The notes beneath the pieces are model-generated. The model saw nothing but the letters and a program-made list of their open reading frames with translations. It was not told the DNA's origin and searched no databases. DNA of 64,000 nucleotides. Origin: Candidatus Xiphinematobacter sp. Idaho Grape. GTDB taxonomy: Bacteria; Verrucomicrobiota; Verrucomicrobiia; Chthoniobacterales; Xiphinematobacteraceae. Shown here piece after piece: positions 1 to 64,000 of the stretch. Position 1 is the first letter of the stretch; every line of letters begins with the position of its first letter. The position numbers and the translations under genes were made by a program. Location: positions 62,001 through 126,000 of the forward strand of contig NZ_CP012665.1 of the NCBI RefSeq assembly GCF_001318295.1, in the 5' to 3' direction.

Positions 1-1796
1 CTGCCAAACGGCAAGCCGCTACCAATCCAGCTAATACCATATTCAGTGTCAAGCGGTTTATGGGTCGCAAATTCGATGAGATACAAGACGAGCTGCACCG
101 CATTCCATATAAGGTTATTAAATCAGCTAACGGCGACGCCCACATCCAAGTCGAGGTAGAGGGTGAGATAAGAACGTTCTCCCCCCCCGAAATTTCGGCG
201 ATCATCCTAGCAAAGCTTAAAGCTGATGCCGAGGATAAACTGGGAGAAAGTATCACACAGGCAGTAATTACTGTTCCAGCCTATTTCAATGACTCACAGA
301 GAAATGCAACCAAAGATGCTGGGCGTATTGCTGGCCTGGAAGTTTTGCGCATCATTAACGAACCTACGGCAGCCTCTTTGGCTTATGGTCTTGACAAGAA
401 AAAAGATGAGAAAATAGCGGTTTACGATCTTGGAGGAGGCACGTTTGACATTTCCGCATTGGAAATAGGTGACGGCGTTTTTGAAGTGCGTGCCACTAAC
501 GGTGACACCCATCTTGGAGGGGATGATTGGGATAACCGCATTATGGATTGGGTTATAAAGGAATTTCAAACAGATGTAGGAATGGATCTTTCTAGGCAAA
601 AAGATGCCATCCAGCGCATTAAAGAAGAAGCCGAAAAAGCAAAAATCGCCCTTTCTAGCACTCAAGAATATGAAATCAGCCTGCCCTTTATCACGGCAGA
701 TGCTTCTGGGCCAAAGCATATTCAGAAGAAGCTCACTCGCGCAAAATTAGAGCAGCTGACGGATGACCTATTCGAGCGTACCATTAAACCAGTGGAGAAC
801 TGTCTAAGGGACGCGAAATGGGAAAAGTCCAATATTGAAGAACTGGTCCTTGTAGGGGGTATGACCAGGATGCCGAAAGTAGTTGGAACTGCGCGGCAGC
901 TTATCAGCAAGGAACCTCACAAGGGTGTAAATCCGGATGAAGTAGTAGCAGTAGGAGCAGCAATTCAGGGGGGTGTACTTAAGGGGGATGTGAAAGATAT
1001 CCTGCTCTTGGATGTTACTCCTCTTACCCTTGCTATTGAAACTGCTGGAGGTATAGCTACAGCGATGATTCCCCGTAATACTACAATTCCTACGCGTAGG
1101 TCTCAGGTGTTTTCGACTTACTCTGATAATCAGCCTGGAGTAGAAGTTAAGGTTCTACAGGGGGAACGCCCGCTGGCCCGCGATGATAAACAGCTTGGCG
1201 TATTCCATTTGGATGGAATACCACCGGCTCCCCGTGGTGTCCCGCAAATTGAGGTGACATTTGATATCGATGCCAACGGAATTCTCAGTGTGTCTGCTAA
1301 AGATCTAGGAAGTGGGAGGGAACAGAAGATTTCTATTACAGGATCTAGTGGCCTTAGCAAGGAAGACATCGAAAAAGCCCAGCATGCTGCGGCAGCCCAT
1401 GCTGAGGAAGATCGTAAGATGCGGGAGGAAATCGAAACCCGAAACAATGCTGACAACCTTGCCTATCAATGTGAGAAGCAGCTAAGAGAGCTTGATGTCA
1501 AAGCAGATAGTGAGACCAGAAAAACTGTCGAAGAGGCAATTGCCCAAGTCCGAGCGGCTCTTAAGGAAGGTGACATAAATGCCGTTACTAAAGCGTACGA
1601 CAATCTGCAGCAGAAGTTTCAAGCAGTCAGTGCTGAACTTTATAAAAGGGCTGCTTCTTCTCAAACGCCAGACACATCCAGCAGCTCTGACTCTGGAGAT
1701 GCGACACCTCAGACTGGAGGTAAGCAGGGTGGAAATGTCGTCGATGCAGAATTTGAAATGATGGATGAAGACAAAAAGAAACGTCCGGAAGAGTAG
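1..1796 (+). CDS. dnaK: Chaperone protein DnaK (Hsp70), 5' end outside window
   Basis: ATP-dependent Hsp70 chaperone of the cytoplasm, working with DnaJ and GrpE (neither is in the window). The frame is open from base 3: the codons before the first ATG at 60 read [19 protein letters not shown], the usual DnaK sequence before MGR, so the ATG at 60 is internal and the true start lies upstream. Visible marks are the actin-fold phosphate motif [10 protein letters not shown], the adenosine motif GGMTRMP, the linker DVTPLTL, a full substrate-binding domain and an acidic tail ending [15 protein letters not shown]. That ending is typical of full-length DnaK, so nothing is missing at the 3' end. groES follows after about 100 bp on the same strand. 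The identity is certain; only the N-terminus cannot be described. Confidence 0.98.
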
Positions 1797-1816
1797 TTCG
1801 TAATTTTCAACACTTT

Positions 1817-1856
1817 AACAAGTGCTCTATCCCTGGGGTAGGAAAGTGCTCTTGTT
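1817..1856 (+). other. Imperfect hairpin between dnaK and groES
   Basis: An outer stem AACAAG/CTTGTT (1817-1822 with 1851-1856) encloses an inner stem CTATCC/GGGTAG (1827-1832 with 1836-1841, one G-U pair). AAGTGCTCT also occurs twice as a direct repeat inside it. No T-run follows, so it is a poor intrinsic terminator. It could be a partial terminator, an mRNA processing site or an operator upstream of groES. It does not match the CIRCE operator (TTAGCACTC-N9-GAGTGCTAA). Confidence 0.35.
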
Positions 1857-1895
1857 AGAACCCAAACAACCTAACACATATACAAATCTAAAACT

Positions 1896-2195
1896 ATGGC
1901 AGCTAGTAACTTTAAGCCTCTTGCTGACAGGGTACTTGTAAAGCCCAGCGACGAGAAGGAACAAGTGAAACACGGCATCATTATCCCGGACTCGGCCAAG
2001 GAAAAGCCACAGGAGGGAAAAGTGATGGCACTTGGAACTGGAAAAATCGATGATAACGGTAGGCGGATTGAGTTTACCGTCAAAGTTGGGGATACAGTTC
2101 TCATCTCAAAATATGGTGGTACAGAAGTACAGCTCAATGATGAAAAGTATCTCATTCTTCGTGAAGATGACATTTTGGGAGTTATTGGTATTTAG
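1896..2195 (+). CDS. groES: Co-chaperonin GroES
   Basis: The 10-kDa lid of the GroEL folding chamber; a heptamer in the cytoplasm. The 99-residue length is normal for the family. The N-terminus ([12 protein letters not shown]), the mobile loop that contacts GroEL (about residues 18-32, [15 protein letters not shown]) and the C-terminal [13 protein letters not shown] are all recognisable. The gene sits 44 bp before groEL, the usual groESL operon arrangement. I see no CIRCE element in the roughly 100 bp upstream, so HrcA control is not supported by the sequence; heat control, if present, must use another signal. Confidence 0.98.
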
Positions 2196-2239
2196 GCACC
2201 ACGTGTAGTTTATAAAATTCACTCATAGTAGATATTCTT

Positions 2240-3871
2240 ATGGCAGCGAAACAATTACTGTTTGACGAAGAAGCTAGGCAGGCTCTCCTGCGCGGTATAT
2301 CAAAACTGTCCAAGGCAGTTAAGGCGACTCTTGGTCCTTCAGGTCGAAATATTATCTTGGACAAGAAATTTGGAAGCCCAACTATCACTAAAGATGGTGT
2401 AACTGTTGCGAAGGAAATTGAGCTAGAAGATCCATATGAGAATATGGGTGCTCAACTGGTACGCGAAGTAGCCTCCAAGACTTCTGATTTGGCAGGTGAT
2501 GGTACCACAACTGCAACGGTGCTCGCCGAGGCAATCTATCGCGAGGGGTTGAAAAATGTAACCGCAGGTGCGAACCCTACCCAAATTCAGCGTGGCATCC
2601 AAAAGGCAGTTGATGCTCTTGTCAAGGAGATTGGCCAGATTTCTAAAAAGGTTAAAGACAGCACTGAAATCGCCCAGGTAGCGACTGTCTCTGCCAACTG
2701 GGACTCTACTATTGGACAGATCATAGCTGACGCCATGGAGAAGGTTGGTAAGGATGGCACCATTACGGTTGAAGAGAACAAATCGATTGAAACTGTCTTA
2801 GAAGTGGTAGAGGGTATGCAGTTCGATAAGGGGTATCTTTCTCCATACTTTGCAACTAACACTGAAAGCATGGAGGTAGCTTTGGAGAATGCTTATGTTC
2901 TTATCCATGAGAAGAAAATTAGCAGCTTGAAGGACTTGCTTCCCTTGCTTGAAAAGATAGCAAAAGCCGGTCGTCCGCTTCTGGTTATTGCTGAAGATGT
3001 AGAAGGAGAGGCTCTTGCTACACTGGTAGTGAATAAGTTACGTGGTACACTGCAGGTTGCTGCCGTTAAAGCCCCTGGATTTGGAGATCGCCGTAAGGCA
3101 ATTCTTGAAGACATCGCTATTCTTACTGGTGGGCGTTGCCTTACAGAAGATTTGGGTATACGGCTAGAGAACGTTCAGGTCGAGGATTTAGGGCGTGCCA
3201 AGCGGATCACGATTGACAAAGAAAACACTACCATCGTGGAGGGGGAGGGTAAGAGCTCAGATATTCAAGGTCGTGTGGCCCAAATTCGTCGTCTAATTGA
3301 AGAGACTACCAGTGACTACGACCGTGAAAAACTACAAGAGCGTCTCGCTAAACTTGCAGGGGGGGTAGCTGTCATCAATGTAGGCGCCGCTACGGAGACT
3401 GAAATGAAGGAAAAGAAAGCTCGTGTTGAGGATGCGCTACACGCTACCCGTGCAGCTGTTGAGGAAGGTATCGTTCCCGGTGGTGGAGTTGCCCTCATCC
3501 GAGTACAGAGGGTCTTGGATAGCCTTCACTTCGAGGGGGATGAAAGAATCGGTTCGAATATTATTCGTCGGGCCATCGAATTTCCACTGCGTCAGCTGGC
3601 TGACAATGCTGGAAAGGAAGGCGCTTTGATTGTTGAAGAGGTGAAAAAACGTAAAGGCAATGATGGCTATAATGTAGCCGCCGATTCCTACGAAGACCTC
3701 GTGAGAGCTGGTGTGGTAGATCCTGCTAAAGTAACTCGCACTGCGCTGCAGAATGCTGCTTCTATCAGTGGGCTTCTTCTCACTACGGAGGGCCTTGTTA
3801 CAGAGATTCCAGAGAAAGAGAAGCCAGTGACACCACCTGCTCCAGGCGGAATGGGAGGTATGGACTACTGA
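2240..3871 (+). CDS. groEL: Chaperonin GroEL (Hsp60)
   Basis: ATP-driven double-ring chaperonin that folds proteins together with GroES. Length 543 residues, as expected. The nucleotide-binding motif [11 protein letters not shown] lies near residue 87, and the apical and intermediate domains are complete. The C-terminal tail ends GGMGGMDY, the Gly-Met repeat typical of functional GroEL. The gene is second in the groES-groEL operon and is followed after 42 bp by a strong intrinsic terminator. No frameshift or truncation is seen. High GroEL expression is typical of symbionts, but that is general knowledge and not shown here. Confidence 0.99.
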
Positions 3872-3913
3872 AACTAGTTCCAAGAAGGGGTTTAACTACC
3901 CCATGCCCCTTCG

Positions 3914-3947
3914 GGCAGCTCCGATTTTTCGGAGCTGCCTTTTAGCT
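3914..3947 (+). terminator. Intrinsic terminator of the groESL operon
   Basis: A perfect 11-bp stem, GGCAGCTCCGA (3914-3924) with TCGGAGCTGCC (3929-3939), closes a short T loop and is followed by TTTT and then another T-run at 3949-3954. It lies between the convergent groEL (+) and rsfS (-). The T-tract is on the plus strand, so it mainly ends groESL transcription. Confidence 0.9.
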
Positions 3948-3974
3948 CTTTTTTCCAAATTGCTGCTCTTGCCC

Positions 3975-4334
3975 CTAACGATCCAGCCATGGGCCCCTCA
4001 GGCGAGGAGCATCTCGCCAAAGGTTCTCAATAGCATAAAATTCCCGCTTCTCTTTTAGAAAAAGGTGTGCTACCACTCCACCGTAGTCGATCACTATCCA
4101 TTGGCTAGCAGGCGAGCCACTTACTGACAATGGTTGCAGCTGCAGGCGATCCCTTAGTTGCTCGCGGATAGAAGAAGCAATCGCCTTGAGTTGTGGCTCC
4201 GAGAGCGCGCTACCAATGAGAAAGAAATCCGTCCATGAGGAGATGCCACGTAAATCTAAGAGCACTAAGTTCTCTGCCTTCTTTTCAGAAGCTGCATGGG
4301 CACACATTTCTATCACACCAAATCTCTCTCTCAT
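3975..4334 (-). CDS. rsfS: Ribosomal silencing factor RsfS (YbeB family)
   Basis: Binds uL14 on the large ribosomal subunit and blocks subunit joining when nutrients are scarce. The 119-residue protein has the family signature: a SWTDFFLIGSA-like segment (about residues 33-44), a central SGSPASQWIVIDYGGVVAHLF block (split here as SGSPASQW and IDYGGVVAHLF) and a C-terminal ENLWRDAP motif. It lies downstream of nadD on the same strand, the conserved nadD-rsfS pairing of many bacteria, with a 136-bp spacer. The start is the first ATG of the frame; a later start at M10 is possible but would remove conserved-looking sequence. Confidence 0.93.
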   Translation of the reverse strand: MRERFGVIEMCAHAASEKKAENLVLLDLRGISSWTDFFLIGSALSEPQLKAIASSIREQLRDRLQLQPLSVSGSPASQWIVIDYGGVVAHLFLKEKREFYAIENLWRDAPRLRGPWLDR

Positions 4335-4470
4335 AAAATCTCCTAGAGGATAACCAAAATGGCTGGTGTAGAAATAGTAAAATCCTTCAACTTAGCCCCA
4401 CCAAATAGGGAGTAGAATCCAGAGTAGTGTTACGCCATGTCCTTTTTTGCCCTAGCAAAAGGAATAGGGA

Positions 4471-5067
4471 CTACAGGTCCTTCCATCCATCTTCCAGATG
4501 AAAGCAAGTCCGATACCACCTAGAGCTAAGCAGCAGCTCATGAACAGGCTCTGGGAGTAGGTATCGGATCGAGTAGCCTCGAGAAAGTCGGTTCCGTATC
4601 TCTGAGGAGGAAATGTCCAGTCTCCTCCTAATGGTAGGAAAAGTGGTAGTCCCCGATGTAACCGCTCCCCTGCTCAAGACGACAAAATGGATCTGACGAC
4701 ACAATGTCTTATACTCTTTCCACTTGGAAAGAGTAGGGAGATGGTCGTCCCCAATGAAGTAAAAAAATTCTGCAGTAGGATAACGTCTTCGCATCTGACG
4801 GACTGTATCAATGGCATAGGAGGGACCGTCGCGTCCCAACTCACAATCGTCCCATTCCAATTCAGGCTCTCCTTTAAGAGCGACTTCAAGTAGGTGAGCA
4901 CGAAACTTACCTGGAACAGGAGAAGGCAAGGAGAGTTTGAATGGGGAAACTTTGGCAAGGATAAAAACCACTTTGTCTAGGCTTAATTGCTCTAGGGCAT
5001 CTCGAGCCAAAATTAAGTGACCATGATGGATGGGGTTAAAGCTCCCGCCGTAAAGACCAATCTTCAT
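4471..5067 (-). CDS. nadD: Nicotinate-nucleotide adenylyltransferase NadD
   Basis: Transfers AMP from ATP to nicotinate mononucleotide in NAD synthesis; cytoplasmic. The frame is open from 5112, but the ATG at 5067 gives the family N-terminus MKIGLYGGSFNPIHHGH, so that start is chosen (198 residues, normal length). The nucleotidyltransferase HxGH motif is HHGH, and the C-terminal SSSEIR is the matching ISSTxIR-like motif. It is downstream of the exonuclease gene (92 bp) and upstream of rsfS on the same strand, so the three could be one transcript. Confidence 0.95.
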   Translation of the reverse strand: MKIGLYGGSFNPIHHGHLILARDALEQLSLDKVVFILAKVSPFKLSLPSPVPGKFRAHLLEVALKGEPELEWDDCELGRDGPSYAIDTVRQMRRRYPTAEFFYFIGDDHLPTLSKWKEYKTLCRQIHFVVLSRGAVTSGTTTFPTIRRRLDISSSEIRNRLSRGYSIRYLLPEPVHELLLSSRWYRTCFHLEDGWKDL

Positions 5068-5159
5068 AGGGGCGAGTAGAGAGAGCAAGCCTGTAATTAA
5101 GAGGTAAAACAATCACAAAGACCTTCTAACAAGTTCCCAGAGACTTTTTTCAGATACGG

Positions 5160-5774
5160 TTATAAGCAGCGCCAATTGACGGAAATTTTCCGCTTACGAA
5201 AAAAACGGTCCGTATAGAACAATTCTCCATGCTGGAGAGCATATTCATGTACCAAGCGGGTTACCTTTACGTCAAAACAACAGTACTCCGCAATCTGTAG
5301 GAGTTTTCCCTCCCTCCACCATCGAATAGCATCCAATCCATCTGCTATCTTCCCAATACCCAATGTTGCCTGAGCTAGTGCATTCAATGCCAAACGGTGT
5401 CCGACTGCCCTTTCTACATCGACCATTAAATCTAACGTTGGCAGATAGTGCGGCAGGTCCAAGACCGTATATCCCATAAGAACTTCATAGTCAAAGTGGA
5501 GGATATTGTAGCCGACTACCATATCCGCCCGTTGAAGCCGTGTAACTAATTCCCCCACCTGTTTTTCTGGGTAAATAGTATAGTTTCCATCCTTGGTACT
5601 AAATATTACTGCCAAGGACACTTTCATTAACTGCTTACGATTCCATCCCCCTACATCACCTGCTGTCCTCTGCGTTTCCAAGTCAAAGTAAACTATGTCT
5701 TTTGTCACAAATTTATAATAGAATCCGCCAGCGGCTGGGTCCCCTTCTCCCATAAGACTTATTAGTGTGGCCAC
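5160..5774 (-). CDS. DEDDy-type 3'-5' exonuclease, ribonuclease H-like
   Basis: A stand-alone proofreading-type nuclease domain related to DnaQ-like and YprB-like proteins; the substrate is not known from sequence. ExoI motif D31-L-E33-T, ExoII motif around N90 and D95 (GYNILHFD), ExoIII motif Y164-C-C-F-D168 (Y-x3-D). This keeps all four acidic residues and the DEDDy tyrosine, so catalysis is likely. Length 204 residues. The frame starts with GTG at 5774; an ATG at 5753 is an alternative and neither has a clear ribosome-binding site. It is transcribed divergently from the iron exporter gene, with 67 bp between them, and runs toward nadD. Confidence 0.8.
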   Translation of the reverse strand: MATLISLMGEGDPAAGGFYYKFVTKDIVYFDLETQRTAGDVGGWNRKQLMKVSLAVIFSTKDGNYTIYPEKQVGELVTRLQRADMVVGYNILHFDYEVLMGYTVLDLPHYLPTLDLMVDVERAVGHRLALNALAQATLGIGKIADGLDAIRWWREGKLLQIAEYCCFDVKVTRLVHEYALQHGELFYTDRFFRKRKISVNWRCL

Positions 5775-5841
5775 GGTACATATACGGGATAGACCGTTTG
5801 CCTGTCCTTTTATTTTCTACTCCTAGATAAAAAGCCTTAGA

Positions 5842-6783
5842 ATGAGAACCTTCGAAAGCCTGAATTCCAAAGAAATTCTCGCCCTCGCAATTTCTTTGGA
5901 GGAAGAAGATGCAAGAATTTACAGAAACTTCGCAGATGCACTCCAATCTACTCACCCTAAGAAAGCTTCTGACTATGGAAAACTTGGAAGAGAAGAAAGT
6001 GGCCACCGTCGCCATCTCCTAGAAATCTATCAAACACTCTTTGGTTTCACCACTATACCCTCTATTCGCCGACGAGACATTCGAGGTTTTATATCTCGTA
6101 ACCCTGTTTGGCTAATTCATCCATTCAACGCTGAAACAGCTGCACGTGAGGCGGAAACCATAGAAACAGAAACCAAGCATTTTTATGAACTCGCCGCTCG
6201 GAAGAGCGATGATATCACGATCCAGCAACTTCTAGAAGATCTTGCTGAGGCAGAACGTTCTCACGAACTTAGTGTTAAACGACTGCGGCGGGCAGAAGAA
6301 AAGAAAGCGAATAACGCACGTCTCTTCGTGTTGCAAGTAGTTCAGCCAGGGCTTGTGGGGCTAATGGACGGCTCCGTTTCTACGCTCGCTCCAGTATTTG
6401 CCGCTGCTTTAGCAACACATAGAAGCTGGGAAACGTTTCTGGTGGGGCTTGCCGCCAGTGTAGGTGCTGGAATTAGTATGGGATTTGCAGAGGCCCTTTC
6501 CGACGACGGAAGTCTCACCGGTCGCGGTCAACCATGGGCCCGTGGAGGTGTCTGCGGACTCATGACTATCCTTGGGGGAATTGGCCACACTCTCCCCTAC
6601 TTGATAATCCATGAGATAACCATTGCTACTCCTGTTGCCATTGGTGTAGTCGTGGTGGAGCTTTTTACCATTGCATGGGTGCGGCACAGGTATATGGCCA
6701 TCCCATGGACCTCAGCGCTTTTCCAGGTGGTTGCTGGAGGGTTGCTGGTTTTCTTCGCTGGCATGCTCATTGGAAATGCCTAG
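5842..6783 (+). CDS. mbfA: Ferritin-like/VIT1 fusion iron exporter (MbfA/Er-VIT1 family)
   Basis: Predicted inner-membrane iron or manganese exporter. An N-terminal ferritin-like (erythrin) four-helix domain (about residues 8-150) is fused to a VIT1-type transporter domain (about 160-313). Candidate di-iron ligands are E20-E22, the EESGH at 51-55, the E105-E110 cluster and E136-E142 with H141. The VIT part shows the expected glycine-rich and small-residue membrane helices, with [12 protein letters not shown] corresponding to the family's charged central segment. Length 313 is close to known MbfA proteins (about 325). MbfA exports iron in alphaproteobacteria; the same role is inferred here. 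It is convergent with def (26 bp apart). No Irr- or Fur-type box was recognised upstream. Confidence 0.85.
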
Positions 6784-6809
6784 CAACAACCCTCCTCTTT
6801 AGCCACCAA

Positions 6810-7382
6810 TTAATTCTCGGTCTTGAGCTTAAGCAACCTTTCTACAGCAGGTCTTAGCTCCTCTAGGGTACCTGGATCCATGCGGTCTATAAAAAGGACC
6901 CCTTGAAGGTGGTCAAATTCATGCTGAATAGCACGGGCTAGTAGCCCTGCGGCATGAAATTCCATCTTTTTTCCCTCCAAATTTTGCGCATGGAGAAAAA
7001 CGCGAGAAGGACGAGGTACCAGCCCTTGAATGGGATAGGATCCCTCTGCAATCGGAAAACTAAGACATCCCTCCAGGGCATACACTATCCCCCCATAGGT
7101 TTCGATTTTCGGATTCACCACCACAGCTGGCATTGAGAGCTGAGAGGGAGCAGAGCCTACGGCTGGGAACATTGCGTTTAGGCATGTGTCTTGAGGTAGG
7201 TTTAACACAAAAAGCTGCAAGGGCGACCCCACTTGTTGAGCTGCTAAGCCAATCCCGTTTGCATTGATCACAGTTTCGGTCATATCTGCCACAAGTCGAA
7301 GAATACGCTTGTTTATCTGGGCGACATTTTTACCCTTCACACGAAGAGTAGGGTGTCCATAGCTGACAATTTTCAGAATCAT
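6810..7382 (-). CDS. def: Peptide deformylase
   Basis: Metalloenzyme removing the N-formyl group from new proteins. All three family motifs are intact: GIGLAAQQ (residues 43-50), EGCLS (104-108, with the metal-binding Cys) and HEFDH (154-158, two metal His and the catalytic Glu). Length 190 is normal, with a modest C-terminal extension. The start ATG at 7382 gives the common N-terminus ILKIVSYGHPTLR. No fmt (formyltransferase), its usual partner, is next to it; the upstream 595 bp hold no convincing gene. Confidence 0.97.
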   Translation of the reverse strand: MILKIVSYGHPTLRVKGKNVAQINKRILRLVADMTETVINANGIGLAAQQVGSPLQLFVLNLPQDTCLNAMFPAVGSAPSQLSMPAVVVNPKIETYGGIVYALEGCLSFPIAEGSYPIQGLVPRPSRVFLHAQNLEGKKMEFHAAGLLARAIQHEFDHLQGVLFIDRMDPGTLEELRPAVERLLKLKTEN

Positions 7383-7977
7383 ATAGATTGTCTCGTCTCA
7401 AGTTTTCCACAATTCCTTTAATTTTGTGCTTCTGTATCACCGTCTAATCTGGTCTAGGTCATAGCTTTGTTAGAGTGAAACCCAAAACTGGATTGGAAGT
7501 GACAAGCCCTTCAACAAGCTTGCTGGTTGGCAACGGGGGGTCCCTGCCAAGGAGGGATTTTGGTTGTCCCATGCGGCAAAAGTCTCAGGGAGATAATCCA
7601 TGAGTTAAGACTCTCACTAGAGCAAAACGTGGCCGTAAATTCAAAAAGAGAGTCCAGCCATCTTTTAGTTGCTAGAGATGTATGGAAGGAAAAGAATTGC
7701 TGCAACCCATTAACCTGATCCCCAATCTGAACTATATACTCGAGCTAGAGTGCACAACCTCCCGTAAAAGCAGTAGCCCAAAAGCCCTATCTCTCACACT
7801 CTACCAAGTCCAGCATGTGTTGCGCTCTCAATTCCACAAGAATCTGACCAAGATTGAGGATCAGCTATTTCCTGACAAGGGGTGATAGAAGCTAGGAAAG
7901 AAGGGATCCACACTAATTCTAGTGCAAAGCAGATCACATGGGACAGCGCAAACTGCCTTTAACTATCAATATACTCA
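7383..7977. other. Gap without a convincing gene (def-tyrS)
   Basis: 595 bp between the divergent def and tyrS. Short plus-strand frames (7527-7718, 7682-7885) resemble no family I know. The one notable item is a riboswitch-like segment at about 7491-7570, described separately. No T-box features precede tyrS. Confidence 0.6.
7491..7575 (+). promoter_or_regulatory. Possible SAM-I/SAM-IV-type riboswitch core (remnant)
   Basis: GTGACAAGCCC (7499-7509) followed by GCTTGCTGGTTGGCAAC (7518-7534) closely resembles the core of SAM-IV riboswitches as I remember it (GTCAAGCCC...GCTTGCTGG..GGCAACC). A stem CAAGC/GCTTG forms (7503-7507 with 7518-7522), and a second stem TCCCT/AGGGA (7541-7545 with 7553-7557) stands where P3 would be. 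The closing helix P1 and the 3' GGTGATGACC-like segment are not evident. No methionine gene follows, so it may be a relic. A chance match cannot be excluded without a covariance-model search. Confidence 0.3.
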
Positions 7978-9153
7978 ATGAGATCCGATATTTTTACAAC
8001 TCTTGCCGGTAACTGCTTGCAGATCCTTAAACCAGAGGAGTTACAGATCAGACTAGCAGCAAACCGTCCTCTTAGAGTAAAATTTGGAGTGGATCCTACT
8101 ACACCGGATATTCATCTTGGCCACACTATCGCTCTCGATAAACTACGCCAGTTTCAAGAAGCAGGCCATGACAGCATCTTGATCATGGGAGATTTTACAG
8201 CCACAGTCGGGGATCCTAGTGGGCGCTCGATTTCCCGTCCCAAATTGACTTATGAGGAAATCATGTCCAATGCTCTTACCTATCAAAAACAAGTATTCAA
8301 GATTCTTGATCAAGAACAGACGCATGTTGTCTTCAACAGCAAGTGGTTCAGAACAATGTCGCTTGAAAAGATAATCCATCTGAATAGCCTTGTTACTATT
8401 CAGCAAATCCTCCGAAGGGAAGATTTTAGGGATCGCATAAATCAAGGGTTCCCTATACGCCTCCATGAAGTTCAGTATCCAATTATGCAGGGATGGGACT
8501 CCGTGCAAGTCCTGGCAGATATTGAATTGGGTGGGACGGATCAGCTCTTTAATATTATGGTGGGGAGGCATCTGCAAAAAGAAGAGGGGCTGCTTCAGCA
8601 GATTGCCATGCTTCTTCCGCTGTTGGAAGGGATGGATGGTATCCAAAAAATGAGTAAGAGTCTTAACAATGCCATAGGTATCGCAGAAACTCCGGAGGTG
8701 ATGTTTGGAAAGCTCATGAGTATTCCAGACGCCATAACGGGGCGCTATTACGAATTATTACTTCGCGACTCCATCCCCTCATCCAGCATCCATCCTATGG
8801 ATGCCAAGAGGGAACTCGCTCGTCGGATAGTCAGTAAATACCACTCATGGGAAGCGGCGAGAGTAGCTCTGGAAAGCTTTAACCTTAGATTCAGTAAGAG
8901 AAACCTTGAGGGCCTTAACCTCCCCCCCTACTCCCTTGCAAAAGGGAAATATGATCCGACATCGATTGTTATCTCGGTCTATTCCAGGTGTTTTGGCATA
9001 CATAAATCTCGCGGAGCAGTACGGCGTCTCATCGAGCAAGGTAGTGTACGATGGAGAGGGGAAAAAATTTCTGATCCGCATGTACAATTTACCTTTGATT
9101 CCTCAGGAATTCTCAAGCTAGATAGAACGCACGCAGTCCGTTTATCCGTTTAA
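7978..9153 (+). CDS. tyrS: Tyrosyl-tRNA synthetase
   Basis: Class I synthetase charging tRNA-Tyr. HIGH motif H46-L-G-H49, KMSKS motif KMSKS at 224-228, and the tyrosine pocket signature GGTDQLFN near 185. A C-terminal S4-like RNA-binding domain lies around residues 330-391 (RGAVRRLIEQGSVRW). The 391-residue length and exact KMSKS place it in the TyrZ/TyrS2 type rather than the E. coli TyrS type. The start at 7978 leaves about 45 residues before the HIGH motif, which is normal. It is convergent with the PHP gene, 16 bp apart. Confidence 0.96.
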   Translation: MRSDIFTTLAGNCLQILKPEELQIRLAANRPLRVKFGVDPTTPDIHLGHTIALDKLRQFQEAGHDSILIMGDFTATVGDPSGRSISRPKLTYEEIMSNALTYQKQVFKILDQEQTHVVFNSKWFRTMSLEKIIHLNSLVTIQQILRREDFRDRINQGFPIRLHEVQYPIMQGWDSVQVLADIELGGTDQLFNIMVGRHLQKEEGLLQQIAMLLPLLEGMDGIQKMSKSLNNAIGIAETPEVMFGKLMSIPDAITGRYYELLLRDSIPSSSIHPMDAKRELARRIVSKYHSWEAARVALESFNLRFSKRNLEGLNLPPYSLAKGKYDPTSIVISVYSRCFGIHKSRGAVRRLIEQGSVRWRGEKISDPHVQFTFDSSGILKLDRTHAVRLSV

Positions 9154-9169
9154 GGTAAAGCATTTCTCC

Positions 9170-9862
9170 TTATGGCTTGCTGGTCCTTTTGAAAACACGG
9201 AACCAGTTTCCAGAATACTTCTTTAGGCCCTCCAAAAGGGGGGAGTAGTGTCCGCCAATTTGGGCAGATTTTGGGAGTTGAGACAAGACACTAGCGACGG
9301 AAAGATTCTCTAAGTCTAATACCGTCCAGCACGTTCCTACGGCTGTTTGATGATGAGCATCACTCCCGGCAACCATTCCCAGGGAACGTGTCATGGCATA
9401 TATGTGAGCTTGCTGGTTATATTTTTTTCGGAGAACTGCTGCATTGAATACTTCCAATACTTCCAATTGCATCTGATCCATAATTTCAGGAGAAATGCTG
9501 GCACGCCATCGATCAAAAGGGTGGGGAGGAATAGGGACTCCTCCCCGTGCGCGAATCTCTTCTGCTACTTGAAGAGCAGAGGCTCCTCTCCGATCAGGGA
9601 TGGTACTTCCAATGCACAGCAAATGTCCATCGGCAGTAGAAACCTCTACCCCTGGAAAGACTAAAAAATCATCCACTGGCAACCCATCCTCCCGCATGAG
9701 TCCATTTTGGACACAATACCGAAGAGACTGGCAATCATTATGATCAGTGATAGCGATCCCACTTAGTCCACGGGACTTAGCAACTTCTACGAGTTGCTCC
9801 GGACTACTTGAAGCATCTGTAGAAAAAAATGAATGAGTATGAAAATCAAAACGATAAAGCAT
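9170..9862 (-). CDS. PHP-domain metal-dependent phosphoesterase
   Basis: A polymerase-and-histidinol-phosphatase (PHP) fold protein, probably hydrolysing a phosphate ester with bound metal ions; the substrate is unknown. From the ATG at 9862 the protein starts MLYRFDFHTHS, giving metal ligands H8 and H10. ITDHND follows near residue 40, a conserved Glu near the GVEVST segment, and GSDAHH near the end. This is the full ligand set of the family. The frame is open to 9922, but the extra 20 residues lack similarity to the family. It faces the DUF1802 gene head to head, with only 41 bp between the chosen starts. Confidence 0.85.
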   Translation of the reverse strand: MLYRFDFHTHSFFSTDASSSPEQLVEVAKSRGLSGIAITDHNDCQSLRYCVQNGLMREDGLPVDDFLVFPGVEVSTADGHLLCIGSTIPDRRGASALQVAEEIRARGGVPIPPHPFDRWRASISPEIMDQMQLEVLEVFNAAVLRKKYNQQAHIYAMTRSLGMVAGSDAHHQTAVGTCWTVLDLENLSVASVLSQLPKSAQIGGHYSPLLEGLKKYSGNWFRVFKRTSKP

Positions 9863-9903
9863 CTTTACTGTGCTACGCTGCAACGCGTAACTATCTATCC
9901 AAA

Positions 9904-10446
9904 ATGGACATGTTTCCAGCATTTAAAGAGTGGGCACTAGTATGTGAAGCCCTTGGAAGAGGGCAACAAAATATCTTAATCCGAAAGGGAGGGATTTCTG
10001 AAGGCAAGTCTGGGTTCCGGTTCAAGTATAAAGAGTTTTTTCTGTTCCCCACTTGGTTCCATGGGCAGCTAGAAAAAACAATACTACAAGACAATCTATT
10101 CCCGTTTTTTGCGGGAAATACATTGGAAATCCGCTATTTAGCCTCTGTAGAGTGGGTGCGATTTATACGGGACAAAGAAAAAATCGTCCACCTTCGAGAG
10201 TTTCACATCTTACAGGACTTTGTAATCCAGGAGCGTTTCCAGAACAGAGGGTGGGGCATCCATGTAGCTCTAGTACGAGTATTTCGCTTGAATCCTCTGC
10301 ACTATATTCCATATGAGGAAAGGTACGGTGGGTGCCGCTCGTGGGTAGAAGTTCCTCCGCAACGGGAAACTCCTGTCCTGGTACCCGCAGTGGGTGACGA
10401 ACTACACCAACAACGTAAGCAAGCGCTAGAAACAATCCTTAGCTAA
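9904..10446 (+). CDS. DUF1802 family protein
   Basis: A conserved protein of unknown function. The ATG at 9904 gives the family-like N-terminus MDMFPAFKEWALVCEALGRG followed by ILIRKGGISEG, the clearest DUF1802 feature; the frame is open from 9829, but the earlier codons look unrelated. About 180 residues, no membrane segment or signal peptide, rich in aromatic residues (FLFPTWFHG). It shares a 41-bp divergent control region with the PHP gene and is convergent with pyrG. I cannot assign a biochemical role. Confidence 0.75.
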   Translation: MDMFPAFKEWALVCEALGRGQQNILIRKGGISEGKSGFRFKYKEFFLFPTWFHGQLEKTILQDNLFPFFAGNTLEIRYLASVEWVRFIRDKEKIVHLREFHILQDFVIQERFQNRGWGIHVALVRVFRLNPLHYIPYEERYGGCRSWVEVPPQRETPVLVPAVGDELHQQRKQALETILS

Positions 10447-10523
10447 AAAGGCGTTATACTCCTTCCAGAAGGATCGACTTCCTGAACCTGGCTGTCCGAT
10501 AATAACTAGATATGGAGTCAAGC

Positions 10524-12131
<1,608 letters not shown>

Positions 12132-12320
12132 TTAAGGAGAGTGTGGCTAACTGGAAAGCCCAATACCCCTAAGGAAAGGCTATGTTTACCGACACAGCTA
12201 CTAAGCGACATGCCATACTCACACCATCTACCTTCTCCTGGCATAAAGAACGCGGAGTCCATGTACTTAGACGTCTAGACAGATAGACACATCATGGAAT
12301 TCTGATTCCACAAAGCTTTT

Positions 12321-12890
12321 TTATATCCGGGGCACCGTAATGCCTTTTTGCCACATATACTTTCCACCACGATCTGCGTAACTCACATTGCAGGGCTCAT
12401 GTGCAAGGTAAAAGATCACTTGAGCAAGTCCCTCGTTAGCATAGACCCTTGCAGGCAGTGGAGTAGTATTGGAGATCTCCAGTGTAACATATCCTTCCCA
12501 CTCTGGCTCGAAAGGAGTAACGTTAACGATGATTCCGCAGCGCGCATAGGTAGATTTCCCGACGCAAATAGTGAGTATCTCCCTTGGGATCCTGAAGTAT
12601 TCAACACTTCTGGCTAGTGCGAAAGAATTAGGAGGTATAATGCAGATGTCCGCTTTGATATCTACAAGAGAGCAGCAGTCAAAGTTCTTTGGGTCGACTA
12701 CTGTATTGAAAACATTGGTAAAAACTTTAAACTCGTCCGACACCCGCAAGTCGTAGCCGTAGCTAGACAACCCGTAGCTAATAACCCGCTGACCATCCCG
12801 GTTAGACCGGATTTGCCTGTCTACGAACGGCTCAATCATAGAGCACTCAATGGCCATTCGGCATATCCATCGGTCCGAACAAACTGACAT
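12321..12890 (-). CDS. dcd: dCTP deaminase
   Basis: Converts dCTP to dUTP (or directly to dUMP in bifunctional forms), feeding thymidylate synthesis. With the ATG at 12890 the protein begins [13 protein letters not shown], matching the common S-D-R/W-I start; the frame extends nine bases further to 12899. The conserved block [20 protein letters not shown] and the catalytic Glu in VTLEISNTT are present. The segment LAQVIFY binds the triphosphate in known structures. Length about 189. trxB begins about 100 bp away on the other strand. Confidence 0.95.
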
Positions 12891-12991
12891 AGTAGGCACA
12901 TTCTCCCAAAAGGGGTTGAGGAAGTAAACCCTTTATATGGGAGGTTGTGCTACAACAATGCAAAAACTTAAAAGACGTTCCCCTCCCTTCT

Positions 12992-13909
12992 ATGGAAAAT
13001 GTTATTATTGTTGGCGGTGGATGTGCTGGTCTCACCGCAGCTATTTACACCGCCAGAGCGAGCCTGTCGCCTCTAGTTATAGAGGGCACCCAACCTGGTG
13101 GGCAGTTAACTCTCACGACTAGCGTAGAAAATTTTCCTGGTTTCCCTCATGGGATTGAGGGCCCAGACTTAACGCAACGTATGCATGCGCAGGCAGACCG
13201 TTTTGGAGCAAGATTCGAGTACGGCGTACTGGAGGATTTTGAAGCTTTTGATCGAATCCAGCGGGTAAAAGTCGACGGTACTTGGCGCGAGAGTCGAGCA
13301 CTAATCATTGCCAGCGGCGCCTCGGCCAGGTGGCTAGGTCTAGAACAAGAGGAACAACTAATTGGCCACGGTCTTACTTCCTGTGCGACCTGTGACGGGG
13401 CTTTTTACAAAGATGTACCAGTGACTGTCATCGGCGGAGGGGATTCTGCATGTGAAGAAGCCCTATTCCTCACTCGTTTCTGTTCTACTATATACCTAGT
13501 CCACCGCAGGGATACCCTGCGTGCCTCATGTATCATGGCAAAACGAACTCTCACACACCCGAAAATTCAGCCTGTGTGGAATTCTACTGTGCAGAGATAT
13601 CTCCTGGATGCATCCGGTATGATGCGTGCCATTTGTGTTCGCAATACCATCTCTGGGGCCCAAAGGGAGCTTAAAGTTAAATGCGTCTTCATCGCTATTG
13701 GCCACACCCCGAACACGGCGCCTTTTAATAGTAAGCTGGAACTCGACAAGGCTGGCTATATTGTGCTAAAGCGCGGGACGCAAACTAGCCTACCTGGTGT
13801 CTTTGCAGCCGGTGACGTAGTCGACTCTATCTATCGCCAGGCCATTACAGCAGCAGGCCAAGGGTGCTCCGCCGCCATGGACGCGGAGCGCTGGCTAGCT
13901 GCCACTTAG
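12992..13909 (+). CDS. trxB: Thioredoxin reductase
   Basis: FAD and NADPH flavoenzyme that keeps thioredoxin reduced. The ATG at 12992 gives MENVIIVGGGCAGL, the usual FAD-binding start; the frame also runs upstream to 12947 without family sequence. The redox centre is C131-A-T-C134. The NADPH Rossmann motif is VIGGGDSACEEA, and the C-terminal FAD motif is GVFAAGDVVD. Length 305. Its stop codon overlaps the clpC stop (bases 13906-13909), so the two convergent genes share their ends. Confidence 0.97.
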   Translation: MENVIIVGGGCAGLTAAIYTARASLSPLVIEGTQPGGQLTLTTSVENFPGFPHGIEGPDLTQRMHAQADRFGARFEYGVLEDFEAFDRIQRVKVDGTWRESRALIIASGASARWLGLEQEEQLIGHGLTSCATCDGAFYKDVPVTVIGGGDSACEEALFLTRFCSTIYLVHRRDTLRASCIMAKRTLTHPKIQPVWNSTVQRYLLDASGMMRAICVRNTISGAQRELKVKCVFIAIGHTPNTAPFNSKLELDKAGYIVLKRGTQTSLPGVFAAGDVVDSIYRQAITAAGQGCSAAMDAERWLAAT

Positions 13910-16389
13910 TCAGTAGTAACGGCCACAGAACCCCCTTTCGCATGAAAGGAGAGGCTCTCCCCGTCCCTTCTTACATCTACCTGATCCCCGCCTTTCAGAG
14001 TCCCACGTAAAAGCTCTTCCGCCACAGGGTTTTCTAAAAAACGCTCAACAGCTCGTCGCATCGGACGAGCACCATAAGCGGGATCGTACCCCTTTTCGAT
14101 TAAGAATTCAATCGCAGTTGAGTCCAAGCATAGATTGATTTTCTTGGCACGGATGCGCTCTATGACCTTCGCCACCTCCAGATCGACAATGCGTTCCAAA
14201 TCCAGGCGCGTGAGTGAACGAAAGACAATAATGTCATCCAGCCGGTTTAAAAATTCTGGCTTAAAAACCTTTTTAGCTTCTTCTAGAATTTTCTCTCGCA
14301 TGGATTCGTAGTTATCCTGGGGCTTGGAGACCCCAAATCCTAAGGCCGTCTGTTTCTTGATTAGCTCTGCTCCCACGTTGGATGTTAAAATGACAATCGC
14401 GTTCCGGAAATCCACCTTACGGCCAAGGCTGTCCGTAATCTTACCCTCCTCTAGGATCTGCAGAAGGAGATGCATTACATCCGGGTGAGCTTTTTCGATC
14501 TCGTCGAAGAGCACTACCGAATAAGGGCGGTGGCGTACAGCCTCTGCAAGCTGACCTCCTTCTTCATAGCCGATGAAGCCAGGAGGAGAACCAATCAGGC
14601 GTGTAGCAGTGAACTTTTCCATATACTCGGACATGTCAAGCTGGATTAAGGCGTCCGCGTCTCCGAACATAAACTCGGCTAGTGTCCGCGCAAGGAATGT
14701 CTTACCTACTCCAGTAGGGCCCAAGAAGATAAAAGAGCCGATGGGACGCTTTGGATCCTTAAGATCCGTACGAGAACGTCGCAGGGCCCTGCAGACAGTA
14801 GCCACTGCCTCGTCTTGACCAATAAGCTGCTTCTTCAAATCATTCTCCATTGCAAGAAGTTTGGAAGCCTCCTTTTGTTCCATGCGACTTAGTGGCACCC
14901 CGGTCCATTTCGAAACAATATGGAGAACATCTTCCTCTGTGACGCAAACCTCCTCTTCCTTACGTCTTTCTCCCCACTCAGTAAGAGCAACTTCTAACTT
15001 CTCTCTGGCTTGCCTTTCGCAGTCACGCAACGAGGCAGCCTTTTCAAAGTCCTGCAACTTAATAGCCGACTCTTTATTTGATCGAATAACCTCGATCTCA
15101 TCTTCTATATCCTTTACGTTGGGTGGCCTGGCCATTGAGGTGAGACGAGCGCGAGCACCTGCTTCATCCATCACATCTATGGCCTTATCTGGTAGGAAGC
15201 GCCCAGTAAGGTAGCGCTCTGAGTATCTTGCCGCCGCTTCTAAGGCCCCATCAGTAATTTTAACGCCGTGGTGAGCTTCATACTTCGGACGTATACCCTT
15301 AAGAATCTGGATAGTCTGTGTGGCAGATGGCGCCTCCACCTTCACTGTTTGAAAACGGCGCTCTAGAGCAGCATCCTTTTCAACGTATTTTCGATATTCA
15401 CTAAACGTAGTTGCCCCAATACACTGAAGCTCACCTCGACTTAGAGCAGGCTTGATAATGTTAGAGGCATCCATTGCTCCTTCCGCAGATCCAGCTCCGA
15501 CAATAGTATGCAACTCATCAATAAATAAGATAACGTTCTTGGTTCTCCGAATTTCGTCTATCACCGCCTTAATCCGCTCCTCAAACTGGCCACGATATTT
15601 CGTTCCTGCCACCATAAGTGCGAGGTCCAAAGTGACTACTCGTTTGTCCCTCAAAATTTCCGGAACGTTTCCTTTAACTATTGCCTGGGCAAGTCCTTCA
15701 ACAATAGCAGTTTTTCCAACTCCGGCCTCCCCGATAAGAACTGGATTGTTCTTTGTACGACGACAGAGAATCTGAATTGTCCGCTCAATTTCATCATTCC
15801 GTCCAACGACCAGATCTATCTCCCCCCTTTTAGCACAGTCAGTAAGGTCTCTCCCAAAAGCGCGTAGAGCTGGGGTCCTGCCACCTCCCTTCCCTCCGCC
15901 ACTCCCCACCGCTTCAGCCACCATAGGCTCTCCCTCTCCTTCTACGACATTGAAATTAGGATCTAACTCCCTTACGATCTCGTTCCTGGTGCGTTCAAGA
16001 TCTACTTCCAGATTCTTTAAAACCCTTGCAGCGACTCCTTCTCCCTCGCGAAGCAACCCTAGCAGCACATGTTCGGTACCAACATAGGAGTGCTGGAAGC
16101 TCTTTGCCTCTTTACCAGCCAGGGCAAGAACTTTTTTTACACGGGGAGTATAAGGAATATTTCCTACTATTTTAGCTTCCGGACCGGACCCCACTTGCTT
16201 TTCTACCTCCATACGCACCATTTCCAAATCTAAGCCCATTCTTTGGAGTACACTAACCGCCACACCCTCTCCCAATTTAATTAGTCCCAGCAGCACATGT
16301 TCGGTACCAATGTAGTTATGGTTGAAGCGATCTGCTTCTTTACGGGCAAGTGCTAACGCTTGTTGTGCACGCGGTGTAAAATTGTTCAT
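13906..16389 (-). CDS. clpC: AAA+ unfoldase ClpC
   Basis: Hsp100 unfoldase that feeds proteins to ClpP. Domain order: two N-terminal Clp repeats (each with a [11 protein letters not shown] or [11 protein letters not shown] block), AAA-1 with Walker [11 protein letters not shown], a middle region with a UVR-like motif ([17 protein letters not shown]), AAA-2 with Walker [12 protein letters not shown], and a C-terminal D2-small domain. Length 827 and the UVR-bearing middle domain make it ClpC rather than ClpA or ClpB. It ends the operon ilvE-mcsA-mcsB-clpC. In Firmicutes McsB marks substrates by arginine phosphorylation for ClpCP; the same logic is inferred here. No CtsR gene or CtsR box was seen. 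Confidence 0.97.
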
Positions 16390-16401
16390 TATAGGGGTTC
16401 C

Positions 16402-17496
16402 CTACCTTTTTTCCGGCATAGTGTTAATTTTGGCAACATCCGGCTGAGACATAGAATTCAACTTTGTCCGAATAATGGAAGAGCGTAATGCGTCTCGAGC
16501 TTCAACTTCCATCTTCTGTACACCTTTTTGAAGGTGCGCCGGCTGGGTTTCAATGAAAAGCTCATCCACGAGATGCCTACTGCCATCGTGAAATAAACCC
16601 AAATCTATCCCAAGTTTAATGATAGAGAGCAAATTGAGCGCTTCCTTTGAACCAATCGAGTGAGCATGGCAAAGTATACCGTAGGCACGCCCAATTTGGT
16701 CCAATAATATGACAGAACGCTGCTCCACAAGGACTTGTCGCGCGTTATGCTCATGCTCGAGGATAGTTTCAATTACCTTATTGAGTCGTTCAATAATCTC
16801 TTCCTCTGACTCACCCAGTGTGGTTTGGTTGGAAACCTGGAAAAGATTGCCAACAGCCTCAGATCCTTCACCATGGAGTCCGCGGACAGCTAACCCGATC
16901 TTGTTAACTGAATTGATAATTTTATTCACTAGATCGTTCATCACTAGTGCAGGTAGATGCAGCATAGCGGAAGCTCGTATACCGGTACCGATATTGGTAG
17001 GGCACGCCGTGAGATATCCAAGTTGATCGTGAAAGGCAAAGTCAAGCGTCATTTCTAGCTTACTGTCCGCCTGGTTAATCATATTGAACACTTTGGTTAG
17101 CTGGAGACCGGAACAGATGGCCTGCATGCGCAAGTGGTCCTCTTCATTGATCATAAAACTGAGGGTTTGAGCAGTGTTCATCACAATGGCACTTCCCACT
17201 CCCTTAGCTGCATGTTCCCTACTAATGAGATGACGTTCTACTAAAATTTGTTTTTCCAGCGAAGAAAGCGATTCCAGGTTCTCCGTAAAGGCATCTTGCA
17301 TTTCTGGGAGAGATTCAACAACAGGCTTGATTGTCTGCACCACTCCCAAGCGCTCCGATTTTTTAGCCCAACCAGGGAAAGGCTTGCCACGCAAGTTCCT
17401 AGCCAAGCGCACCCTGCTACTGATGACGATGTTCCGATGAGGTCCTTCCCCCTTCAGCCATTCACCTGTATTGGCAATGATGTTAGAGAACTTCAT
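16402..17496 (-). CDS. mcsB: Protein arginine kinase McsB
   Basis: Phosphorylates arginine residues on proteins, which in Bacillus marks them for ClpC-ClpP breakdown. It belongs to the guanidino-kinase family: the N-terminal nucleotide-site motif is VISSRVRLARNLRG (about residues 25-38), with the later conserved RGLHGEGSEA and VSNQTTLGESEEE blocks. Length 364 matches the family. It starts one base after the mcsA stop and ends 12 bp before clpC, a tight operon. McsA is the usual activator, so the pair should work together. Confidence 0.96.
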   Translation of the reverse strand: MKFSNIIANTGEWLKGEGPHRNIVISSRVRLARNLRGKPFPGWAKKSERLGVVQTIKPVVESLPEMQDAFTENLESLSSLEKQILVERHLISREHAAKGVGSAIVMNTAQTLSFMINEEDHLRMQAICSGLQLTKVFNMINQADSKLEMTLDFAFHDQLGYLTACPTNIGTGIRASAMLHLPALVMNDLVNKIINSVNKIGLAVRGLHGEGSEAVGNLFQVSNQTTLGESEEEIIERLNKVIETILEHEHNARQVLVEQRSVILLDQIGRAYGILCHAHSIGSKEALNLLSIIKLGIDLGLFHDGSRHLVDELFIETQPAHLQKGVQKMEVEARDALRSSIIRTKLNSMSQPDVAKINTMPEKR

Positions 17497-17497
17497 C

Positions 17498-17986
17498 TCA
17501 TGTACACTCCGACTCTAGCTGATGAATCTTATCCCGAATTGCTGCTGCTTTTTCATACTCCTCAGCCTCTACAGCCTGTTGCAGTGTATCGTTTAACGCT
17601 TTCAGACGCTCTTGATAGGAGCGAAGCTTGTGGTACAGAACAGGTACCTTACCGTTGTGTCGAACTCCCTTATGCATGTTTTTCAACATACCTAAAAGTA
17701 GCCTCGAAAAGGCATCATAGCAATTACTACAACCTAAGCGTCCAGTTTTCTTAAATTCTGTTTGCGTAAATCCGCAGATAGCACACTTTGGCACAGGAGG
17801 CTGCACGTCTACACTCGGAGCTGTTCCTAGCCCCACCAAAAGTTCTGCCAACTCAAAACCCACAGGATCACTTACCCCCTTGTTCTTTGAACAAGCTTCA
17901 CAGAGATTGACCTTCTGCATCTTTCCCTCAACGATTTGAGTCAGAAAAACTGTTGCTTCCTTGCTTTGGCAAACGTCACATCGCAT
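17498..17986 (-). CDS. mcsA: McsA, zinc-binding activator of McsB with UVR motif
   Basis: Small adaptor that activates the arginine kinase McsB. Zinc-binding pairs C3/C6 with C29/C32 and C68/C71 with C86/C89 form the expected CxxC sets. The C-terminal UVR motif (AEEYEKAAAIRDKIHQLE, about residues 140-160) is the part shared with UvrB and ClpC and is thought to mediate partner contact. Length 162 is normal. Four bases separate it from ilvE upstream and one from mcsB downstream, so translation is probably coupled. Confidence 0.94.
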   Translation of the reverse strand: MRCDVCQSKEATVFLTQIVEGKMQKVNLCEACSKNKGVSDPVGFELAELLVGLGTAPSVDVQPPVPKCAICGFTQTEFKKTGRLGCSNCYDAFSRLLLGMLKNMHKGVRHNGKVPVLYHKLRSYQERLKALNDTLQQAVEAEEYEKAAAIRDKIHQLESECT

Positions 17987-17990
17987 ATGA

Positions 17991-18860
17991 TCAATAAATC
18001 ACAGTACCCACCCTTCGTGTCAACTGGTGGAATTCACTAGTTAAACGCTGCGTTATGGGACCAGGCACTTCCACTCCTATCCGCCGACCGTCTAACATCG
18101 CCACTGGAATGACTTCCGCAGCAGTACCAGTTAAAAAGCACTCATCTGCCACAAAGACCTCATGACGGGTAATATCAGCCTCCTTTAGGGAAATTCCAAG
18201 ATCTAATGCCAGATCGAAAATGACAGAACGGGTAATTCCTGCCAACGCCCCAGCAGTTACCGGTGGGGTAACTACCCCTTCATTTCTCACGATGAAAATG
18301 TTGTCAGCCGTACACTCTGCGACGTATCCCCACTCGTTTAGCATAAGACCCTCCTCAGCCCCAGCCTGAGAAGCCTCTATCTTGGCCAAAATATTATTAA
18401 GGTAATTGAGAGACTTAACCATAGGGCTAAGCGCAGTTGGGGTGGTCCTACGAGTCGTGCAGGTCACGACCTTCAGCCCCCTCTTGTAAATTTCCGCGGG
18501 ATATAGTCTGATGTAATCAACAATGATGATCACTGCGGGGAGACGGCAGTGTTCTGGGTTAAGTCCCAAGTTGCCGACTCCCCTAGTCAGAAGCAATCGG
18601 ACGTATCCACTTTGCAGTTGATTAGCTCGAACAGTCTCTAACAGTGCTTGTTTCATCCCCGACTTAGTTAATGGAGGTCTTAGGCAGATAGAGTGGGCAG
18701 AGTTAAAAAGGCGATCTATGTGAGCCTCCAACTGGAATATTCTACCGTCATAGAATCGGATTCCTTCAAAAACTCCATCTCCGTAGAGTAAGCCATGGTC
18801 AAACACGGAGATTTTCGCGTCTTCTTCCTCATAGAGGGTACCGTCAACATGGATCTTCAT
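17991..18860 (-). CDS. ilvE: Branched-chain amino acid aminotransferase (class IV PLP)
   Basis: Transfers amino groups between glutamate and the keto acids of leucine, isoleucine and valine. It is a fold-type IV PLP enzyme: HGLLYGDGVFEG early, the PLP Lys in VKSLNYLNN near the middle, and ECTADNIFIV and GALAGITRSV further on. Length 289 is slightly short of E. coli IlvE (309) but normal for this subfamily. D-amino-acid transaminases and aminodeoxychorismate lyases share the fold; the motifs favour IlvE. Unusually it leads the protein-arginine-phosphorylation operon, only 4 bp before mcsA. Confidence 0.88.
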   Translation of the reverse strand: MKIHVDGTLYEEEDAKISVFDHGLLYGDGVFEGIRFYDGRIFQLEAHIDRLFNSAHSICLRPPLTKSGMKQALLETVRANQLQSGYVRLLLTRGVGNLGLNPEHCRLPAVIIIVDYIRLYPAEIYKRGLKVVTCTTRRTTPTALSPMVKSLNYLNNILAKIEASQAGAEEGLMLNEWGYVAECTADNIFIVRNEGVVTPPVTAGALAGITRSVIFDLALDLGISLKEADITRHEVFVADECFLTGTAAEVIPVAMLDGRRIGVEVPGPITQRLTSEFHQLTRRVGTVIY

Positions 18861-19787
18861 AATATGTTCAGTCGTTGCATTTAGTCTTGTTTGGTGCTTT
18901 GTCCTCTTTCGGACAGGAAAACCTCATTCCCACTACGGGACGAAACTCTCCTGATAAGGTGTGGATTCCTGTAGATACCTTAGGGTAGAGCAATTCTTTC
19001 TTGGATAGAAAGGTAACCTCTTTTGTCGGTCGGACATGCTATGAACCTTTGTAGCCTCTTTTTCACTTGGGTTTAGCGACCTTATCCCCTTTGGGCTTCT
19101 TACCAAGTTCAGGTAAAAAGAGTGGTTCTCTTGTTGGTCAATATGTCCGTGAACGTCCTGTGCACTGGCCGAGGGCAAAGTTATGGCTTTCTTTCTGCTT
19201 TTCCCGCATGTGCCGTAGAACAGAGGAATGCTTCTGGCTATATTCTGCCTGCAGCTTCCTCTTATCCTTTTTAGCACACTGCCTTGTATAACCTCTTGAA
19301 GTTAAGGCAATTCCTTCTATTCTTTTGCATTTTTAATCCATGCAAAAGCACTAGAGAAAGATGTTCCTGCTCTAGTTAGAGCTCTCTTTATAGATCCTGT
19401 GTATCTTGATAGCTATTGGAGGAGGTCTTAGCTTGACCTTCCAGGCCTACGGTAAATATAGGAGCTAGGCTCTGCCGTCGAATTTTCTTTGGCTGAACGG
19501 ATACAAGAAACCGACTGCTTTCACGAATCTGAATTCATGGCAGAAGACGTCCTATCCTAGCAGGGGTGCAAGTAAAGAAGGGGGTCACTACTTCTTCTCG
19601 AATAAGCTAGCCCCCTTCCGTCACCCCATTGAGAAGGCGATGGCTGCTCACGTCTTTTGGCAAGCCGACGGCCTTAGGGAGGGGCCCCATCCCCCCTTTA
19701 GTCGACAAGTCACAAGCCAAGCGGGTAAGTTTTATATAAGCCCATACTTCAACTGGGAACGCATGCAAGTGAAGCTATGATACTTGC
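18861..19787. other. Long gap without a convincing gene (ilvE to nuclease gene)
   Basis: 927 bp between two minus-strand genes. A minus-strand frame over about 19100-19290 encodes a short Lys/Arg-rich stretch ending QCTGRSRTY before a stop, faintly like ribosomal protein S14; this is too weak to call. An 8-bp inverted repeat, GAAGGGGG (19577-19584) with CCCCCTTC (19611-19618), lies further on. The rest shows no protein or RNA family that I recognise. Confidence 0.6.
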
Positions 19788-20252
19788 TTATCCCTGATCT
19801 CCTTCCCGCCGACGTTCCTCCTCTATGCCACGGAGAACATCGGACATATCTTCTACCTCATCCCAAACCTCTTGACTGACATAAATTGGTGCGCATTGCT
19901 GCGCAGCCATCGCGATACAATCGCTGGGACGTGCGTCCAGCTCAATGATCTTCTGCTGAAGTAGCTCATTTTCTGCAGCAATAATCAAGCGTCCATAGTA
20001 GGTAGTTCCTTTTAGTTGGTTGATGATTACCCGATCTACGCGAGCACTAAAAGCGGTTAGCATAAGCCCGACAAGATCATGTGTATGCGGCCTGTCTTTC
20101 TGAATTCTACTGAGAAACATACTAATTGCACTTCCTACTCCAATGTCTACATAGATCACAAAAGTCTTTTCCTCGTTGCCAAGGAAAACCGCACAGCTAC
20201 TATCAGCAGGAATCACCCCACGCACCTTCACTTCCTTCACTGGCTTGCTCAT
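19788..20252 (-). CDS. Bifunctional nuclease family protein (DUF151)
   Basis: A member of the bifunctional nuclease (BFN/DUF151) family. Related proteins have RNase and DNase activity in plants, but the bacterial role is poorly known. Family features: RPHTHDLVGLML around residues 53-64, INQLKGTTYYGRLII around 77-91, and the ARPSDCIAMAA signature near 106-116. Length 154. No signal peptide or membrane segment. The gene has no close neighbour on its strand, so context gives no hint of function. Confidence 0.87.
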   Translation of the reverse strand: MSKPVKEVKVRGVIPADSSCAVFLGNEEKTFVIYVDIGVGSAISMFLSRIQKDRPHTHDLVGLMLTAFSARVDRVIINQLKGTTYYGRLIIAAENELLQQKIIELDARPSDCIAMAAQQCAPIYVSQEVWDEVEDMSDVLRGIEEERRREGDQG

Positions 20253-20321
20253 ATAACCAAGATATCTACCAGCAGAGTCAAGTTAGTACAACCTCCCATG
20301 GGTTTTCCGCGCCAATGTCGC

Positions 20322-20594
20322 CTACATGCGCACACATCTAGTAAGCAAACACAGACGATTTTCTCTGCCAGAGAGTTGCGAGGCCGCTAGAATTGCGTTC
20401 CTTCTTCCATCGCCCGCAGCATAACCGTAACAATCCAGTAGAAGCCAGATTTGTTCTTCCGCCAAAGCCGCAGAACTGACACATATTCTGGCTCCATCTA
20501 CGTGCCTGCGTAAGTCTCCATTCCCCAGAGACTTTTTGCCAAAAACGTAAGTAAAATACCATGCAGAATCTGTGACAATCTCACATGGTAACAT
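20322..20594 (-). CDS. Doubtful small hypothetical protein
   Basis: A 90-codon open frame upstream of the nuclease gene on the same strand. The product is Cys- and Leu-rich (for example EEQIWLLLDCYGY) and I recognise no family. No good ribosome-binding site precedes it, and another frame in the same stretch (20338-20562) is also open, so it may be chance. Kept because it could be a lineage-specific small gene. Confidence 0.2.
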   Translation of the reverse strand: MLPCEIVTDSAWYFTYVFGKKSLGNGDLRRHVDGARICVSSAALAEEQIWLLLDCYGYAAGDGRRNAILAASQLSGRENRLCLLTRCVRM

Positions 20595-20720
20595 TGGTCC
20601 TTCTCATTTATCCTTGTGTACATCTCAACCTGGAGAGGGCAGACAACAGGTAGTAGGTATGACTCGGTGAGGTAAACCCTCCATCCAGGGAGCCTAGCGC
20701 TAACGAATGGCTATAAAAAT

Positions 20721-20750
20721 TTGCCTGATTCTTTGTTGACAAAATATAGA
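20721..20750 (+). promoter_or_regulatory. Possible sigma-70-type promoter of mdh
   Basis: TTGCCT (20721-20726) and TATAGA (20745-20750) are separated by 18 bp, a reasonable -35/-10 pair in an A/T-rich stretch before mdh. A perfect TTGACA at 20735-20740 overlaps it without a well-placed -10. Confidence 0.25.
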
Positions 20751-20850
20751 ATGTTTAGCACCCTGAGGGCAGGTTTTGTTTGAGCAAGTGGCTCGCAAGC
20801 TGCCGCTGCGGAGGTGCTGGCTGGCTGTGCGTGAATTACCTGGGTTTATC

Positions 20851-21837
20851 TTGAAGACTCCTATCCACATTGCTGTCACTGGTGCTGCCGGACGTATCGG
20901 TTATTCCTTACTCCCTAGGATCGTTTCCGGGGATCTTTTTGGCCCTGATCAGCCCGTTGTTTTGCAGCTTATCGAAGTGCCGTCTGTTCTCAAGTCACTG
21001 GATGGCGTTCTTATGGAGCTTCTCGATTGTGCTTTCCCTCTGCTGGAAAATGCCATAACCACTACTGATTTAGAAGAAGGATTCCGAGGTGTCAATTGGG
21101 CGCTACTCGTTGGAAGTGTGCCAAGAAGGGCTGGCATGGAACGCAAGGATCTATTGAGTATCAACGGGAGGATCTTTGTGGATCAGGGGCGTGCTATTCA
21201 AAGGAATGCTGCATCAGACGTTCGAGTGCTAGTGGTTGGTAACCCATGTAATACGAATTGCCTAATCGCTATGAATAATGCACGGGATGTTCCTGACAAT
21301 CGATGGTTTGCAATGAGTCGGCTCGATGAAAACCGTGCTAAGGTTCAACTTGCAGAAAAAACTGGTCGACATTGTCGAGAGGTTACTAATGTTGCTATCT
21401 GGGGCAATCATTCCAGCACATTGTACCCAGACTTTCTAAACGCTCGCATTGGAGGTCGTTTGGTTTGTGAAGTCATTTCGGATGTGGGGTGGCTAAGGGG
21501 TGGTTTTATTCAAAGCGTTCAACAGAGAGGTAGTGCCATCATTCATGCTACGGGGCTTTCTTCTGCACAATCTGCTGCACATGCAATTGTAGAGACTATT
21601 CGCAGTATCGCCGAGCCAACGAGTACCGGAGACTGGCATAGCGTGTCTTTATGTTCAGATGGAAGTTACGGTATAGAGAGGGGCCTTGTTGCTTCCTTCC
21701 CCGTCCTCTCTAGGGAGGGCTGTGTAGAAATCGTGCAGGGACTCCAAACAGATCCGTTTGGCCAATCAAAGATAGCGGCTAGCATAAGTGAGCTCAGGGA
21801 GGAACGTTCAGTGATTAGGGAACTACTGAAAAATTAG
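20851..21837 (+). CDS. mdh: Malate dehydrogenase
   Basis: NAD-dependent oxidation of malate to oxaloacetate in the TCA cycle. The frame opens at a TTG at 20776, but the family N-terminus (KTPIHIAVTGAAGRIGYSLL) begins right after the TTG at 20851, so that non-ATG start is preferred and gives 328 residues, the usual length. The catalytic His lies in IWGNHSST and substrate arginines in VPRRAGMERKDLL and MSRLDENRAK. The extra 25 codons upstream carry no known domain. The 3' end has a small GAGCC/GGCTC hairpin (21845-21858) between mdh and the convergent hisF. Confidence 0.93.
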   Translation: MKTPIHIAVTGAAGRIGYSLLPRIVSGDLFGPDQPVVLQLIEVPSVLKSLDGVLMELLDCAFPLLENAITTTDLEEGFRGVNWALLVGSVPRRAGMERKDLLSINGRIFVDQGRAIQRNAASDVRVLVVGNPCNTNCLIAMNNARDVPDNRWFAMSRLDENRAKVQLAEKTGRHCREVTNVAIWGNHSSTLYPDFLNARIGGRLVCEVISDVGWLRGGFIQSVQQRGSAIIHATGLSSAQSAAHAIVETIRSIAEPTSTGDWHSVSLCSDGSYGIERGLVASFPVLSREGCVEIVQGLQTDPFGQSKIAASISELREERSVIRELLKN

Positions 21838-21862
21838 GCTTGTAGAGCCCTGCGGCTCACGA

Positions 21863-22642
21863 TCACAGCGGGTGGTTTTGCACGTGGTGACGCACTGCAA
21901 TTCCCTTGAGGAGAAGGAACTCCTTTACAGCCTGGAGAGTATACCTTCCAAAGTGGAAGATGCTGGCTGCTAGGACGGCGTCAGCGCTGCCCTCTGTCAG
22001 GACTTGGGCTAGGTGGACCAAATCTCCGGCACCGCCGCTGGCGATTACTGGAATCCCAATGGATTGGCTCACTGCCTTGGTAAGCTTGCAATCATAGCCG
22101 CTGCAAGTTCCATCTGTGTCCATACTGGTCAGGAGAATCTCACCCGCCCCCAAGTCCTCCACACGATGGGCCCACGCGACAGCCTCCAATGGAGTTGGCT
22201 TACTCCCCCCGTGGGTATAAACGCGCCAACCGAATCCCGGCTCATGCCGGGCATCAATTGCCACCATCATACACTGCGAACCAAAGTTCTCCGCACCCTC
22301 CCTGATCAAATAGGGAGTCTGAACGGCTGAGGTGTTAATACTTACCTTATCAGCTCCTGCCGAGAGCACAGCCCGCACATCTTCTATGCTGCGAATCCCA
22401 CCTCCTACTGTAAGGGGGACAAAACACACCTCAGCCACCTCCTCTATCAGAGAAATGAGGGCCCGCCGTCCGTCGAGAGAAGCGTTAACATCTAAGAAAG
22501 CCAACTCGTCTGCCCCCTGCGTATCATACGCCTTGGCACACTCGACAGGATGGCCGACATCTTTCAGTGCTGAAAAACGCGTCCCCTTAACTACGCGGCC
22601 ATCACTAACGTCAAGGCAAGGAATAATGCGCTTTGCGAGCAT
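21863..22642 (-). CDS. hisF: Imidazole glycerol phosphate synthase subunit HisF
   Basis: Cyclase subunit that, with glutaminase HisH, makes imidazole glycerol phosphate and AICAR in histidine synthesis. TIM barrel starting [20 protein letters not shown] with the catalytic Asp in CLDV, the phosphate-binding GGIRS near residue 80 and ASGGAG near 225, and the second catalytic Asp in [10 protein letters not shown]. Length 259 is standard. No other his gene is in the window, so the pathway is dispersed or partial. Confidence 0.97.
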
Positions 22643-23402
22643 ACTCTTTCAGGAAAGCAAGACTCCTATTCCCATATATCGAACCACCGTGCGCAGCAAG
22701 CGAAACACCCACAGCCGTCGCGATAAAGGAATAAATTATAAAACAATAAAAAACAATAAAAAGCCCAAGGCGGGAGCTTAATGGGTTAGTACTGAAACTG
22801 GTCGATAATTTACTCAGTGCAGCTCTACCCCACAATTAGGGGCTGATTTTACCAGCATCGTAAACGCCACAAGCAGCAGAGGTATTACGTGCAGTAATCT
22901 AGTAGAACCCACTTGGCTCCAATGAGTTAAATCCAGCGCCTGTGATCCTTACCTTTCTGCTGATCTTTCCCTATTTCATTTTAGGGGGTGTTTCCTGCTA
23001 ATGCAGCCTATCTGACTTGCGCCTGGAGCTAAAACCCTTAGCTACAACTCGCCCCAAGCCCACCCCTAAGAGCTTCTCTCAAGGGACTACTTGGGTCCGG
23101 CGAGACCATGGCCCTTACTCCTTTCTCTCAATTCCATATCAAATGCGGAAGACCCCGTGGCATCAGACAAGCACTTCCTATGCTAATCGAACTTGCCTTT
23201 CCCTAGTTTGCATTATGATACCCACCACTACCAGCTTACTTGCGCAGAATCCGGGTAAAACGCCCATCATTGGTGGTCCTCGTGCTTTTTAAGACAAGCG
23301 ATCGACAAAACAAAATCTGGGCTTCCTCTAGCTTGGACATGGACCCACTTCTCCTTTCCTGCTAGGAAAGCTGTTCCTGCATCGAATGCACTCTCTTAAA
23401 GC
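22643..23402. other. Gap without a gene (hisF-lpxC)
   Basis: 760 bp between divergent genes. It contains an exact 10-bp tandem repeat AAACAATAAA (22741-22760) in an A/T-rich patch, next to TATAAT on the minus strand. No protein frame or RNA that I recognise is present; a hydrophobic minus-strand frame (22611-22835) overlaps the hisF start and looks accidental. Confidence 0.6.
22735..22762 (-). promoter_or_regulatory. Possible promoter of hisF
   Basis: TATAAT on the minus strand (22740-22735) with an A/T-tract (TTTTTATTG repeats) just upstream that could serve as an UP-element. A proper -35 hexamer is not clear, and the site is about 95 bp from the start codon. Confidence 0.25.
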
Positions 23403-24707
23403 GTGGAAAAACAACGGACGCTTGCACAATCAGCTACCCTAACTGGTATCTCCCTCCACACTGGAGAAAATGTCCGCCTCACTGTCTATCCTGCCAACCC
23501 AGGCCACGGAGTAAGGTTTCGACGCAAGGATCTACCTGATCAACCTATCGTAGAAGCAAAGGCTGAAAACGTGAAAACTGTCGAGCGCGCTACTACTATC
23601 GTTAAGGGAAGTGTCCAAGTGCATACTGTTGAGCATATTCTCTCTGCACTCGCCGGTATGGGAGTTGACAATGCACTTGTAGAAATGGATGCAAATGAAC
23701 CCCCTATTGGGGATGGTAGCGCTCAACCCTTTGTACAACTCATCCGTAAAGCAGGCATTCTTGAACAAGAAGCAGTGCTTTCTCAGTTTGAAGTTCCAGA
23801 GCCCATCCATGTGGAGAGCCGAGAGGGTTCTTTGTTAACTGTTGTGCCTGATAGTAAGTTTCGGATTTCTTGCACACAGGTAGGCCCTGGGGGACGGTTC
23901 ACTCAGTTTCTATCTTCCATTATTACCCCAGAAACATATGAGAAAGAAATCGCCCCCGCACGCACGTTCGTCTTCTACGAAGACGTGAGAGCGCTGATGC
24001 AAAATGGATTGATAAAGGGGGGAAGTTTGGAAAACGCGATAGTGGCCCGTGGGGATTCTATCCTTAGTAAAGAGCCGCTTCGTTTTCCAGATGAGTTTGT
24101 GCGACATAAGATTCTGGATATTGTTGGTGATCTTGCCTTGCTGGGACGTCGACTTTGTGGTCATGTGATTGCCGTTCGTCCGGGACATGGACCTAACACA
24201 GAGCTAGCTAAACTACTTGTGAAACGACACGTGCAACTGCTAGCCACAGCCACAATTCCAGTTATTTCCAGATCGCCAGTGCTGGACGTTAACGAGGTGA
24301 TGAGAACGCTGCCTCACCGATACCCCTTCTTAATGGTTGATCGTGTTGTAGAGCTTAGAGATGACATGACAGCTGTAGGAGTTAAATCCGTTACCATCAA
24401 CGAACCATATTTTCAGGGGCACTTTCCAGGACATCCAGTCATGCCGGGCGTTCTTCAGTTGGAAGCCATGGCTCAGGTGGCGAGCATTCTTATGATGAGA
24501 AAAACGGAAAATTCAGGAAAAATTGGGTACTTCATGAGCGCTGATGATGTCAAATTTCGCAAACCAGTAATGCCAGGAGATACCCTATTCATCCATGCGA
24601 AGATGGTGCATGCTACCAAACGCTTGGGAAGAGCGTATTGTAAATGCTTTGTCAACAATACAGTGGTTTCCGAAGCCAGTTTGTTATTCGGCCTCGTTGC
24701 ATCATGA
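23403..24707 (+). CDS. lpxC/fabZ: Bifunctional UDP-3-O-acyl-GlcNAc deacetylase / 3-hydroxyacyl-ACP dehydratase
   Basis: Fusion of LpxC (committed step of lipid A synthesis) with FabZ (dehydration step in fatty acid elongation). The LpxC part covers residues 1-285, with zinc motif H74-T-V-E77-H78 and the later FVRHKILDIVGDLALLG block. The FabZ part starts near 290 with LPHRYPFLMVDRV and has the catalytic GHFPGHPVMPGVLQLEAMAQ region. Both halves look active. The start is a GTG at 23403 giving EKQRTLAQSATLTGISLHTG. The stop overlaps the lpxA start (ATGA), so translation is coupled. This fusion is known in Bacteroidetes and PVC bacteria. Confidence 0.97.
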   Translation: MEKQRTLAQSATLTGISLHTGENVRLTVYPANPGHGVRFRRKDLPDQPIVEAKAENVKTVERATTIVKGSVQVHTVEHILSALAGMGVDNALVEMDANEPPIGDGSAQPFVQLIRKAGILEQEAVLSQFEVPEPIHVESREGSLLTVVPDSKFRISCTQVGPGGRFTQFLSSIITPETYEKEIAPARTFVFYEDVRALMQNGLIKGGSLENAIVARGDSILSKEPLRFPDEFVRHKILDIVGDLALLGRRLCGHVIAVRPGHGPNTELAKLLVKRHVQLLATATIPVISRSPVLDVNEVMRTLPHRYPFLMVDRVVELRDDMTAVGVKSVTINEPYFQGHFPGHPVMPGVLQLEAMAQVASILMMRKTENSGKIGYFMSADDVKFRKPVMPGDTLFIHAKMVHATKRLGRAYCKCFVNNTVVSEASLLFGLVAS

Positions 24708-25477
24708 CAAAAATCCACCATACTGCCATCGTGGACCCTACGGCAGTTCTGGACGAGGGATGCTGTATTGGCCCTTATTGCAATGTAGGTCCTAAGGTTT
24801 TTCTTGGAAAAAGCTGCTTACTTTACAGTCACGTGGTTCTTCATGGTCCCTGTGCAATAGGAGCACGAAATACCTTCTATCCTTTCTGTTCTATCGGTCA
24901 GCGCACGCAAGATCTTAAATATGAGGGCGAACCCACCCTTCTAGAAATCGGGGAGCGCAACACCTTCCGGGAGGGCGTTACTGTTAACCGAGGTACCACT
25001 CCAAAATCGAAGACTGTAATTGGAAACTACAGCAACTTCCTGGCGTATAGCCATGTGGCCCATAACTGCAAAGTTGGCAATCATATTGTTTTTTCAAACA
25101 GCGCCACACTCGCTGGACATGTTTGTGTGGGGGACTACGCGATTATCGGCGGCCTAACTGCGGCACACCAATTTTGTCGCATTGGTCAACATGCTATCGT
25201 AGGAGGGTGTTCTAAAATCGTACAAGACGTTCCCCCCTTCATGATTGCCGATGGAAACCCAGCAGAAATCCACGGAGTTAATGTTATAGGGTTAAAGCGC
25301 TTTGGATTCGGAGAAGGTGAGCTTCTAACATTAAAGGAAGCTTATCGCCTTCTCTACCGTTCTAACCTTAATGTGCAACAGGCCCTAGAAAGGATCCGAC
25401 AGGAGATGGAACCTAATAGGAATATCAATGCTCTTATCTCTTTTGTTACCTCTAGCAATCGAGGTATCATACGATAG
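24704..25477 (+). CDS. lpxA: UDP-N-acetylglucosamine acyltransferase
   Basis: First enzyme of lipid A synthesis, a trimer of left-handed parallel beta-helices. The ATG at 24704 overlaps the previous stop and yields MTKIHHTAIVDPTAVLDEG. Hexapeptide repeats fill residues 5-180. The catalytic His is in AYSHVAHNCKVGNH, and the C-terminal helical part (about 190-257) is present. Length 257. It directly follows lpxC/fabZ, so hydroxyacyl-ACP use and lipid A steps are co-expressed. Confidence 0.97.
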   Translation: MTKIHHTAIVDPTAVLDEGCCIGPYCNVGPKVFLGKSCLLYSHVVLHGPCAIGARNTFYPFCSIGQRTQDLKYEGEPTLLEIGERNTFREGVTVNRGTTPKSKTVIGNYSNFLAYSHVAHNCKVGNHIVFSNSATLAGHVCVGDYAIIGGLTAAHQFCRIGQHAIVGGCSKIVQDVPPFMIADGNPAEIHGVNVIGLKRFGFGEGELLTLKEAYRLLYRSNLNVQQALERIRQEMEPNRNINALISFVTSSNRGIIR

Positions 25478-25616
25478 TGTGCGTGTTTTCCCCTTTTGAT
25501 GTAACTCGATTACGTAGTAGTCAACACTTAAGTGGGCTTCATTCTTACAGCAAAAGAGGAGAAATCAGGAGAAAACGGTGTTGAATCCCTCTTAATTCGG
25601 ATTATAAGAATCCGGC

Positions 25617-26588
25617 ATGGATTACTTGGAACGGGCCAGGCATGTTATCTCTATCGAGATAGAAGAAGTACATCGCATCGGGCAACGCTTGGGCGCCAAT
25701 TTTTTAGGTGCAGTAAATTTGATTAAGGATACACTCCAAAAAAAAGGGAAGATCGTTGTAGTTGGTGTGGGGAAATCAGGTCATATTGGAAAAAAAATTG
25801 CAGCCACCCTTACCAGTACGGGCAGTATGGCTGTTGTTTTAAGTTCTCTGAATGCGCTGCATGGTGACCTCGGCATTATCGCCAACGGGGATGTGGTTCT
25901 TTTCTTGAGTTACAGCGGCGAAACGGAAGAGATAGTTAGTATTCTCCGAGCCATCATGCACTTTGATGTCAATCTGATTGCAATGACTGGTAGTACCAAT
26001 TCTAGCCTAGCTAGGGCTAGTGATATCGTATTGGACGTAGCCGTTTCGCAGGAAGCATGCCCGCTCAATCTTTCTCCTACCTCTAGTACAACAGCAATGC
26101 TGGTAGTTGGAGATGCGCTAGCAATGGTACTTCTGGAAACAAACTGCTTCAGCGCAGAAGACTTTGCCAAGTTTCATCCCGGTGGCCGCTTGGGGCGTTC
26201 TCTTTTGTTAACGGTAAGAGACATCATGCGCACTCGTGAAGAAATGGCTCTTGTCTTACCTTCAGCTACCGTCTTGGAGGCCGTTCAAAAGATGACATGT
26301 AAGCGATGTGGTTGCGTCACAGTTGTGGATTCCTCTGGCCATCTTGCCGGAATTTTTACCCAAGGTGATTTTGCCAGACATTTTCCTAGTTCTCCTGATA
26401 TTGGGAGTCAAATGGTCCATAAGTTTGTTACGCGGCATCCTGTAACGATTGCTGATAACGAACCTGCCGCTGAGGTTCTCCATGTTCTACAGAAACATCG
26501 GATTGATGATCTAGTAGTTGTGGATGCTTCCAACCGGCCAATTGGATTAATTGACTCGCAAGACCTAACGCGCTTAAAGTTAGCCTAG
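25617..26588 (+). CDS. kdsD: Arabinose-5-phosphate isomerase (KpsF/GutQ family)
   Basis: Converts ribulose-5-phosphate to arabinose-5-phosphate, the first step toward KDO. The N-terminal SIS domain (about residues 30-180) has VVGVGKSGHIGKKIAATL and LSYSGETEEI; two CBS domains follow (about 205-323), and FHPGGRLG is the family signature between them. The usual His before ALHGDLG is replaced by the sequence LSSLNALHGDLG. Length 323 is normal. It follows lpxA by 139 bp and fits the lipopolysaccharide run with kdsB and the heptose genes elsewhere in the window. Confidence 0.93.
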   Translation: MDYLERARHVISIEIEEVHRIGQRLGANFLGAVNLIKDTLQKKGKIVVVGVGKSGHIGKKIAATLTSTGSMAVVLSSLNALHGDLGIIANGDVVLFLSYSGETEEIVSILRAIMHFDVNLIAMTGSTNSSLARASDIVLDVAVSQEACPLNLSPTSSTTAMLVVGDALAMVLLETNCFSAEDFAKFHPGGRLGRSLLLTVRDIMRTREEMALVLPSATVLEAVQKMTCKRCGCVTVVDSSGHLAGIFTQGDFARHFPSSPDIGSQMVHKFVTRHPVTIADNEPAAEVLHVLQKHRIDDLVVVDASNRPIGLIDSQDLTRLKLA

Positions 26589-26684
26589 GTGTTGTAACTG
26601 AAATACCCAATGCGGAACATCTCTTGGGAGTGAGGGAGTTTCTCCATTTGACTGTAAGGACCGGACCTATTGATCTCACACACT

Positions 26685-27245
26685 ATGGCTCTCGCGAATG
26701 ATCTACGTAAGGGAATGGCTATTCGTTACAACAAACACCCGGCCATTATATTGGAGGTGCAACACCGAACTCCAGGTAATCTAAGAGCTTTTGTTCAGGC
26801 ACTAATTCGCTATATCAGCACTGGAAAGTCGGCCGAGGTAAGGTTCTCTTCTACCGAAAAAGTAGAGCTTGTAGAGATAACGCGCCAAATCCTTGAGTTT
26901 AGCTATACCGATTATCATGGATATCATTTTTTGGAACCAAAAACTTACGAGACAGTTAGTCTACAGGAAGATCTAGTGGTTTCTATCAAAGAGTACCTTA
27001 CAGAAAACCTTTTAGTGACTGTCTTAAAAATAGAGGGAAGTCCGGTTCAAATCGAATTACCTTCTTCGGTTAATCTGAAAGTCATAGAATCCCCAGAGGG
27101 AGTCCGTGGGGATTCGACTAATAATGTGCTGAAGCCCGCAACTTTGGAGACTGGAAAAGTAGTCCATGTACCCCTCTTTATTAAGGAGGGGCAAGCAGTA
27201 AAAATAGATACCCGTACGGGTGCCTATCTAGGCCGAGCTGATTAG
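26685..27245 (+). CDS. efp: Elongation factor P
   Basis: Binds stalled ribosomes and helps form peptide bonds at polyproline runs. The ATG at 26685 gives MALANDLRKGMAIRYNKHP; the frame extends five codons further. Three beta-barrel domains: KOW-like (1-65), OB (66-128) and C-terminal OB (130-186), with the ending KVDTR-like IDTRTGAYLGRAD. The domain I loop reads QHRTPGNLRAFVQA, so the position that carries Lys or Arg for modification in E. coli and Pseudomonas is Asn here. Length 186 is standard. No modification enzyme genes (epmA, epmB, earP) are nearby. Confidence 0.93.
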   Translation: MALANDLRKGMAIRYNKHPAIILEVQHRTPGNLRAFVQALIRYISTGKSAEVRFSSTEKVELVEITRQILEFSYTDYHGYHFLEPKTYETVSLQEDLVVSIKEYLTENLLVTVLKIEGSPVQIELPSSVNLKVIESPEGVRGDSTNNVLKPATLETGKVVHVPLFIKEGQAVKIDTRTGAYLGRAD

Positions 27246-27692
27246 GAAAATTAGAAATCCGGAGATTAAAAGAATGAAAGCTCCTGTAGAATCTCAATGG
27301 TATAAAGGCGCAGACGAGAGATAGGAGGACAGTGTGTGATCGCCTAATAGAAATGGGGGGTTCTGCTTTATAGAATTTCACATTATCGCCGCCACGTTGC
27401 TCGTAACCGAGTCTATCCCAATACAATTGGGAAGGAAAGCATCTGAGCAAATGGTTCCAATCACTACGGTTGCTCTGCGAGACACACTCCTCCATTCGCA
27501 AGTAGTTGAACTCCTATTTGGTTCACACCTAGATCTAGAGATCTTATAAAGCCGCCTAAAGCTTTTGCTCCTTAGCAAGCCTAGGTGTCTTACAAACAAT
27601 CCATGCCAGAAAACCCCTCCATTTAGTCAACGCAAACACACCCTGTACGGCAACATCCTTCAAACAACCGCGTCTGATCTTATCAAACTTAT
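27246..27692. other. Gap with a short unassigned reading frame (efp-yajC)
   Basis: 447 bp. From about 27340 to 27549 the plus strand keeps a 67-codon frame without stop, containing LLVTESIPIQLG and VALRDTLLHSQVVELLFG, which looks protein-like but matches no family I know and lacks a good start. An AGGAGG at about 27326 is not followed by a usable frame. It could be a gene remnant. Confidence 0.4.
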
Positions 27693-28034
27693 ATGATACC
27701 TTTTTGCACTTTAGCCCAAGCAGCCAGTGTAGCTTCTCAAGCAACTACTGGGCCGGCAATGCTTAACCAACTCGTCCTCTTTCTTTTTGTCGTTGTTATC
27801 TTCTATCTTCTAATGGTACGCCCACAGCAAAAGAAACACAGAGAGCATCAGCGCCTACTACGGGGTCTTAAATCAGGAAATAAGGTTATTACCAACTCAG
27901 GTATACATGGCCTTATTTCCAACGTGAAAGACAAGACAGTTATCCTGAAGGTGTCAGACAATGTAAAAATTGAGTTTGAGAAGTCGAGCATCATAGAGGT
28001 TGCACAGGCACAACCCCCAGACCAACCTAGTTAA
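27693..28034 (+). CDS. yajC: Preprotein translocase subunit YajC
   Basis: Single-span inner-membrane partner of SecDF in the Sec holo-translocon. One membrane helix (about residues 24-42, LNQLVLFLFVVVIFYLLMV) is followed by the hallmark RPQQKK and a small cytoplasmic domain (GNKVITNSGIHGLI). Length 113 is normal. It lies 54 bp before secDF, the conserved yajC-secD-secF order. Confidence 0.95.
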   Translation: MIPFCTLAQAASVASQATTGPAMLNQLVLFLFVVVIFYLLMVRPQQKKHREHQRLLRGLKSGNKVITNSGIHGLISNVKDKTVILKVSDNVKIEFEKSSIIEVAQAQPPDQPS

Positions 28035-28088
28035 GAGGGGGGTAATTCCCGGTTGAGAGCCAATAACTGTGGAACCTGACAAGATCCT

Positions 28089-30395
28089 GTGTCACCTATC
28101 CTCCTATTTGCTTTTTGGTTGATTGTTGTAGCTCTGCTTGGATGGTACTGTATAGAGGATTTTTCAGGCCGCAGGCCTATTCTTGGTCTAATCCTCAGCG
28201 GTCTTTTAATATCTTTTTGCCTACAGCAAGTATGGCCTCCGTCAGGAAAAATTCCATTGGGTCTGGATTTGCAGGGAGGTAGTTCGTTCCTAATCAAACT
28301 AGTCTGTCAACCTGGCGAAAAAATTACACGGGAGATGTTGTGGCAGGCGGTGGAAGTTGTCCGTCAACGCATCGACTTGCTTGGGGTAAACGAGCCTATT
28401 ATTGCCCCACAGGGAGAGAATTGCATCCTTGTTCAGGTTCCGGGAATAGAAACTCCACAGCAGATAGAGGAAACGAAGACCCAACTGCAGCGGATGGCGA
28501 AGCTAGAGTTCGCATCTATTCACCCTGAAAGTCAGCGTCTCATCCTGCTAATTGAGTCCGGCCAGGGAATAATTCCACCAGGCTACATCGTTAAGACGGA
28601 ACAATTTAGAAACTCTGAGGGGAACGTCCACACAGTTAGACACCTTGTCAGAAAGCGTCCTGAAGTTACGGGAAACCACGTTGCTTCTGCTCATATTTTC
28701 TTCGATCAACAGGGGTATGGAGTAAGTCTTCGCTTAGATAGCGAGGGAGCTAAGCTTTTCGATGGATTGGCAGAAACTCACTTGGGGCAACCTCTTGCAA
28801 TACTCTTAGATGGACAGATCCAATCCACTCCTATTCTGAAGGCACGCCATTACGGTGGAGCAGCTCAGATCACCGGTAATTTTACGGAGCAACAGGCAAG
28901 ATATTTAGCAAATATCTTACAGAATCCACTCCGTATACCCGTAGAAATTGAGGAAATTCGCAGTGTATCGGCCACTTTGGGACGAGATTCGGTGCATCAG
29001 GGACTAATTGCTGGGTCAATGGGAGTAACACTGGTAATGGTGTTCACGGGAATATATTACCGTTTAGCTGGCCTGATTGCTCTCTTTGGGTTAGCTGTAA
29101 ATATGCTTCTCCTTCTGGGTATGATGGCCATGTTTCGCTTTGTTTTTACGCTACCCGGAATTGCTGGCGTCATCTTAACAATTGGTATGTCTGTGGATGC
29201 TAGCGTGCTTATCTATGAGCGTCTTCGGGAAGAGCTAAGAACTAGAAAGGCACTGGATGCTGCGCTCCACGGGGCGTATGAGAAGGCATTCAGCGCCATT
29301 TTAGACGCCAACGCTACGACACTTTTGGCAGCAATCATCCTCTTTTGGCAAGCAACTGGGACGGTGCGAGGATTTGCGATAACACTTACGCTAGGAATTA
29401 TAACATCGCTCTTTTCATCACTGATCGTTACCCGTACCCTTCTCCATTGGGTTGTCACCAAAGGATACCTCCGGAAACTACACCTACTGGACTGGATTCC
29501 TAAATGGCAATTTGACTTTCTGGGGAAGCAGAAACTAGCTGTTGGAATTTCGCTGTTGCTCCTGATCGGTACCGTGGTATTCCTTACCCTGCGAGGGAGG
29601 GGGAACTTTGGTATTGACTTCCTTGGGGGAGATCTCCTCGTCATGCAGTGCCGGCAACCTTTTTCTATAAAAGAAGTGCATCGTGAATTGGAACAGCTAG
29701 GTTTTGGAGAAACTATTTCCGTTCAACTCGCACATGGTATTGGTCCTGAAAAACTCGTCATCCAAGGCCCCAAAGGTTCTTCCAAAGCAATTATCGCCGC
29801 TCTCTCTGACACATTTTCAAACCGAGGGCTACAGGTGGTACAACAGGACACTGTTGGCGCTCGGGTTGGGAGGGAATTCGCCAAAAAGTCGACCTTTGCT
29901 CTAGGACTGAGCATAGCAGCCATTCTCTGCTACGTTGCCATGCGCTTTGAATTTGCATTTGCTCTAGGAGCAGTTGTTGCAGTAGTGCATGATGTTCTCA
30001 TTACGATCGGTCTCTTCGCTTTTACAGGCGGCGTTTTCTCTCTTATCCTGGTGGGAGCCGTCCTAATTGTTGCTGGGTACTCCGTCAATGACACAATAGT
30101 GGTCTTTGATCGCATCCGAGAGAAATGGAGTGGTAGTAAATCCCTAAGAGTCGTCGAGGCATTGGTAAATCAAAGTATTAACGAAACCCTTGGGAGGACT
30201 GTTTTAACTGGTGGTACCACTTTACTTTCTGTGGCAGCCCTTTATTTTATTGGAGGAGAAATTCTTCGAGACTTCGCTTTTACAATCCTAGTTGGTGTGT
30301 TTGTAGGGACCTATTCCTCAGTGTTTGTGGCATCACCAGTCGCCGTTTGGTATGCACGCCGCAAAAGGAAAATTTTTGGGGCCAGCTATAAGTAA
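28089..30395 (+). CDS. secDF: Protein translocase SecDF (fused)
   Basis: Proton-driven partner of SecYEG that pulls proteins out on the periplasmic side. SecD and SecF are one 768-residue chain. The SecD half (about 1-450) has LGLDLQGGSSFLIKL, the P1 head region, and membrane helices with GMSVDASVLIYERLREE. The SecF half (about 460-768) has FGIDFLGGDLL and VGYSVNDTIVVFDRIRE-like sequence (GYSVNDTIVVFDRIRE). Twelve membrane helices are expected. The start is GTG at 28089. The fusion is common in Bacteroidetes, PVC and some Firmicutes. Downstream is rpsU. Confidence 0.96.
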   Translation: MSPILLFAFWLIVVALLGWYCIEDFSGRRPILGLILSGLLISFCLQQVWPPSGKIPLGLDLQGGSSFLIKLVCQPGEKITREMLWQAVEVVRQRIDLLGVNEPIIAPQGENCILVQVPGIETPQQIEETKTQLQRMAKLEFASIHPESQRLILLIESGQGIIPPGYIVKTEQFRNSEGNVHTVRHLVRKRPEVTGNHVASAHIFFDQQGYGVSLRLDSEGAKLFDGLAETHLGQPLAILLDGQIQSTPILKARHYGGAAQITGNFTEQQARYLANILQNPLRIPVEIEEIRSVSATLGRDSVHQGLIAGSMGVTLVMVFTGIYYRLAGLIALFGLAVNMLLLLGMMAMFRFVFTLPGIAGVILTIGMSVDASVLIYERLREELRTRKALDAALHGAYEKAFSAILDANATTLLAAIILFWQATGTVRGFAITLTLGIITSLFSSLIVTRTLLHWVVTKGYLRKLHLLDWIPKWQFDFLGKQKLAVGISLLLLIGTVVFLTLRGRGNFGIDFLGGDLLVMQCRQPFSIKEVHRELEQLGFGETISVQLAHGIGPEKLVIQGPKGSSKAIIAALSDTFSNRGLQVVQQDTVGARVGREFAKKSTFALGLSIAAILCYVAMRFEFAFALGAVVAVVHDVLITIGLFAFTGGVFSLILVGAVLIVAGYSVNDTIVVFDRIREKWSGSKSLRVVEALVNQSINETLGRTVLTGGTTLLSVAALYFIGGEILRDFAFTILVGVFVGTYSSVFVASPVAVWYARRKRKIFGASYK

Positions 30396-30427
30396 AGGTT
30401 GCCATGGGAATAGAGCTTCACTCCGCC

Positions 30428-30442
30428 TTCCTTTAGAAGGAA
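30428..30442 (+). other. Short hairpin between secDF and rpsU
   Basis: TTCCTT (30428-30433), loop TAG, AAGGAA (30437-30442). A compact stem without a T-run, perhaps protecting mRNA ends or a weak terminator. Confidence 0.35.
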
Positions 30443-30512
30443 TCATTGACGTTTCAGAGGGCTTCCACTAAGGTGGCGCCTCCTGTTGCAAAAAAAGAAA
30501 GTAGGTGAAATT

Positions 30513-30710
30513 GTGGCTGAAGTAGTTGTTCGTAAAGGAGAACCCATCGATCGGGCGCTGAAGCGCTTGAAGGGCAAGATCGATGCGGATGGGATATTAG
30601 ATGAAGTGCGGCGTCTGCGTGCCTTCGAAACTCCAACCCAAAAAGCTAGGCGGAAGGCCAAAAACAATGCCAAGCGGAGTAAGATGAAGCTCCGCTTCCA
30701 TATGCATTGA
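30513..30710 (+). CDS. rpsU: 30S ribosomal protein S21
   Basis: Small-subunit protein near the mRNA 3' anti-Shine-Dalgarno site. The start is taken as GTG at 30513, giving the family sequence AEVVVRKGEPIDRALKRLK, with AGGTGA five bases upstream (30503-30508); the frame also opens at a TTG at 30486. The basic tail KARRKAKNNAKRSKMK is typical. About 65 residues. It stands alone, not with dnaG/rpoD as in many bacteria. Confidence 0.93.
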   Translation: MAEVVVRKGEPIDRALKRLKGKIDADGILDEVRRLRAFETPTQKARRKAKNNAKRSKMKLRFHMH

Positions 30711-30728
30711 AATTGTTGGGTTGACTGT

Positions 30729-31610
30729 ATGCCTAGAGCTTTGGTCATTGGATGTGGGTTCGTTGGGGAGGTCATAGCCGATTTGCTTTTTCGGAGTGGT
30801 TGGGATGTTTACGCAACCTGTAGAACCGAGCAAGCAACTGAGCGGCTTGCTCGTAAACCTTATCCAGTAAAAGCTTGTGATGTCATACAGAGTACAAGCC
30901 TCCAGTCACTCTCTGATTTGCAATTGGATGCAGTTTTTTTCTGTGCTAGCTCTCGAGGAGGGAATGCGGAATCCTATCGGGCGCTATACCTCCGAGGAAG
31001 CTACAATATTTCTAGAATTCTTCACCCCAAAAAAGTCCTTTTTACCAGCAGTACTTCTCTTTATGCCCAGGAGAGTGGGGAGCTTGTGGATGAGCAAAGC
31101 CTCACAGAACCTAAGCACTCGGCGGGTAAGATTCTGCTGGAGGCAGAAAGCGTGATACTGGGATCTGGTGGAACCGTTGCGCGACTAGCTGGGATCTACG
31201 GCCCAACACGTAGTGTGCTCATGAAGAAATTTCTTACAGGGGAGGCTCGATTGGAAGGCGATGGGCAGCGTTGGATAAACCAAATTCACCGGGAGGATGC
31301 AGCGCGGGCTTTAGTGTATCTCCTATACGCTCCAGCAGGTATTTACAATGTCTGTGACAACAGGCCAGCTATGCAGTGTGAGATATATCAGTGGCTGGCA
31401 AACTTTTTTCAAATGCCATTGCCTCGGCAAGGTCAAACAAATCCAGAACGTAAGCGGGGATGTACCAACAAGCGTGTTAGCAATCAGAAACTACGCGACA
31501 GGCAATGGGCTCCACACTGGGTGTCGTATCGAGAAGCTATTTCTAGTATCGCCCCCACACTCGTTGAAGCCCCAAAGAGAGGTGGTAGACCTGGGAAGGA
31601 AGTGCTTTAG
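30729..31610 (+). CDS. NAD-dependent epimerase/dehydratase-like protein (YeeZ type)
   Basis: An atypical short-chain dehydrogenase of the YeeZ/SDR_a5 group; substrate unknown. The Rossmann motif GCGFVGE is at residues 8-14. Further on are VLFTSSTSLYAQ (about 103-114), RLAGIYGP (about 152-159) and a region reading HREDAARAL (about 182-190), as in sugar-nucleotide epimerases. The usual YxxxK active pair is not obvious; SLYAQESG is followed by HSAGKILLEAE, where K may take that role. Length 293. It is between rpsU and the flavoprotein reductase on the same strand. Confidence 0.78.
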   Translation: MPRALVIGCGFVGEVIADLLFRSGWDVYATCRTEQATERLARKPYPVKACDVIQSTSLQSLSDLQLDAVFFCASSRGGNAESYRALYLRGSYNISRILHPKKVLFTSSTSLYAQESGELVDEQSLTEPKHSAGKILLEAESVILGSGGTVARLAGIYGPTRSVLMKKFLTGEARLEGDGQRWINQIHREDAARALVYLLYAPAGIYNVCDNRPAMQCEIYQWLANFFQMPLPRQGQTNPERKRGCTNKRVSNQKLRDRQWAPHWVSYREAISSIAPTLVEAPKRGGRPGKEVL

Positions 31611-31612
31611 TA

Positions 31613-32755
31613 TTGAGAAAGGCCGCTACAATATCTCCCCTTTCTAAGGGGAACTCCTCCTTTGGACACTTGACTGTCAATAGAAGATTGACCGATAAAA
31701 GTTTTGGGAAGGAAGCACGCCATTTTGAGATTTCTCTTGAAGAGGAGGGTTTACAGTATGAGGTTGGGGATTCAGTCGGAATTCTTCCGACGAATGATCC
31801 ACAGTTGGTAGAAAGAATTTTAAGAGTACTTCAATTCTCTGGTACAGAGTCCGTCCAGACGTCCGGTGGGAGTGTGGTCTCATTGCAGCAGGCACTGCTC
31901 GGTGGGTGCGCCCTTACCAGACCCTCTAAACAGCTTTTATCGGCAATTGCTAAAAGAGATCCCTCAGCTGCTTTTCTTAAAGACTTGCTAGACCCCAGTG
32001 CGATGAAAAAGTTGGGCCAATATCTCTTCGGGAAAGACATACTGGATTTTCTGGAGAAATTTAGATCTATCCGCTTTACGCCAGAAGAATTTGTCGGGCT
32101 TTTGAGAAAAATGCAGCCACGCCTCTATTCAATTGCCTCTTCTCAGAAGGTCTATCCATGTTCTATTCATCTTACTGTAGCTGTAGTCCGTTACATGAGC
32201 TATGACCGCCTGCGCCGTGGGGTATGTTCTACTTTTCTTGCTGAGCGTGCCGCAGTAACTCCTTTGTTTATACACTCAGCCAGGCATTTTCGTCTGCCGA
32301 AGGATCCAGATGTTCCCATAATCATGGTGGGACCAGGGACTGGCATTGCGCCCTTCCGGGCGTTTTTACAGGAACGTAGGGCTATTGGAGCTAGGGGAAA
32401 AAATTGGCTATTCTTTGGGGGGAGAAGGTACGCTTCGGATTTTTTTTACCGGAATGAACTAGAAGCTTACTGTACAGAGGGAATGCTCCATCGCCTGGAT
32501 GCTGTTTTTTCCAGGGATCAAGAGCTTAAAACCTATGTTCAACACCGCATGCTAGAAAAAGCCAAAGAGTTTTACCATTGGCTAGAATCTGGTGCTTATT
32601 TGTACGTCTGCGGGGATGCTGCACATATGGCGAAAGAGGTCGAAAACACCTTACATGCAATTGTAGAAAAGGTTGGGAATAAAACTAGCGACCAGTCGGG
32701 AGAATACGTCAAAAAACTGAAAAGTGAAAGGCGTTACCGATGCGATGTCTATTGA
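31613..32755 (+). CDS. CysJ-like FAD/NADPH reductase without flavodoxin domain
   Basis: Ferredoxin-NADP reductase-type module related to the alpha subunit of sulfite reductase (CysJ). The FAD-binding region has RLYSIAS (170-176) and RRGVCSTFLA (201-210), the NADP region has GPGTGIAPFRAF (240-251) and YVCGDAAHMAKEVE (about 338-351), and the C-terminus ends RYRCDVY, very like CysJ (YQRDVY). The N-terminal FMN-flavodoxin domain of CysJ is absent; the protein starts at a TTG two bases after the previous stop. A sulfite reductase hemoprotein partner is not in the window, so the electron acceptor is unknown. Confidence 0.8.
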   Translation: MRKAATISPLSKGNSSFGHLTVNRRLTDKSFGKEARHFEISLEEEGLQYEVGDSVGILPTNDPQLVERILRVLQFSGTESVQTSGGSVVSLQQALLGGCALTRPSKQLLSAIAKRDPSAAFLKDLLDPSAMKKLGQYLFGKDILDFLEKFRSIRFTPEEFVGLLRKMQPRLYSIASSQKVYPCSIHLTVAVVRYMSYDRLRRGVCSTFLAERAAVTPLFIHSARHFRLPKDPDVPIIMVGPGTGIAPFRAFLQERRAIGARGKNWLFFGGRRYASDFFYRNELEAYCTEGMLHRLDAVFSRDQELKTYVQHRMLEKAKEFYHWLESGAYLYVCGDAAHMAKEVENTLHAIVEKVGNKTSDQSGEYVKKLKSERRYRCDVY

Positions 32756-32889
32756 AATCTATCCCTCGTTCTCCGCAGAAGCTTTGCAATGAGATAGGAG
32801 TCATGGGAGTAGGAAAGGATACCCGTAGCGGAGAAGATGCCTTTGGGCTTCCAGGGTCTCAACTCCAGGATGGCAGGGTTCGTACGCTC

Positions 32890-34125
32890 TTACCATTTTA
32901 GGCTTTTGAAACGTTGAGCAGCCTCTAGAGCATTCAGGCGACTGCCGAAAGCAGAAACTCGGAAATATCCTTCGCCATGTTTCCCAAAGCCACTACCGGG
33001 AGTAACCACAATGTTTGCCTCCTTAAGAATATGATCGAATGCCTGCCAGGAGGAAACCCCATGCGGACCGCGTACCCAAATATAGGGAGCATTAACACCA
33101 CCAAAAACGGCCAGTTGAGAGCTATGCAATGCCTCTCGGAGTATACGCGCGTTACCCATATAATGACTCACCAATTCGTGGACTTGAACCTTACCTGCAG
33201 AGGAGTACAAAGCCTCAGCAGCCCGCTGAACGGCATATCCTACACCGTTGAATTTCGTGCTAAAACGCCGATTCCAAAGAGGATGTAGCGCTTTGCATTC
33301 GCCTGTTCCTGTATCTGCCTCCAATTCCTTAGGAAGGACAGTAAATGCACATCGTACCCCCGTAAACCCGCCATTCTTAGAAAAGCTACGGAATTCTACA
33401 GCACACTTCTTCGCACCCGGAATCTCATAGATTGAATGGGGGAGTGTAGAGTCAGTAATGAAAGCCTCGTAAGCTGCATCAAAAAAAATAATAGCGCGGT
33501 GCCGAACTGCGTATTCTACCCATATAGCAAGCTGCTGGTAGGTGGCCGCAGCGCCTGTTGGGTTGTTGGGGCAGCAAAGATAGATGAGATCTACTGGCTT
33601 AGTAGGAATATCTGGAATAAACCCATTTGCCTCAGTGCAGGGTAAATAGACGAGACCTTCGTAACGCATTCCCAAGGCATCTACTGCTCCAGTATGACCA
33701 GCCATGACGTTGGTATCTACGTAAACAGGATAAACAGGATCCGCTATTGCAATACGGTTTTGATCCCCAAAAATATCAAGAATGTTGGCACAATCACATT
33801 TAGAGCCATCTGAGATGAAAATCTCGTCCTCATCTAAACGTATGCCACGGCTGCGATAGTCATTCTCCACAATGGCATGGCGGAGGAATCGATAACCCTG
33901 TTCCGGCCCATATCCACGGAAGGCTTTCCCACTCCCTAATTCATCTACTGCCCTATGAAATGCAGCACAAGCAGCAAGTGGCAGAGATTCGGTAACATCT
34001 CCAATTCCACACCGGATAAGACAAACGTCCGGACAGGAATCACAAAACTCCCTTACGCGACGGCTAATCTCGGGGAAGAGATACCCTCCTTTGAGTTTCA
34101 AGTAATTGGAGTTCAGGAAAGCCAT
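32890..34125 (-). CDS. dapL: LL-diaminopimelate aminotransferase
   Basis: Makes LL-diaminopimelate directly from tetrahydrodipicolinate, bypassing DapC/D/E, for lysine and peptidoglycan. PLP fold type I. The ATG at 34125 gives [20 protein letters not shown], the family N-terminus; 30 further codons upstream look unrelated. The PLP Lys is in [15 protein letters not shown], and the phosphate and pocket signature includes [16 protein letters not shown]. Length 411 is standard. DapL is typical of Chlamydiae, Verrucomicrobia, cyanobacteria and plants, which supports the taxonomic guess. Confidence 0.95.
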
Positions 34126-34261
34126 ATGCAAAAGGTACGGCCCCACTTCACCTTTCGGAAGAAAGCCTCTCAGGAGAGAGTAACCCTCGAATGGTAGGCC
34201 AAAACGAGACACCAACGAGCAAAAGAGCTACGCCGCACCCTCCTTTTGTACCTAAAAAAAC

Positions 34262-34879
<618 letters not shown>

Positions 34880-34929
34880 AGTTCGAAATGAGTGAATGGC
34901 CGCCGTTGTAGCCTACCTCCCCACTTTAA

Positions 34930-37266
34930 TCAAGTAAGATTGTGATTTTGTAAACTACTCTCGATATGCACACGGACTGGAGAAGTACTATCTAGGTGGA
35001 TATCCCGTTGAGCAAAAGGCATTTGAATCCCTTCTGTCCGAAACAGTTGGTCGATTCGGAGGCGAAGATCGCTTCCTGGCTGTCGTGGATCCACCTCGAT
35101 GCCTAATTTTACCCAGTAGTAAACGCCGAATATAAGACCGTCACTTCCAAATTGCTCAAAAAACACGCAATGTGGCGGCTGTTTTAGAAGGTACGGAGTT
35201 TCGTTCAGGGCCTGAGTGACCAACTGCATAACTCTTTCTACAGAAACACCGTAGGCCACAGTAAAAGTGAAACTGAACCGATGGTTAGGCTCTGTGAGCG
35301 TCCAATTGACGACATTTTTTTCTAGCAAGAGGCTGTTTGGGATTAAGACCTCTACCCCATCTCCGCGACGCATGCGAGAGCAGCGACTACCAAGAGCTGT
35401 GATTGCTCCTGTATGAGCATCTACTTCCACAATGTCACCTACATTTACCTGACGTTCAAAAAGTAAAATAATCCCACTGATAAAGTTATTGATAAGATTC
35501 TGGGCTCCAAAGCCTACACCGATAGCAAGCGCTCCGCCCAAGTAGGCAAAAACTGTAAGAGGAATCCTGACCCAGCTTAGTACGCAAAGGGCCAGGAGAA
35601 GAATCATAGGATAGAGCACGAGTTTCTCCAACAAAGCGATGCGTGCAGCAGGAAGTTGAAAGCGAATTTGAGCAGCCCTTACAGAGGAGTGAGCAACTTT
35701 TCCCAGAAGGGAGTAACCTACTAAAAAGAGGGTTAGGGCGATAATAATATGTCCCACAGTAACGGAGTGTTCTTCGACGACTACCTGGGTCCCGCCGACC
35801 ATTTTAGTTTCTCTGGAATGCAAAACCTCGTAATTGAAAGTACCAGCAACCGTTGCATACAAGGCACCCCATATTTCCTTGAACCCAGTAGGCAATGGCA
35901 GCGGTGGAGCCATTTGCTGCAGTTGGCGTAGCCAATCTGAAAGTCTCCACTGAAGGGTTTCTACCCTCCAGAGAAGCCGCTGTTGCATCTCATTTTGTTC
36001 CTGAAACAACTTAAGCTTTTTAGTAAGAAACTCACGGTCCGAACCTTTTAGTCTCCGCTCATCAATATGCCTTTTGATGCCTTCAATGGTAAGCTGCTTG
36101 GAACGTACTTCTTGCTCCAGATGTGGTTTCCATTTTTGGATTAGCTCCAACTTTGGTTTGAGAGCAGAAGCTTCCCTCTGTGCATCTGCAGTAGAAATCT
36201 TATCGCCCAGTTTTGTGAGGGACTTCCAGTAAGCCGTCTCGGTGTCTAATATGTGAAGGTAGCTGCGTCCATCCTCGATTATTTCCTCAACTGTTTCGAT
36301 CTCTGCTTGCGCGAGCTCATATTGTTGGCGGGCCGAGATAACTTCTGTGCTGTCGGAAATTCGATCTGATCGGATTCTGAGATAGTTTTCTCGCGCTTTG
36401 TTCAAAGCAGCTTGTGAAGATTGGTCGCGTTTATGCGCTTCCTGAATGTAGTGGTTGATATCTGCACGCTCCTTTTCTAACTGATTTAGAGCTTCTTTCC
36501 CTTGCTGGGGACGGATGGCAGTAATATTTGCTTGAATCAACTTTTTATCGGCGGTTGCCTCTTGCTTGAGTGCACCTATTCGCAAAGTCAGAGTGTTTTT
36601 CCTGGCAAGATCAGCCAAAACTAATAGCTCTACCCCCCTTTTTTGCAATTTAACTAGTTCCCGCCTCCAATTGTTGTTTCTACTGGGATGAGGGCCAAAT
36701 TGCCGGATCGTTTGGTCCAACTTAGACAAGTGACCCACAGATTGTTGAGTTCTATCTAACAAGAATTGCATTTCACCTTGAGCTGCCTCTAGGGCTTGCT
36801 GAGTAGCATAAAAGCGCTCTCGAATTAACTCAACGTCTGTGCTAGAAGACCCAGGTTCTGTACCTAGCTTTACCAAAAATTGACGTGCTTCAGCATTCTT
36901 TTGAGTATGATGAAGCGTCTCCAGGTTTTCCAAGTAACGCTGTGCGTTTCGCAAAACATTTCCAGCGGCAGTAACAAGATCTAGTTGTAACGTTGAGGGA
37001 AGACTTGCGTCGGAGAGAGCACTAGCCGTCTCTTCACCCTGCATGCGTGTCAACGTAGATTGGGCTTCATCGATTTCCCGTTTGGCGTCCTGCAATTGTT
37101 CGGTGAGAGTTTTTTCGGATGATGTCGAAGCAGCAGATGGGAGAGAACCAGAAAGGCCTGGGAATTCTGGAAGTGCTGATGCAGGTACAGGAAACACATA
37201 CAGGGAGGCGAGAAGGAGTAGTCGTAACATAGACACATTTCCTAAAATTTTTTCTGGAAAGACCAC
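34930..37266 (-). CDS. MscS-type mechanosensitive channel with long periplasmic coiled coil (MscK-like)
   Basis: Opens under membrane tension and releases solutes in hypo-osmotic shock. Residues about 1-32 form a signal peptide (a start at M13 is also plausible). Residues about 50-430 are highly charged coiled coil in the periplasm. A membrane region follows, then the MscS core near 560-780 with the pore-lining GALAIGVGFGAQNLINNFISG and the beta domain VNVGDIVEVD and EVLIPNSLLLEKNVVNW. Length 778 is shorter than E. coli MscK (1120) but has the same order. The C-terminus ends soon after the MscS domain. Confidence 0.9.
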   Translation of the reverse strand: MVFPEKILGNVSMLRLLLLASLYVFPVPASALPEFPGLSGSLPSAASTSSEKTLTEQLQDAKREIDEAQSTLTRMQGEETASALSDASLPSTLQLDLVTAAGNVLRNAQRYLENLETLHHTQKNAEARQFLVKLGTEPGSSSTDVELIRERFYATQQALEAAQGEMQFLLDRTQQSVGHLSKLDQTIRQFGPHPSRNNNWRRELVKLQKRGVELLVLADLARKNTLTLRIGALKQEATADKKLIQANITAIRPQQGKEALNQLEKERADINHYIQEAHKRDQSSQAALNKARENYLRIRSDRISDSTEVISARQQYELAQAEIETVEEIIEDGRSYLHILDTETAYWKSLTKLGDKISTADAQREASALKPKLELIQKWKPHLEQEVRSKQLTIEGIKRHIDERRLKGSDREFLTKKLKLFQEQNEMQQRLLWRVETLQWRLSDWLRQLQQMAPPLPLPTGFKEIWGALYATVAGTFNYEVLHSRETKMVGGTQVVVEEHSVTVGHIIIALTLFLVGYSLLGKVAHSSVRAAQIRFQLPAARIALLEKLVLYPMILLLALCVLSWVRIPLTVFAYLGGALAIGVGFGAQNLINNFISGIILLFERQVNVGDIVEVDAHTGAITALGSRCSRMRRGDGVEVLIPNSLLLEKNVVNWTLTEPNHRFSFTFTVAYGVSVERVMQLVTQALNETPYLLKQPPHCVFFEQFGSDGLIFGVYYWVKLGIEVDPRQPGSDLRLRIDQLFRTEGIQMPFAQRDIHLDSTSPVRVHIESSLQNHNLT

Positions 37267-37274
37267 AGGGAAAT

Positions 37275-37529
37275 TTATGTGAGAGGCCGAAGAGATCCTT
37301 TTGACACGTAGGTCAAGTTAAACAGTCCTCTCTCGGAGAGGGTTGGATCAATTTGTAACCTATCAGAGAAGCTGTAACGAAATGTAATTCGTGCCCATGA
37401 AAGAAGGACATGGTGATGAGAGTTCCGTAATGCAAATACTCGCTCCTTTACAGGCATGTGGACGGCGTTGCCGAAGATAAGACCGAGCGAGCAGAAATTG
37501 GGAACGAGGATGAACTTTTTTCCTTTCAA
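37275..37529 (-). CDS. Doubtful small hypothetical protein
   Basis: An 84-codon frame between the pyrophosphatase and channel genes on the same strand, filling most of a 270-bp gap. The C-terminal half (ITFRYSFSDRLQ) alternates polar and nonpolar residues like a beta-strand, but no family is recognised. It starts 7 bases after the stop of the upstream gene, which is compatible with an operon member. It may be genuine or chance. Confidence 0.25.
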   Translation of the reverse strand: MKGKKFILVPNFCSLGLIFGNAVHMPVKERVFALRNSHHHVLLSWARITFRYSFSDRLQIDPTLSERGLFNLTYVSKGSLRPLT

Positions 37530-37536
37530 CTTTTAG

Positions 37537-39192
37537 CTAAGCAATCTTGTTAAACAACCCGCTCAAGTAGGGCAACAGCTGTTTCTTTCTAGAAACAATT
37601 CCATCTAATTGCCAAATGAAGGGACTATTCATCGGATAGTCAATTTGGTGTAGGTAATCTTCTCGACCACGCAAGACGAGAAGAGAGTTTTGTGTATTAA
37701 TATCCGTAACGAGGAGGGCGGAGAAGAGGTAGCCATGCTTAAGGCGGTAAGCTTCCAGCGCATTCGCTAGACTTTCCTGTTTTCCGGGTAAATGAGAAAA
37801 GTTTAATTCTTCAATTTGAGAAACTGTAAAAGTGTAGCCTTGCTCACAATACTCCTTACAGTCTGCGACAATGGCCTGCTGCGCGCTTGTAGTCAGCAGA
37901 GGCGATCCCGTAGAAAAGATGTCATCTGCAAGTTGGGAAGGATTTATTCCTGTAGCCTTCGCGAGATTACCTAAGATTTCGCGGTCCTCGGTGGTAGCAG
38001 TGGGCGAGGTAAGGTTGAGCGTATCAGAAACGATACCTGCCATCAAGATTCCCGCTACGTTTTTTGGGATCGATAGTCCTGCCATCTGGTAGCAGCTGGC
38101 CACGACAGTGCAAGTAGAGCCCACAGGGCGATTGATAAAGAGGATGGGTGTCTCGGTATTGATGGATCCCAAGCGATGGTGATCCAGAATTTCTATGATC
38201 GGCACCTCACTAGCTCCTGTAACTGCCTGACTTAGCTCATTGTGATCTACTAAAATTAACTGCCTGGGGACAGGCTTCAGAAAATCGCTCTTGGAGAAGA
38301 CCCCTAGCACTGTCCCCCCTCCCTGTTCAAGCACAGGAAAGATAAATTGAGGGGAAAATGCCAGAGATCTACGTGCTTCTTCTAAAGAAAGGTTAGCACG
38401 GAGAAACTGGGAATTCTTATGGAGCATTTGTCGAGCACGAACAGCACAGCGCATGTGGATAATGGCACTGGAAGTATCCAACTGGGTTAGAAGGAGGACA
38501 GTTGCATTTTTCTTACAAATCCCCACTAATTTTTTTGTAGGGACGGCACCTTCCACAAGGAGAATAGCTCCGATCCCCAGTTCAGCTGCCATTTCCAGAA
38601 CAGGAGGACGGTCCCCTACAATGACAATAGTACTTTTGAGATCGGCAGATTGAAGCGTAGCGGAGAAAGAATTTTCCGCCCCTGCTCCCACCAAAAGCGA
38701 ATAGGTCTCTGGCTTGGAGGGGGGAGACGATCCAACATTCTTGGCATTAAGGCTCTCACGAATATCAGCAAGGCTAGCATATACAGTACAGCCTGCATGG
38801 ACTGTTTTCCTATCACCATTGAGGAGTAAGTAATCAGTGAGTTTGGGAGTGGAAAGCATACCGACATAGCAACCAGTTTTATCTACCACTGGTAAACTAC
38901 GCACATGGCGTGCCACCATCCGAGAGAGTGCGTGTAGGATAGGTTCATCCAGTTGTGCTGTCACTACTGCTCTCTCCATAACATCTTCGACACGGGGAGA
39001 GACATCACTTAGAAAAAGGGGAGCAGAGAAGCCAAACCTTCTTAGAACGTAGTCTATCCTCTGGTTGGTGTTTCCACAGCGCGCCGCTGTGATCCCAGTT
39101 TCTCCATGGGCACGTTTGAACGCCGCGTACGCTAAGGCCGAGCAAATAGCATCCACATCTGGATTCCTATGTCCGACAATGAAGGTTCTCAT
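37537..39192 (-). CDS. ppaC: Family II (Mn-dependent) inorganic pyrophosphatase with CBS and DRTGG domains
   Basis: Hydrolyses pyrophosphate to drive biosynthesis; the regulatory insert senses adenine nucleotides in studied relatives. DHH catalytic part: GHRNPDVDAICSALA at residues 7-21, VDHNE and LDHHRLG in the second half. Inserted between them are a CBS pair (about 65-130 and 245-300) flanking a DRTGG domain. The DHHA2 C-terminal domain (about 430-551) binds substrate. Length 551 fits the CBS-PPase class. Diadenosine tetraphosphate activation is known for such enzymes, and is inference here. Confidence 0.93.
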   Translation of the reverse strand: MRTFIVGHRNPDVDAICSALAYAAFKRAHGETGITAARCGNTNQRIDYVLRRFGFSAPLFLSDVSPRVEDVMERAVVTAQLDEPILHALSRMVARHVRSLPVVDKTGCYVGMLSTPKLTDYLLLNGDRKTVHAGCTVYASLADIRESLNAKNVGSSPPSKPETYSLLVGAGAENSFSATLQSADLKSTIVIVGDRPPVLEMAAELGIGAILLVEGAVPTKKLVGICKKNATVLLLTQLDTSSAIIHMRCAVRARQMLHKNSQFLRANLSLEEARRSLAFSPQFIFPVLEQGGGTVLGVFSKSDFLKPVPRQLILVDHNELSQAVTGASEVPIIEILDHHRLGSINTETPILFINRPVGSTCTVVASCYQMAGLSIPKNVAGILMAGIVSDTLNLTSPTATTEDREILGNLAKATGINPSQLADDIFSTGSPLLTTSAQQAIVADCKEYCEQGYTFTVSQIEELNFSHLPGKQESLANALEAYRLKHGYLFSALLVTDINTQNSLLVLRGREDYLHQIDYPMNSPFIWQLDGIVSRKKQLLPYLSGLFNKIA

Positions 39193-39234
39193 TGTGAATA
39201 ACTAAACCCCCCATTGTCTGTGCGCCCCTCCTAG

Positions 39235-39612
39235 CTATGAACCTGCTGAACGCACTACTTCGCGAACTTTTTTACCGACATATGCCAGAACTGTTGGCTT
39301 AACTAAAGGAACCAGAAACCTAAAGGTTGTCAACAGAACTCCCCACAAGGTGAAGGACTTCAGTGGTGCCAGCGAATGGTCACCCCTCTCTTGAGAGTAG
39401 AGGTTTTTCTTCCTTCTCCCAAGAAACCGAGCGAGAAGGAAGCCAGTTATACTGGCTAGCCCAAGGAAGAGATTTAAGTGGATGCGCACTGACCTTCGAA
39501 TTTTTTTTGCGACATTTAGCTCTTGGGCCAATGTAAAAAGACTGTTTCCTACAGCTAGTCGGCTTTGTCTGATTTCCGCCAAAATGAGTTGTTTGGTGGG
39601 AAAAGAGTTCAC
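39235..39612 (-). CDS. Small membrane protein, YqjK-like position
   Basis: From the GTG at 39612, which overlaps the stop of the preceding gene (GTGA), a 125-residue protein begins VNSFPTKQLILAEIRQSR. A basic amphipathic N-terminal half is followed by a hydrophobic segment (LFLGLASITGFLLARFLG) and a second one near the C-terminus (LWGVLLTTFRFLV). In E. coli yqjK follows yqjE in the same way, but sequence similarity is weak. The frame is open to 39765, but the overlapping start is more likely because upstream codons cover the previous gene. Function unknown. Confidence 0.6.
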   Translation of the reverse strand: MNSFPTKQLILAEIRQSRLAVGNSLFTLAQELNVAKKIRRSVRIHLNLFLGLASITGFLLARFLGRRKKNLYSQERGDHSLAPLKSFTLWGVLLTTFRFLVPLVKPTVLAYVGKKVREVVRSAGS

Positions 39613-39983
39613 TTGGTGAAGAGCCTTAGAGTCTTCAGGTCTTCCTTCACCTCTGCGAGGGTGGCCGTAAAAATTGGTTTGTGCTTGCACCTGGTAAAGA
39701 TGCTTACACATGCTACAGCGCCCATCCCATGGACCACAGCAAGCACCAGCAGCAACCATTCCCATGCCTCTCCAGCCAGCCTGGCTAGGGACAATATCAA
39801 GAACGAAAGTAGAAGCAAATAGCTGATCAGAAAGAGGAGGGTTGCGATCACGAAGGTAACGACCAAGCGAAAACAGCGCCTACCTGCCTCGCGGCCCTCC
39901 CACGCCGCCAGAAACAACCGCGCAGTAAAATGTCGAACCACCCCCCTCGCTAGAGCCCTTAGCTCACCAAAACTTCCTCCCAT
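39609..39983 (-). CDS. Phage holin superfamily III / YqjE-like membrane protein
   Basis: A 124-residue inner-membrane protein with two adjacent hydrophobic helices (about residues 40-66 and 73-95) between a basic N-terminus and a soluble tail. This is the layout of the YqjE/holin-superfamily III proteins (DUF1469), which are cellular proteins despite the name. It is between the DUF883 gene (48 bp upstream) and a third small membrane gene with overlapping stop and start, just like the E. coli yqjD-yqjE-yqjK cluster. Role unknown; YqjD-type proteins bind ribosomes at the membrane in E. coli. Confidence 0.7.
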   Translation of the reverse strand: MGGSFGELRALARGVVRHFTARLFLAAWEGREAGRRCFRLVVTFVIATLLFLISYLLLLSFLILSLARLAGEAWEWLLLVLAVVHGMGAVACVSIFTRCKHKPIFTATLAEVKEDLKTLRLFTK

Positions 39984-40031
39984 TCCTCAACTCTCCCGAG
40001 ATGGTAAACCGGGCATGGATGCGTTTAAAAA

Positions 40032-40460
40032 TTAGCGTCGCCAAAGGACGAATCCTAAGACAAAGCCAATTCCTGCTGCGATTCCGACGGACTTCAACGG
40101 ATGAGAATGAACATAATCCTCAACATTAGATTGGAGAGTTTTCGCCTTAGCGGAAACCTCTTCAAGGGCAGCCTCGGTTTGCTCTCGGCAAGTATGGATC
40201 TTCTGAGAAGCCTGGCCACGCAGGGTTCCGCAAGCGTCAGAAGCAGCCTCGCTGAGATTTTGGGCTGCTTTTCCAAGGTGATCCTTGCCACTGGAAAGTA
40301 CAGCCTGAGCCTCTTTTTTCACTGTATCACCTACGTGTTTCGCGGCCTGGGCAGTGGCTTCCCATGCCCTACGGGCATGCTCTGAACTGCTTTCTAATTT
40401 CTTTTTTGCCGATGCTGAGATAGCTTCCGAGGTTGATATGGTTTCAGTTGGATCTGACAT
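40032..40460 (-). CDS. DUF883/YqjD-ElaB-like membrane-anchored protein
   Basis: A 142-residue protein: a long Ala/Glu/Lys-rich helical region (about 15-118, coiled-coil-like, heptad A-A-K/E pattern), then HPLKSVGIAAGIGFVLGFVLWRR, a C-terminal membrane anchor with the DUF883 signature. In E. coli, YqjD, ElaB and YgaM attach ribosomes to the inner membrane in stationary phase. It is first in a three-gene minus-strand operon with YqjE-like and YqjK-like genes. The match rests on layout and the anchor motif more than on full sequence identity. Confidence 0.75.
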   Translation of the reverse strand: MSDPTETISTSEAISASAKKKLESSSEHARRAWEATAQAAKHVGDTVKKEAQAVLSSGKDHLGKAAQNLSEAASDACGTLRGQASQKIHTCREQTEAALEEVSAKAKTLQSNVEDYVHSHPLKSVGIAAGIGFVLGFVLWRR

Positions 40461-41071
40461 AGGAATTGTTTCAACGTTCCCCGGACTCTACTCCCCATAT
40501 CAGGTAGTTGGCAAGCATGATCGAGACTTGGTACCAATATTGGATTCGCCCTTTTATTCTAGCAGAACTAGCGAGCAATCATACTTCCCTTCATGGGGTG
40601 TCCCCATCAAGATGTTTTGTACACTGGCCTCAGTTGCTTCGCGCACTGTCTGTGTATGCCACAACCAGGGGTCTGGGCAGCTGAATGGTGGCGTAGTCCA
40701 ACGTAACGGATTTACCTTACATGTTGGCTTACACATTGGACGAGAGAAGCATTAACAAGGAAATTGACGGCCGCCTTTTTGGTAACCTTCTCTCCAAAGA
40801 GCTGAACCCGTTCCTTACTTGATATATTGCTTTTTTGGAGAAACTTGCCATATCACGACAATTACTATACGGTGGCTAGCTTCTCTCCCTGAATGAAAAA
40901 GAGGCAGGGGGCCGCTCTCATTTCAACCAGAACAGCAATACCTATCCTCCAAGGCGGGATATGCTAGGGATATGCTAGCTAAGCATGTCCCTTGATTCTC
41001 TCTTCAGAGTGCATCGAAATTATGAAAAACGCAGCTAAGAGTAATACCAAAACGCAAAAAATAGGAGGACA
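40461..41071. other. Gap without a gene (DUF883 to desulfurase)
   Basis: 611 bp between divergent genes. It contains an 11-bp tandem repeat, GGGATATGCTA twice (40956-40977). Plus-strand frame 40354-40755 overlaps the DUF883 gene and looks like a shadow. No RNA gene was recognised. Confidence 0.6.
41063..41068 (+). promoter_or_regulatory. Strong ribosome-binding site of the cysteine desulfurase gene
   Basis: AGGAGG three bases before the ATG at 41072. Most genes here have weak Shine-Dalgarno sequences, so this full consensus stands out and fixes the start. Confidence 0.7.
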
Positions 41072-42241
41072 ATGGTTTATTTAGACTACAATGCGACTAC
41101 CCCTCTGGCTGAAGAAGCGCTTAATGCTATGATGCCTTATCTGGCCAATAAGGATACTTATGGTAATCCTTCTAGTCAACATAGAGTAGGAAGGCGAGCT
41201 AGGGCAGCTATCGACAATGCTCGCGAGGTACTTTCTTCCTTGCTAAAAGTGCACCCGCATGAAATCATCTTTACAGGCGGGGGTACGGAGGCTAATAACC
41301 TGGCTGTTCTTGGTCTGGCTCGTGCCAGGCTTCCAGGGAGGGGAACTCACCTTATTACTTGTGCCACAGAACACCATGCGGTACTGCACTCCTTCGAGTA
41401 CCTTCGTCGTGAGGGTTTTGAGGTTACTATCCTTCCGGTGGACCGTTTTGGGCAGGTAGATCCTAATCAGCTTAGTGCTGCGATTCGTCCAGAGACTGCG
41501 CTAGTGTCTATTATGTCAGCAAACAATGAGACAGGGACTCTGCAACCCATTTCAGTTTTAGCGGAGATCTGTCGGGAACAAGGGGTGTTCTTCCATAGCG
41601 ATATGGTACAAAGCTTCGGCAAGCAGCCGATCTCTCCTCACGAAGTTGGCGTAGATGCACTCTCAATTGCTGCCCATAAGTTCTATGGCCCCAAGGGGGT
41701 TGGAGCGCTTTTTCTCCGCTCAGGAGTTTCCATGGAGGCGATTCATTTTGGAGGCTCCCAAGAAGGTCGACATAGACCAGGTACTGAAAATGTAGCCGGT
41801 ATTGTCGGACTTTCCTCAGCAGCAGCTATGGCTACAGGGTTTATGCCTGGGGAGGCTTCTAGACTAATGGCATTGCGCGAACGTCTGTGGGGAGGCCTGA
41901 GCGATATTTACCCGGAGGCGGTGTGTAACGGACATCCTAAGGATATTCTGCCAAATACACTCAACGTCAGCTTTCCTAATGTGCAAGGGGGCGAGACCTT
42001 GCTTATTGCTCTCGACCTGGAAGGGATCTGTGTCTCCAGTAGCTCGGCGTGTATGGTAGGTTCTATGCAGCCTTCTCATGTTCTCCTTGCCATGGGAGTT
42101 CCTACAAGTCTCGCACAATCGACCATTCGTTTTTCCCTGGGGCATTTTACTACGGAAAAAGAAATAGAAACTACCGTACATGCTATGCAACGTGTTCTAC
42201 ACCGTGTCGCAGGGTTGCGGATGGATAAAATGTGCAAATAG
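41072..42241 (+). CDS. Cysteine desulfurase (IscS/NifS family)
   Basis: Takes sulfur from cysteine for Fe-S clusters and tRNA thiolation. PLP class V fold: N-terminus VYLDYNATTPL, ATEHHAVLHS with the stacking His, SAAHKFYGPKGVGAL-type block (IAAHKFYGPKGVG) with the PLP Lys, and SSSSACMVGS carrying the catalytic Cys on the flexible loop. Length 389. No iscU, iscA or rrf2 gene is adjacent, so it is a stand-alone desulfurase; it probably supplies MnmA, encoded 8 kb away. The choice between iscS and nifS naming is not decided by sequence, so no symbol is given. Confidence 0.94.
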   Translation: MVYLDYNATTPLAEEALNAMMPYLANKDTYGNPSSQHRVGRRARAAIDNAREVLSSLLKVHPHEIIFTGGGTEANNLAVLGLARARLPGRGTHLITCATEHHAVLHSFEYLRREGFEVTILPVDRFGQVDPNQLSAAIRPETALVSIMSANNETGTLQPISVLAEICREQGVFFHSDMVQSFGKQPISPHEVGVDALSIAAHKFYGPKGVGALFLRSGVSMEAIHFGGSQEGRHRPGTENVAGIVGLSSAAAMATGFMPGEASRLMALRERLWGGLSDIYPEAVCNGHPKDILPNTLNVSFPNVQGGETLLIALDLEGICVSSSSACMVGSMQPSHVLLAMGVPTSLAQSTIRFSLGHFTTEKEIETTVHAMQRVLHRVAGLRMDKMCK

Positions 42242-42693
42242 GCTCTAGACACTTTTGTTCCTTTGGTTGAGTCTTGTTCACTTTATTCAAAGCAATGACT
42301 GAGGGTTGTGGTGCTTCCTGCCACCTTTTACTCATTAGGAGATTCTAAAGGTCAAGGACCCCGCGATATTAGACCCTAAATAGTCAGCATCCCTAGGTTA
42401 AGAATAATCTCATTAGTCTCATATGAGATACTCATACTAGTCTTGTTTCCTTGATTTCTCCCATGCAACTCTATCCTATCGGACCATTGAGGGTATATTT
42501 TATGTATACCTGTGTTAAGGGATGCAGATGCAACTGGTAGCTACAAGGATGAAACAAGAGGGGGCGGTATGCTACCAGGAAGATGAACGATAATCTAGAC
42601 TAATATAGGAGCTAGGAATTGTGGTGTAGCTGTGTCGTATCTGATTAGCATTGGGACATTCCAGTTTGGAGTGGTTATTAGTCAGCAAATATC
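42242..42693. other. Gap without a gene (desulfurase-trpD)
   Basis: 452 bp. No convincing open frame. I looked for a trp leader peptide with tandem Trp codons or an attenuator and saw none. Confidence 0.6.
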
Positions 42694-43743
42694 GTGAATG
42701 ACATATGGATAAGGAGAGTCTTATCTGGAGAAGAGTTAAGTCGGCAAGAGATACAAGAGGCGTGCTGTATGCTTCTCGACGAGAAAGGTGCTCCTGAAAT
42801 GAAGGCAGGGTTTTTGCGCGGACTGCATCGCCGTGGAGAAACGCCAAGCGAAATAGCCTCATTCGCAGAAGTATTACTGGAGCAGAGCATTAATCCTGTG
42901 CCAGCCGCTCTCCGCCATTCTGGCGTTCTTCTAGATGTCTGCGGGACAGGTGGAGACGGGCTCGGACTTTTTAATGTTTCAACCGCAGTGATGTTTGTTG
43001 CTGCGGCATGTGGAGCTCTAGTGGTGAAGATTGGCAACCGGGGCTTTACCTCGCGTAGTGGTGGTGCGGACGTGCTAGAGGCTCTTGGAGTCAACATATC
43101 TATGCCTATCGAGAGGGTCCCCATAGTGCTTGAATCTACCGGTTGTGTATTTCTCTTTGCAGCAACCTATTATCCGGCGTTTCAAGCAGTTGCCGCAGTA
43201 CGTCACCTTCTTTCCAGAGAAAATATCCCCACCGTTTTCAACCTTTTGGGTCCTCTCCTTAACCCTGTTCGTCCCAACTACCAGTTAGTGGGGGTCTGTG
43301 ACCCACTGTTAATGGAGAGCTACGCCTACATTTTAGGTCTGCTTGGAAGAAAAGCGGCATGGGTAGTTTGCGGCAATGTTGAATCGTCGGATAAAGTCAT
43401 GGATGAAGTTTCTATAGCAGGGCAAACAACAGTGTGCACTCTTCAGCAAGACGGTAGAAAAAGGATTTTTCAGATCTCTCCCCGCTATTTTGGGATTGCC
43501 GCGGCTCGCCTGAGCGATCTTCTAGGTGGAGATGCTGGGGAGAACGCACGTATACTTCTGAACATCCTGAAGGGATCAGACTGTGGTCCCCGAAGGAACA
43601 TGGTCTTAGCAAATGCTGCTGCTGCTCTCTGCGCCTGTAAAATTGCAACTAATCTTCTCCATGGTGTAGAACTTGCTTCTGAAGCTATCAATTCTGGGGA
43701 AGCATTCCTCCGACTACAGAAGCTAATCAAGTTCAGCTACTAA
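42694..43743 (+). CDS. trpD: Anthranilate phosphoribosyltransferase
   Basis: Second step of tryptophan synthesis, joining anthranilate and PRPP. GTGGDG (about residues 87-92) binds PRPP; NRGFTSRSGGADVLEALG corresponds to the family's NRxxSSxxGxADxLEALG; FNLLGPLLNP completes the site. The family KHGNR reads KIGNR, a His-to-Ile change. Start GTG at 42694, length 349. The stop overlaps the kdsB stop on the other strand (43740-43743). trpC is 8 kb away and no trpE, G, A or B is in the window, so the operon is broken up. Confidence 0.95.
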   Translation: MNDIWIRRVLSGEELSRQEIQEACCMLLDEKGAPEMKAGFLRGLHRRGETPSEIASFAEVLLEQSINPVPAALRHSGVLLDVCGTGGDGLGLFNVSTAVMFVAAACGALVVKIGNRGFTSRSGGADVLEALGVNISMPIERVPIVLESTGCVFLFAATYYPAFQAVAAVRHLLSRENIPTVFNLLGPLLNPVRPNYQLVGVCDPLLMESYAYILGLLGRKAAWVVCGNVESSDKVMDEVSIAGQTTVCTLQQDGRKRIFQISPRYFGIAAARLSDLLGGDAGENARILLNILKGSDCGPRRNMVLANAAAALCACKIATNLLHGVELASEAINSGEAFLRLQKLIKFSY

Positions 43744-44492
43744 ACAAAGTTGTTGTGTTCTGCCTGAAGAATTGCTTCTACTTTCCCAATGTCATTGGGG
43801 GTATCTACACCTATGGAGGCACGCTGCGTAAGGAGCACTTGAATCCGGACGCCATTTTCTAGTGCTCTGAGTTGTTCCAGCTTTTCCCACCGTTCTAGTG
43901 GAGAGGGTTTCCAAGAAACGAATTTTAAAAGAAACGCTTTTTCAAAGCCGTACATCCCTACATGCAGTAGCCGACAAGGGTAATCCTCTTCATGCTGGAC
44001 AAAGGGGATTGCACTGCGAGAAAAATAGAGTGCATGCCCTTGACTATTGATTACTACCTTGACCATGTGAGGATTGTTCGGATCGGCCCACTTTGGGAAC
44101 GGAGTTGCTGCTGTGAGCATTTCCAAGTGCTTGGAGTTGTCAATGGTCTGTACAAGGCGCTGTAGGAGATATGGATCCAAAATTGGTTCATCACCCTGAA
44201 CATTGATGATGTGGGTAACCCCCCCTGGTAGCCTGGCAGCCACTTCAGCAACACGATCGGTTCCGGTAAGGTGCGTATGGGAAGTGCGGACGACTTGTGC
44301 ACCAAAGTTCTTTGCCGCTTGAAAGATCCGCTCATCATCTGTGGCAATGTAGACATCATCTACTTGCATACAACAGCAACACCGCTCCCACACATGTTGT
44401 AATACGGGCTTCCCAGCAAGAAGGCATAAAGATTTTCCAGGAAATCGTGTGGAAGCCCATCTTGCTGGGATGATAATGACTAGACGTCCCAT
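43740..44492 (-). CDS. kdsB: 3-deoxy-manno-octulosonate cytidylyltransferase (CMP-KDO synthetase)
   Basis: Activates KDO with CTP for transfer to lipid A. GT-A-like fold with the signature start IIIPARWASTRFPGKSL, GTDRVAEVA near residue 78 and VQGDEPIL near 97. Length 250 is normal. Its start lies 13 bases inside gmhB, and gmhB overlaps the heptose kinase gene, so three LPS sugar genes form one translationally coupled unit on the minus strand. Confidence 0.96.
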   Translation of the reverse strand: MGRLVIIIPARWASTRFPGKSLCLLAGKPVLQHVWERCCCCMQVDDVYIATDDERIFQAAKNFGAQVVRTSHTHLTGTDRVAEVAARLPGGVTHIINVQGDEPILDPYLLQRLVQTIDNSKHLEMLTAATPFPKWADPNNPHMVKVVINSQGHALYFSRSAIPFVQHEEDYPCRLLHVGMYGFEKAFLLKFVSWKPSPLERWEKLEQLRALENGVRIQVLLTQRASIGVDTPNDIGKVEAILQAEHNNFV

Positions 44493-45046
44493 AGTGCTGA
44501 TTTACGCAGAATAAAATCTATAGCCGCCACAGCATCCTCGAAAATTTTATCGGCTCCGCAACTCAGATGTTGTGTGCCGTATCCAGTAGTTACAAGGAGG
44601 GAGGTCATGCCAGCTCGTCTTCCACATTCGATATCAGTAGCCTTATCGCCGATGAAATAAGAGTGTGGTAAATCCACAGAAAATGCTTTTGTAGCCTCCA
44701 GGACCATTCCGATATCGGGCTTGCGACGCCGTTCTATTCCACCAGGGACTGCAGGACAGAAGTAAGTAGCATCAACCTGATAATCCAGTTGACGCATTAA
44801 TTCACAGTGAACTGCCTCATACTCAGAGAGTGAAATCTTCCCATATGCAATGCCACTTTGATTGGTAATGACAAAAACCAACCATCCCTGCATCCGCAAT
44901 CGACGAAGCGATGCACACATCCCAGGGATGGCATGTACATTGACAGGATCATGGCAAAAATGGACTTCCTTCATTAATGTCCCATCACGATCAAAAAAAA
45001 CAGCAGGTTGCTCGTTATTATTTTCCGTTGCCATCTTACTGTTCAA
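44480..45046 (-). CDS. gmhB: D,D-heptose 1,7-bisphosphate phosphatase
   Basis: HAD-family phosphatase acting between the heptose kinase and the adenylyltransferase in ADP-heptose synthesis. Catalytic D19-x-D21 in FFDRDGTLM, the TNQSGIAYG motif with the conserved Thr/Asn, RRRKPDIGM with the Lys, and GDKATDIECG. In the E. coli enzyme the loop before RKP carries zinc-binding Cys and His; here the loop (FCPAVPGGIERRRKP) is shorter and keeps only one Cys, so zinc binding is unlikely. Length 188. It overlaps both neighbours. Confidence 0.9.
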   Translation of the reverse strand: MNSKMATENNNEQPAVFFDRDGTLMKEVHFCHDPVNVHAIPGMCASLRRLRMQGWLVFVITNQSGIAYGKISLSEYEAVHCELMRQLDYQVDATYFCPAVPGGIERRRKPDIGMVLEATKAFSVDLPHSYFIGDKATDIECGRRAGMTSLLVTTGYGTQHLSCGADKIFEDAVAAIDFILRKSALWDV

Positions 45047-46046
45047 AGCTTCCCTTTAGTTCCTCCGCAGTCAGGGTAGCTGTACCCAACTTTCCGACTA
45101 CTATACTAGCTGCATGGTTAGAAATTTCAGCAGCTTCCTCTGGTGTAGCACTAGCACATAGTGCCAAAGTATACATGGCAATAGTGGTATCTCCCGCTCC
45201 GGAAACATCAAAAACCTCCTTGGCGTGAGCGGGAATATAATGAGGGGAAAACCCAGGACGGATCAGAAGCATACCCTGCTCACCCAGCGTAATCAGCAAT
45301 TGCGGAAGTTCCCAGCGTGCTTGTAGCCTTCTGCAGGCTTGTAACAATTGTCTATCTTCTACTGGATTAGCAATGTTAACGAGCGCAGACGGAACGCCTG
45401 CAAAATCGAAAACCTCACTTCGATTCGGTTTTATAACAGTCACACCGGTCCAATCTAAAAGATTTCTAGAGCTTGGATCAGCAGCTATGAAAACACCTTT
45501 CCCATTAGCCATATGACATAACTGATCTTTCAACTCTTGATTGAGAAAACCCTTGCCATAATCTTCGAAGATGATGCCGTCCAGTGAAGGCAGCAGTTGC
45601 TGGAACATCTCTAGGACCTGCTTGCTTGTTGTTCTTGTGTCAGCAGTAGAGAGACCATTGTTTTCCCTGTCAATCCGGACTATCTGCTGGTGGAGAGCAA
45701 CAATGCGGGTCTTCACAACCGTAGAAAAATTCTTTTGCTTAACAAGATAGCCTGTTAGGATTCCTTCGTCCTTCAGCAGCCGAGCTAGGCAGTCTCCTGC
45801 AGAGTCCCTGCCAATGAGACCAAAGATGTATACAGTTTGGCAAAACGGCTTGAGATTTCGGGCTACATTCGCGGCTCCACCGGGGTAGTGAGTTTCACTT
45901 TGGACTTCTACCACTGGGACAGGCGCTTCTGGAGAGACCCTACACACCCTTCCCCAGACAAACTCATCTAGCATAATATCTCCGATAACAGCTAGTCGCT
46001 TGGTGGCAAATGTGCAAAGAAGTCGTTGTAACCTGTGGACATTCAT
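45036..46046 (-). CDS. hldA: D-glycero-D-manno-heptose-7-phosphate kinase (HldE N-terminal type)
   Basis: PfkB-family sugar kinase making heptose 1,7-bisphosphate. IGDIMLDEFVWG at the start, PGGAANVARNL near residue 55, and the ATP/catalytic motif DVSGAGDTTIAMY near 280. Length 336 equals the kinase half of E. coli HldE (477); the C-terminal adenylyltransferase half is absent and must be encoded elsewhere if the pathway is complete. It heads the hldA-gmhB-kdsB operon with an 11-base overlap with gmhB. Confidence 0.9.
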   Translation of the reverse strand: MNVHRLQRLLCTFATKRLAVIGDIMLDEFVWGRVCRVSPEAPVPVVEVQSETHYPGGAANVARNLKPFCQTVYIFGLIGRDSAGDCLARLLKDEGILTGYLVKQKNFSTVVKTRIVALHQQIVRIDRENNGLSTADTRTTSKQVLEMFQQLLPSLDGIIFEDYGKGFLNQELKDQLCHMANGKGVFIAADPSSRNLLDWTGVTVIKPNRSEVFDFAGVPSALVNIANPVEDRQLLQACRRLQARWELPQLLITLGEQGMLLIRPGFSPHYIPAHAKEVFDVSGAGDTTIAMYTLALCASATPEEAAEISNHAASIVVGKLGTATLTAEELKGSFEQ

Positions 46047-46735
46047 TTTCTTAGCGACCTAAGGATTACCTTTTATTACAACAGCAGCATAGTTTAGTTG
46101 AGATGTCTAATATAGCCTGCTCTTCCGTGACATAATAATCGAAAATGTTTCTCGGTTCCACGTAGAAGCTCCCTTAGGGGGAATGTACGCGGAGGATCAA
46201 TCACAACCTTGCGAGTGTACAGATGTCCCTGTACGATAATCATCGGACAGATTCCAAATCATATCAGGACTGCAGAAATTCCCATGATGGATAGACTCTC
46301 TCTTTTTCTCCCAAGAGCAGGGTCTAGTGGCTTGTGGTCTGCCACGCTACTTAACCGACCCCTTATGAGCCAATAAATTTCTCATAGATGACAGCGTATT
46401 ACCACAAAAGTCTCAACAGAGTTGGGCCTTCCAGGCAAGAGCGTAGGAAATGTGATGCCTCACGGGATAAAAATCCCAGCCAAATGGAGGCAATCTGCAT
46501 GGCAGTGTAGCTCTCAGCGCGGCATACACATCTTATGCTCCTTGTACCAGGCCCAGTTTGGGCGCACAAAAAACAGTATGCGTCCCTCTTGCTCGCTTCC
46601 CTACTTATGGGAAGTAAGGTCTCATCGTGTCAGAGGAGGTTACGCTTATACAAGCGCGCATTGGAAAAAGAGGGACCTGTGCGGGGAAGACTAAGCCAGC
46701 ACTTGTACTTGTTAAGGTACACATAGTCAGATTGT
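46047..46735. other. Gap without a gene (hldA-phoH)
   Basis: 689 bp between divergent genes. Holds a 6-bp hairpin GTACAG/CTGTAC around 46217-46234 and short frames (46422-46694, 46535-46726) that match no known family. Nothing else was recognised. Confidence 0.6.
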
Positions 46736-47779
46736 ATGGAATCATTAGTCCTAGAATTTGACAGCGCTCGCATGCTACGATCTCTCTATGGAAACGAGGA
46801 GCGTTTTCTGTATGACATGGAAAGTAAACTCGGCGTTCGAATAATAACTCGGGATGGGTGGATACGTATTGAGGGTAAGCGGTCTGCCGTGGAGAGGGCA
46901 TGTTCCGTTTTCCGGGAGTTAGAAAATGCCAAAAAGCATGGAATTAACATCCGACAGCACGAGTTTCAGCACGCGCTTTTTTCCTCCACAAGGCTACATG
47001 GCGGGAATACTCTCTCTAACCTCGTGGAATCAAAGATACTATGCTCTCCCAATAAACCTCCGGTCGTTCCTAGGACAGCAGGGCAGAAAGCATACATAGA
47101 GGCCATTAAGAATGCTGACATTACTTTTGGGCTAGGTCCAGCCGGGACTGGAAAAACCTACCTGGCTATGGCGCTAGCCGTCGCCGCACTGAAACAAGAC
47201 AAGATTGGCAGGATTATACTTACACGTCCGGCGGTTGAGGCAGGAGAAGCTCTGGGATTTTTACCGGGAGACTTGAAAGATAAAATCCTTCCATACCTAC
47301 GGCCCTTCTATGATGCCTTGCATGATATGCTGGGAACTGATGAAATTCAGCGTAGCATATGCAAGGGTGTGATGGAGATTGCTCCCTTGGCCTACATGCG
47401 GGGACGGACCCTCAGTCATGCCTTCGTTGTCTTGGATGAATCTCAAAATACGACCACAGAACAGATGTTTATGTTTCTAACCCGTCTGGGAGTGGATTCG
47501 AAGTGCGTTATCACTGGGGATCGAACACAAATTGATTTACCGAGAAACAAAAGAAGTGGCCTCCTCGAGGCTGTAGCAGCCCTAAAGGGAATCCAGGGAA
47601 TTGAATTCCACCACTTCTCGGAAAGGGATGTTATGCGGCATCCGCTTGTACAGCCTGTAATACGTGCTTATCAAGCCTACCGTGGGCAGGGGCCGGAGAG
47701 GCAGGGCAACAACACATCCTATAAGCGCCCCCCGCAAAAAGAAAAGAGCCCCCAGCACGACGAAGTAGGGGGGGACTGA
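46736..47779 (+). CDS. PhoH-like ATPase
   Basis: Cytoplasmic P-loop ATPase, probably linked to RNA metabolism. An N-terminal KH-like region (about 1-90) precedes the PhoH core with Walker A GPAGTGKTYLAMA (about 136-148) and Walker B VVLDESQNTT (about 230-240), followed by FMFLTRLG and GDRTQIDLP. Length 347 is typical. In many bacteria phoH is followed by an HD-domain membrane protein and ybeY; here ybeY comes next, after an 845-bp gap without a gene. The tail after about 320 is charged and low in conservation. Confidence 0.93.
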   Translation: MESLVLEFDSARMLRSLYGNEERFLYDMESKLGVRIITRDGWIRIEGKRSAVERACSVFRELENAKKHGINIRQHEFQHALFSSTRLHGGNTLSNLVESKILCSPNKPPVVPRTAGQKAYIEAIKNADITFGLGPAGTGKTYLAMALAVAALKQDKIGRIILTRPAVEAGEALGFLPGDLKDKILPYLRPFYDALHDMLGTDEIQRSICKGVMEIAPLAYMRGRTLSHAFVVLDESQNTTTEQMFMFLTRLGVDSKCVITGDRTQIDLPRNKRSGLLEAVAALKGIQGIEFHHFSERDVMRHPLVQPVIRAYQAYRGQGPERQGNNTSYKRPPQKEKSPQHDEVGGD

Positions 47780-48624
47780 GCCTTTAAATCCGGTCGCGGA
47801 GACCGCGAAAGAAGGGATTCCACTCCCTTCCTATTCTCCGCAAGCATCGGGATAGGGACAACCCCCACTCTACGAGGAGTCACATAGGGGGTTCTGGTGC
47901 TTTTCGCAGACGTGCAGAATAAATTATTATAAAAGGATTTCTCATCCTTCTGTGTTAGTCTAACTTTTTCCCCTGCAACCATGCCTGCGGTTAGCAGCTC
48001 TCAATTCCCTACGAACAGAAAGGCTGACGCTGGCATCTCTCTGTACAGTTTGGCAATGATAAGGTCTCTAATGGATGTGTCTAATAGGATGTATAGAAGA
48101 GAGCAACACTAACCCTCGTTTATACTGTTTTCAGCGCCTTATGCGTTTTTCTGCTAGCGTTTTGCTTCTAGGAAATAGGTGCACAACCCTACATACAGAA
48201 ACTTTTCAAGACTTTAAGAGCATTTGTGTGCAGACCTGTTTCTCCTAATTTCCTTAGGTTATCAGTAGGTATAGGCTGCATATGAAATCCGGCTATCATT
48301 TTTGGCAGGATCATGGACCCAAAATTTTGTGGAGGAAAACCCTCCTGGCCGAGCAGAGTATGATCTTCTAGGAGGGGGCCCGCAGGGTATAAGTTAATCT
48401 AACAACGGGACGCTAGCAAACTGGAAAGGTAAGACCATGAACAGGTATGTCCCTGAGATGCGCGCTTTGACACACAGGAAAACGGCTCTCGTTATCCCGA
48501 AATGAGAGTCTTTCCGGCTCTCTAGAGCCTCTCCACTTCTTAAAAAATCGCTGACTCAGGGCACACTCTCCACAAGCACATTATATCTTGGAGATGGTAG
48601 AATACTCCGATTAATCTTGCAAGT
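47780..48624. other. Gap between phoH and ybeY without a convincing gene
   Basis: 845 bp. The 5' part is rich in hairpins (listed separately). Around 48331-48376 the run GGAGG-AAAAC-CCTCC can pair locally or CCCTCCT (48340-48346) can pair with AGGAGGG (48370-48376), two exclusive structures. No HD-domain motifs survive in any frame, so if a gene was lost here it is beyond recognition. Confidence 0.6.
47794..47907 (+). other. Cluster of hairpins downstream of phoH (candidate structured RNA or 3' end)
   Basis: Consecutive inverted repeats: TCGCGG/CCGCGA (47794-47799 with 47803-47808), GAAGGGA/TCCCTTC (47811-47817 with 47824-47830), CTAT..CCG/CGG..ATAG (47831-47854) and AACCCCC-ACTC/GAGT-GGGGGTT (47860-47893). 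An outer stem GCGAAA/TTTCGC (47804-47809 with 47902-47907) could enclose the last three instead of the first hairpin forming. No T-run follows the first hairpins. It could be a processed 3' end or a small RNA; no known RNA family fits. Confidence 0.35.
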
Positions 48625-49203
48625 ATGCTCCGTTCACATATTACCTCTGCCCGCGGCGTTATGAGGAGAGGAAGAAGACCTGCTGGTGGGTCTGCGCACA
48701 GTCCATGGAAGCAAACTGGTATTCACCTGGATCTGGTCAACTATCAGCGAGAGGTGCGCGTGGATATGCCTCTTTTGAGGCAGATGGGGGTCCTGGCTCT
48801 GCCTCACTGTTCTGATAAGGTGGGTGGGTCTGGATCTGTCTTGTCGGACCTTCCTGTAGTTGAGGTAGCTATTGTGTCCGACGCTGTTATCTCGGCAGTC
48901 CATAGGCAGTTTCTCGGAGAAGACTCTGCTACAGACGTTGTAACATTCCCGTACGGAGAGGTCATTGTTAGTGCGGAGACTGCTTCTGTCAATAGTAGCT
49001 TTTACAGACATTCTCCAACGGTAGAAATCGCTTTCTGTCTGATTCATGGGCTTTTGCATCTTAATGGCTATAGCGACCATACTACACTGCAAGCTGCAAA
49101 AATGAGGAGAAGGCAGACTAAGATCTTAAAAAAGGTGCACCAAGAACTATGGCTGGGGGATCATACACGGCACTACTGGCGGATCCTTTTACATCTAACA
49201 TAA
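48625..49203 (+). CDS. ybeY: Endoribonuclease YbeY
   Basis: Metallo-RNase needed for 16S rRNA maturation. The zinc site reads HGLLHLNGYSDH: the first two His match HGxLH, while the third His is one residue further than in the common HLLGYDH form, although a GYDDH-type variant is known in other bacteria. The upstream block TDVVTFPYGEVIV is the family signature. Length 192 from the ATG at 48625; the first 25 or so residues look unconserved, so a later start is possible. It normally pairs with phoH, which lies 845 bp upstream. Confidence 0.88.
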   Translation: MLRSHITSARGVMRRGRRPAGGSAHSPWKQTGIHLDLVNYQREVRVDMPLLRQMGVLALPHCSDKVGGSGSVLSDLPVVEVAIVSDAVISAVHRQFLGEDSATDVVTFPYGEVIVSAETASVNSSFYRHSPTVEIAFCLIHGLLHLNGYSDHTTLQAAKMRRRQTKILKKVHQELWLGDHTRHYWRILLHLT

Positions 49204-50049
49204 AAACGGCTGCTGTAGCAGCAGACCGAATACAATCAATAGACAGGCAGAGGTGTAGAAGCTTGGTACACTAAGGAAGATAATTAAAAAAACCAGTTAT
49301 GCACGCGGGCGTACTTCGTCCATATCGATGGATGAGAATGCCAGAGGCCATTAAACTCCCGTCTATAAATGGAGGGGTCCATTGTGAGGCTATTAGAGAC
49401 GAAGTGTTTCGTAATCCAATCGTTTCTGGCAGAAGAATTTCCAGAACGGAACGAAGGAGCAAATTGGAATGGATTTGGGGCCTGATGTCTCTCAATGATC
49501 CCAGAGAAGTAAATACTACGCTGTTCTAGCTTCCAAAGGGTCTGCGGGTTTTTTTTGGAAAAGGCCAAATAATCAGTGTTAGTAGGAGGAATGCCCACAC
49601 GATATTAGACACCTCTCATTATTCCTTAGGCTGGAAGAAAGAGGGACAGGGCTACGTCAATCCGGGATGCACGAATACATTCCTGATTCTGCTGTCATCT
49701 CCTTGGCCAATCCAATCAATAGGAATCGCCCCCCTTTAAGGAGGAGGTTATGTCCATTAACCCATAGGGATTTGAAGAGTAGCATTCAACTATAGGCTTG
49801 AGCATCAGATACTTGAGAAGAATCAGTTGAGTACTTTTAGTACCCTAGGGGTCGTCGGCACCGCTGAGGTGGCCAGCTTGAACGTGGGTCTAGTGTAAGG
49901 GGGATTTGTTGGACCTGAGCTCTGATGTTAGATTGATTCGTTTTTTCAGTCGAGCACTGCCTCCTGACCTGTACCCCGCCGGAGTCCATAGCGGGGTACA
50001 GGTCAGGAGGATGATTGACCTTACGGTCTTCTCCAGCTATTTTTCCCCC
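49204..50049. other. Gap without a gene (ybeY-mnmA)
   Basis: About 850 bp. Only the strong inverted repeat at 49960-50010 stands out (listed separately). The frame upstream of the mnmA start is open back to 49906 and runs through the repeat, but has no family similarity there. Confidence 0.6.
49960..50010 (+). repeat. 20-bp perfect inverted repeat before mnmA
   Basis: The arm at 49960-49979 (CCTCCTGACCTGTACCCCGC) is exactly complementary to 49991-50010, with an 11-base loop. The right arm ends in AGGAGG, a full Shine-Dalgarno sequence, so in RNA it would be buried in the stem. The chosen mnmA start is 40 bases further on. No T-run follows, so it is not a standard terminator. It is the longest perfect inverted repeat that I noticed in the window. 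Confidence 0.85.
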
Positions 50050-51183
50050 ATGCATGCCAGTCAGAATTCGAAGGCTCCTTCCTATCTAGGCGTGGGAGGT
50101 GGCAAGCGTGTGCTTGTTGGCATGAGTGGTGGAGTAGATTCCAGTGTTGCCGCTTATCTGCTTAGGGAGGGAGGCTGGGACGTGATTGGGGTTACCATGA
50201 AAGTCTGGCCGCAGGACTGCTTATCTCGCACGGAAGATAAATGTTGCGGACCACAGGCGGTCGCGGATGCACGTAGGGTAGCGCATGTTCTTGACATACC
50301 TCACTATGTAGTGGACGAGGCTATGGACTTTGAGCGTTTAGTGATTGACTATTTCTCTAGGGAGTATCGCGCAGGACGTACGCCCAACCCATGTATCATA
50401 TGCAATGAGAAGCTTAAGTTTGGAAATCTCTGGGAGAAAGCTAAGTTTTTAGATGCTGACTATGTTGCCACCGGACACTACGCTACTATTCGTCACACAG
50501 AAACTGGGGCTATACTGTGCAAGGGAACAGATTTATCTAAGGATCAGTCCTATTTTCTATTCAGTCTTTCCCAAGAGCAACTTACAAGAGTTTTGACCCC
50601 TCTGGGAGGGATGACTAAACCCGAGGTTCGTGATATTGCACGTCAATTGGGTATGCAAGTTGCGGACAAGAAGGATAGCCAGGAAATATGTTTTATACCT
50701 AATAATGACTATAAAACCTTCCTCCAGAGCCACCTTGGTAAGAAGGAACTCCGTACGGGGGGCATCTACAATACCTCTGGCAAATATTTGGGACCTCACG
50801 ATGGGATCGAAATGTATACCGTCGGCCAACGTAAGGGCCTCCCAGGGGGGTCTCCACAGCCTCTGTATGTTGTGGATATTGATCCCGCCCACTCCCGAGT
50901 CATTGTGGGATTTGAGACAGAGTTGATTCGGGAGGAATTTGAGGTCGAAGGGATGAATTGGCTGGGAGTTCCCCTGGAGGGGAGTATAGAAGTAAGTGTT
51001 AAAATTCGCTCTACTCACCGTGGCACATTGGCTGTATTGCATCCAATGGACGGCAAGCGCGCTTTGGTACGATTGCAAGAACCACAACGTGCTATTGCTC
51101 CAGGACAAGCTGCCGTTTTCTATCATCATGATCAGGTAAGGGGTGGTGGTTGGATTTGTCGCAAAAAAACGTCGGCAGGATGA
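50050..51183 (+). CDS. mnmA: tRNA 2-thiouridylase MnmA
   Basis: Thiolates U34 of the tRNAs for Lys, Glu and Gln. The ATP-pyrophosphatase P-loop is VLVGMSGGVDSSVAAYLL (around residues 20-37). The first catalytic Cys lies in NPCIICNEKLKF and the second in SQEICFI. GQRKGLPGG is also conserved. The start is uncertain: the frame opens at 49906, the ATG at 50050 gives 377 residues, and a GTG just before LVGMSGG with GGAGGT upstream is another option. Sulfur likely comes from the cysteine desulfurase in this window. Its stop overlaps the cutA start. Confidence 0.93.
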   Translation: MHASQNSKAPSYLGVGGGKRVLVGMSGGVDSSVAAYLLREGGWDVIGVTMKVWPQDCLSRTEDKCCGPQAVADARRVAHVLDIPHYVVDEAMDFERLVIDYFSREYRAGRTPNPCIICNEKLKFGNLWEKAKFLDADYVATGHYATIRHTETGAILCKGTDLSKDQSYFLFSLSQEQLTRVLTPLGGMTKPEVRDIARQLGMQVADKKDSQEICFIPNNDYKTFLQSHLGKKELRTGGIYNTSGKYLGPHDGIEMYTVGQRKGLPGGSPQPLYVVDIDPAHSRVIVGFETELIREEFEVEGMNWLGVPLEGSIEVSVKIRSTHRGTLAVLHPMDGKRALVRLQEPQRAIAPGQAAVFYHHDQVRGGGWICRKKTSAG

Positions 51184-51506
51184 TTCAGCTTGTTCTAACC
51201 ACATTCCCAAGTTCTGTTCAGGCTAGACAAACTGCACGCCAGCTTGTGCAAGCTCGTCTGGCTGCCTGTGGCACCGTCCTCCCGGGAGCAATCTCTATCT
51301 ATACCTGGAATGGAAATTTAGAAGAGAATCGGGAATGCCTCCTTCTACTGAAAACTACTACGGATTGTGTGGAAAGACTTCAGGTCGAAATTCAGAGAAT
51401 GCACCCCTATAATGTGCCAGAAATCCTATCGTTTAAGGCAGATTCCTGCTTTGCTGCCTATGCTGTTTGGATCAGGCAGTCTTGCACACAAAGTGAAGGG
51501 GGATGA
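51180..51506 (+). CDS. cutA: Divalent-cation tolerance protein CutA
   Basis: Small trimeric protein linked to copper and divalent-metal tolerance; its molecular role is unclear. The ATG at 51180 overlaps the mnmA stop (ATGA). Signature LAACGTVLPGAISIYTWNG (about residues 22-40), LLLLKTT and HPYNVPEILSF follow. The length of 108 is normal. Co-translation with mnmA is likely but a functional link is not known. Confidence 0.92.
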   Translation: MIQLVLTTFPSSVQARQTARQLVQARLAACGTVLPGAISIYTWNGNLEENRECLLLLKTTTDCVERLQVEIQRMHPYNVPEILSFKADSCFAAYAVWIRQSCTQSEGG

Positions 51507-52022
51507 GGGGATGGCAAACCTGTCTTTTGGAAGAGCACAGAACTAGGCTTTTTCTAATTGCTGCTTTTTAGGACGCTAGTTGCCTTGGGAATAACGACCA
51601 AAAGGCAAGAGGGACGGTTTGTTTCTCCCTTAACGCAAATTCCCGTCCCGCTGCGTCCTTTCCACAGCCGCGGAAAAACTAAATTGACATCCGTAGTCTT
51701 TATTATCGCCTCCGCCCAACAACCCAGCCCTTGACATGCCAGCACGCACTCCGGAGAGTCCAAGATTAATGTCCTCTTCTTTCTGAAGAGTTCGTATCCT
51801 GGTCAGACTGGGTAACACTCCCCTTTGGTCCACTGCTTCATGAGCGTTTGGGCCGTTTCCAGAAGCAATCGCCTTCTGCAGAATTTTCGGCTGGGAGGGG
51901 AAGGACTAATTCTTGCAATGTATGAGTACTTGGAGGTAACCCTAAGTACTACTTTCCGTTTCCTGGAAGGACAAACAGATTCTCACCCGCTACACCCTTA
52001 GATCTACAAAGGCGAACTTGCT
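51507..52022. other. Gap without a gene (cutA-trpC)
   Basis: 516 bp. Minus-strand frames (51554-51763, 51630-51833) look accidental. No terminator with a clear T-run, tRNA or leader peptide was recognised. Confidence 0.6.
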
Positions 52023-52847
52023 ATGACTTTCCTTGAAGAAATCTTGAAGGCCGTGCGGAAAGAGCTTAGTTCGGCAAAAATACAACGCACGCCTGCAGAT
52101 TTACGGTCGATGGTAGCAGATGCACCACCAGTTATTGCGTTGGATCAGAAATTGAGGAGCAGCTTTTGTCTTATTGCTGAAATTAAAGAAAAATCTCCTA
52201 GCGTGGGGCCTATGCGCGCTGAAAATGTCAAAAGTGCACCAGAGGCCTACGAGGAGGCCTCTATCGTGCAGGCTATCTCTGTGCTTACAAACTTCTCCTA
52301 CTTTGGCATGTCCATCCAGAAGCTGGGAGAGATCCGCAAGAATTCCTCAAAACCGATTTTGCGCAAGGATTTTATCGTAGAAGAATACCAAATCTGGGAA
52401 GCTCGCGCCTTTGGTGCAGATGCCCTGCTGCTGATGGCAAATGTGCTAGATGTTCCCCGCCTTCGTGGTTTCTATGATCTATGCCGTGAGTTAGGTATGG
52501 AAGCTCTTTTCGAGGTCCATACCGATGAAGAAATTCATCTCCTTCCACCAGACGCAAAAATAGTGGGAATTAACAGCAGAAGGTTTAAGGATAAAGGGGG
52601 CTTTGTTGGGGTTACAGGCATGTCAAATGAAGATCTTAGCGTCAACCTAGACGCTTTTCAGCTCGTCGAAAAGCTACCGGTGGCGGCTATCCGAGTGGCG
52701 GAGAGTGGACTTTCTCCCTCGATGTTGGGCCATGTGCGTGGGAAATTTCAAGCTGCCCTGGTCGGCACTTCGTTGCTGCGTGATAACCTGGGGGTGCGGG
52801 CTGGCCTTGCAGACTTTGAAAAACAACTCTCTTGCGGTAAGTCTTAG
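52023..52847 (+). CDS. trpC: Indole-3-glycerol phosphate synthase
   Basis: Closes the indole ring in tryptophan synthesis. TIM barrel with the catalytic Lys in IAEIKEKSPS (about residue 55), the second Lys in PILRKDFIVEEYQIWEA, GINSRRFKD near 182 for the usual GINNRNL, and RVAESGLSP with the catalytic Glu near 224. The phosphate loop ALVGTSLLR is present. Length 274. It stands alone, with more than 500 bp of empty sequence on each side; trpD is about 8 kb upstream. Confidence 0.95.
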   Translation: MTFLEEILKAVRKELSSAKIQRTPADLRSMVADAPPVIALDQKLRSSFCLIAEIKEKSPSVGPMRAENVKSAPEAYEEASIVQAISVLTNFSYFGMSIQKLGEIRKNSSKPILRKDFIVEEYQIWEARAFGADALLLMANVLDVPRLRGFYDLCRELGMEALFEVHTDEEIHLLPPDAKIVGINSRRFKDKGGFVGVTGMSNEDLSVNLDAFQLVEKLPVAAIRVAESGLSPSMLGHVRGKFQAALVGTSLLRDNLGVRAGLADFEKQLSCGKS

Positions 52848-53478
52848 CTCGATGCTGTAACTTTACGTGCACCTTCTCTGGTACTGGTTCCTGTTGGAAA
52901 AGACTGTAAGCTTGTAAGTTACTCTTACTTCCAGTAGGGTCTCGCCTGTCTCATCCGAGCGAGTGCTCATATGTAGGAACTGAAAGAATGGGAAATTAAA
53001 ACTGCAACATTCGGGAAATCTTTCGCGTTGTTTCCTCCGTGCTTGCTCATTGAGCTGTGGTGCACCCATACCCCGCCCATTCTGCCAGATTTTTCTTGTT
53101 TTGTCCAAATGTCTCCTCCGGACGACCGTTCCATCCATTTTGCTGCTTATGCTTATTCAGGACGGACTTTTAACTCAGGGTATACCGGGTTTCGTATGGA
53201 GCAGGTAGCCTCAGCCGTTGTAGAATATCAGCTGCTGTCTCTCTGTAAGCACAAATGACCCCGCGTTGTTTTTCGGCATTTCCTTGGCGGATGCGACATT
53301 TTCAATGGTCTTGAGATGCTAGGAATGATCATCTTTTCTGCGCATAGAATTCTCGCTACATTTGAAAATTACCCTGTCCTTCTATTGCTCCCCCTTTTTT
53401 TAAGGGGGCGTAGGGGTCAGTGGTAGATTAGCGATCCATTTACCGTTTTTCTCTCTAGCGCAATCCTTAAAAATTTGC
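52848..53478. other. Gap without a gene (trpC toward ruvB)
   Basis: About 630 bp up to the doubtful small membrane frame. It contains a hairpin CCCCCTT/AAGGGGG (53390-53408) with a T5 loop. Frames at 52863-53138 (-) and 53028-53258 (+) have no recognisable family. No RNA gene found. Confidence 0.55.
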
Positions 53479-53730
53479 TTGAGCCAGAATGGATTTCTTT
53501 ACCCATATTTCTTGCTTTTTATTCCAGTTGGTTGGGGGTACAGTAGCAGCCCTGGTCTTTTTATCAACGGACCTTGGGATGTACTCTTCTGTCTTATTCC
53601 AATTGCCATATGTTTTCTCTGTCTTTTAAAAGTTTTGCTTTTGACAGGACTAGTGGTTTGTTTCTGGGTGACGTCCCTTTGTGTTGCTTATCCACACTGC
53701 TTCTCCTTATCGGAGGGTTGTTTCTCTTAG
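53479..53730 (+). CDS. Doubtful small membrane protein before ruvB
   Basis: An 83-codon frame from a TTG with no clear ribosome-binding site. The product is very hydrophobic (PIAICFLCLLKVLLLTGLVV) and would cross the membrane twice. Its stop touches the GTG start of ruvB with no gap, which could mean an operon member. A neighbouring frame (53574-53756) is also hydrophobic, so this may be the frame-shifted remains of a membrane-protein gene. No family recognised. Confidence 0.25.
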   Translation: MSQNGFLYPYFLLFIPVGWGYSSSPGLFINGPWDVLFCLIPIAICFLCLLKVLLLTGLVVCFWVTSLCVAYPHCFSLSEGCFS

Positions 53731-54732
53731 GTGAAAGGCCATCAAGAAATACCTAATACATCACTAGACTCTCTACGCCCTTCCGTATTTGAACAGTTTT
53801 ATGGTCAAGAGAAGGCCGTAGGGCGGTTGCAACTAATGGTGGAGGCGGCGCAGAAGCGTGGAGATGTTCTGCGACACATCCTTCTGAGTGGTCCGCCCGG
53901 CTTAGGAAAGACTACGCTGGCTAACATTATCGGCGGTACTGTGGGCACTAATGTAAAGACCACTAGTGGACCTCTACTAGAAAAAGCGGGGGACCTTGTA
54001 GGTCTCTTGACGGATGTACCACATGGGGGGGTGTTGTTCATTGATGAAATACACCGCTTACAACCTGCCATTGAGGAATATCTCTATTCTGCCATGGAGG
54101 ATTTTAGGCTGGATATTGTTATTGATCAAGGTCCTAGTGCGCGCAGTATCCGTCTCAATCTCGCTAAGTTCACTCTTATCGGAGCTACTACCCGTTCTGG
54201 GATGATTTCATCCCCACTACGTTCTCGATTTGATATGACCTGCAGATTGGATTACTATAGCGTCACTCATCTACAAAAGATTGTAGAACGTAGCGCTAGT
54301 TTGCTAGACCTTCCTATCGACGCAGCTAGTGCCTCGGAAATCGCCCGTCGCTCCCGTGGCACTCCGCGCATTGCTAACAACTTGCTCCACTGGGTGCGAG
54401 ATTATGCTCAAGTTCGATTTTCCGGCATTGTCACTCAGGAGATAGTTGTTCGAGCACTGACAATGCTAGAAATCGATGAGGAAGGTGTCGACAGAATGGA
54501 CAAGCACATTCTAGAGGTTCTTATTGGCAAGTTTGATGGGGGACCGGTTGGAATAAATTCACTTGCAGTGGCTGTTGGAGAGGAAGTAGGGACACTAGAG
54601 GAAGTACATGAGCCGTATCTAATTATGCAGGGATACCTCCAACGTACAGCTCATGGGCGTGTCGCTACTGCACGCGCCTACCAGAAAATCGGTATTTCCT
54701 CTCCCGTACCACATGAGTCCATTCCAAAGTAG
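53731..54732 (+). CDS. ruvB: Holliday junction branch-migration helicase RuvB
   Basis: AAA+ motor that, with RuvA, moves Holliday junctions in recombination repair. [18 protein letters not shown] at the start, Walker [13 protein letters not shown] (about residues 54-65), Walker B FIDEIHRL, sensor [10 protein letters not shown] and sensor [13 protein letters not shown]; the C-terminal winged helix is complete. Length 333, GTG start at 53731. ruvA and ruvC are not in the window. Confidence 0.97.
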
Positions 54733-55696
54733 GAATCATGGGCTTCCATTCTGAATAGAAGCTAAGGTTCATTTCATCCGGCTAAGAAAAGACCGTTCGA
54801 GGTAATTGATCATCTATCCCTGGAGGGTTTTTGTATCATTACCGTTTGGCTTTTCTCCCCGCCTCATTCGGTTTCTCGAGAAGCCTGCGTGGCCTAAACA
54901 CAACAGGAATACACTCATACAGGCGCAATACGAATCCTGATAGCATCAGGAATTTAGTTCAGTTCTTCACTCCTAGCAGAGAGCAGGCGAGAGGCTACAT
55001 AGCTGGCACCCTTCCTCAGGGAGAACCCAACCCCACTCGCAGTACTATTCTCCCCTGAAGCCATAGTCATGTTATTCCCTTCGAAGTAGAGCATCAATGC
55101 TACCCTAGATACTCTACATAAAGGTTTATATAGACTATAAAGAACACTGGCGGATCTGCCCTTAGGGCCGGAGGTTATTTTCCCATTTAGTAGCAGATTA
55201 AATTCTCAGTGTGTCACACTCTACACTAGGAAGTGCCTTCGGAAAGAATACACATATGCTGGACAGAACTTAGCCATCCATCTAGATCCTCTTTCCATCA
55301 GTGATGGTACTGGGATCCACTTGCTAAGCTAATACGATCACCTGGTTCTAGGTACTAGCACAGGGGGTATAGCCTTTTTGCAGGAGAGTTGCAAACGTTT
55401 CTTCTGAAAGGTTAAGTGCTAATGAAGTCTGCCTGCCCCCATGCATGGGGCGTACAGGCAGTTTTTTGGAAGTAAGACGAGAAAATCCTGCAGGAAGCAT
55501 GCTCTGGTGTAGGACTGCACCGCACTGGGCATGGCCACAATCCATCCAAGAGACAACTTTTGGTAAACCCCCCATCAGCATTAAGTTTAGGGTGTCAGCT
55601 CTTCATAATTTATGGTGAAAACTATGCCTCATTTATGATTCCCGTCGATGGGGGCTATTGGTTATTTTCTCGCAGCTTCCTCTCCTATTTATTAGG
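54733..55696. other. Gap with a terminator but no recognised gene (ruvB-hpf)
   Basis: About 960 bp, the longest gap here. It holds a strong plus-strand terminator-like hairpin (55429-55467, listed separately) although no gene precedes it for 700 bp. A 77-codon minus-strand frame (55348-55581) passes through that hairpin and is probably accidental. I looked for RNase P RNA, tmRNA and 6S signatures and saw none. Confidence 0.55.
55429..55467 (+). terminator. Intrinsic terminator without an obvious upstream gene
   Basis: CTGCCTG (55429-55435) pairs with CAGGCAG (55455-55461); inside, CCCCATG/CATGGGG (55437-55450) can extend the structure. Six T residues follow (55462-55467). This is a good rho-independent terminator on the plus strand, roughly 700 bp after ruvB, so it may end a small RNA or a long ruvB 3' tail. 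Confidence 0.65.
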
Positions 55697-56059
55697 ATGC
55701 GTTTTATGCACATTCATCTCAGTCCTCGGCATCTAGTTCTAACTGCCGCTATTCATTCGTATGTAGCAAACAAAATTTCTCACTTAGAAGAGATGACAGA
55801 GCAGATCCTAGCAGCTCATGTGGTTCTTCTCCATGATGAGACACGAACGAAAAAATATGTAATTAAGGTTCACCTAGCAATTCCAGGTCCAGACATTTAC
55901 GCAGAAGATGCTGAGGACGACCTTTATGCTGCTATCGATAAGGTCTCCACAAAGCTAGCAAGGCTTTTGCGTAAGCGTAAGACAAAAATCCAAGAACGGA
56001 AGAAGCACATTTCACAACTTGCAAAGGAGAGCAGTAAACGTGGATATGGAAGACGGTAG
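55697..56059 (+). CDS. hpf: Ribosome hibernation-promoting factor (HPF/YfiA family, short form)
   Basis: Binds the 30S decoding centre and silences ribosomes in stationary phase. Short-form HPF of about 120 residues: IHLSPRHLVLTAAIHSYV at the start, beta-strand HVVLLHDETRTKKYVIKV (about 40-57), EDAEDDLYAAIDKV, and a basic tail KRKTKIQERKK. The frame is open to 55658; the ATG at 55697 is preferred because an AGGAT lies just upstream, and the ATG at 55706 is also possible. It fits with RsfS, a second ribosome silencer in this window. Confidence 0.9.
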   Translation: MRFMHIHLSPRHLVLTAAIHSYVANKISHLEEMTEQILAAHVVLLHDETRTKKYVIKVHLAIPGPDIYAEDAEDDLYAAIDKVSTKLARLLRKRKTKIQERKKHISQLAKESSKRGYGRR

Positions 56060-56692
56060 AGTAATGACAGCTCTTTAGAAGTGGGTATCAGCCAAAAGTT
56101 TTCAGGTGACCTTGCAGTTCATACTTCGTCCTCTAACTGGAGAGGGAGGATGGCACGAGTATAACCACAACAGCTTCGCCAAGGTTAGCCTGCAGATTTT
56201 CTTTTCAAGTCTTCAGCGCGAGGAATCTGCTGATGATCACGGTCTCGTTATGGCGGTCCGTACTTGCTGAGAAGTAGCTCGCAGCAGAGATTACCTTCCG
56301 GGATTACTTTGTTGCTTTCCCTATAGAAATCTCTTGAATGAAAGGGCTTGGACGTATTCGCAGGGTGACTACCAATGGAGAATTTTGTACTCTGGCATTT
56401 ACTATACTGGATGCCTGGTTTCCTTGACTCTCTGTGGTGGAAGGGGTTGCTTTTACCTCTTCCCCTCTCCCAGAGAAAAGACGGCAGTATTCTACTTCTA
56501 CTGCATCGTGCTAGATGAAGACAAAAAACAAATATTCTGCCTAAAATGAAGGGAACACGAGAGTTTGTTGCAGACCAAAGGGCAGACCTCAACAAGTCAG
56601 AGGTCTATTCAGACTATAGATCTAATAGGTTTTTGCTTCTTCCAAGAATCTAAACCATGGGAAGTAAAAAGTGAAAAGTAGGAGCTGAAGTC
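56060..56692. other. Gap without a gene (hpf-pheA)
   Basis: 633 bp. No convincing frame, RNA or terminator. A 115-codon minus-strand frame (56248-56595) has no family similarity and looks accidental. Confidence 0.6.
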
Positions 56693-57580
56693 ATGGCTGA
56701 CACAATGCCCATTATCCAACAGAAGGCAGCCTCTGCTGCAGAAACTCCCGTTAAATTGGAAACGCTGAGAGAACAAATTGATGCAGTAGATGCACAGATT
56801 TTATCACTTTTAAACAAACGTGTGACTATGGTTCGCAGGATAGGAGAGCTAAAGCAGCAGGAAGGTCTTCCCATCTACGCTCCCGATAGGGAGGAGAAAT
56901 TGCTTCGCCACTTAGTAGAAAAAAACAATAGCGCTTTATCTGCAGCATCGGTTCATGCTATCTATCGGGAGATTATCTCTGCCTGCCGCGCCCTGGAAAA
57001 GGAGGTAGTGGTGGCCTGTTTAGGACTTGCAGCTGGAATAACTCATCAGGCGGCCTGTCGTCGTTTTGGTTCTACTGTGCAATATGCCTTTTGTCAGGAA
57101 GCTGCGGAGGTGTTCAGACGAGTTACTAAAAATGAAGCGGATTGTGGAGTAATCCCTATCGCTACTGGTACTACTGAAGTAAGAAGTTCAGTAGCAGCAC
57201 AACTATTAAGTGACTTAGCAAGGACTGAGCTAAGCATATGTGCCGAAATCTCACTAGATTCTAGGAATGGGGGGAGTGATCGGTTTTTAGTCCTCAATCG
57301 CGTTCCGACCCTCCCTTCGGGAGCGGATCGCACACTTGTCTTGCTTCGCTTGGAAAACAAACCTGGAGCACTAGCTACCTTAGAGTCTTTCAAGGAGCAT
57401 TCCACTAGTTTTACCCCGTTAGCCAGTCAATCATCCACTGAGAAGAACGGTACTGGAGACCTTTTCTTCCTAATGGAAGCAGAAGGGCACAGCACGCAGC
57501 TACAAGCTAGCAACTCCCTTCTAGAGCTATCCAGATACTGTCTGACTGTAAAAATTCTAGGCAGCTATCCTAGGCAATAG
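56693..57580 (+). CDS. pheA: Chorismate mutase with a decayed prephenate dehydratase domain and ACT domain
   Basis: Bifunctional PheA turns chorismate into phenylpyruvate. The AroQ chorismate mutase domain (22-103) looks intact: LREQIDAVDAQILSLL, KRVTMVRRIGELK. The dehydratase part (106-203) is shortened by roughly 70-80 residues between CAEISL and RFLVL, and its motifs have changed: GPxGT reads GLAAG (111-115), the ENS of PIENSTEG reads ATG (PIATGTTE, 155-162), and the catalytic TRF reads DRF (196-198). The ACT domain (211-293) lacks ESRP (LASQSS). It ends LGSYPRQ like normal PheA. The open frame implies it is still used, perhaps as a mutase only. The total of 295 residues compares with about 360-390. 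Confidence 0.85.
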   Translation: MADTMPIIQQKAASAAETPVKLETLREQIDAVDAQILSLLNKRVTMVRRIGELKQQEGLPIYAPDREEKLLRHLVEKNNSALSAASVHAIYREIISACRALEKEVVVACLGLAAGITHQAACRRFGSTVQYAFCQEAAEVFRRVTKNEADCGVIPIATGTTEVRSSVAAQLLSDLARTELSICAEISLDSRNGGSDRFLVLNRVPTLPSGADRTLVLLRLENKPGALATLESFKEHSTSFTPLASQSSTEKNGTGDLFFLMEAEGHSTQLQASNSLLELSRYCLTVKILGSYPRQ

Positions 57581-57837
57581 TACGGTGGAATTAACACGCG
57601 AACATCATGACTTAGGGTACTGCACCAACAATAAAGGGAAAGGAGAATAACAAAATCCAAATTTTGGGCACGGACTAGCATGATAGTCAAGAGACTAGGT
57701 GGGCTATACAAGTTCATTCTATGATAGTACTATCCAACTGATAGTGGGTGTCGCCGCGGGTTGTGTGTGGTAGGCCAAATGGGGTTAAGGAACGCTTGTC
57801 TAGGCATCTCACGCGCAGGGCGCAGATAAGGGGGGAT

Positions 57838-59310
57838 CTATCCGGCGCTATTTAGTTTCTCAAAATGTTGCTGCTCTTTGTTAGTTAAGAGGGCTTCGGT
57901 CTCTTTATACTGCGTATTGATAGAGAGCATGGCTTCATACTGTGCCAGGGCTTGGATATAACCAAACCGTGCTTGGAGGACGGCGGTTTGCGACTGGAGT
58001 AATTTGATCTTGGCATTAAAAACTTCCAGTTGGGTTCCTACGCCACTGTCAAATTGCTCGCGGGCCAGTCGAAGTGTTCCCGCCGCCTGCACTACATTGG
58101 CTTGTTGGCTCCTTATAACCTCTTGAGCCTGCCGTAAGTCGGCAATGCTCTGCTGAATACTGGCAATAACAGAGCGTGCACTGTTGTCGTATCTGATTCT
58201 AGACTGCTCCAGCAACGCCTTAGATTGTATGACCTCGCTGCTATAGGCATTGAGTCCACCAAAGACGTTCCAAGTCCCATTAAGACCGAAAAACCATCCA
58301 CCCGTAGCTCTCCTAGGATGGGAGCGGGTATTGTTTTGAACGAGATATCCACCACCTAAAGTGATCTTAGGATACCTATTAGAAATAGCTTCCCTGACCG
58401 AAGCTGCTTGCGAGAGGATGCACTCTCGCTGGGCTTTTAGAATTGGACTTCTGGCAAGTCCTATTCGAACGGCTTCTTCTGAAGAGACGGCGCAGAACCT
58501 TACCTCTAGATCACCTACCACACGAAAGGGAATCTCTGCGTGTTTCGTATAGTTCATTCCGAGAAGTTTAACAAGTTGATGCTGAGAGATGCACAAGTTG
58601 TTCTGCACTCTCACCAGAGTAGACGCCGCACTAGCAACGGCTGCCTGAGCCTGGAGTACGTCCAGCTTTGGAACGGTGCCCACCTGGTAGTGCTTCTTTT
58701 GGCTCTCTAACTGGTCTTCTAGCAGGGCAACAGATTGCTCCTGAACTGCGACGAGAGCGCGATCGAGAATGACTCGAAAAAATGCAGTTTTTACCTGTGC
58801 AATAACACTATCGATTGTGCTGCGTAAGGTAAAGAAAGACATATTCTCCTGATGTTTTACGGCTCGCATGCCGGCTAAACTTCCTCCCCCGTCGAATACC
58901 AGCTGTTGGGCGGCGAGTTGTGTCTTCCAAAAAAAGTGATTCACCGTACCGCGTCCACTAGGGAATTTCATGGGAGAGCTATCTGTAACGGGCGGAATCT
59001 CATTAAAGGCGTTGGTAATTGAAGATGGCACATCTTGAAAAGCACTAGTTGCGACAAGTCGTGGCAGAAGCTGGGCACGTGTGCTAATAAGCTTTCCATG
59101 AACAGACCGGATTTGCTGGATGGAATTCAGGATTTCTGGATTGTGTCGAAGCGCATATCGCATGGCATCGTTGAGAGTGAGAAGCTTGGGATTAATGCCA
59201 AGTTTTTTTATCCTATCGGGACGGACATGAGGAACGCTATCACTGGCAAGCAATGGTGTTACAAAGAGTACACCAGAGGCGGAAAAATTCGCTACGGAGG
59301 CCAGTGACAT
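57838..59310 (-). CDS. Outer-membrane efflux channel, TolC family
   Basis: Trimeric outer-membrane duct for efflux or type I secretion. Two OEP repeats of long alpha-helices (Ala/Gln-rich, about 30-250 and 270-490) with LTLNDAMRYALRHNPEIL at the start and VGTVPKLDVLQAQAAV and SGVGTQLEVFNAKIKL as the paired conserved segments. The frame is open to 59781, but the ATG at 59310 gives a signal-peptide-like start (MSLASVANF...LLASDS) and the normal length of 490. Another signal-like stretch lies upstream (about 59450-59510) without a standard start codon. No inner-membrane pump or adaptor gene is adjacent. Confidence 0.85.
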   Translation of the reverse strand: MSLASVANFSASGVLFVTPLLASDSVPHVRPDRIKKLGINPKLLTLNDAMRYALRHNPEILNSIQQIRSVHGKLISTRAQLLPRLVATSAFQDVPSSITNAFNEIPPVTDSSPMKFPSGRGTVNHFFWKTQLAAQQLVFDGGGSLAGMRAVKHQENMSFFTLRSTIDSVIAQVKTAFFRVILDRALVAVQEQSVALLEDQLESQKKHYQVGTVPKLDVLQAQAAVASAASTLVRVQNNLCISQHQLVKLLGMNYTKHAEIPFRVVGDLEVRFCAVSSEEAVRIGLARSPILKAQRECILSQAASVREAISNRYPKITLGGGYLVQNNTRSHPRRATGGWFFGLNGTWNVFGGLNAYSSEVIQSKALLEQSRIRYDNSARSVIASIQQSIADLRQAQEVIRSQQANVVQAAGTLRLAREQFDSGVGTQLEVFNAKIKLLQSQTAVLQARFGYIQALAQYEAMLSINTQYKETEALLTNKEQQHFEKLNSAG

Positions 59311-60196
59311 CCGGTTAGACCGACGAGAACAGAAAGGTACTGGTAGAGACGTCAGTGGAAAAAAGGGAGTAGCTTGGTAGGATGCGACTGGAAAAGAACT
59401 TTGTGCCCCCGAAGAGGGAATAAGAAAAAATGACGGGGAAGTAATCGAAAGCTCTGCCTGGAGAGAAGTAGTAAAAAGGACAGTACTCAACACACTTCCC
59501 AGATGCCACTTTCTAACTAGCAGGCGTAGGTCTTCTTGAAAGTTACACCTGGCTAATTGACCTTCAGGACGGGTACTCGACAACTTGCCAACTGCTGTGA
59601 CTCTTTTTTCAAAAGGGGAATTTCTTCTATAGCACTGACTATCCTGCCCTTCCAAGATGTTACTCCTCATAGTGTGAGCCTGGCAGCATGCAAGCGGCAT
59701 CCTGCAATATTGGAACGGGGATTTACAGGGAACAGAATAAAAGAACATGACCGGGCGCCTCTCGCGAGGCTTCTCCAACATCCTACGCTACTGTTCACTT
59801 ATCGACTCCTTGCTGAGGCTGGTTCCAAGAATGCAATTTGCGGATTTTGCCAAACTCTCTCAACTCTCTCCATAGCTGGAGGCTTTTTCAGGCCACTTCT
59901 AGCCCCGACGGACATAAACACAACACCTCCAAGTAGCGTGTGGCTCTTGCAGTCCCTACAAATGAGGCCGCGCGGGAACTGGATTCTAGCAGCAGAAACC
60001 CTCTAGGAAAAAACTCCAGGCGCGCCCAACTAACTAGCCCTTTACCTCGGATCAAGCAATGATGAACTTTATTCTCATGCGACAGCAGGGACTTCAGTAG
60101 AAGTGTGGGGGCATATTGGGCATAGCGGGAAGTTCGAGTTTCTTCACTCACACTACCTCCTTCCCGGTGGTATCGCTTTTCAGACTTGACAATGAC
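59311..60196. other. Open region upstream of the TolC gene
   Basis: About 890 bp between the chosen TolC start and the ispA stop. The TolC frame continues open for 157 more codons (to 59781), and part of that reads like a signal peptide (WHLGSVLSTVLFTTSLQA). A plus-strand frame (59557-60006) is antisense to it. Whether this is an N-terminal extension, decayed sequence or nothing cannot be told. Confidence 0.45.
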
Positions 60197-61078
60197 TTAG
60201 CGCTTACGCTCGAGCAAAAAGAACGCAAGCTTCTGGAGAAGCTTGGCCCTAGGCCCGAAAGATTCAATGGCGCGGCGAGCGCTACAAGTGAAACGCGCGG
60301 CCTCTCGCCTTGAGGCCCCAACTCCCATGAGTGCAGGATAGGTAGCCTTTTTAGCAGCAACATCCTTGCCAGCACTCTTTCCAAGACATCCGCTAGTCTG
60401 CGTGACGTCGAGGATATCGTCAACAATCTGGAAGGCAAGGCCAAGGTTTTCACCAAATGTTGTGAGCGAAGCAAGGTTTGATGGCGTTGCGTTAGCAACC
60501 ATAGCACCAAGACGTAGAGAGACAACAATCATTGCGGAGGTCTTACACCGATGAATGAAGTAAAGCTCCGAAAGCCCACGCTTTTGCCCCTCTCCCTCTA
60601 GATCTGCTACCTGTCCAGCAATAAGCTTGCGACTGCCAGCAGCACGAGAAAGCTCGGAGAGAAACATCTGAGGAGAATAACGCAGTGTGGGATGGGCCTG
60701 CGCTAAAATTTCAAATGCGAGCGTCAATAATGCATCACCGGCCAGGAGGGCGATAGCTTCACCAAAAACCTTGTGGGCAGTGTAACAACCACGGCGAAAA
60801 TTGTCATTGTCTAAGCAGGGAAGATCATCATGAATAAGCGAGTAGGTATGAACACACTCAAGGGCGGCAGCTACTGGCAGTGCATCTTTTTCTTTTCCAC
60901 CACAAATTTCACAAGCGGCTATGCATAAAATGGGACGTAGACGCTTCCCCCCTGCAAAAAGGCTGTAGCGCATAGCGCGATGCAAGCTCTCCGGCTTGAT
61001 GGATGGATGAGGCAGAAAGTTGTCTAGTGTTTTATCTATCAAGCGAGCCTTTTCGCCAAGATAGTGAGTCAATTCCAT
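60197..61078 (-). CDS. ispA: Polyprenyl (farnesyl/geranyl) diphosphate synthase
   Basis: Builds C15 or similar isoprenoid diphosphates, precursors for undecaprenyl carrier and quinones. First Asp-rich motif DDLPCLDND (DDxxxxD, short-chain type), second DDILD, plus GGKRLRP and FQIVDDILD. Length 293. The ATG at 61078 is preferred to the TTG two codons upstream. The six-residue FARM insert is typical of bacterial IspA. Chain length cannot be fixed by sequence alone. No dxs or xseB is adjacent. Confidence 0.93.
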   Translation of the reverse strand: MELTHYLGEKARLIDKTLDNFLPHPSIKPESLHRAMRYSLFAGGKRLRPILCIAACEICGGKEKDALPVAAALECVHTYSLIHDDLPCLDNDNFRRGCYTAHKVFGEAIALLAGDALLTLAFEILAQAHPTLRYSPQMFLSELSRAAGSRKLIAGQVADLEGEGQKRGLSELYFIHRCKTSAMIVVSLRLGAMVANATPSNLASLTTFGENLGLAFQIVDDILDVTQTSGCLGKSAGKDVAAKKATYPALMGVGASRREAARFTCSARRAIESFGPRAKLLQKLAFFLLERKR

Positions 61079-61560
61079 AACCAAAGACAGTCTAATCCTC
61101 CAGGCTGTTGCAGTTTATTGGATGGCACACACCCAAAGCCATTCTGATATAATTTAAGTGATATGACTGAGTTCAGGGCCTTAGGAGACACCACTCCGGA
61201 GGCTGTTGCAAACTTATCTGGCAGCAGCTGGTATAGGCTCCTTTAGGCAGCCCTTCCCCTACTTTAACCTATTATGTGGGGGTTACACAGTTTTGTGGTG
61301 ATTTGATGCTAACACTTCAGTTGGAACCGGAAGAGAAGTAGACGGCCCTAGGAATCTGTGGTCTCGCGCCCAGCCGCAACTTCACCCCAACGCATTTCCT
61401 TTTGCAATAGGAAGGGCCTTTGTATGAGGCTAGGACCCCATCAGAAACTCGAGGAGGAGCCTTGCCGGAGTCCTCCTAGGCGTCGCTCTCTTGTCCCATA
61501 AAATGTTGTGATATCCTCTTGTGCCTCACAATATTGGAGAGCAGCTCCCAAAATACCCCT
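61079..61560. other. Gap without a gene (ispA-mnmG)
   Basis: 482 bp. A 7-bp hairpin AGGAGGA/TCCTCCT (61452-61458 with 61471-61477) and a repeated AGGCTGTTGCA (near 61102 and 61199) are the only patterns seen. It contains the mnmG 3' end region on the minus strand, without a clear terminator. Confidence 0.55.
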
Positions 61561-63441
61561 CTACCTGGAATGCTCTAGATAGCGCTGTTTTTCTACCCAA
61601 ATAGAAAGCAGAGCAATATCGGCTGGTGTGACTCCGCTAATGCGTGAGGCTTGGCCAAGCGTTTCCGGGCGTACCTGAGAAAATTTTTGAATTGTTTCAT
61701 TCCTTAGCCCAGTAACTTGAGAAAAATCTATCCACTCGGGGATACAGAGAGCCTCCTGACTGTTGGCGCGAGCTACTTGTTCTTTTTGGCGGTGAATATA
61801 TCCCTCATATTTCAGTTCGACTTCTACTGATTCCCAAATAGAGTCCGGGTACTTATTGCGCCATGCTGGGTCTACGGCAGAAAAAGAATTTTCTGGGCGA
61901 CGCAGCCATACAGAAAGAGGTACTCCGTCCTGTCGTATCCGATGTGCTTCCAGCATCAATTCCTGAAAGGCGGAATTCCTTTCTTCATAACAGTGCTTAC
62001 GGATTCCCCCTACTAGTCCTACTCGAATTCCTTTTCCTGTTAGGCGGAGATCGGCATTATCCTGGCGGAGGAGTAGACGAAATTCAGCCCGGCTAGTGAA
62101 CATCCGATAAGGTTCTAGTGTTCCACGGGTTACTAAATCATCTACCAACACCCCTATATAGGCTTCAGAGCGTGATAATATCCACGGTGGCCTACCTTGC
62201 ACCTGTAAAGCAGCGTTTGCACCAGCCACAAGTCCTTGAGCTGCAGCCTCTTCATAGCCAGAACTTCCATTGATCTGACCAGCAAAATACAATCCAGTAA
62301 CCTGATGGGTCTCCAAAGTGCGCTTTAATTGTGTGGGTGGACAATAATCGTACTCTACGGCATATCCTGGCCTGAGAAGCTCTGCGTTTTCTAGGCCACG
62401 AATGCTCCGTATCAGTTCATATTGTACCCCAAAAGGCAGGCTGGTAGAGACACCGTTCACGTAGACCTCATCTGTGTGATGCCCTTCTGGTTCCAGAAAA
62501 ACCTGGTGCTGGGACTTATCAGCAAATTTTACCACCTTGTCCTCTATAGAGGGACAATATCTAGGCCCCACCCCCTCAATACGTCCATTATAAAGAGGAG
62601 ACTGATGGAGGTTCTCTCGAACAATCGCGTGTGTCTTTTCATTAGTACAAGTAATCCAACAGGGAATTTGCTTCACGTGAAACCTTCCATGCTTCCAAGC
62701 ATTAAGGGTAAAGATATCATTTACACCTCGTTTTAGGGTATGAGAGATGGCACTAAAAAGTGGAGGGGGCTCTTCGCCATCCTGTCGCTGACAGGCTTCA
62801 AAGTGGATAGATTTTGCCAGAAGGCGGCAGGGTGTGCCTGTCTTGAACCGACCAATTTCAAACCCCAACTCCTGCAGGCATTTACTTAACCCTGAAGCTG
62901 TCTCTCCCAGTCTTCCTCCTTCTTGATTGCATGTGCCAACATGCAACAACCCTTGCAAAAAGGTGCCTGTGGTAACCACCGCAGCTGATGTACGGTAACA
63001 GACTCCCAATTGCGTCCTAATACCAACTATGCGTCGTTCCTCAACATAGAGATGAGCCACAGCCGCCTGATGAATCTTCAGCTCTGGCTCCCTTTCCAGT
63101 AAAGCCTTCACCCGAAATTGGTAGGCCTTTTTGTCACATTGGGCTCTCGGTGCCCGGACGCTGGGGCCTTTGCGCATATTGAGCATGCGGAACTGGATAC
63201 CTGTGGCATCTGTATTCAGTCCCATTATCCCCCCCAAGGCATCAATTTCCCGAACTATGTTTCCTTTGGCCAATCCACCGATTGCAGGATTACAAGACAT
63301 CTGGGCAATAGTATCTGCATTCTGAGTCAGCAAAAGAGTGCGACACCCTAACCGCACAGAGGCCATGGCCGCCTCTACTCCGGCGTGCCCGGCACCGATT
63401 ACTACTACATCAAAGTTCTCGGGATAGTTGAAGACTGACAT
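61561..63441 (-). CDS. mnmG: tRNA uridine-5-carboxymethylaminomethyl modification enzyme MnmG (GidA)
   Basis: With GTPase MnmE, modifies the wobble uridine of several tRNAs. FAD-binding start [38 protein letters not shown] near residue 50 (seen as [13 protein letters not shown]), FKTGTPCRL and the later [21 protein letters not shown]. The C-terminal helical domain (about 550-626) for MnmE contact ends [10 protein letters not shown]. Length 626 is standard. MnmA, the other wobble-uridine enzyme, is also in the window; mnmE and rsmG, frequent neighbours, are not. Confidence 0.97.
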
Positions 63442-64000
63442 GTCTACTTTATCTTTATGAAGGAAGTAAGCACCCAGCAGTAGATCAGTAAATTACTGAA
63501 AGTCGAGCTTACTCACCGCATCAAAAAAACAAGCGGGATCACTCGCTGAGAACGAGTTTCTCTATACTGTCCTGTTTAGCCCGAAGCTCTAGAGAGTGTT
63601 CCCTCTCTCCGAAGAGCGTTGGCTTCCTCCGTCACTCTCGATATTAGGGAGGGGCATGACAAGAAACTTCCGAATACTCGAGTGGGAAAACACATAGAGA
63701 CTTATGTCTAACTTTATCGTCATCGGCAGTTTATCTAGTTGCGTAAGACTTGTCAGACCTTTCTGCCAATGGAACTCGAAGCGGAGATTTCAAGAGAGAA
63801 CAATAGCACCTCCGTCCACTAAAGTTAATACGCGCTTCTTCTTATCACTTAGTAGGAAGGCAGAGGTGAGTTTCCCAGGATTGCTATTGTCAAACTGCTA
63901 GCCTTCATTGAGAATGGTGAGGCGCACTTTTGTAGTGCAATTAAGTTACGAAATAGGGTATCACGGCACGCCCAAGCCGTGCTCAAAACTCTCGAAGACA
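63442..64000. other. Terminal gap without a recognised gene
   Basis: 559 bp upstream of mnmG to the window edge. A hairpin CACGGC/GCCGTG (63962-63967 with 63976-63981) stands near the end. The frame at 63704-63901 has no family similarity. A gene may begin beyond the window. Confidence 0.5.

Follow-up and report, generated by a model that had tools for sequence, protein, structure and literature searches.

The gene at 56693-57580 (+ strand) of the window, that is, of the 64,000-nucleotide stretch at positions 62001-126000 of the single 915,884-base contig of 'Candidatus Xiphinematobacter' (CP012665, which lives as an endosymbiont in the nematode Xiphinema americanum; PMC4607532), very probably encodes the organism's chorismate mutase (CM), as a monofunctional variant of PheA whose prephenate dehydratase (PDT) step passed to a stand-alone gene long before symbiosis. 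We assign this reading a probability of roughly 0.86. Under it, the stand-alone PDT would have taken over the second reaction; the active site would then have disappeared from the PDT part of PheA, followed by the inserted lobe 2 through excision, leaving the order CM - lobe 1 - ACT. Chorismate would be converted to prephenate on the window protein, and prephenate either to phenylpyruvate on the stand-alone PDT (genome 43581-44108) or to tyrosine via TyrA. The architecture of the protein, the loss of its PDT residues, the second PDT, the in-place orthology, the repeated excision and the purifying selection were all computed directly.

The open frame spans 295 amino acids, in agreement with the initial annotation, and a shorter start is possible at the ATG at 56708. 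The delimitation of the gene is based on this frame, on Pfam and on a 31-member alignment; all features given for it below lie on the + strand. An AroQ-type CM domain occupies residues 22-103 (56756-57001), and was identified by Pfam's CM_2, complete over residues 25-103 (profile positions 1-80 of 80, E = 3e-25), by NCBIfam's TIGR01807 (CM_P2), matched above its cut-off, and by mapping onto E. coli PheA. The earlier description of this domain as intact therefore holds. The PDT profile (PF00800) is matched over positions 1-78 of 181 only (residues 107-188). This match, the alignments and an AlphaFold model define the first part of PDT lobe 1 (residues 107-189, 57011-57259), in which catalytic residues are lost. 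It is followed by the junction (residues 190-194, 57260-57274), which is the site of the excised lobe 2 (about 78 columns) when short and full-length forms are aligned, and by the return strand of lobe 1 (residues 195-202, 57275-57298, SDRFLVLN), the former TRF motif, which is a strand in the model and is also placed by the alignment. The ACT domain (residues 212-293, 57326-57571) was recognized by the fold order of the model and by mapping onto E. coli PheA. A survey of 117 genomes of the order was performed, in which the short form was defined as a PDT match ending near position 78; PF01842 (ACT) is matched by 27 of the 31 short-form members, the window protein being among those without a match.

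In an alignment with full-length PheA proteins from this order, 78 columns are missing between residues 189 and 195 of the window protein, which confirms the initial estimate of a PDT domain 70-80 residues short. No stops, frameshifts or repeats were seen at the junction in the window gene. A deletion between short repeats was considered as the excision route and rejected, given that no repeats remain at the junction. Judging from the alignments, the full second PDT lobe and all PDT catalytic residues are gone from this gene.

When mapped onto E. coli PheA, the CM residues R11, R28, K39, R51 and E52 are retained as R26, R43, K54, R66 and E67. Q88 is replaced by E102, a change also present in 31 of 33 full-length relatives, and the position of Ser84 is occupied by C98, being mostly Ser or Ala in relatives. 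Within the PDT part, N160 is changed to E and T278 to D, and S208 and Q215 are deleted; these four (E. coli PheA numbering) are the residues which we take to be catalytic in PDT. Three motifs had been reported as changed, and two of these changes stand: the T/S of the first glycine motif (GPxGT) is G in the window protein, and TRF has lost its threonine to the aspartate just mentioned. The third, from ENS to ATG, depends on the alignment, as ATGT is an insertion and ENS aligns with TEV. The ACT domain retains GAL and reads ASQS at the position of ESRP, whose absence had been pointed out. Hence, of the features of a P-protein, the complete AroQ-type CM domain with its catalytic residues is present, while the two-lobed PDT domain, the PDT catalytic residues and the pair of GAL and ESRP are not. 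From these residues, the window protein should be a mutase, is predicted to be active as CM, and cannot be a dehydratase of known type.

A PDT domain consists of two lobes, the second being inserted within the first. The AlphaFold model, built with 31 sequences (pLDDT 85, pTM 0.80), presents three CM helices, one alpha/beta lobe and an ACT fold, the latter with beta-alpha-beta-beta-alpha-beta order. The CM part has the all-helical CM_2 fold over its full length (5gmu_B, TMt 0.93). Among PDB entries, the model matches 7alz_A best, a structure from a crystal of the PDT GqqA in which residues 86-170 were lost by proteolysis and the remaining domains are unchanged, with a Calpha rmsd of 0.76 A (PMC8192741). 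Given that the window gene lost the same piece as the GqqA crystal, a folded remainder is expected in its protein.

When the genome was searched for a second dehydratase, the only other PDT match, at genome 43581-44108, was a stand-alone PDT-ACT protein of 298 residues, which presents intact GPVGT, ENSS and NVTRF motifs and lies outside the window, 75 kb from the window gene. No other type II (AroQ) CM and no AroH-type CM were found in the genome, the window gene being the only CM found; TyrA was found. Since an intact stand-alone PDT is encoded outside the window, the phenylalanine route looks complete, and the possibility of a missing route was discarded. In view of the same gene, the initial suggestion that prephenate goes to tyrosine or to the host is not supported. 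In the relevant passages of published analyses, these symbionts are described as having conserved the pathways to phenylalanine and tyrosine, with no mention of the gene split.

The short form was found in 31 of the 117 genomes, spanning at least five families of the order and including free-living-sized genomes of 1.4-5.1 Mb. A full stand-alone PDT accompanies it in 30 of the 31, a count which ignores genome kinship; the exception, G092, is a draft that is 90% complete and divided into 190 contigs. The other families of the order mostly have one full PheA of about 360 residues. Short forms also have conserved residues of their own, namely the Cys of ADCGVVP (30 of 31) and, in most members, KFGSSVRY, G(A)L and SRP. 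The occurrence of the short form in free-living-sized relatives indicates that the PDT loss predates symbiosis. For the same reason, symbiont gene decay was ruled out, and host dependence, to which the shortening had initially been related, does not account for it. A sequencing or assembly error, such as the deletion at 57255-57275 that had been raised as a possibility, was ruled out by the presence of the same junction in 30 other genomes. As a separate observation, near-complete genomes of families f8 and f13/g20 (e.g., G010, G020 and G049) have no PF00800 match and mostly no PF01817 match; these are aromatic auxotrophs or users of unrelated enzymes.

Full and short forms share one locus: in 76 of 80 named loci, they follow scpB directly. 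According to tblastn synteny, the gene order in relatives is hpf-scpA-scpB-short form-(trpC). In the window, this analysis places an hpf-like gene upstream of the short form (55658-56059, + strand), followed by the interval that holds scpA-scpB in relatives (56060-56692, + strand), where no match was obtained. ScpB has no match anywhere in the organism's genome. Given that only hpf and the short form remain at the locus, the short form has outlasted its scpA-scpB neighbours. Chromosome condensation in this organism must consequently run without ScpB or via another system. At another locus (L099:5000-7213), the short form adjoins the stand-alone PDT on the same strand, behind scpA-scpB, which is a possible trace of the second PDT's arrival.

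Outside the order, short forms were found in G344, G362, G155, G310 and G331, and further ones at loci L096, L099 and L101. In a tree built without the excised columns, the short forms need three changes among well-placed rows, and their grouping as one clade was rejected with p-AU = 6.9e-8, very long branches being excluded from the AU test. A single origin of all short forms was ruled out by this result. These values indicate that lobe 2 was removed on three or more occasions, always close to one boundary, the excision count ranging from 3 to 6 with L169, L176, L178 and L180 as long branches. Active-site loss seems to have come earlier than the lobe excision, since the full-length PheA forms of family f18, where a second PDT is present, already carry N160H, S208G and T278A while retaining lobe 2. 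A sister genome, G344, carries the short form. A full-length PheA beside a second PDT was also seen at L215 (G087), with SPCAT for GPxGT and YAHPQ for YSHPQ, and this protein may stand at the start of the same decay.

The ESRP motif of the window gene (codons 57419-57436, residues 243-248) has lost its arginine. According to the alignment, so has that of the stand-alone PDT (L001:1156-2052, - strand), and the loss from both proteins is common to the two symbiont genomes, G000 and G002. The motif reads SQS or SQP in the short form and SHP in the stand-alone PDT. The arginine is retained in same-genus sequences of G003 and G001 (in G001, PDT only), and SRP is retained by both proteins in most free-living-sized relatives. 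A change in the regulatory domain of Buchnera PheA was read as phenylalanine desensitisation, according to the passages that cite it (Jimenez et al. 2000, cited in PMC5054487 and PMC2649895). By analogy, the arginine losses are suggestive of a similar desensitisation in the nematode symbiont, two symbiont genomes being too little to claim it.

Pairwise dN/dS, computed for pairs with unsaturated dS and ignoring kinship, ranges from 0.02 to 0.28 in lobe 1 and from 0 to 0.26 in ACT, and is below 0.3 in every domain where computable. In the symbiont pair, the values are 0.05 for CM, 0.28 for lobe 1 and 0.15 for ACT. These values reflect purifying selection, and support the earlier proposal that the gene is under selection with CM as the part kept. 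With an open frame and dN/dS far from 1, the window gene does not have the traits of a pseudogene. Among short forms, mean identity is 48% in lobe 1 against 66% in CM, while in full forms lobe 1 is about as conserved as CM; the lower conservation of lobe 1 in short forms fits a domain freed from catalysis, not from folding.

The PDT half and ACT could still be a dying remnant, with CM alone under selection and the rest tolerated as baggage. Of the three domains, lobe 1 is the one with the highest dN/dS between the two symbionts, and the symbiont ACT is without some key residues. Moreover, CM-only and ACT-less relatives exist: CM alone is retained in G017, G385 and G027, and G035 has kept CM and part of lobe 1 and lost ACT. 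Nevertheless, all computable pairs give dN/dS values far below 1 for lobe 1 and ACT, down to 0.02 in free-living-sized relatives, and the short form persists in at least five families with conserved residues of its own, so we consider a remnant unlikely. With less confidence than for the CM itself, we believe that lobe 1 and ACT persist as a folded unit serving CM, either for dimerisation or for allosteric control, although their being dispensable in the lineages just named counts against this. The remaining half may plausibly have a regulatory role, and we suspect, again with less confidence, that this regulation is weakened in the symbiont. A more specific version is proposed tentatively, and we lean slightly against it: lobe 1 and ACT would be a phenylalanine sensor on CM. 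The single-lobe PheA would have arisen three or more times in Verrucomicrobiota and seemingly once more in Alphaproteobacteria (PRK06034), always following the appearance of a second PDT, and the sensor arginine would then have been lost in both symbiont ACT proteins. If so, this double loss would open the phenylalanine supply to the host.

It is also conceivable, and in our view quite unlikely, that the short protein serves the stand-alone PDT as a non-catalytic partner, forming mixed dimers via lobe 1 and ACT with a shared phenylalanine switch. The near-constant co-occurrence of the two proteins, their ACT domains of the type that dimerises in known PDTs, the adjoining genes in one lineage (L099) and the loss of the ACT arginine from both proteins in both symbiont genomes agree with such pairing, but 75 kb separate the two genes in the window genome and the stand-alone PDT is complete by itself. 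Finally, the dehydratase-like lobe may have gained a catalytic or metal-binding role. In 27 of the order's 31 short forms, Cys109 and Cys151 stand where aromatic residues are otherwise conserved, in addition to the shared Cys183 (codons 57017-57019, 57143-57145 and 57239-57241, + strand, from the short-form alignment). However, the Cys109 site is a tyrosine in most independently shortened forms, and no known motif or structural match supports such a role, which makes it very improbable.

With the window gene read as a monofunctional PheA variant, the relatives would form a replicated natural series, from active PheA through active-site loss and the removal of one lobe to CM alone in some lines, the lost step being covered by a second gene. 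This bears on the persistence of pseudo-enzyme domains and on the communication between CM and ACT. It also corrects the annotation of a conserved family that can be mistaken for a broken PheA, and adds a second nutritional symbiont in which phenylalanine feedback may be lost. In the literature searched, we found no report on such a protein among work on CM pseudoenzymes and CM domain loss, and no paper naming PRK06034.

In comparison with E. coli PheA, a CM/PDT P-protein with ACT, the window protein shares the domain order CM-PDT-ACT and the CM catalytic residues, yet it is without PDT lobe 2, the PDT catalytic residues and ESRP, and has 295 instead of 386 amino acids. The same remainder of lobe 1 and ACT is seen in Komagataeibacter europaeus GqqA (7ALZ), where the loss is a crystallisation accident in an active PDT, whereas in the window protein the shortened form is specified by the gene itself, as a fusion to CM, and evolution has arrived at it repeatedly. 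The alphaproteobacterial PRK06034 (NF004695-NF004698), labelled 'hypothetical protein' or 'chorismate mutase', has in Azospirillum a CM, a lobe-1-like part with the same gap and an ACT-like end (GDDRTLL...VGGY). The PRK06034-like Azospirillum protein has 27% identity to a relative of the window protein, and its gene adjoins hisC, not scpB. The Azospirillum proteins that score best against PRK06034 (L219 and L220) can be aligned with the short form over almost their whole length, and show the same gap; they score below the PRK06034 cut-off, and only their CM passes the Pfam cut-off, with no PDT or ACT. The window protein itself obtained 56.6 bits against PRK06034, below the curated cut-off of 349. 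The Azospirillum proteins are probably a separate arrival at the same design. Like the window organism, Buchnera is a nutritional symbiont in which the part of ACT that binds phenylalanine is reported to have changed, but there a single bifunctional protein was changed, whereas here the ESRP arginine was lost in two separate proteins.
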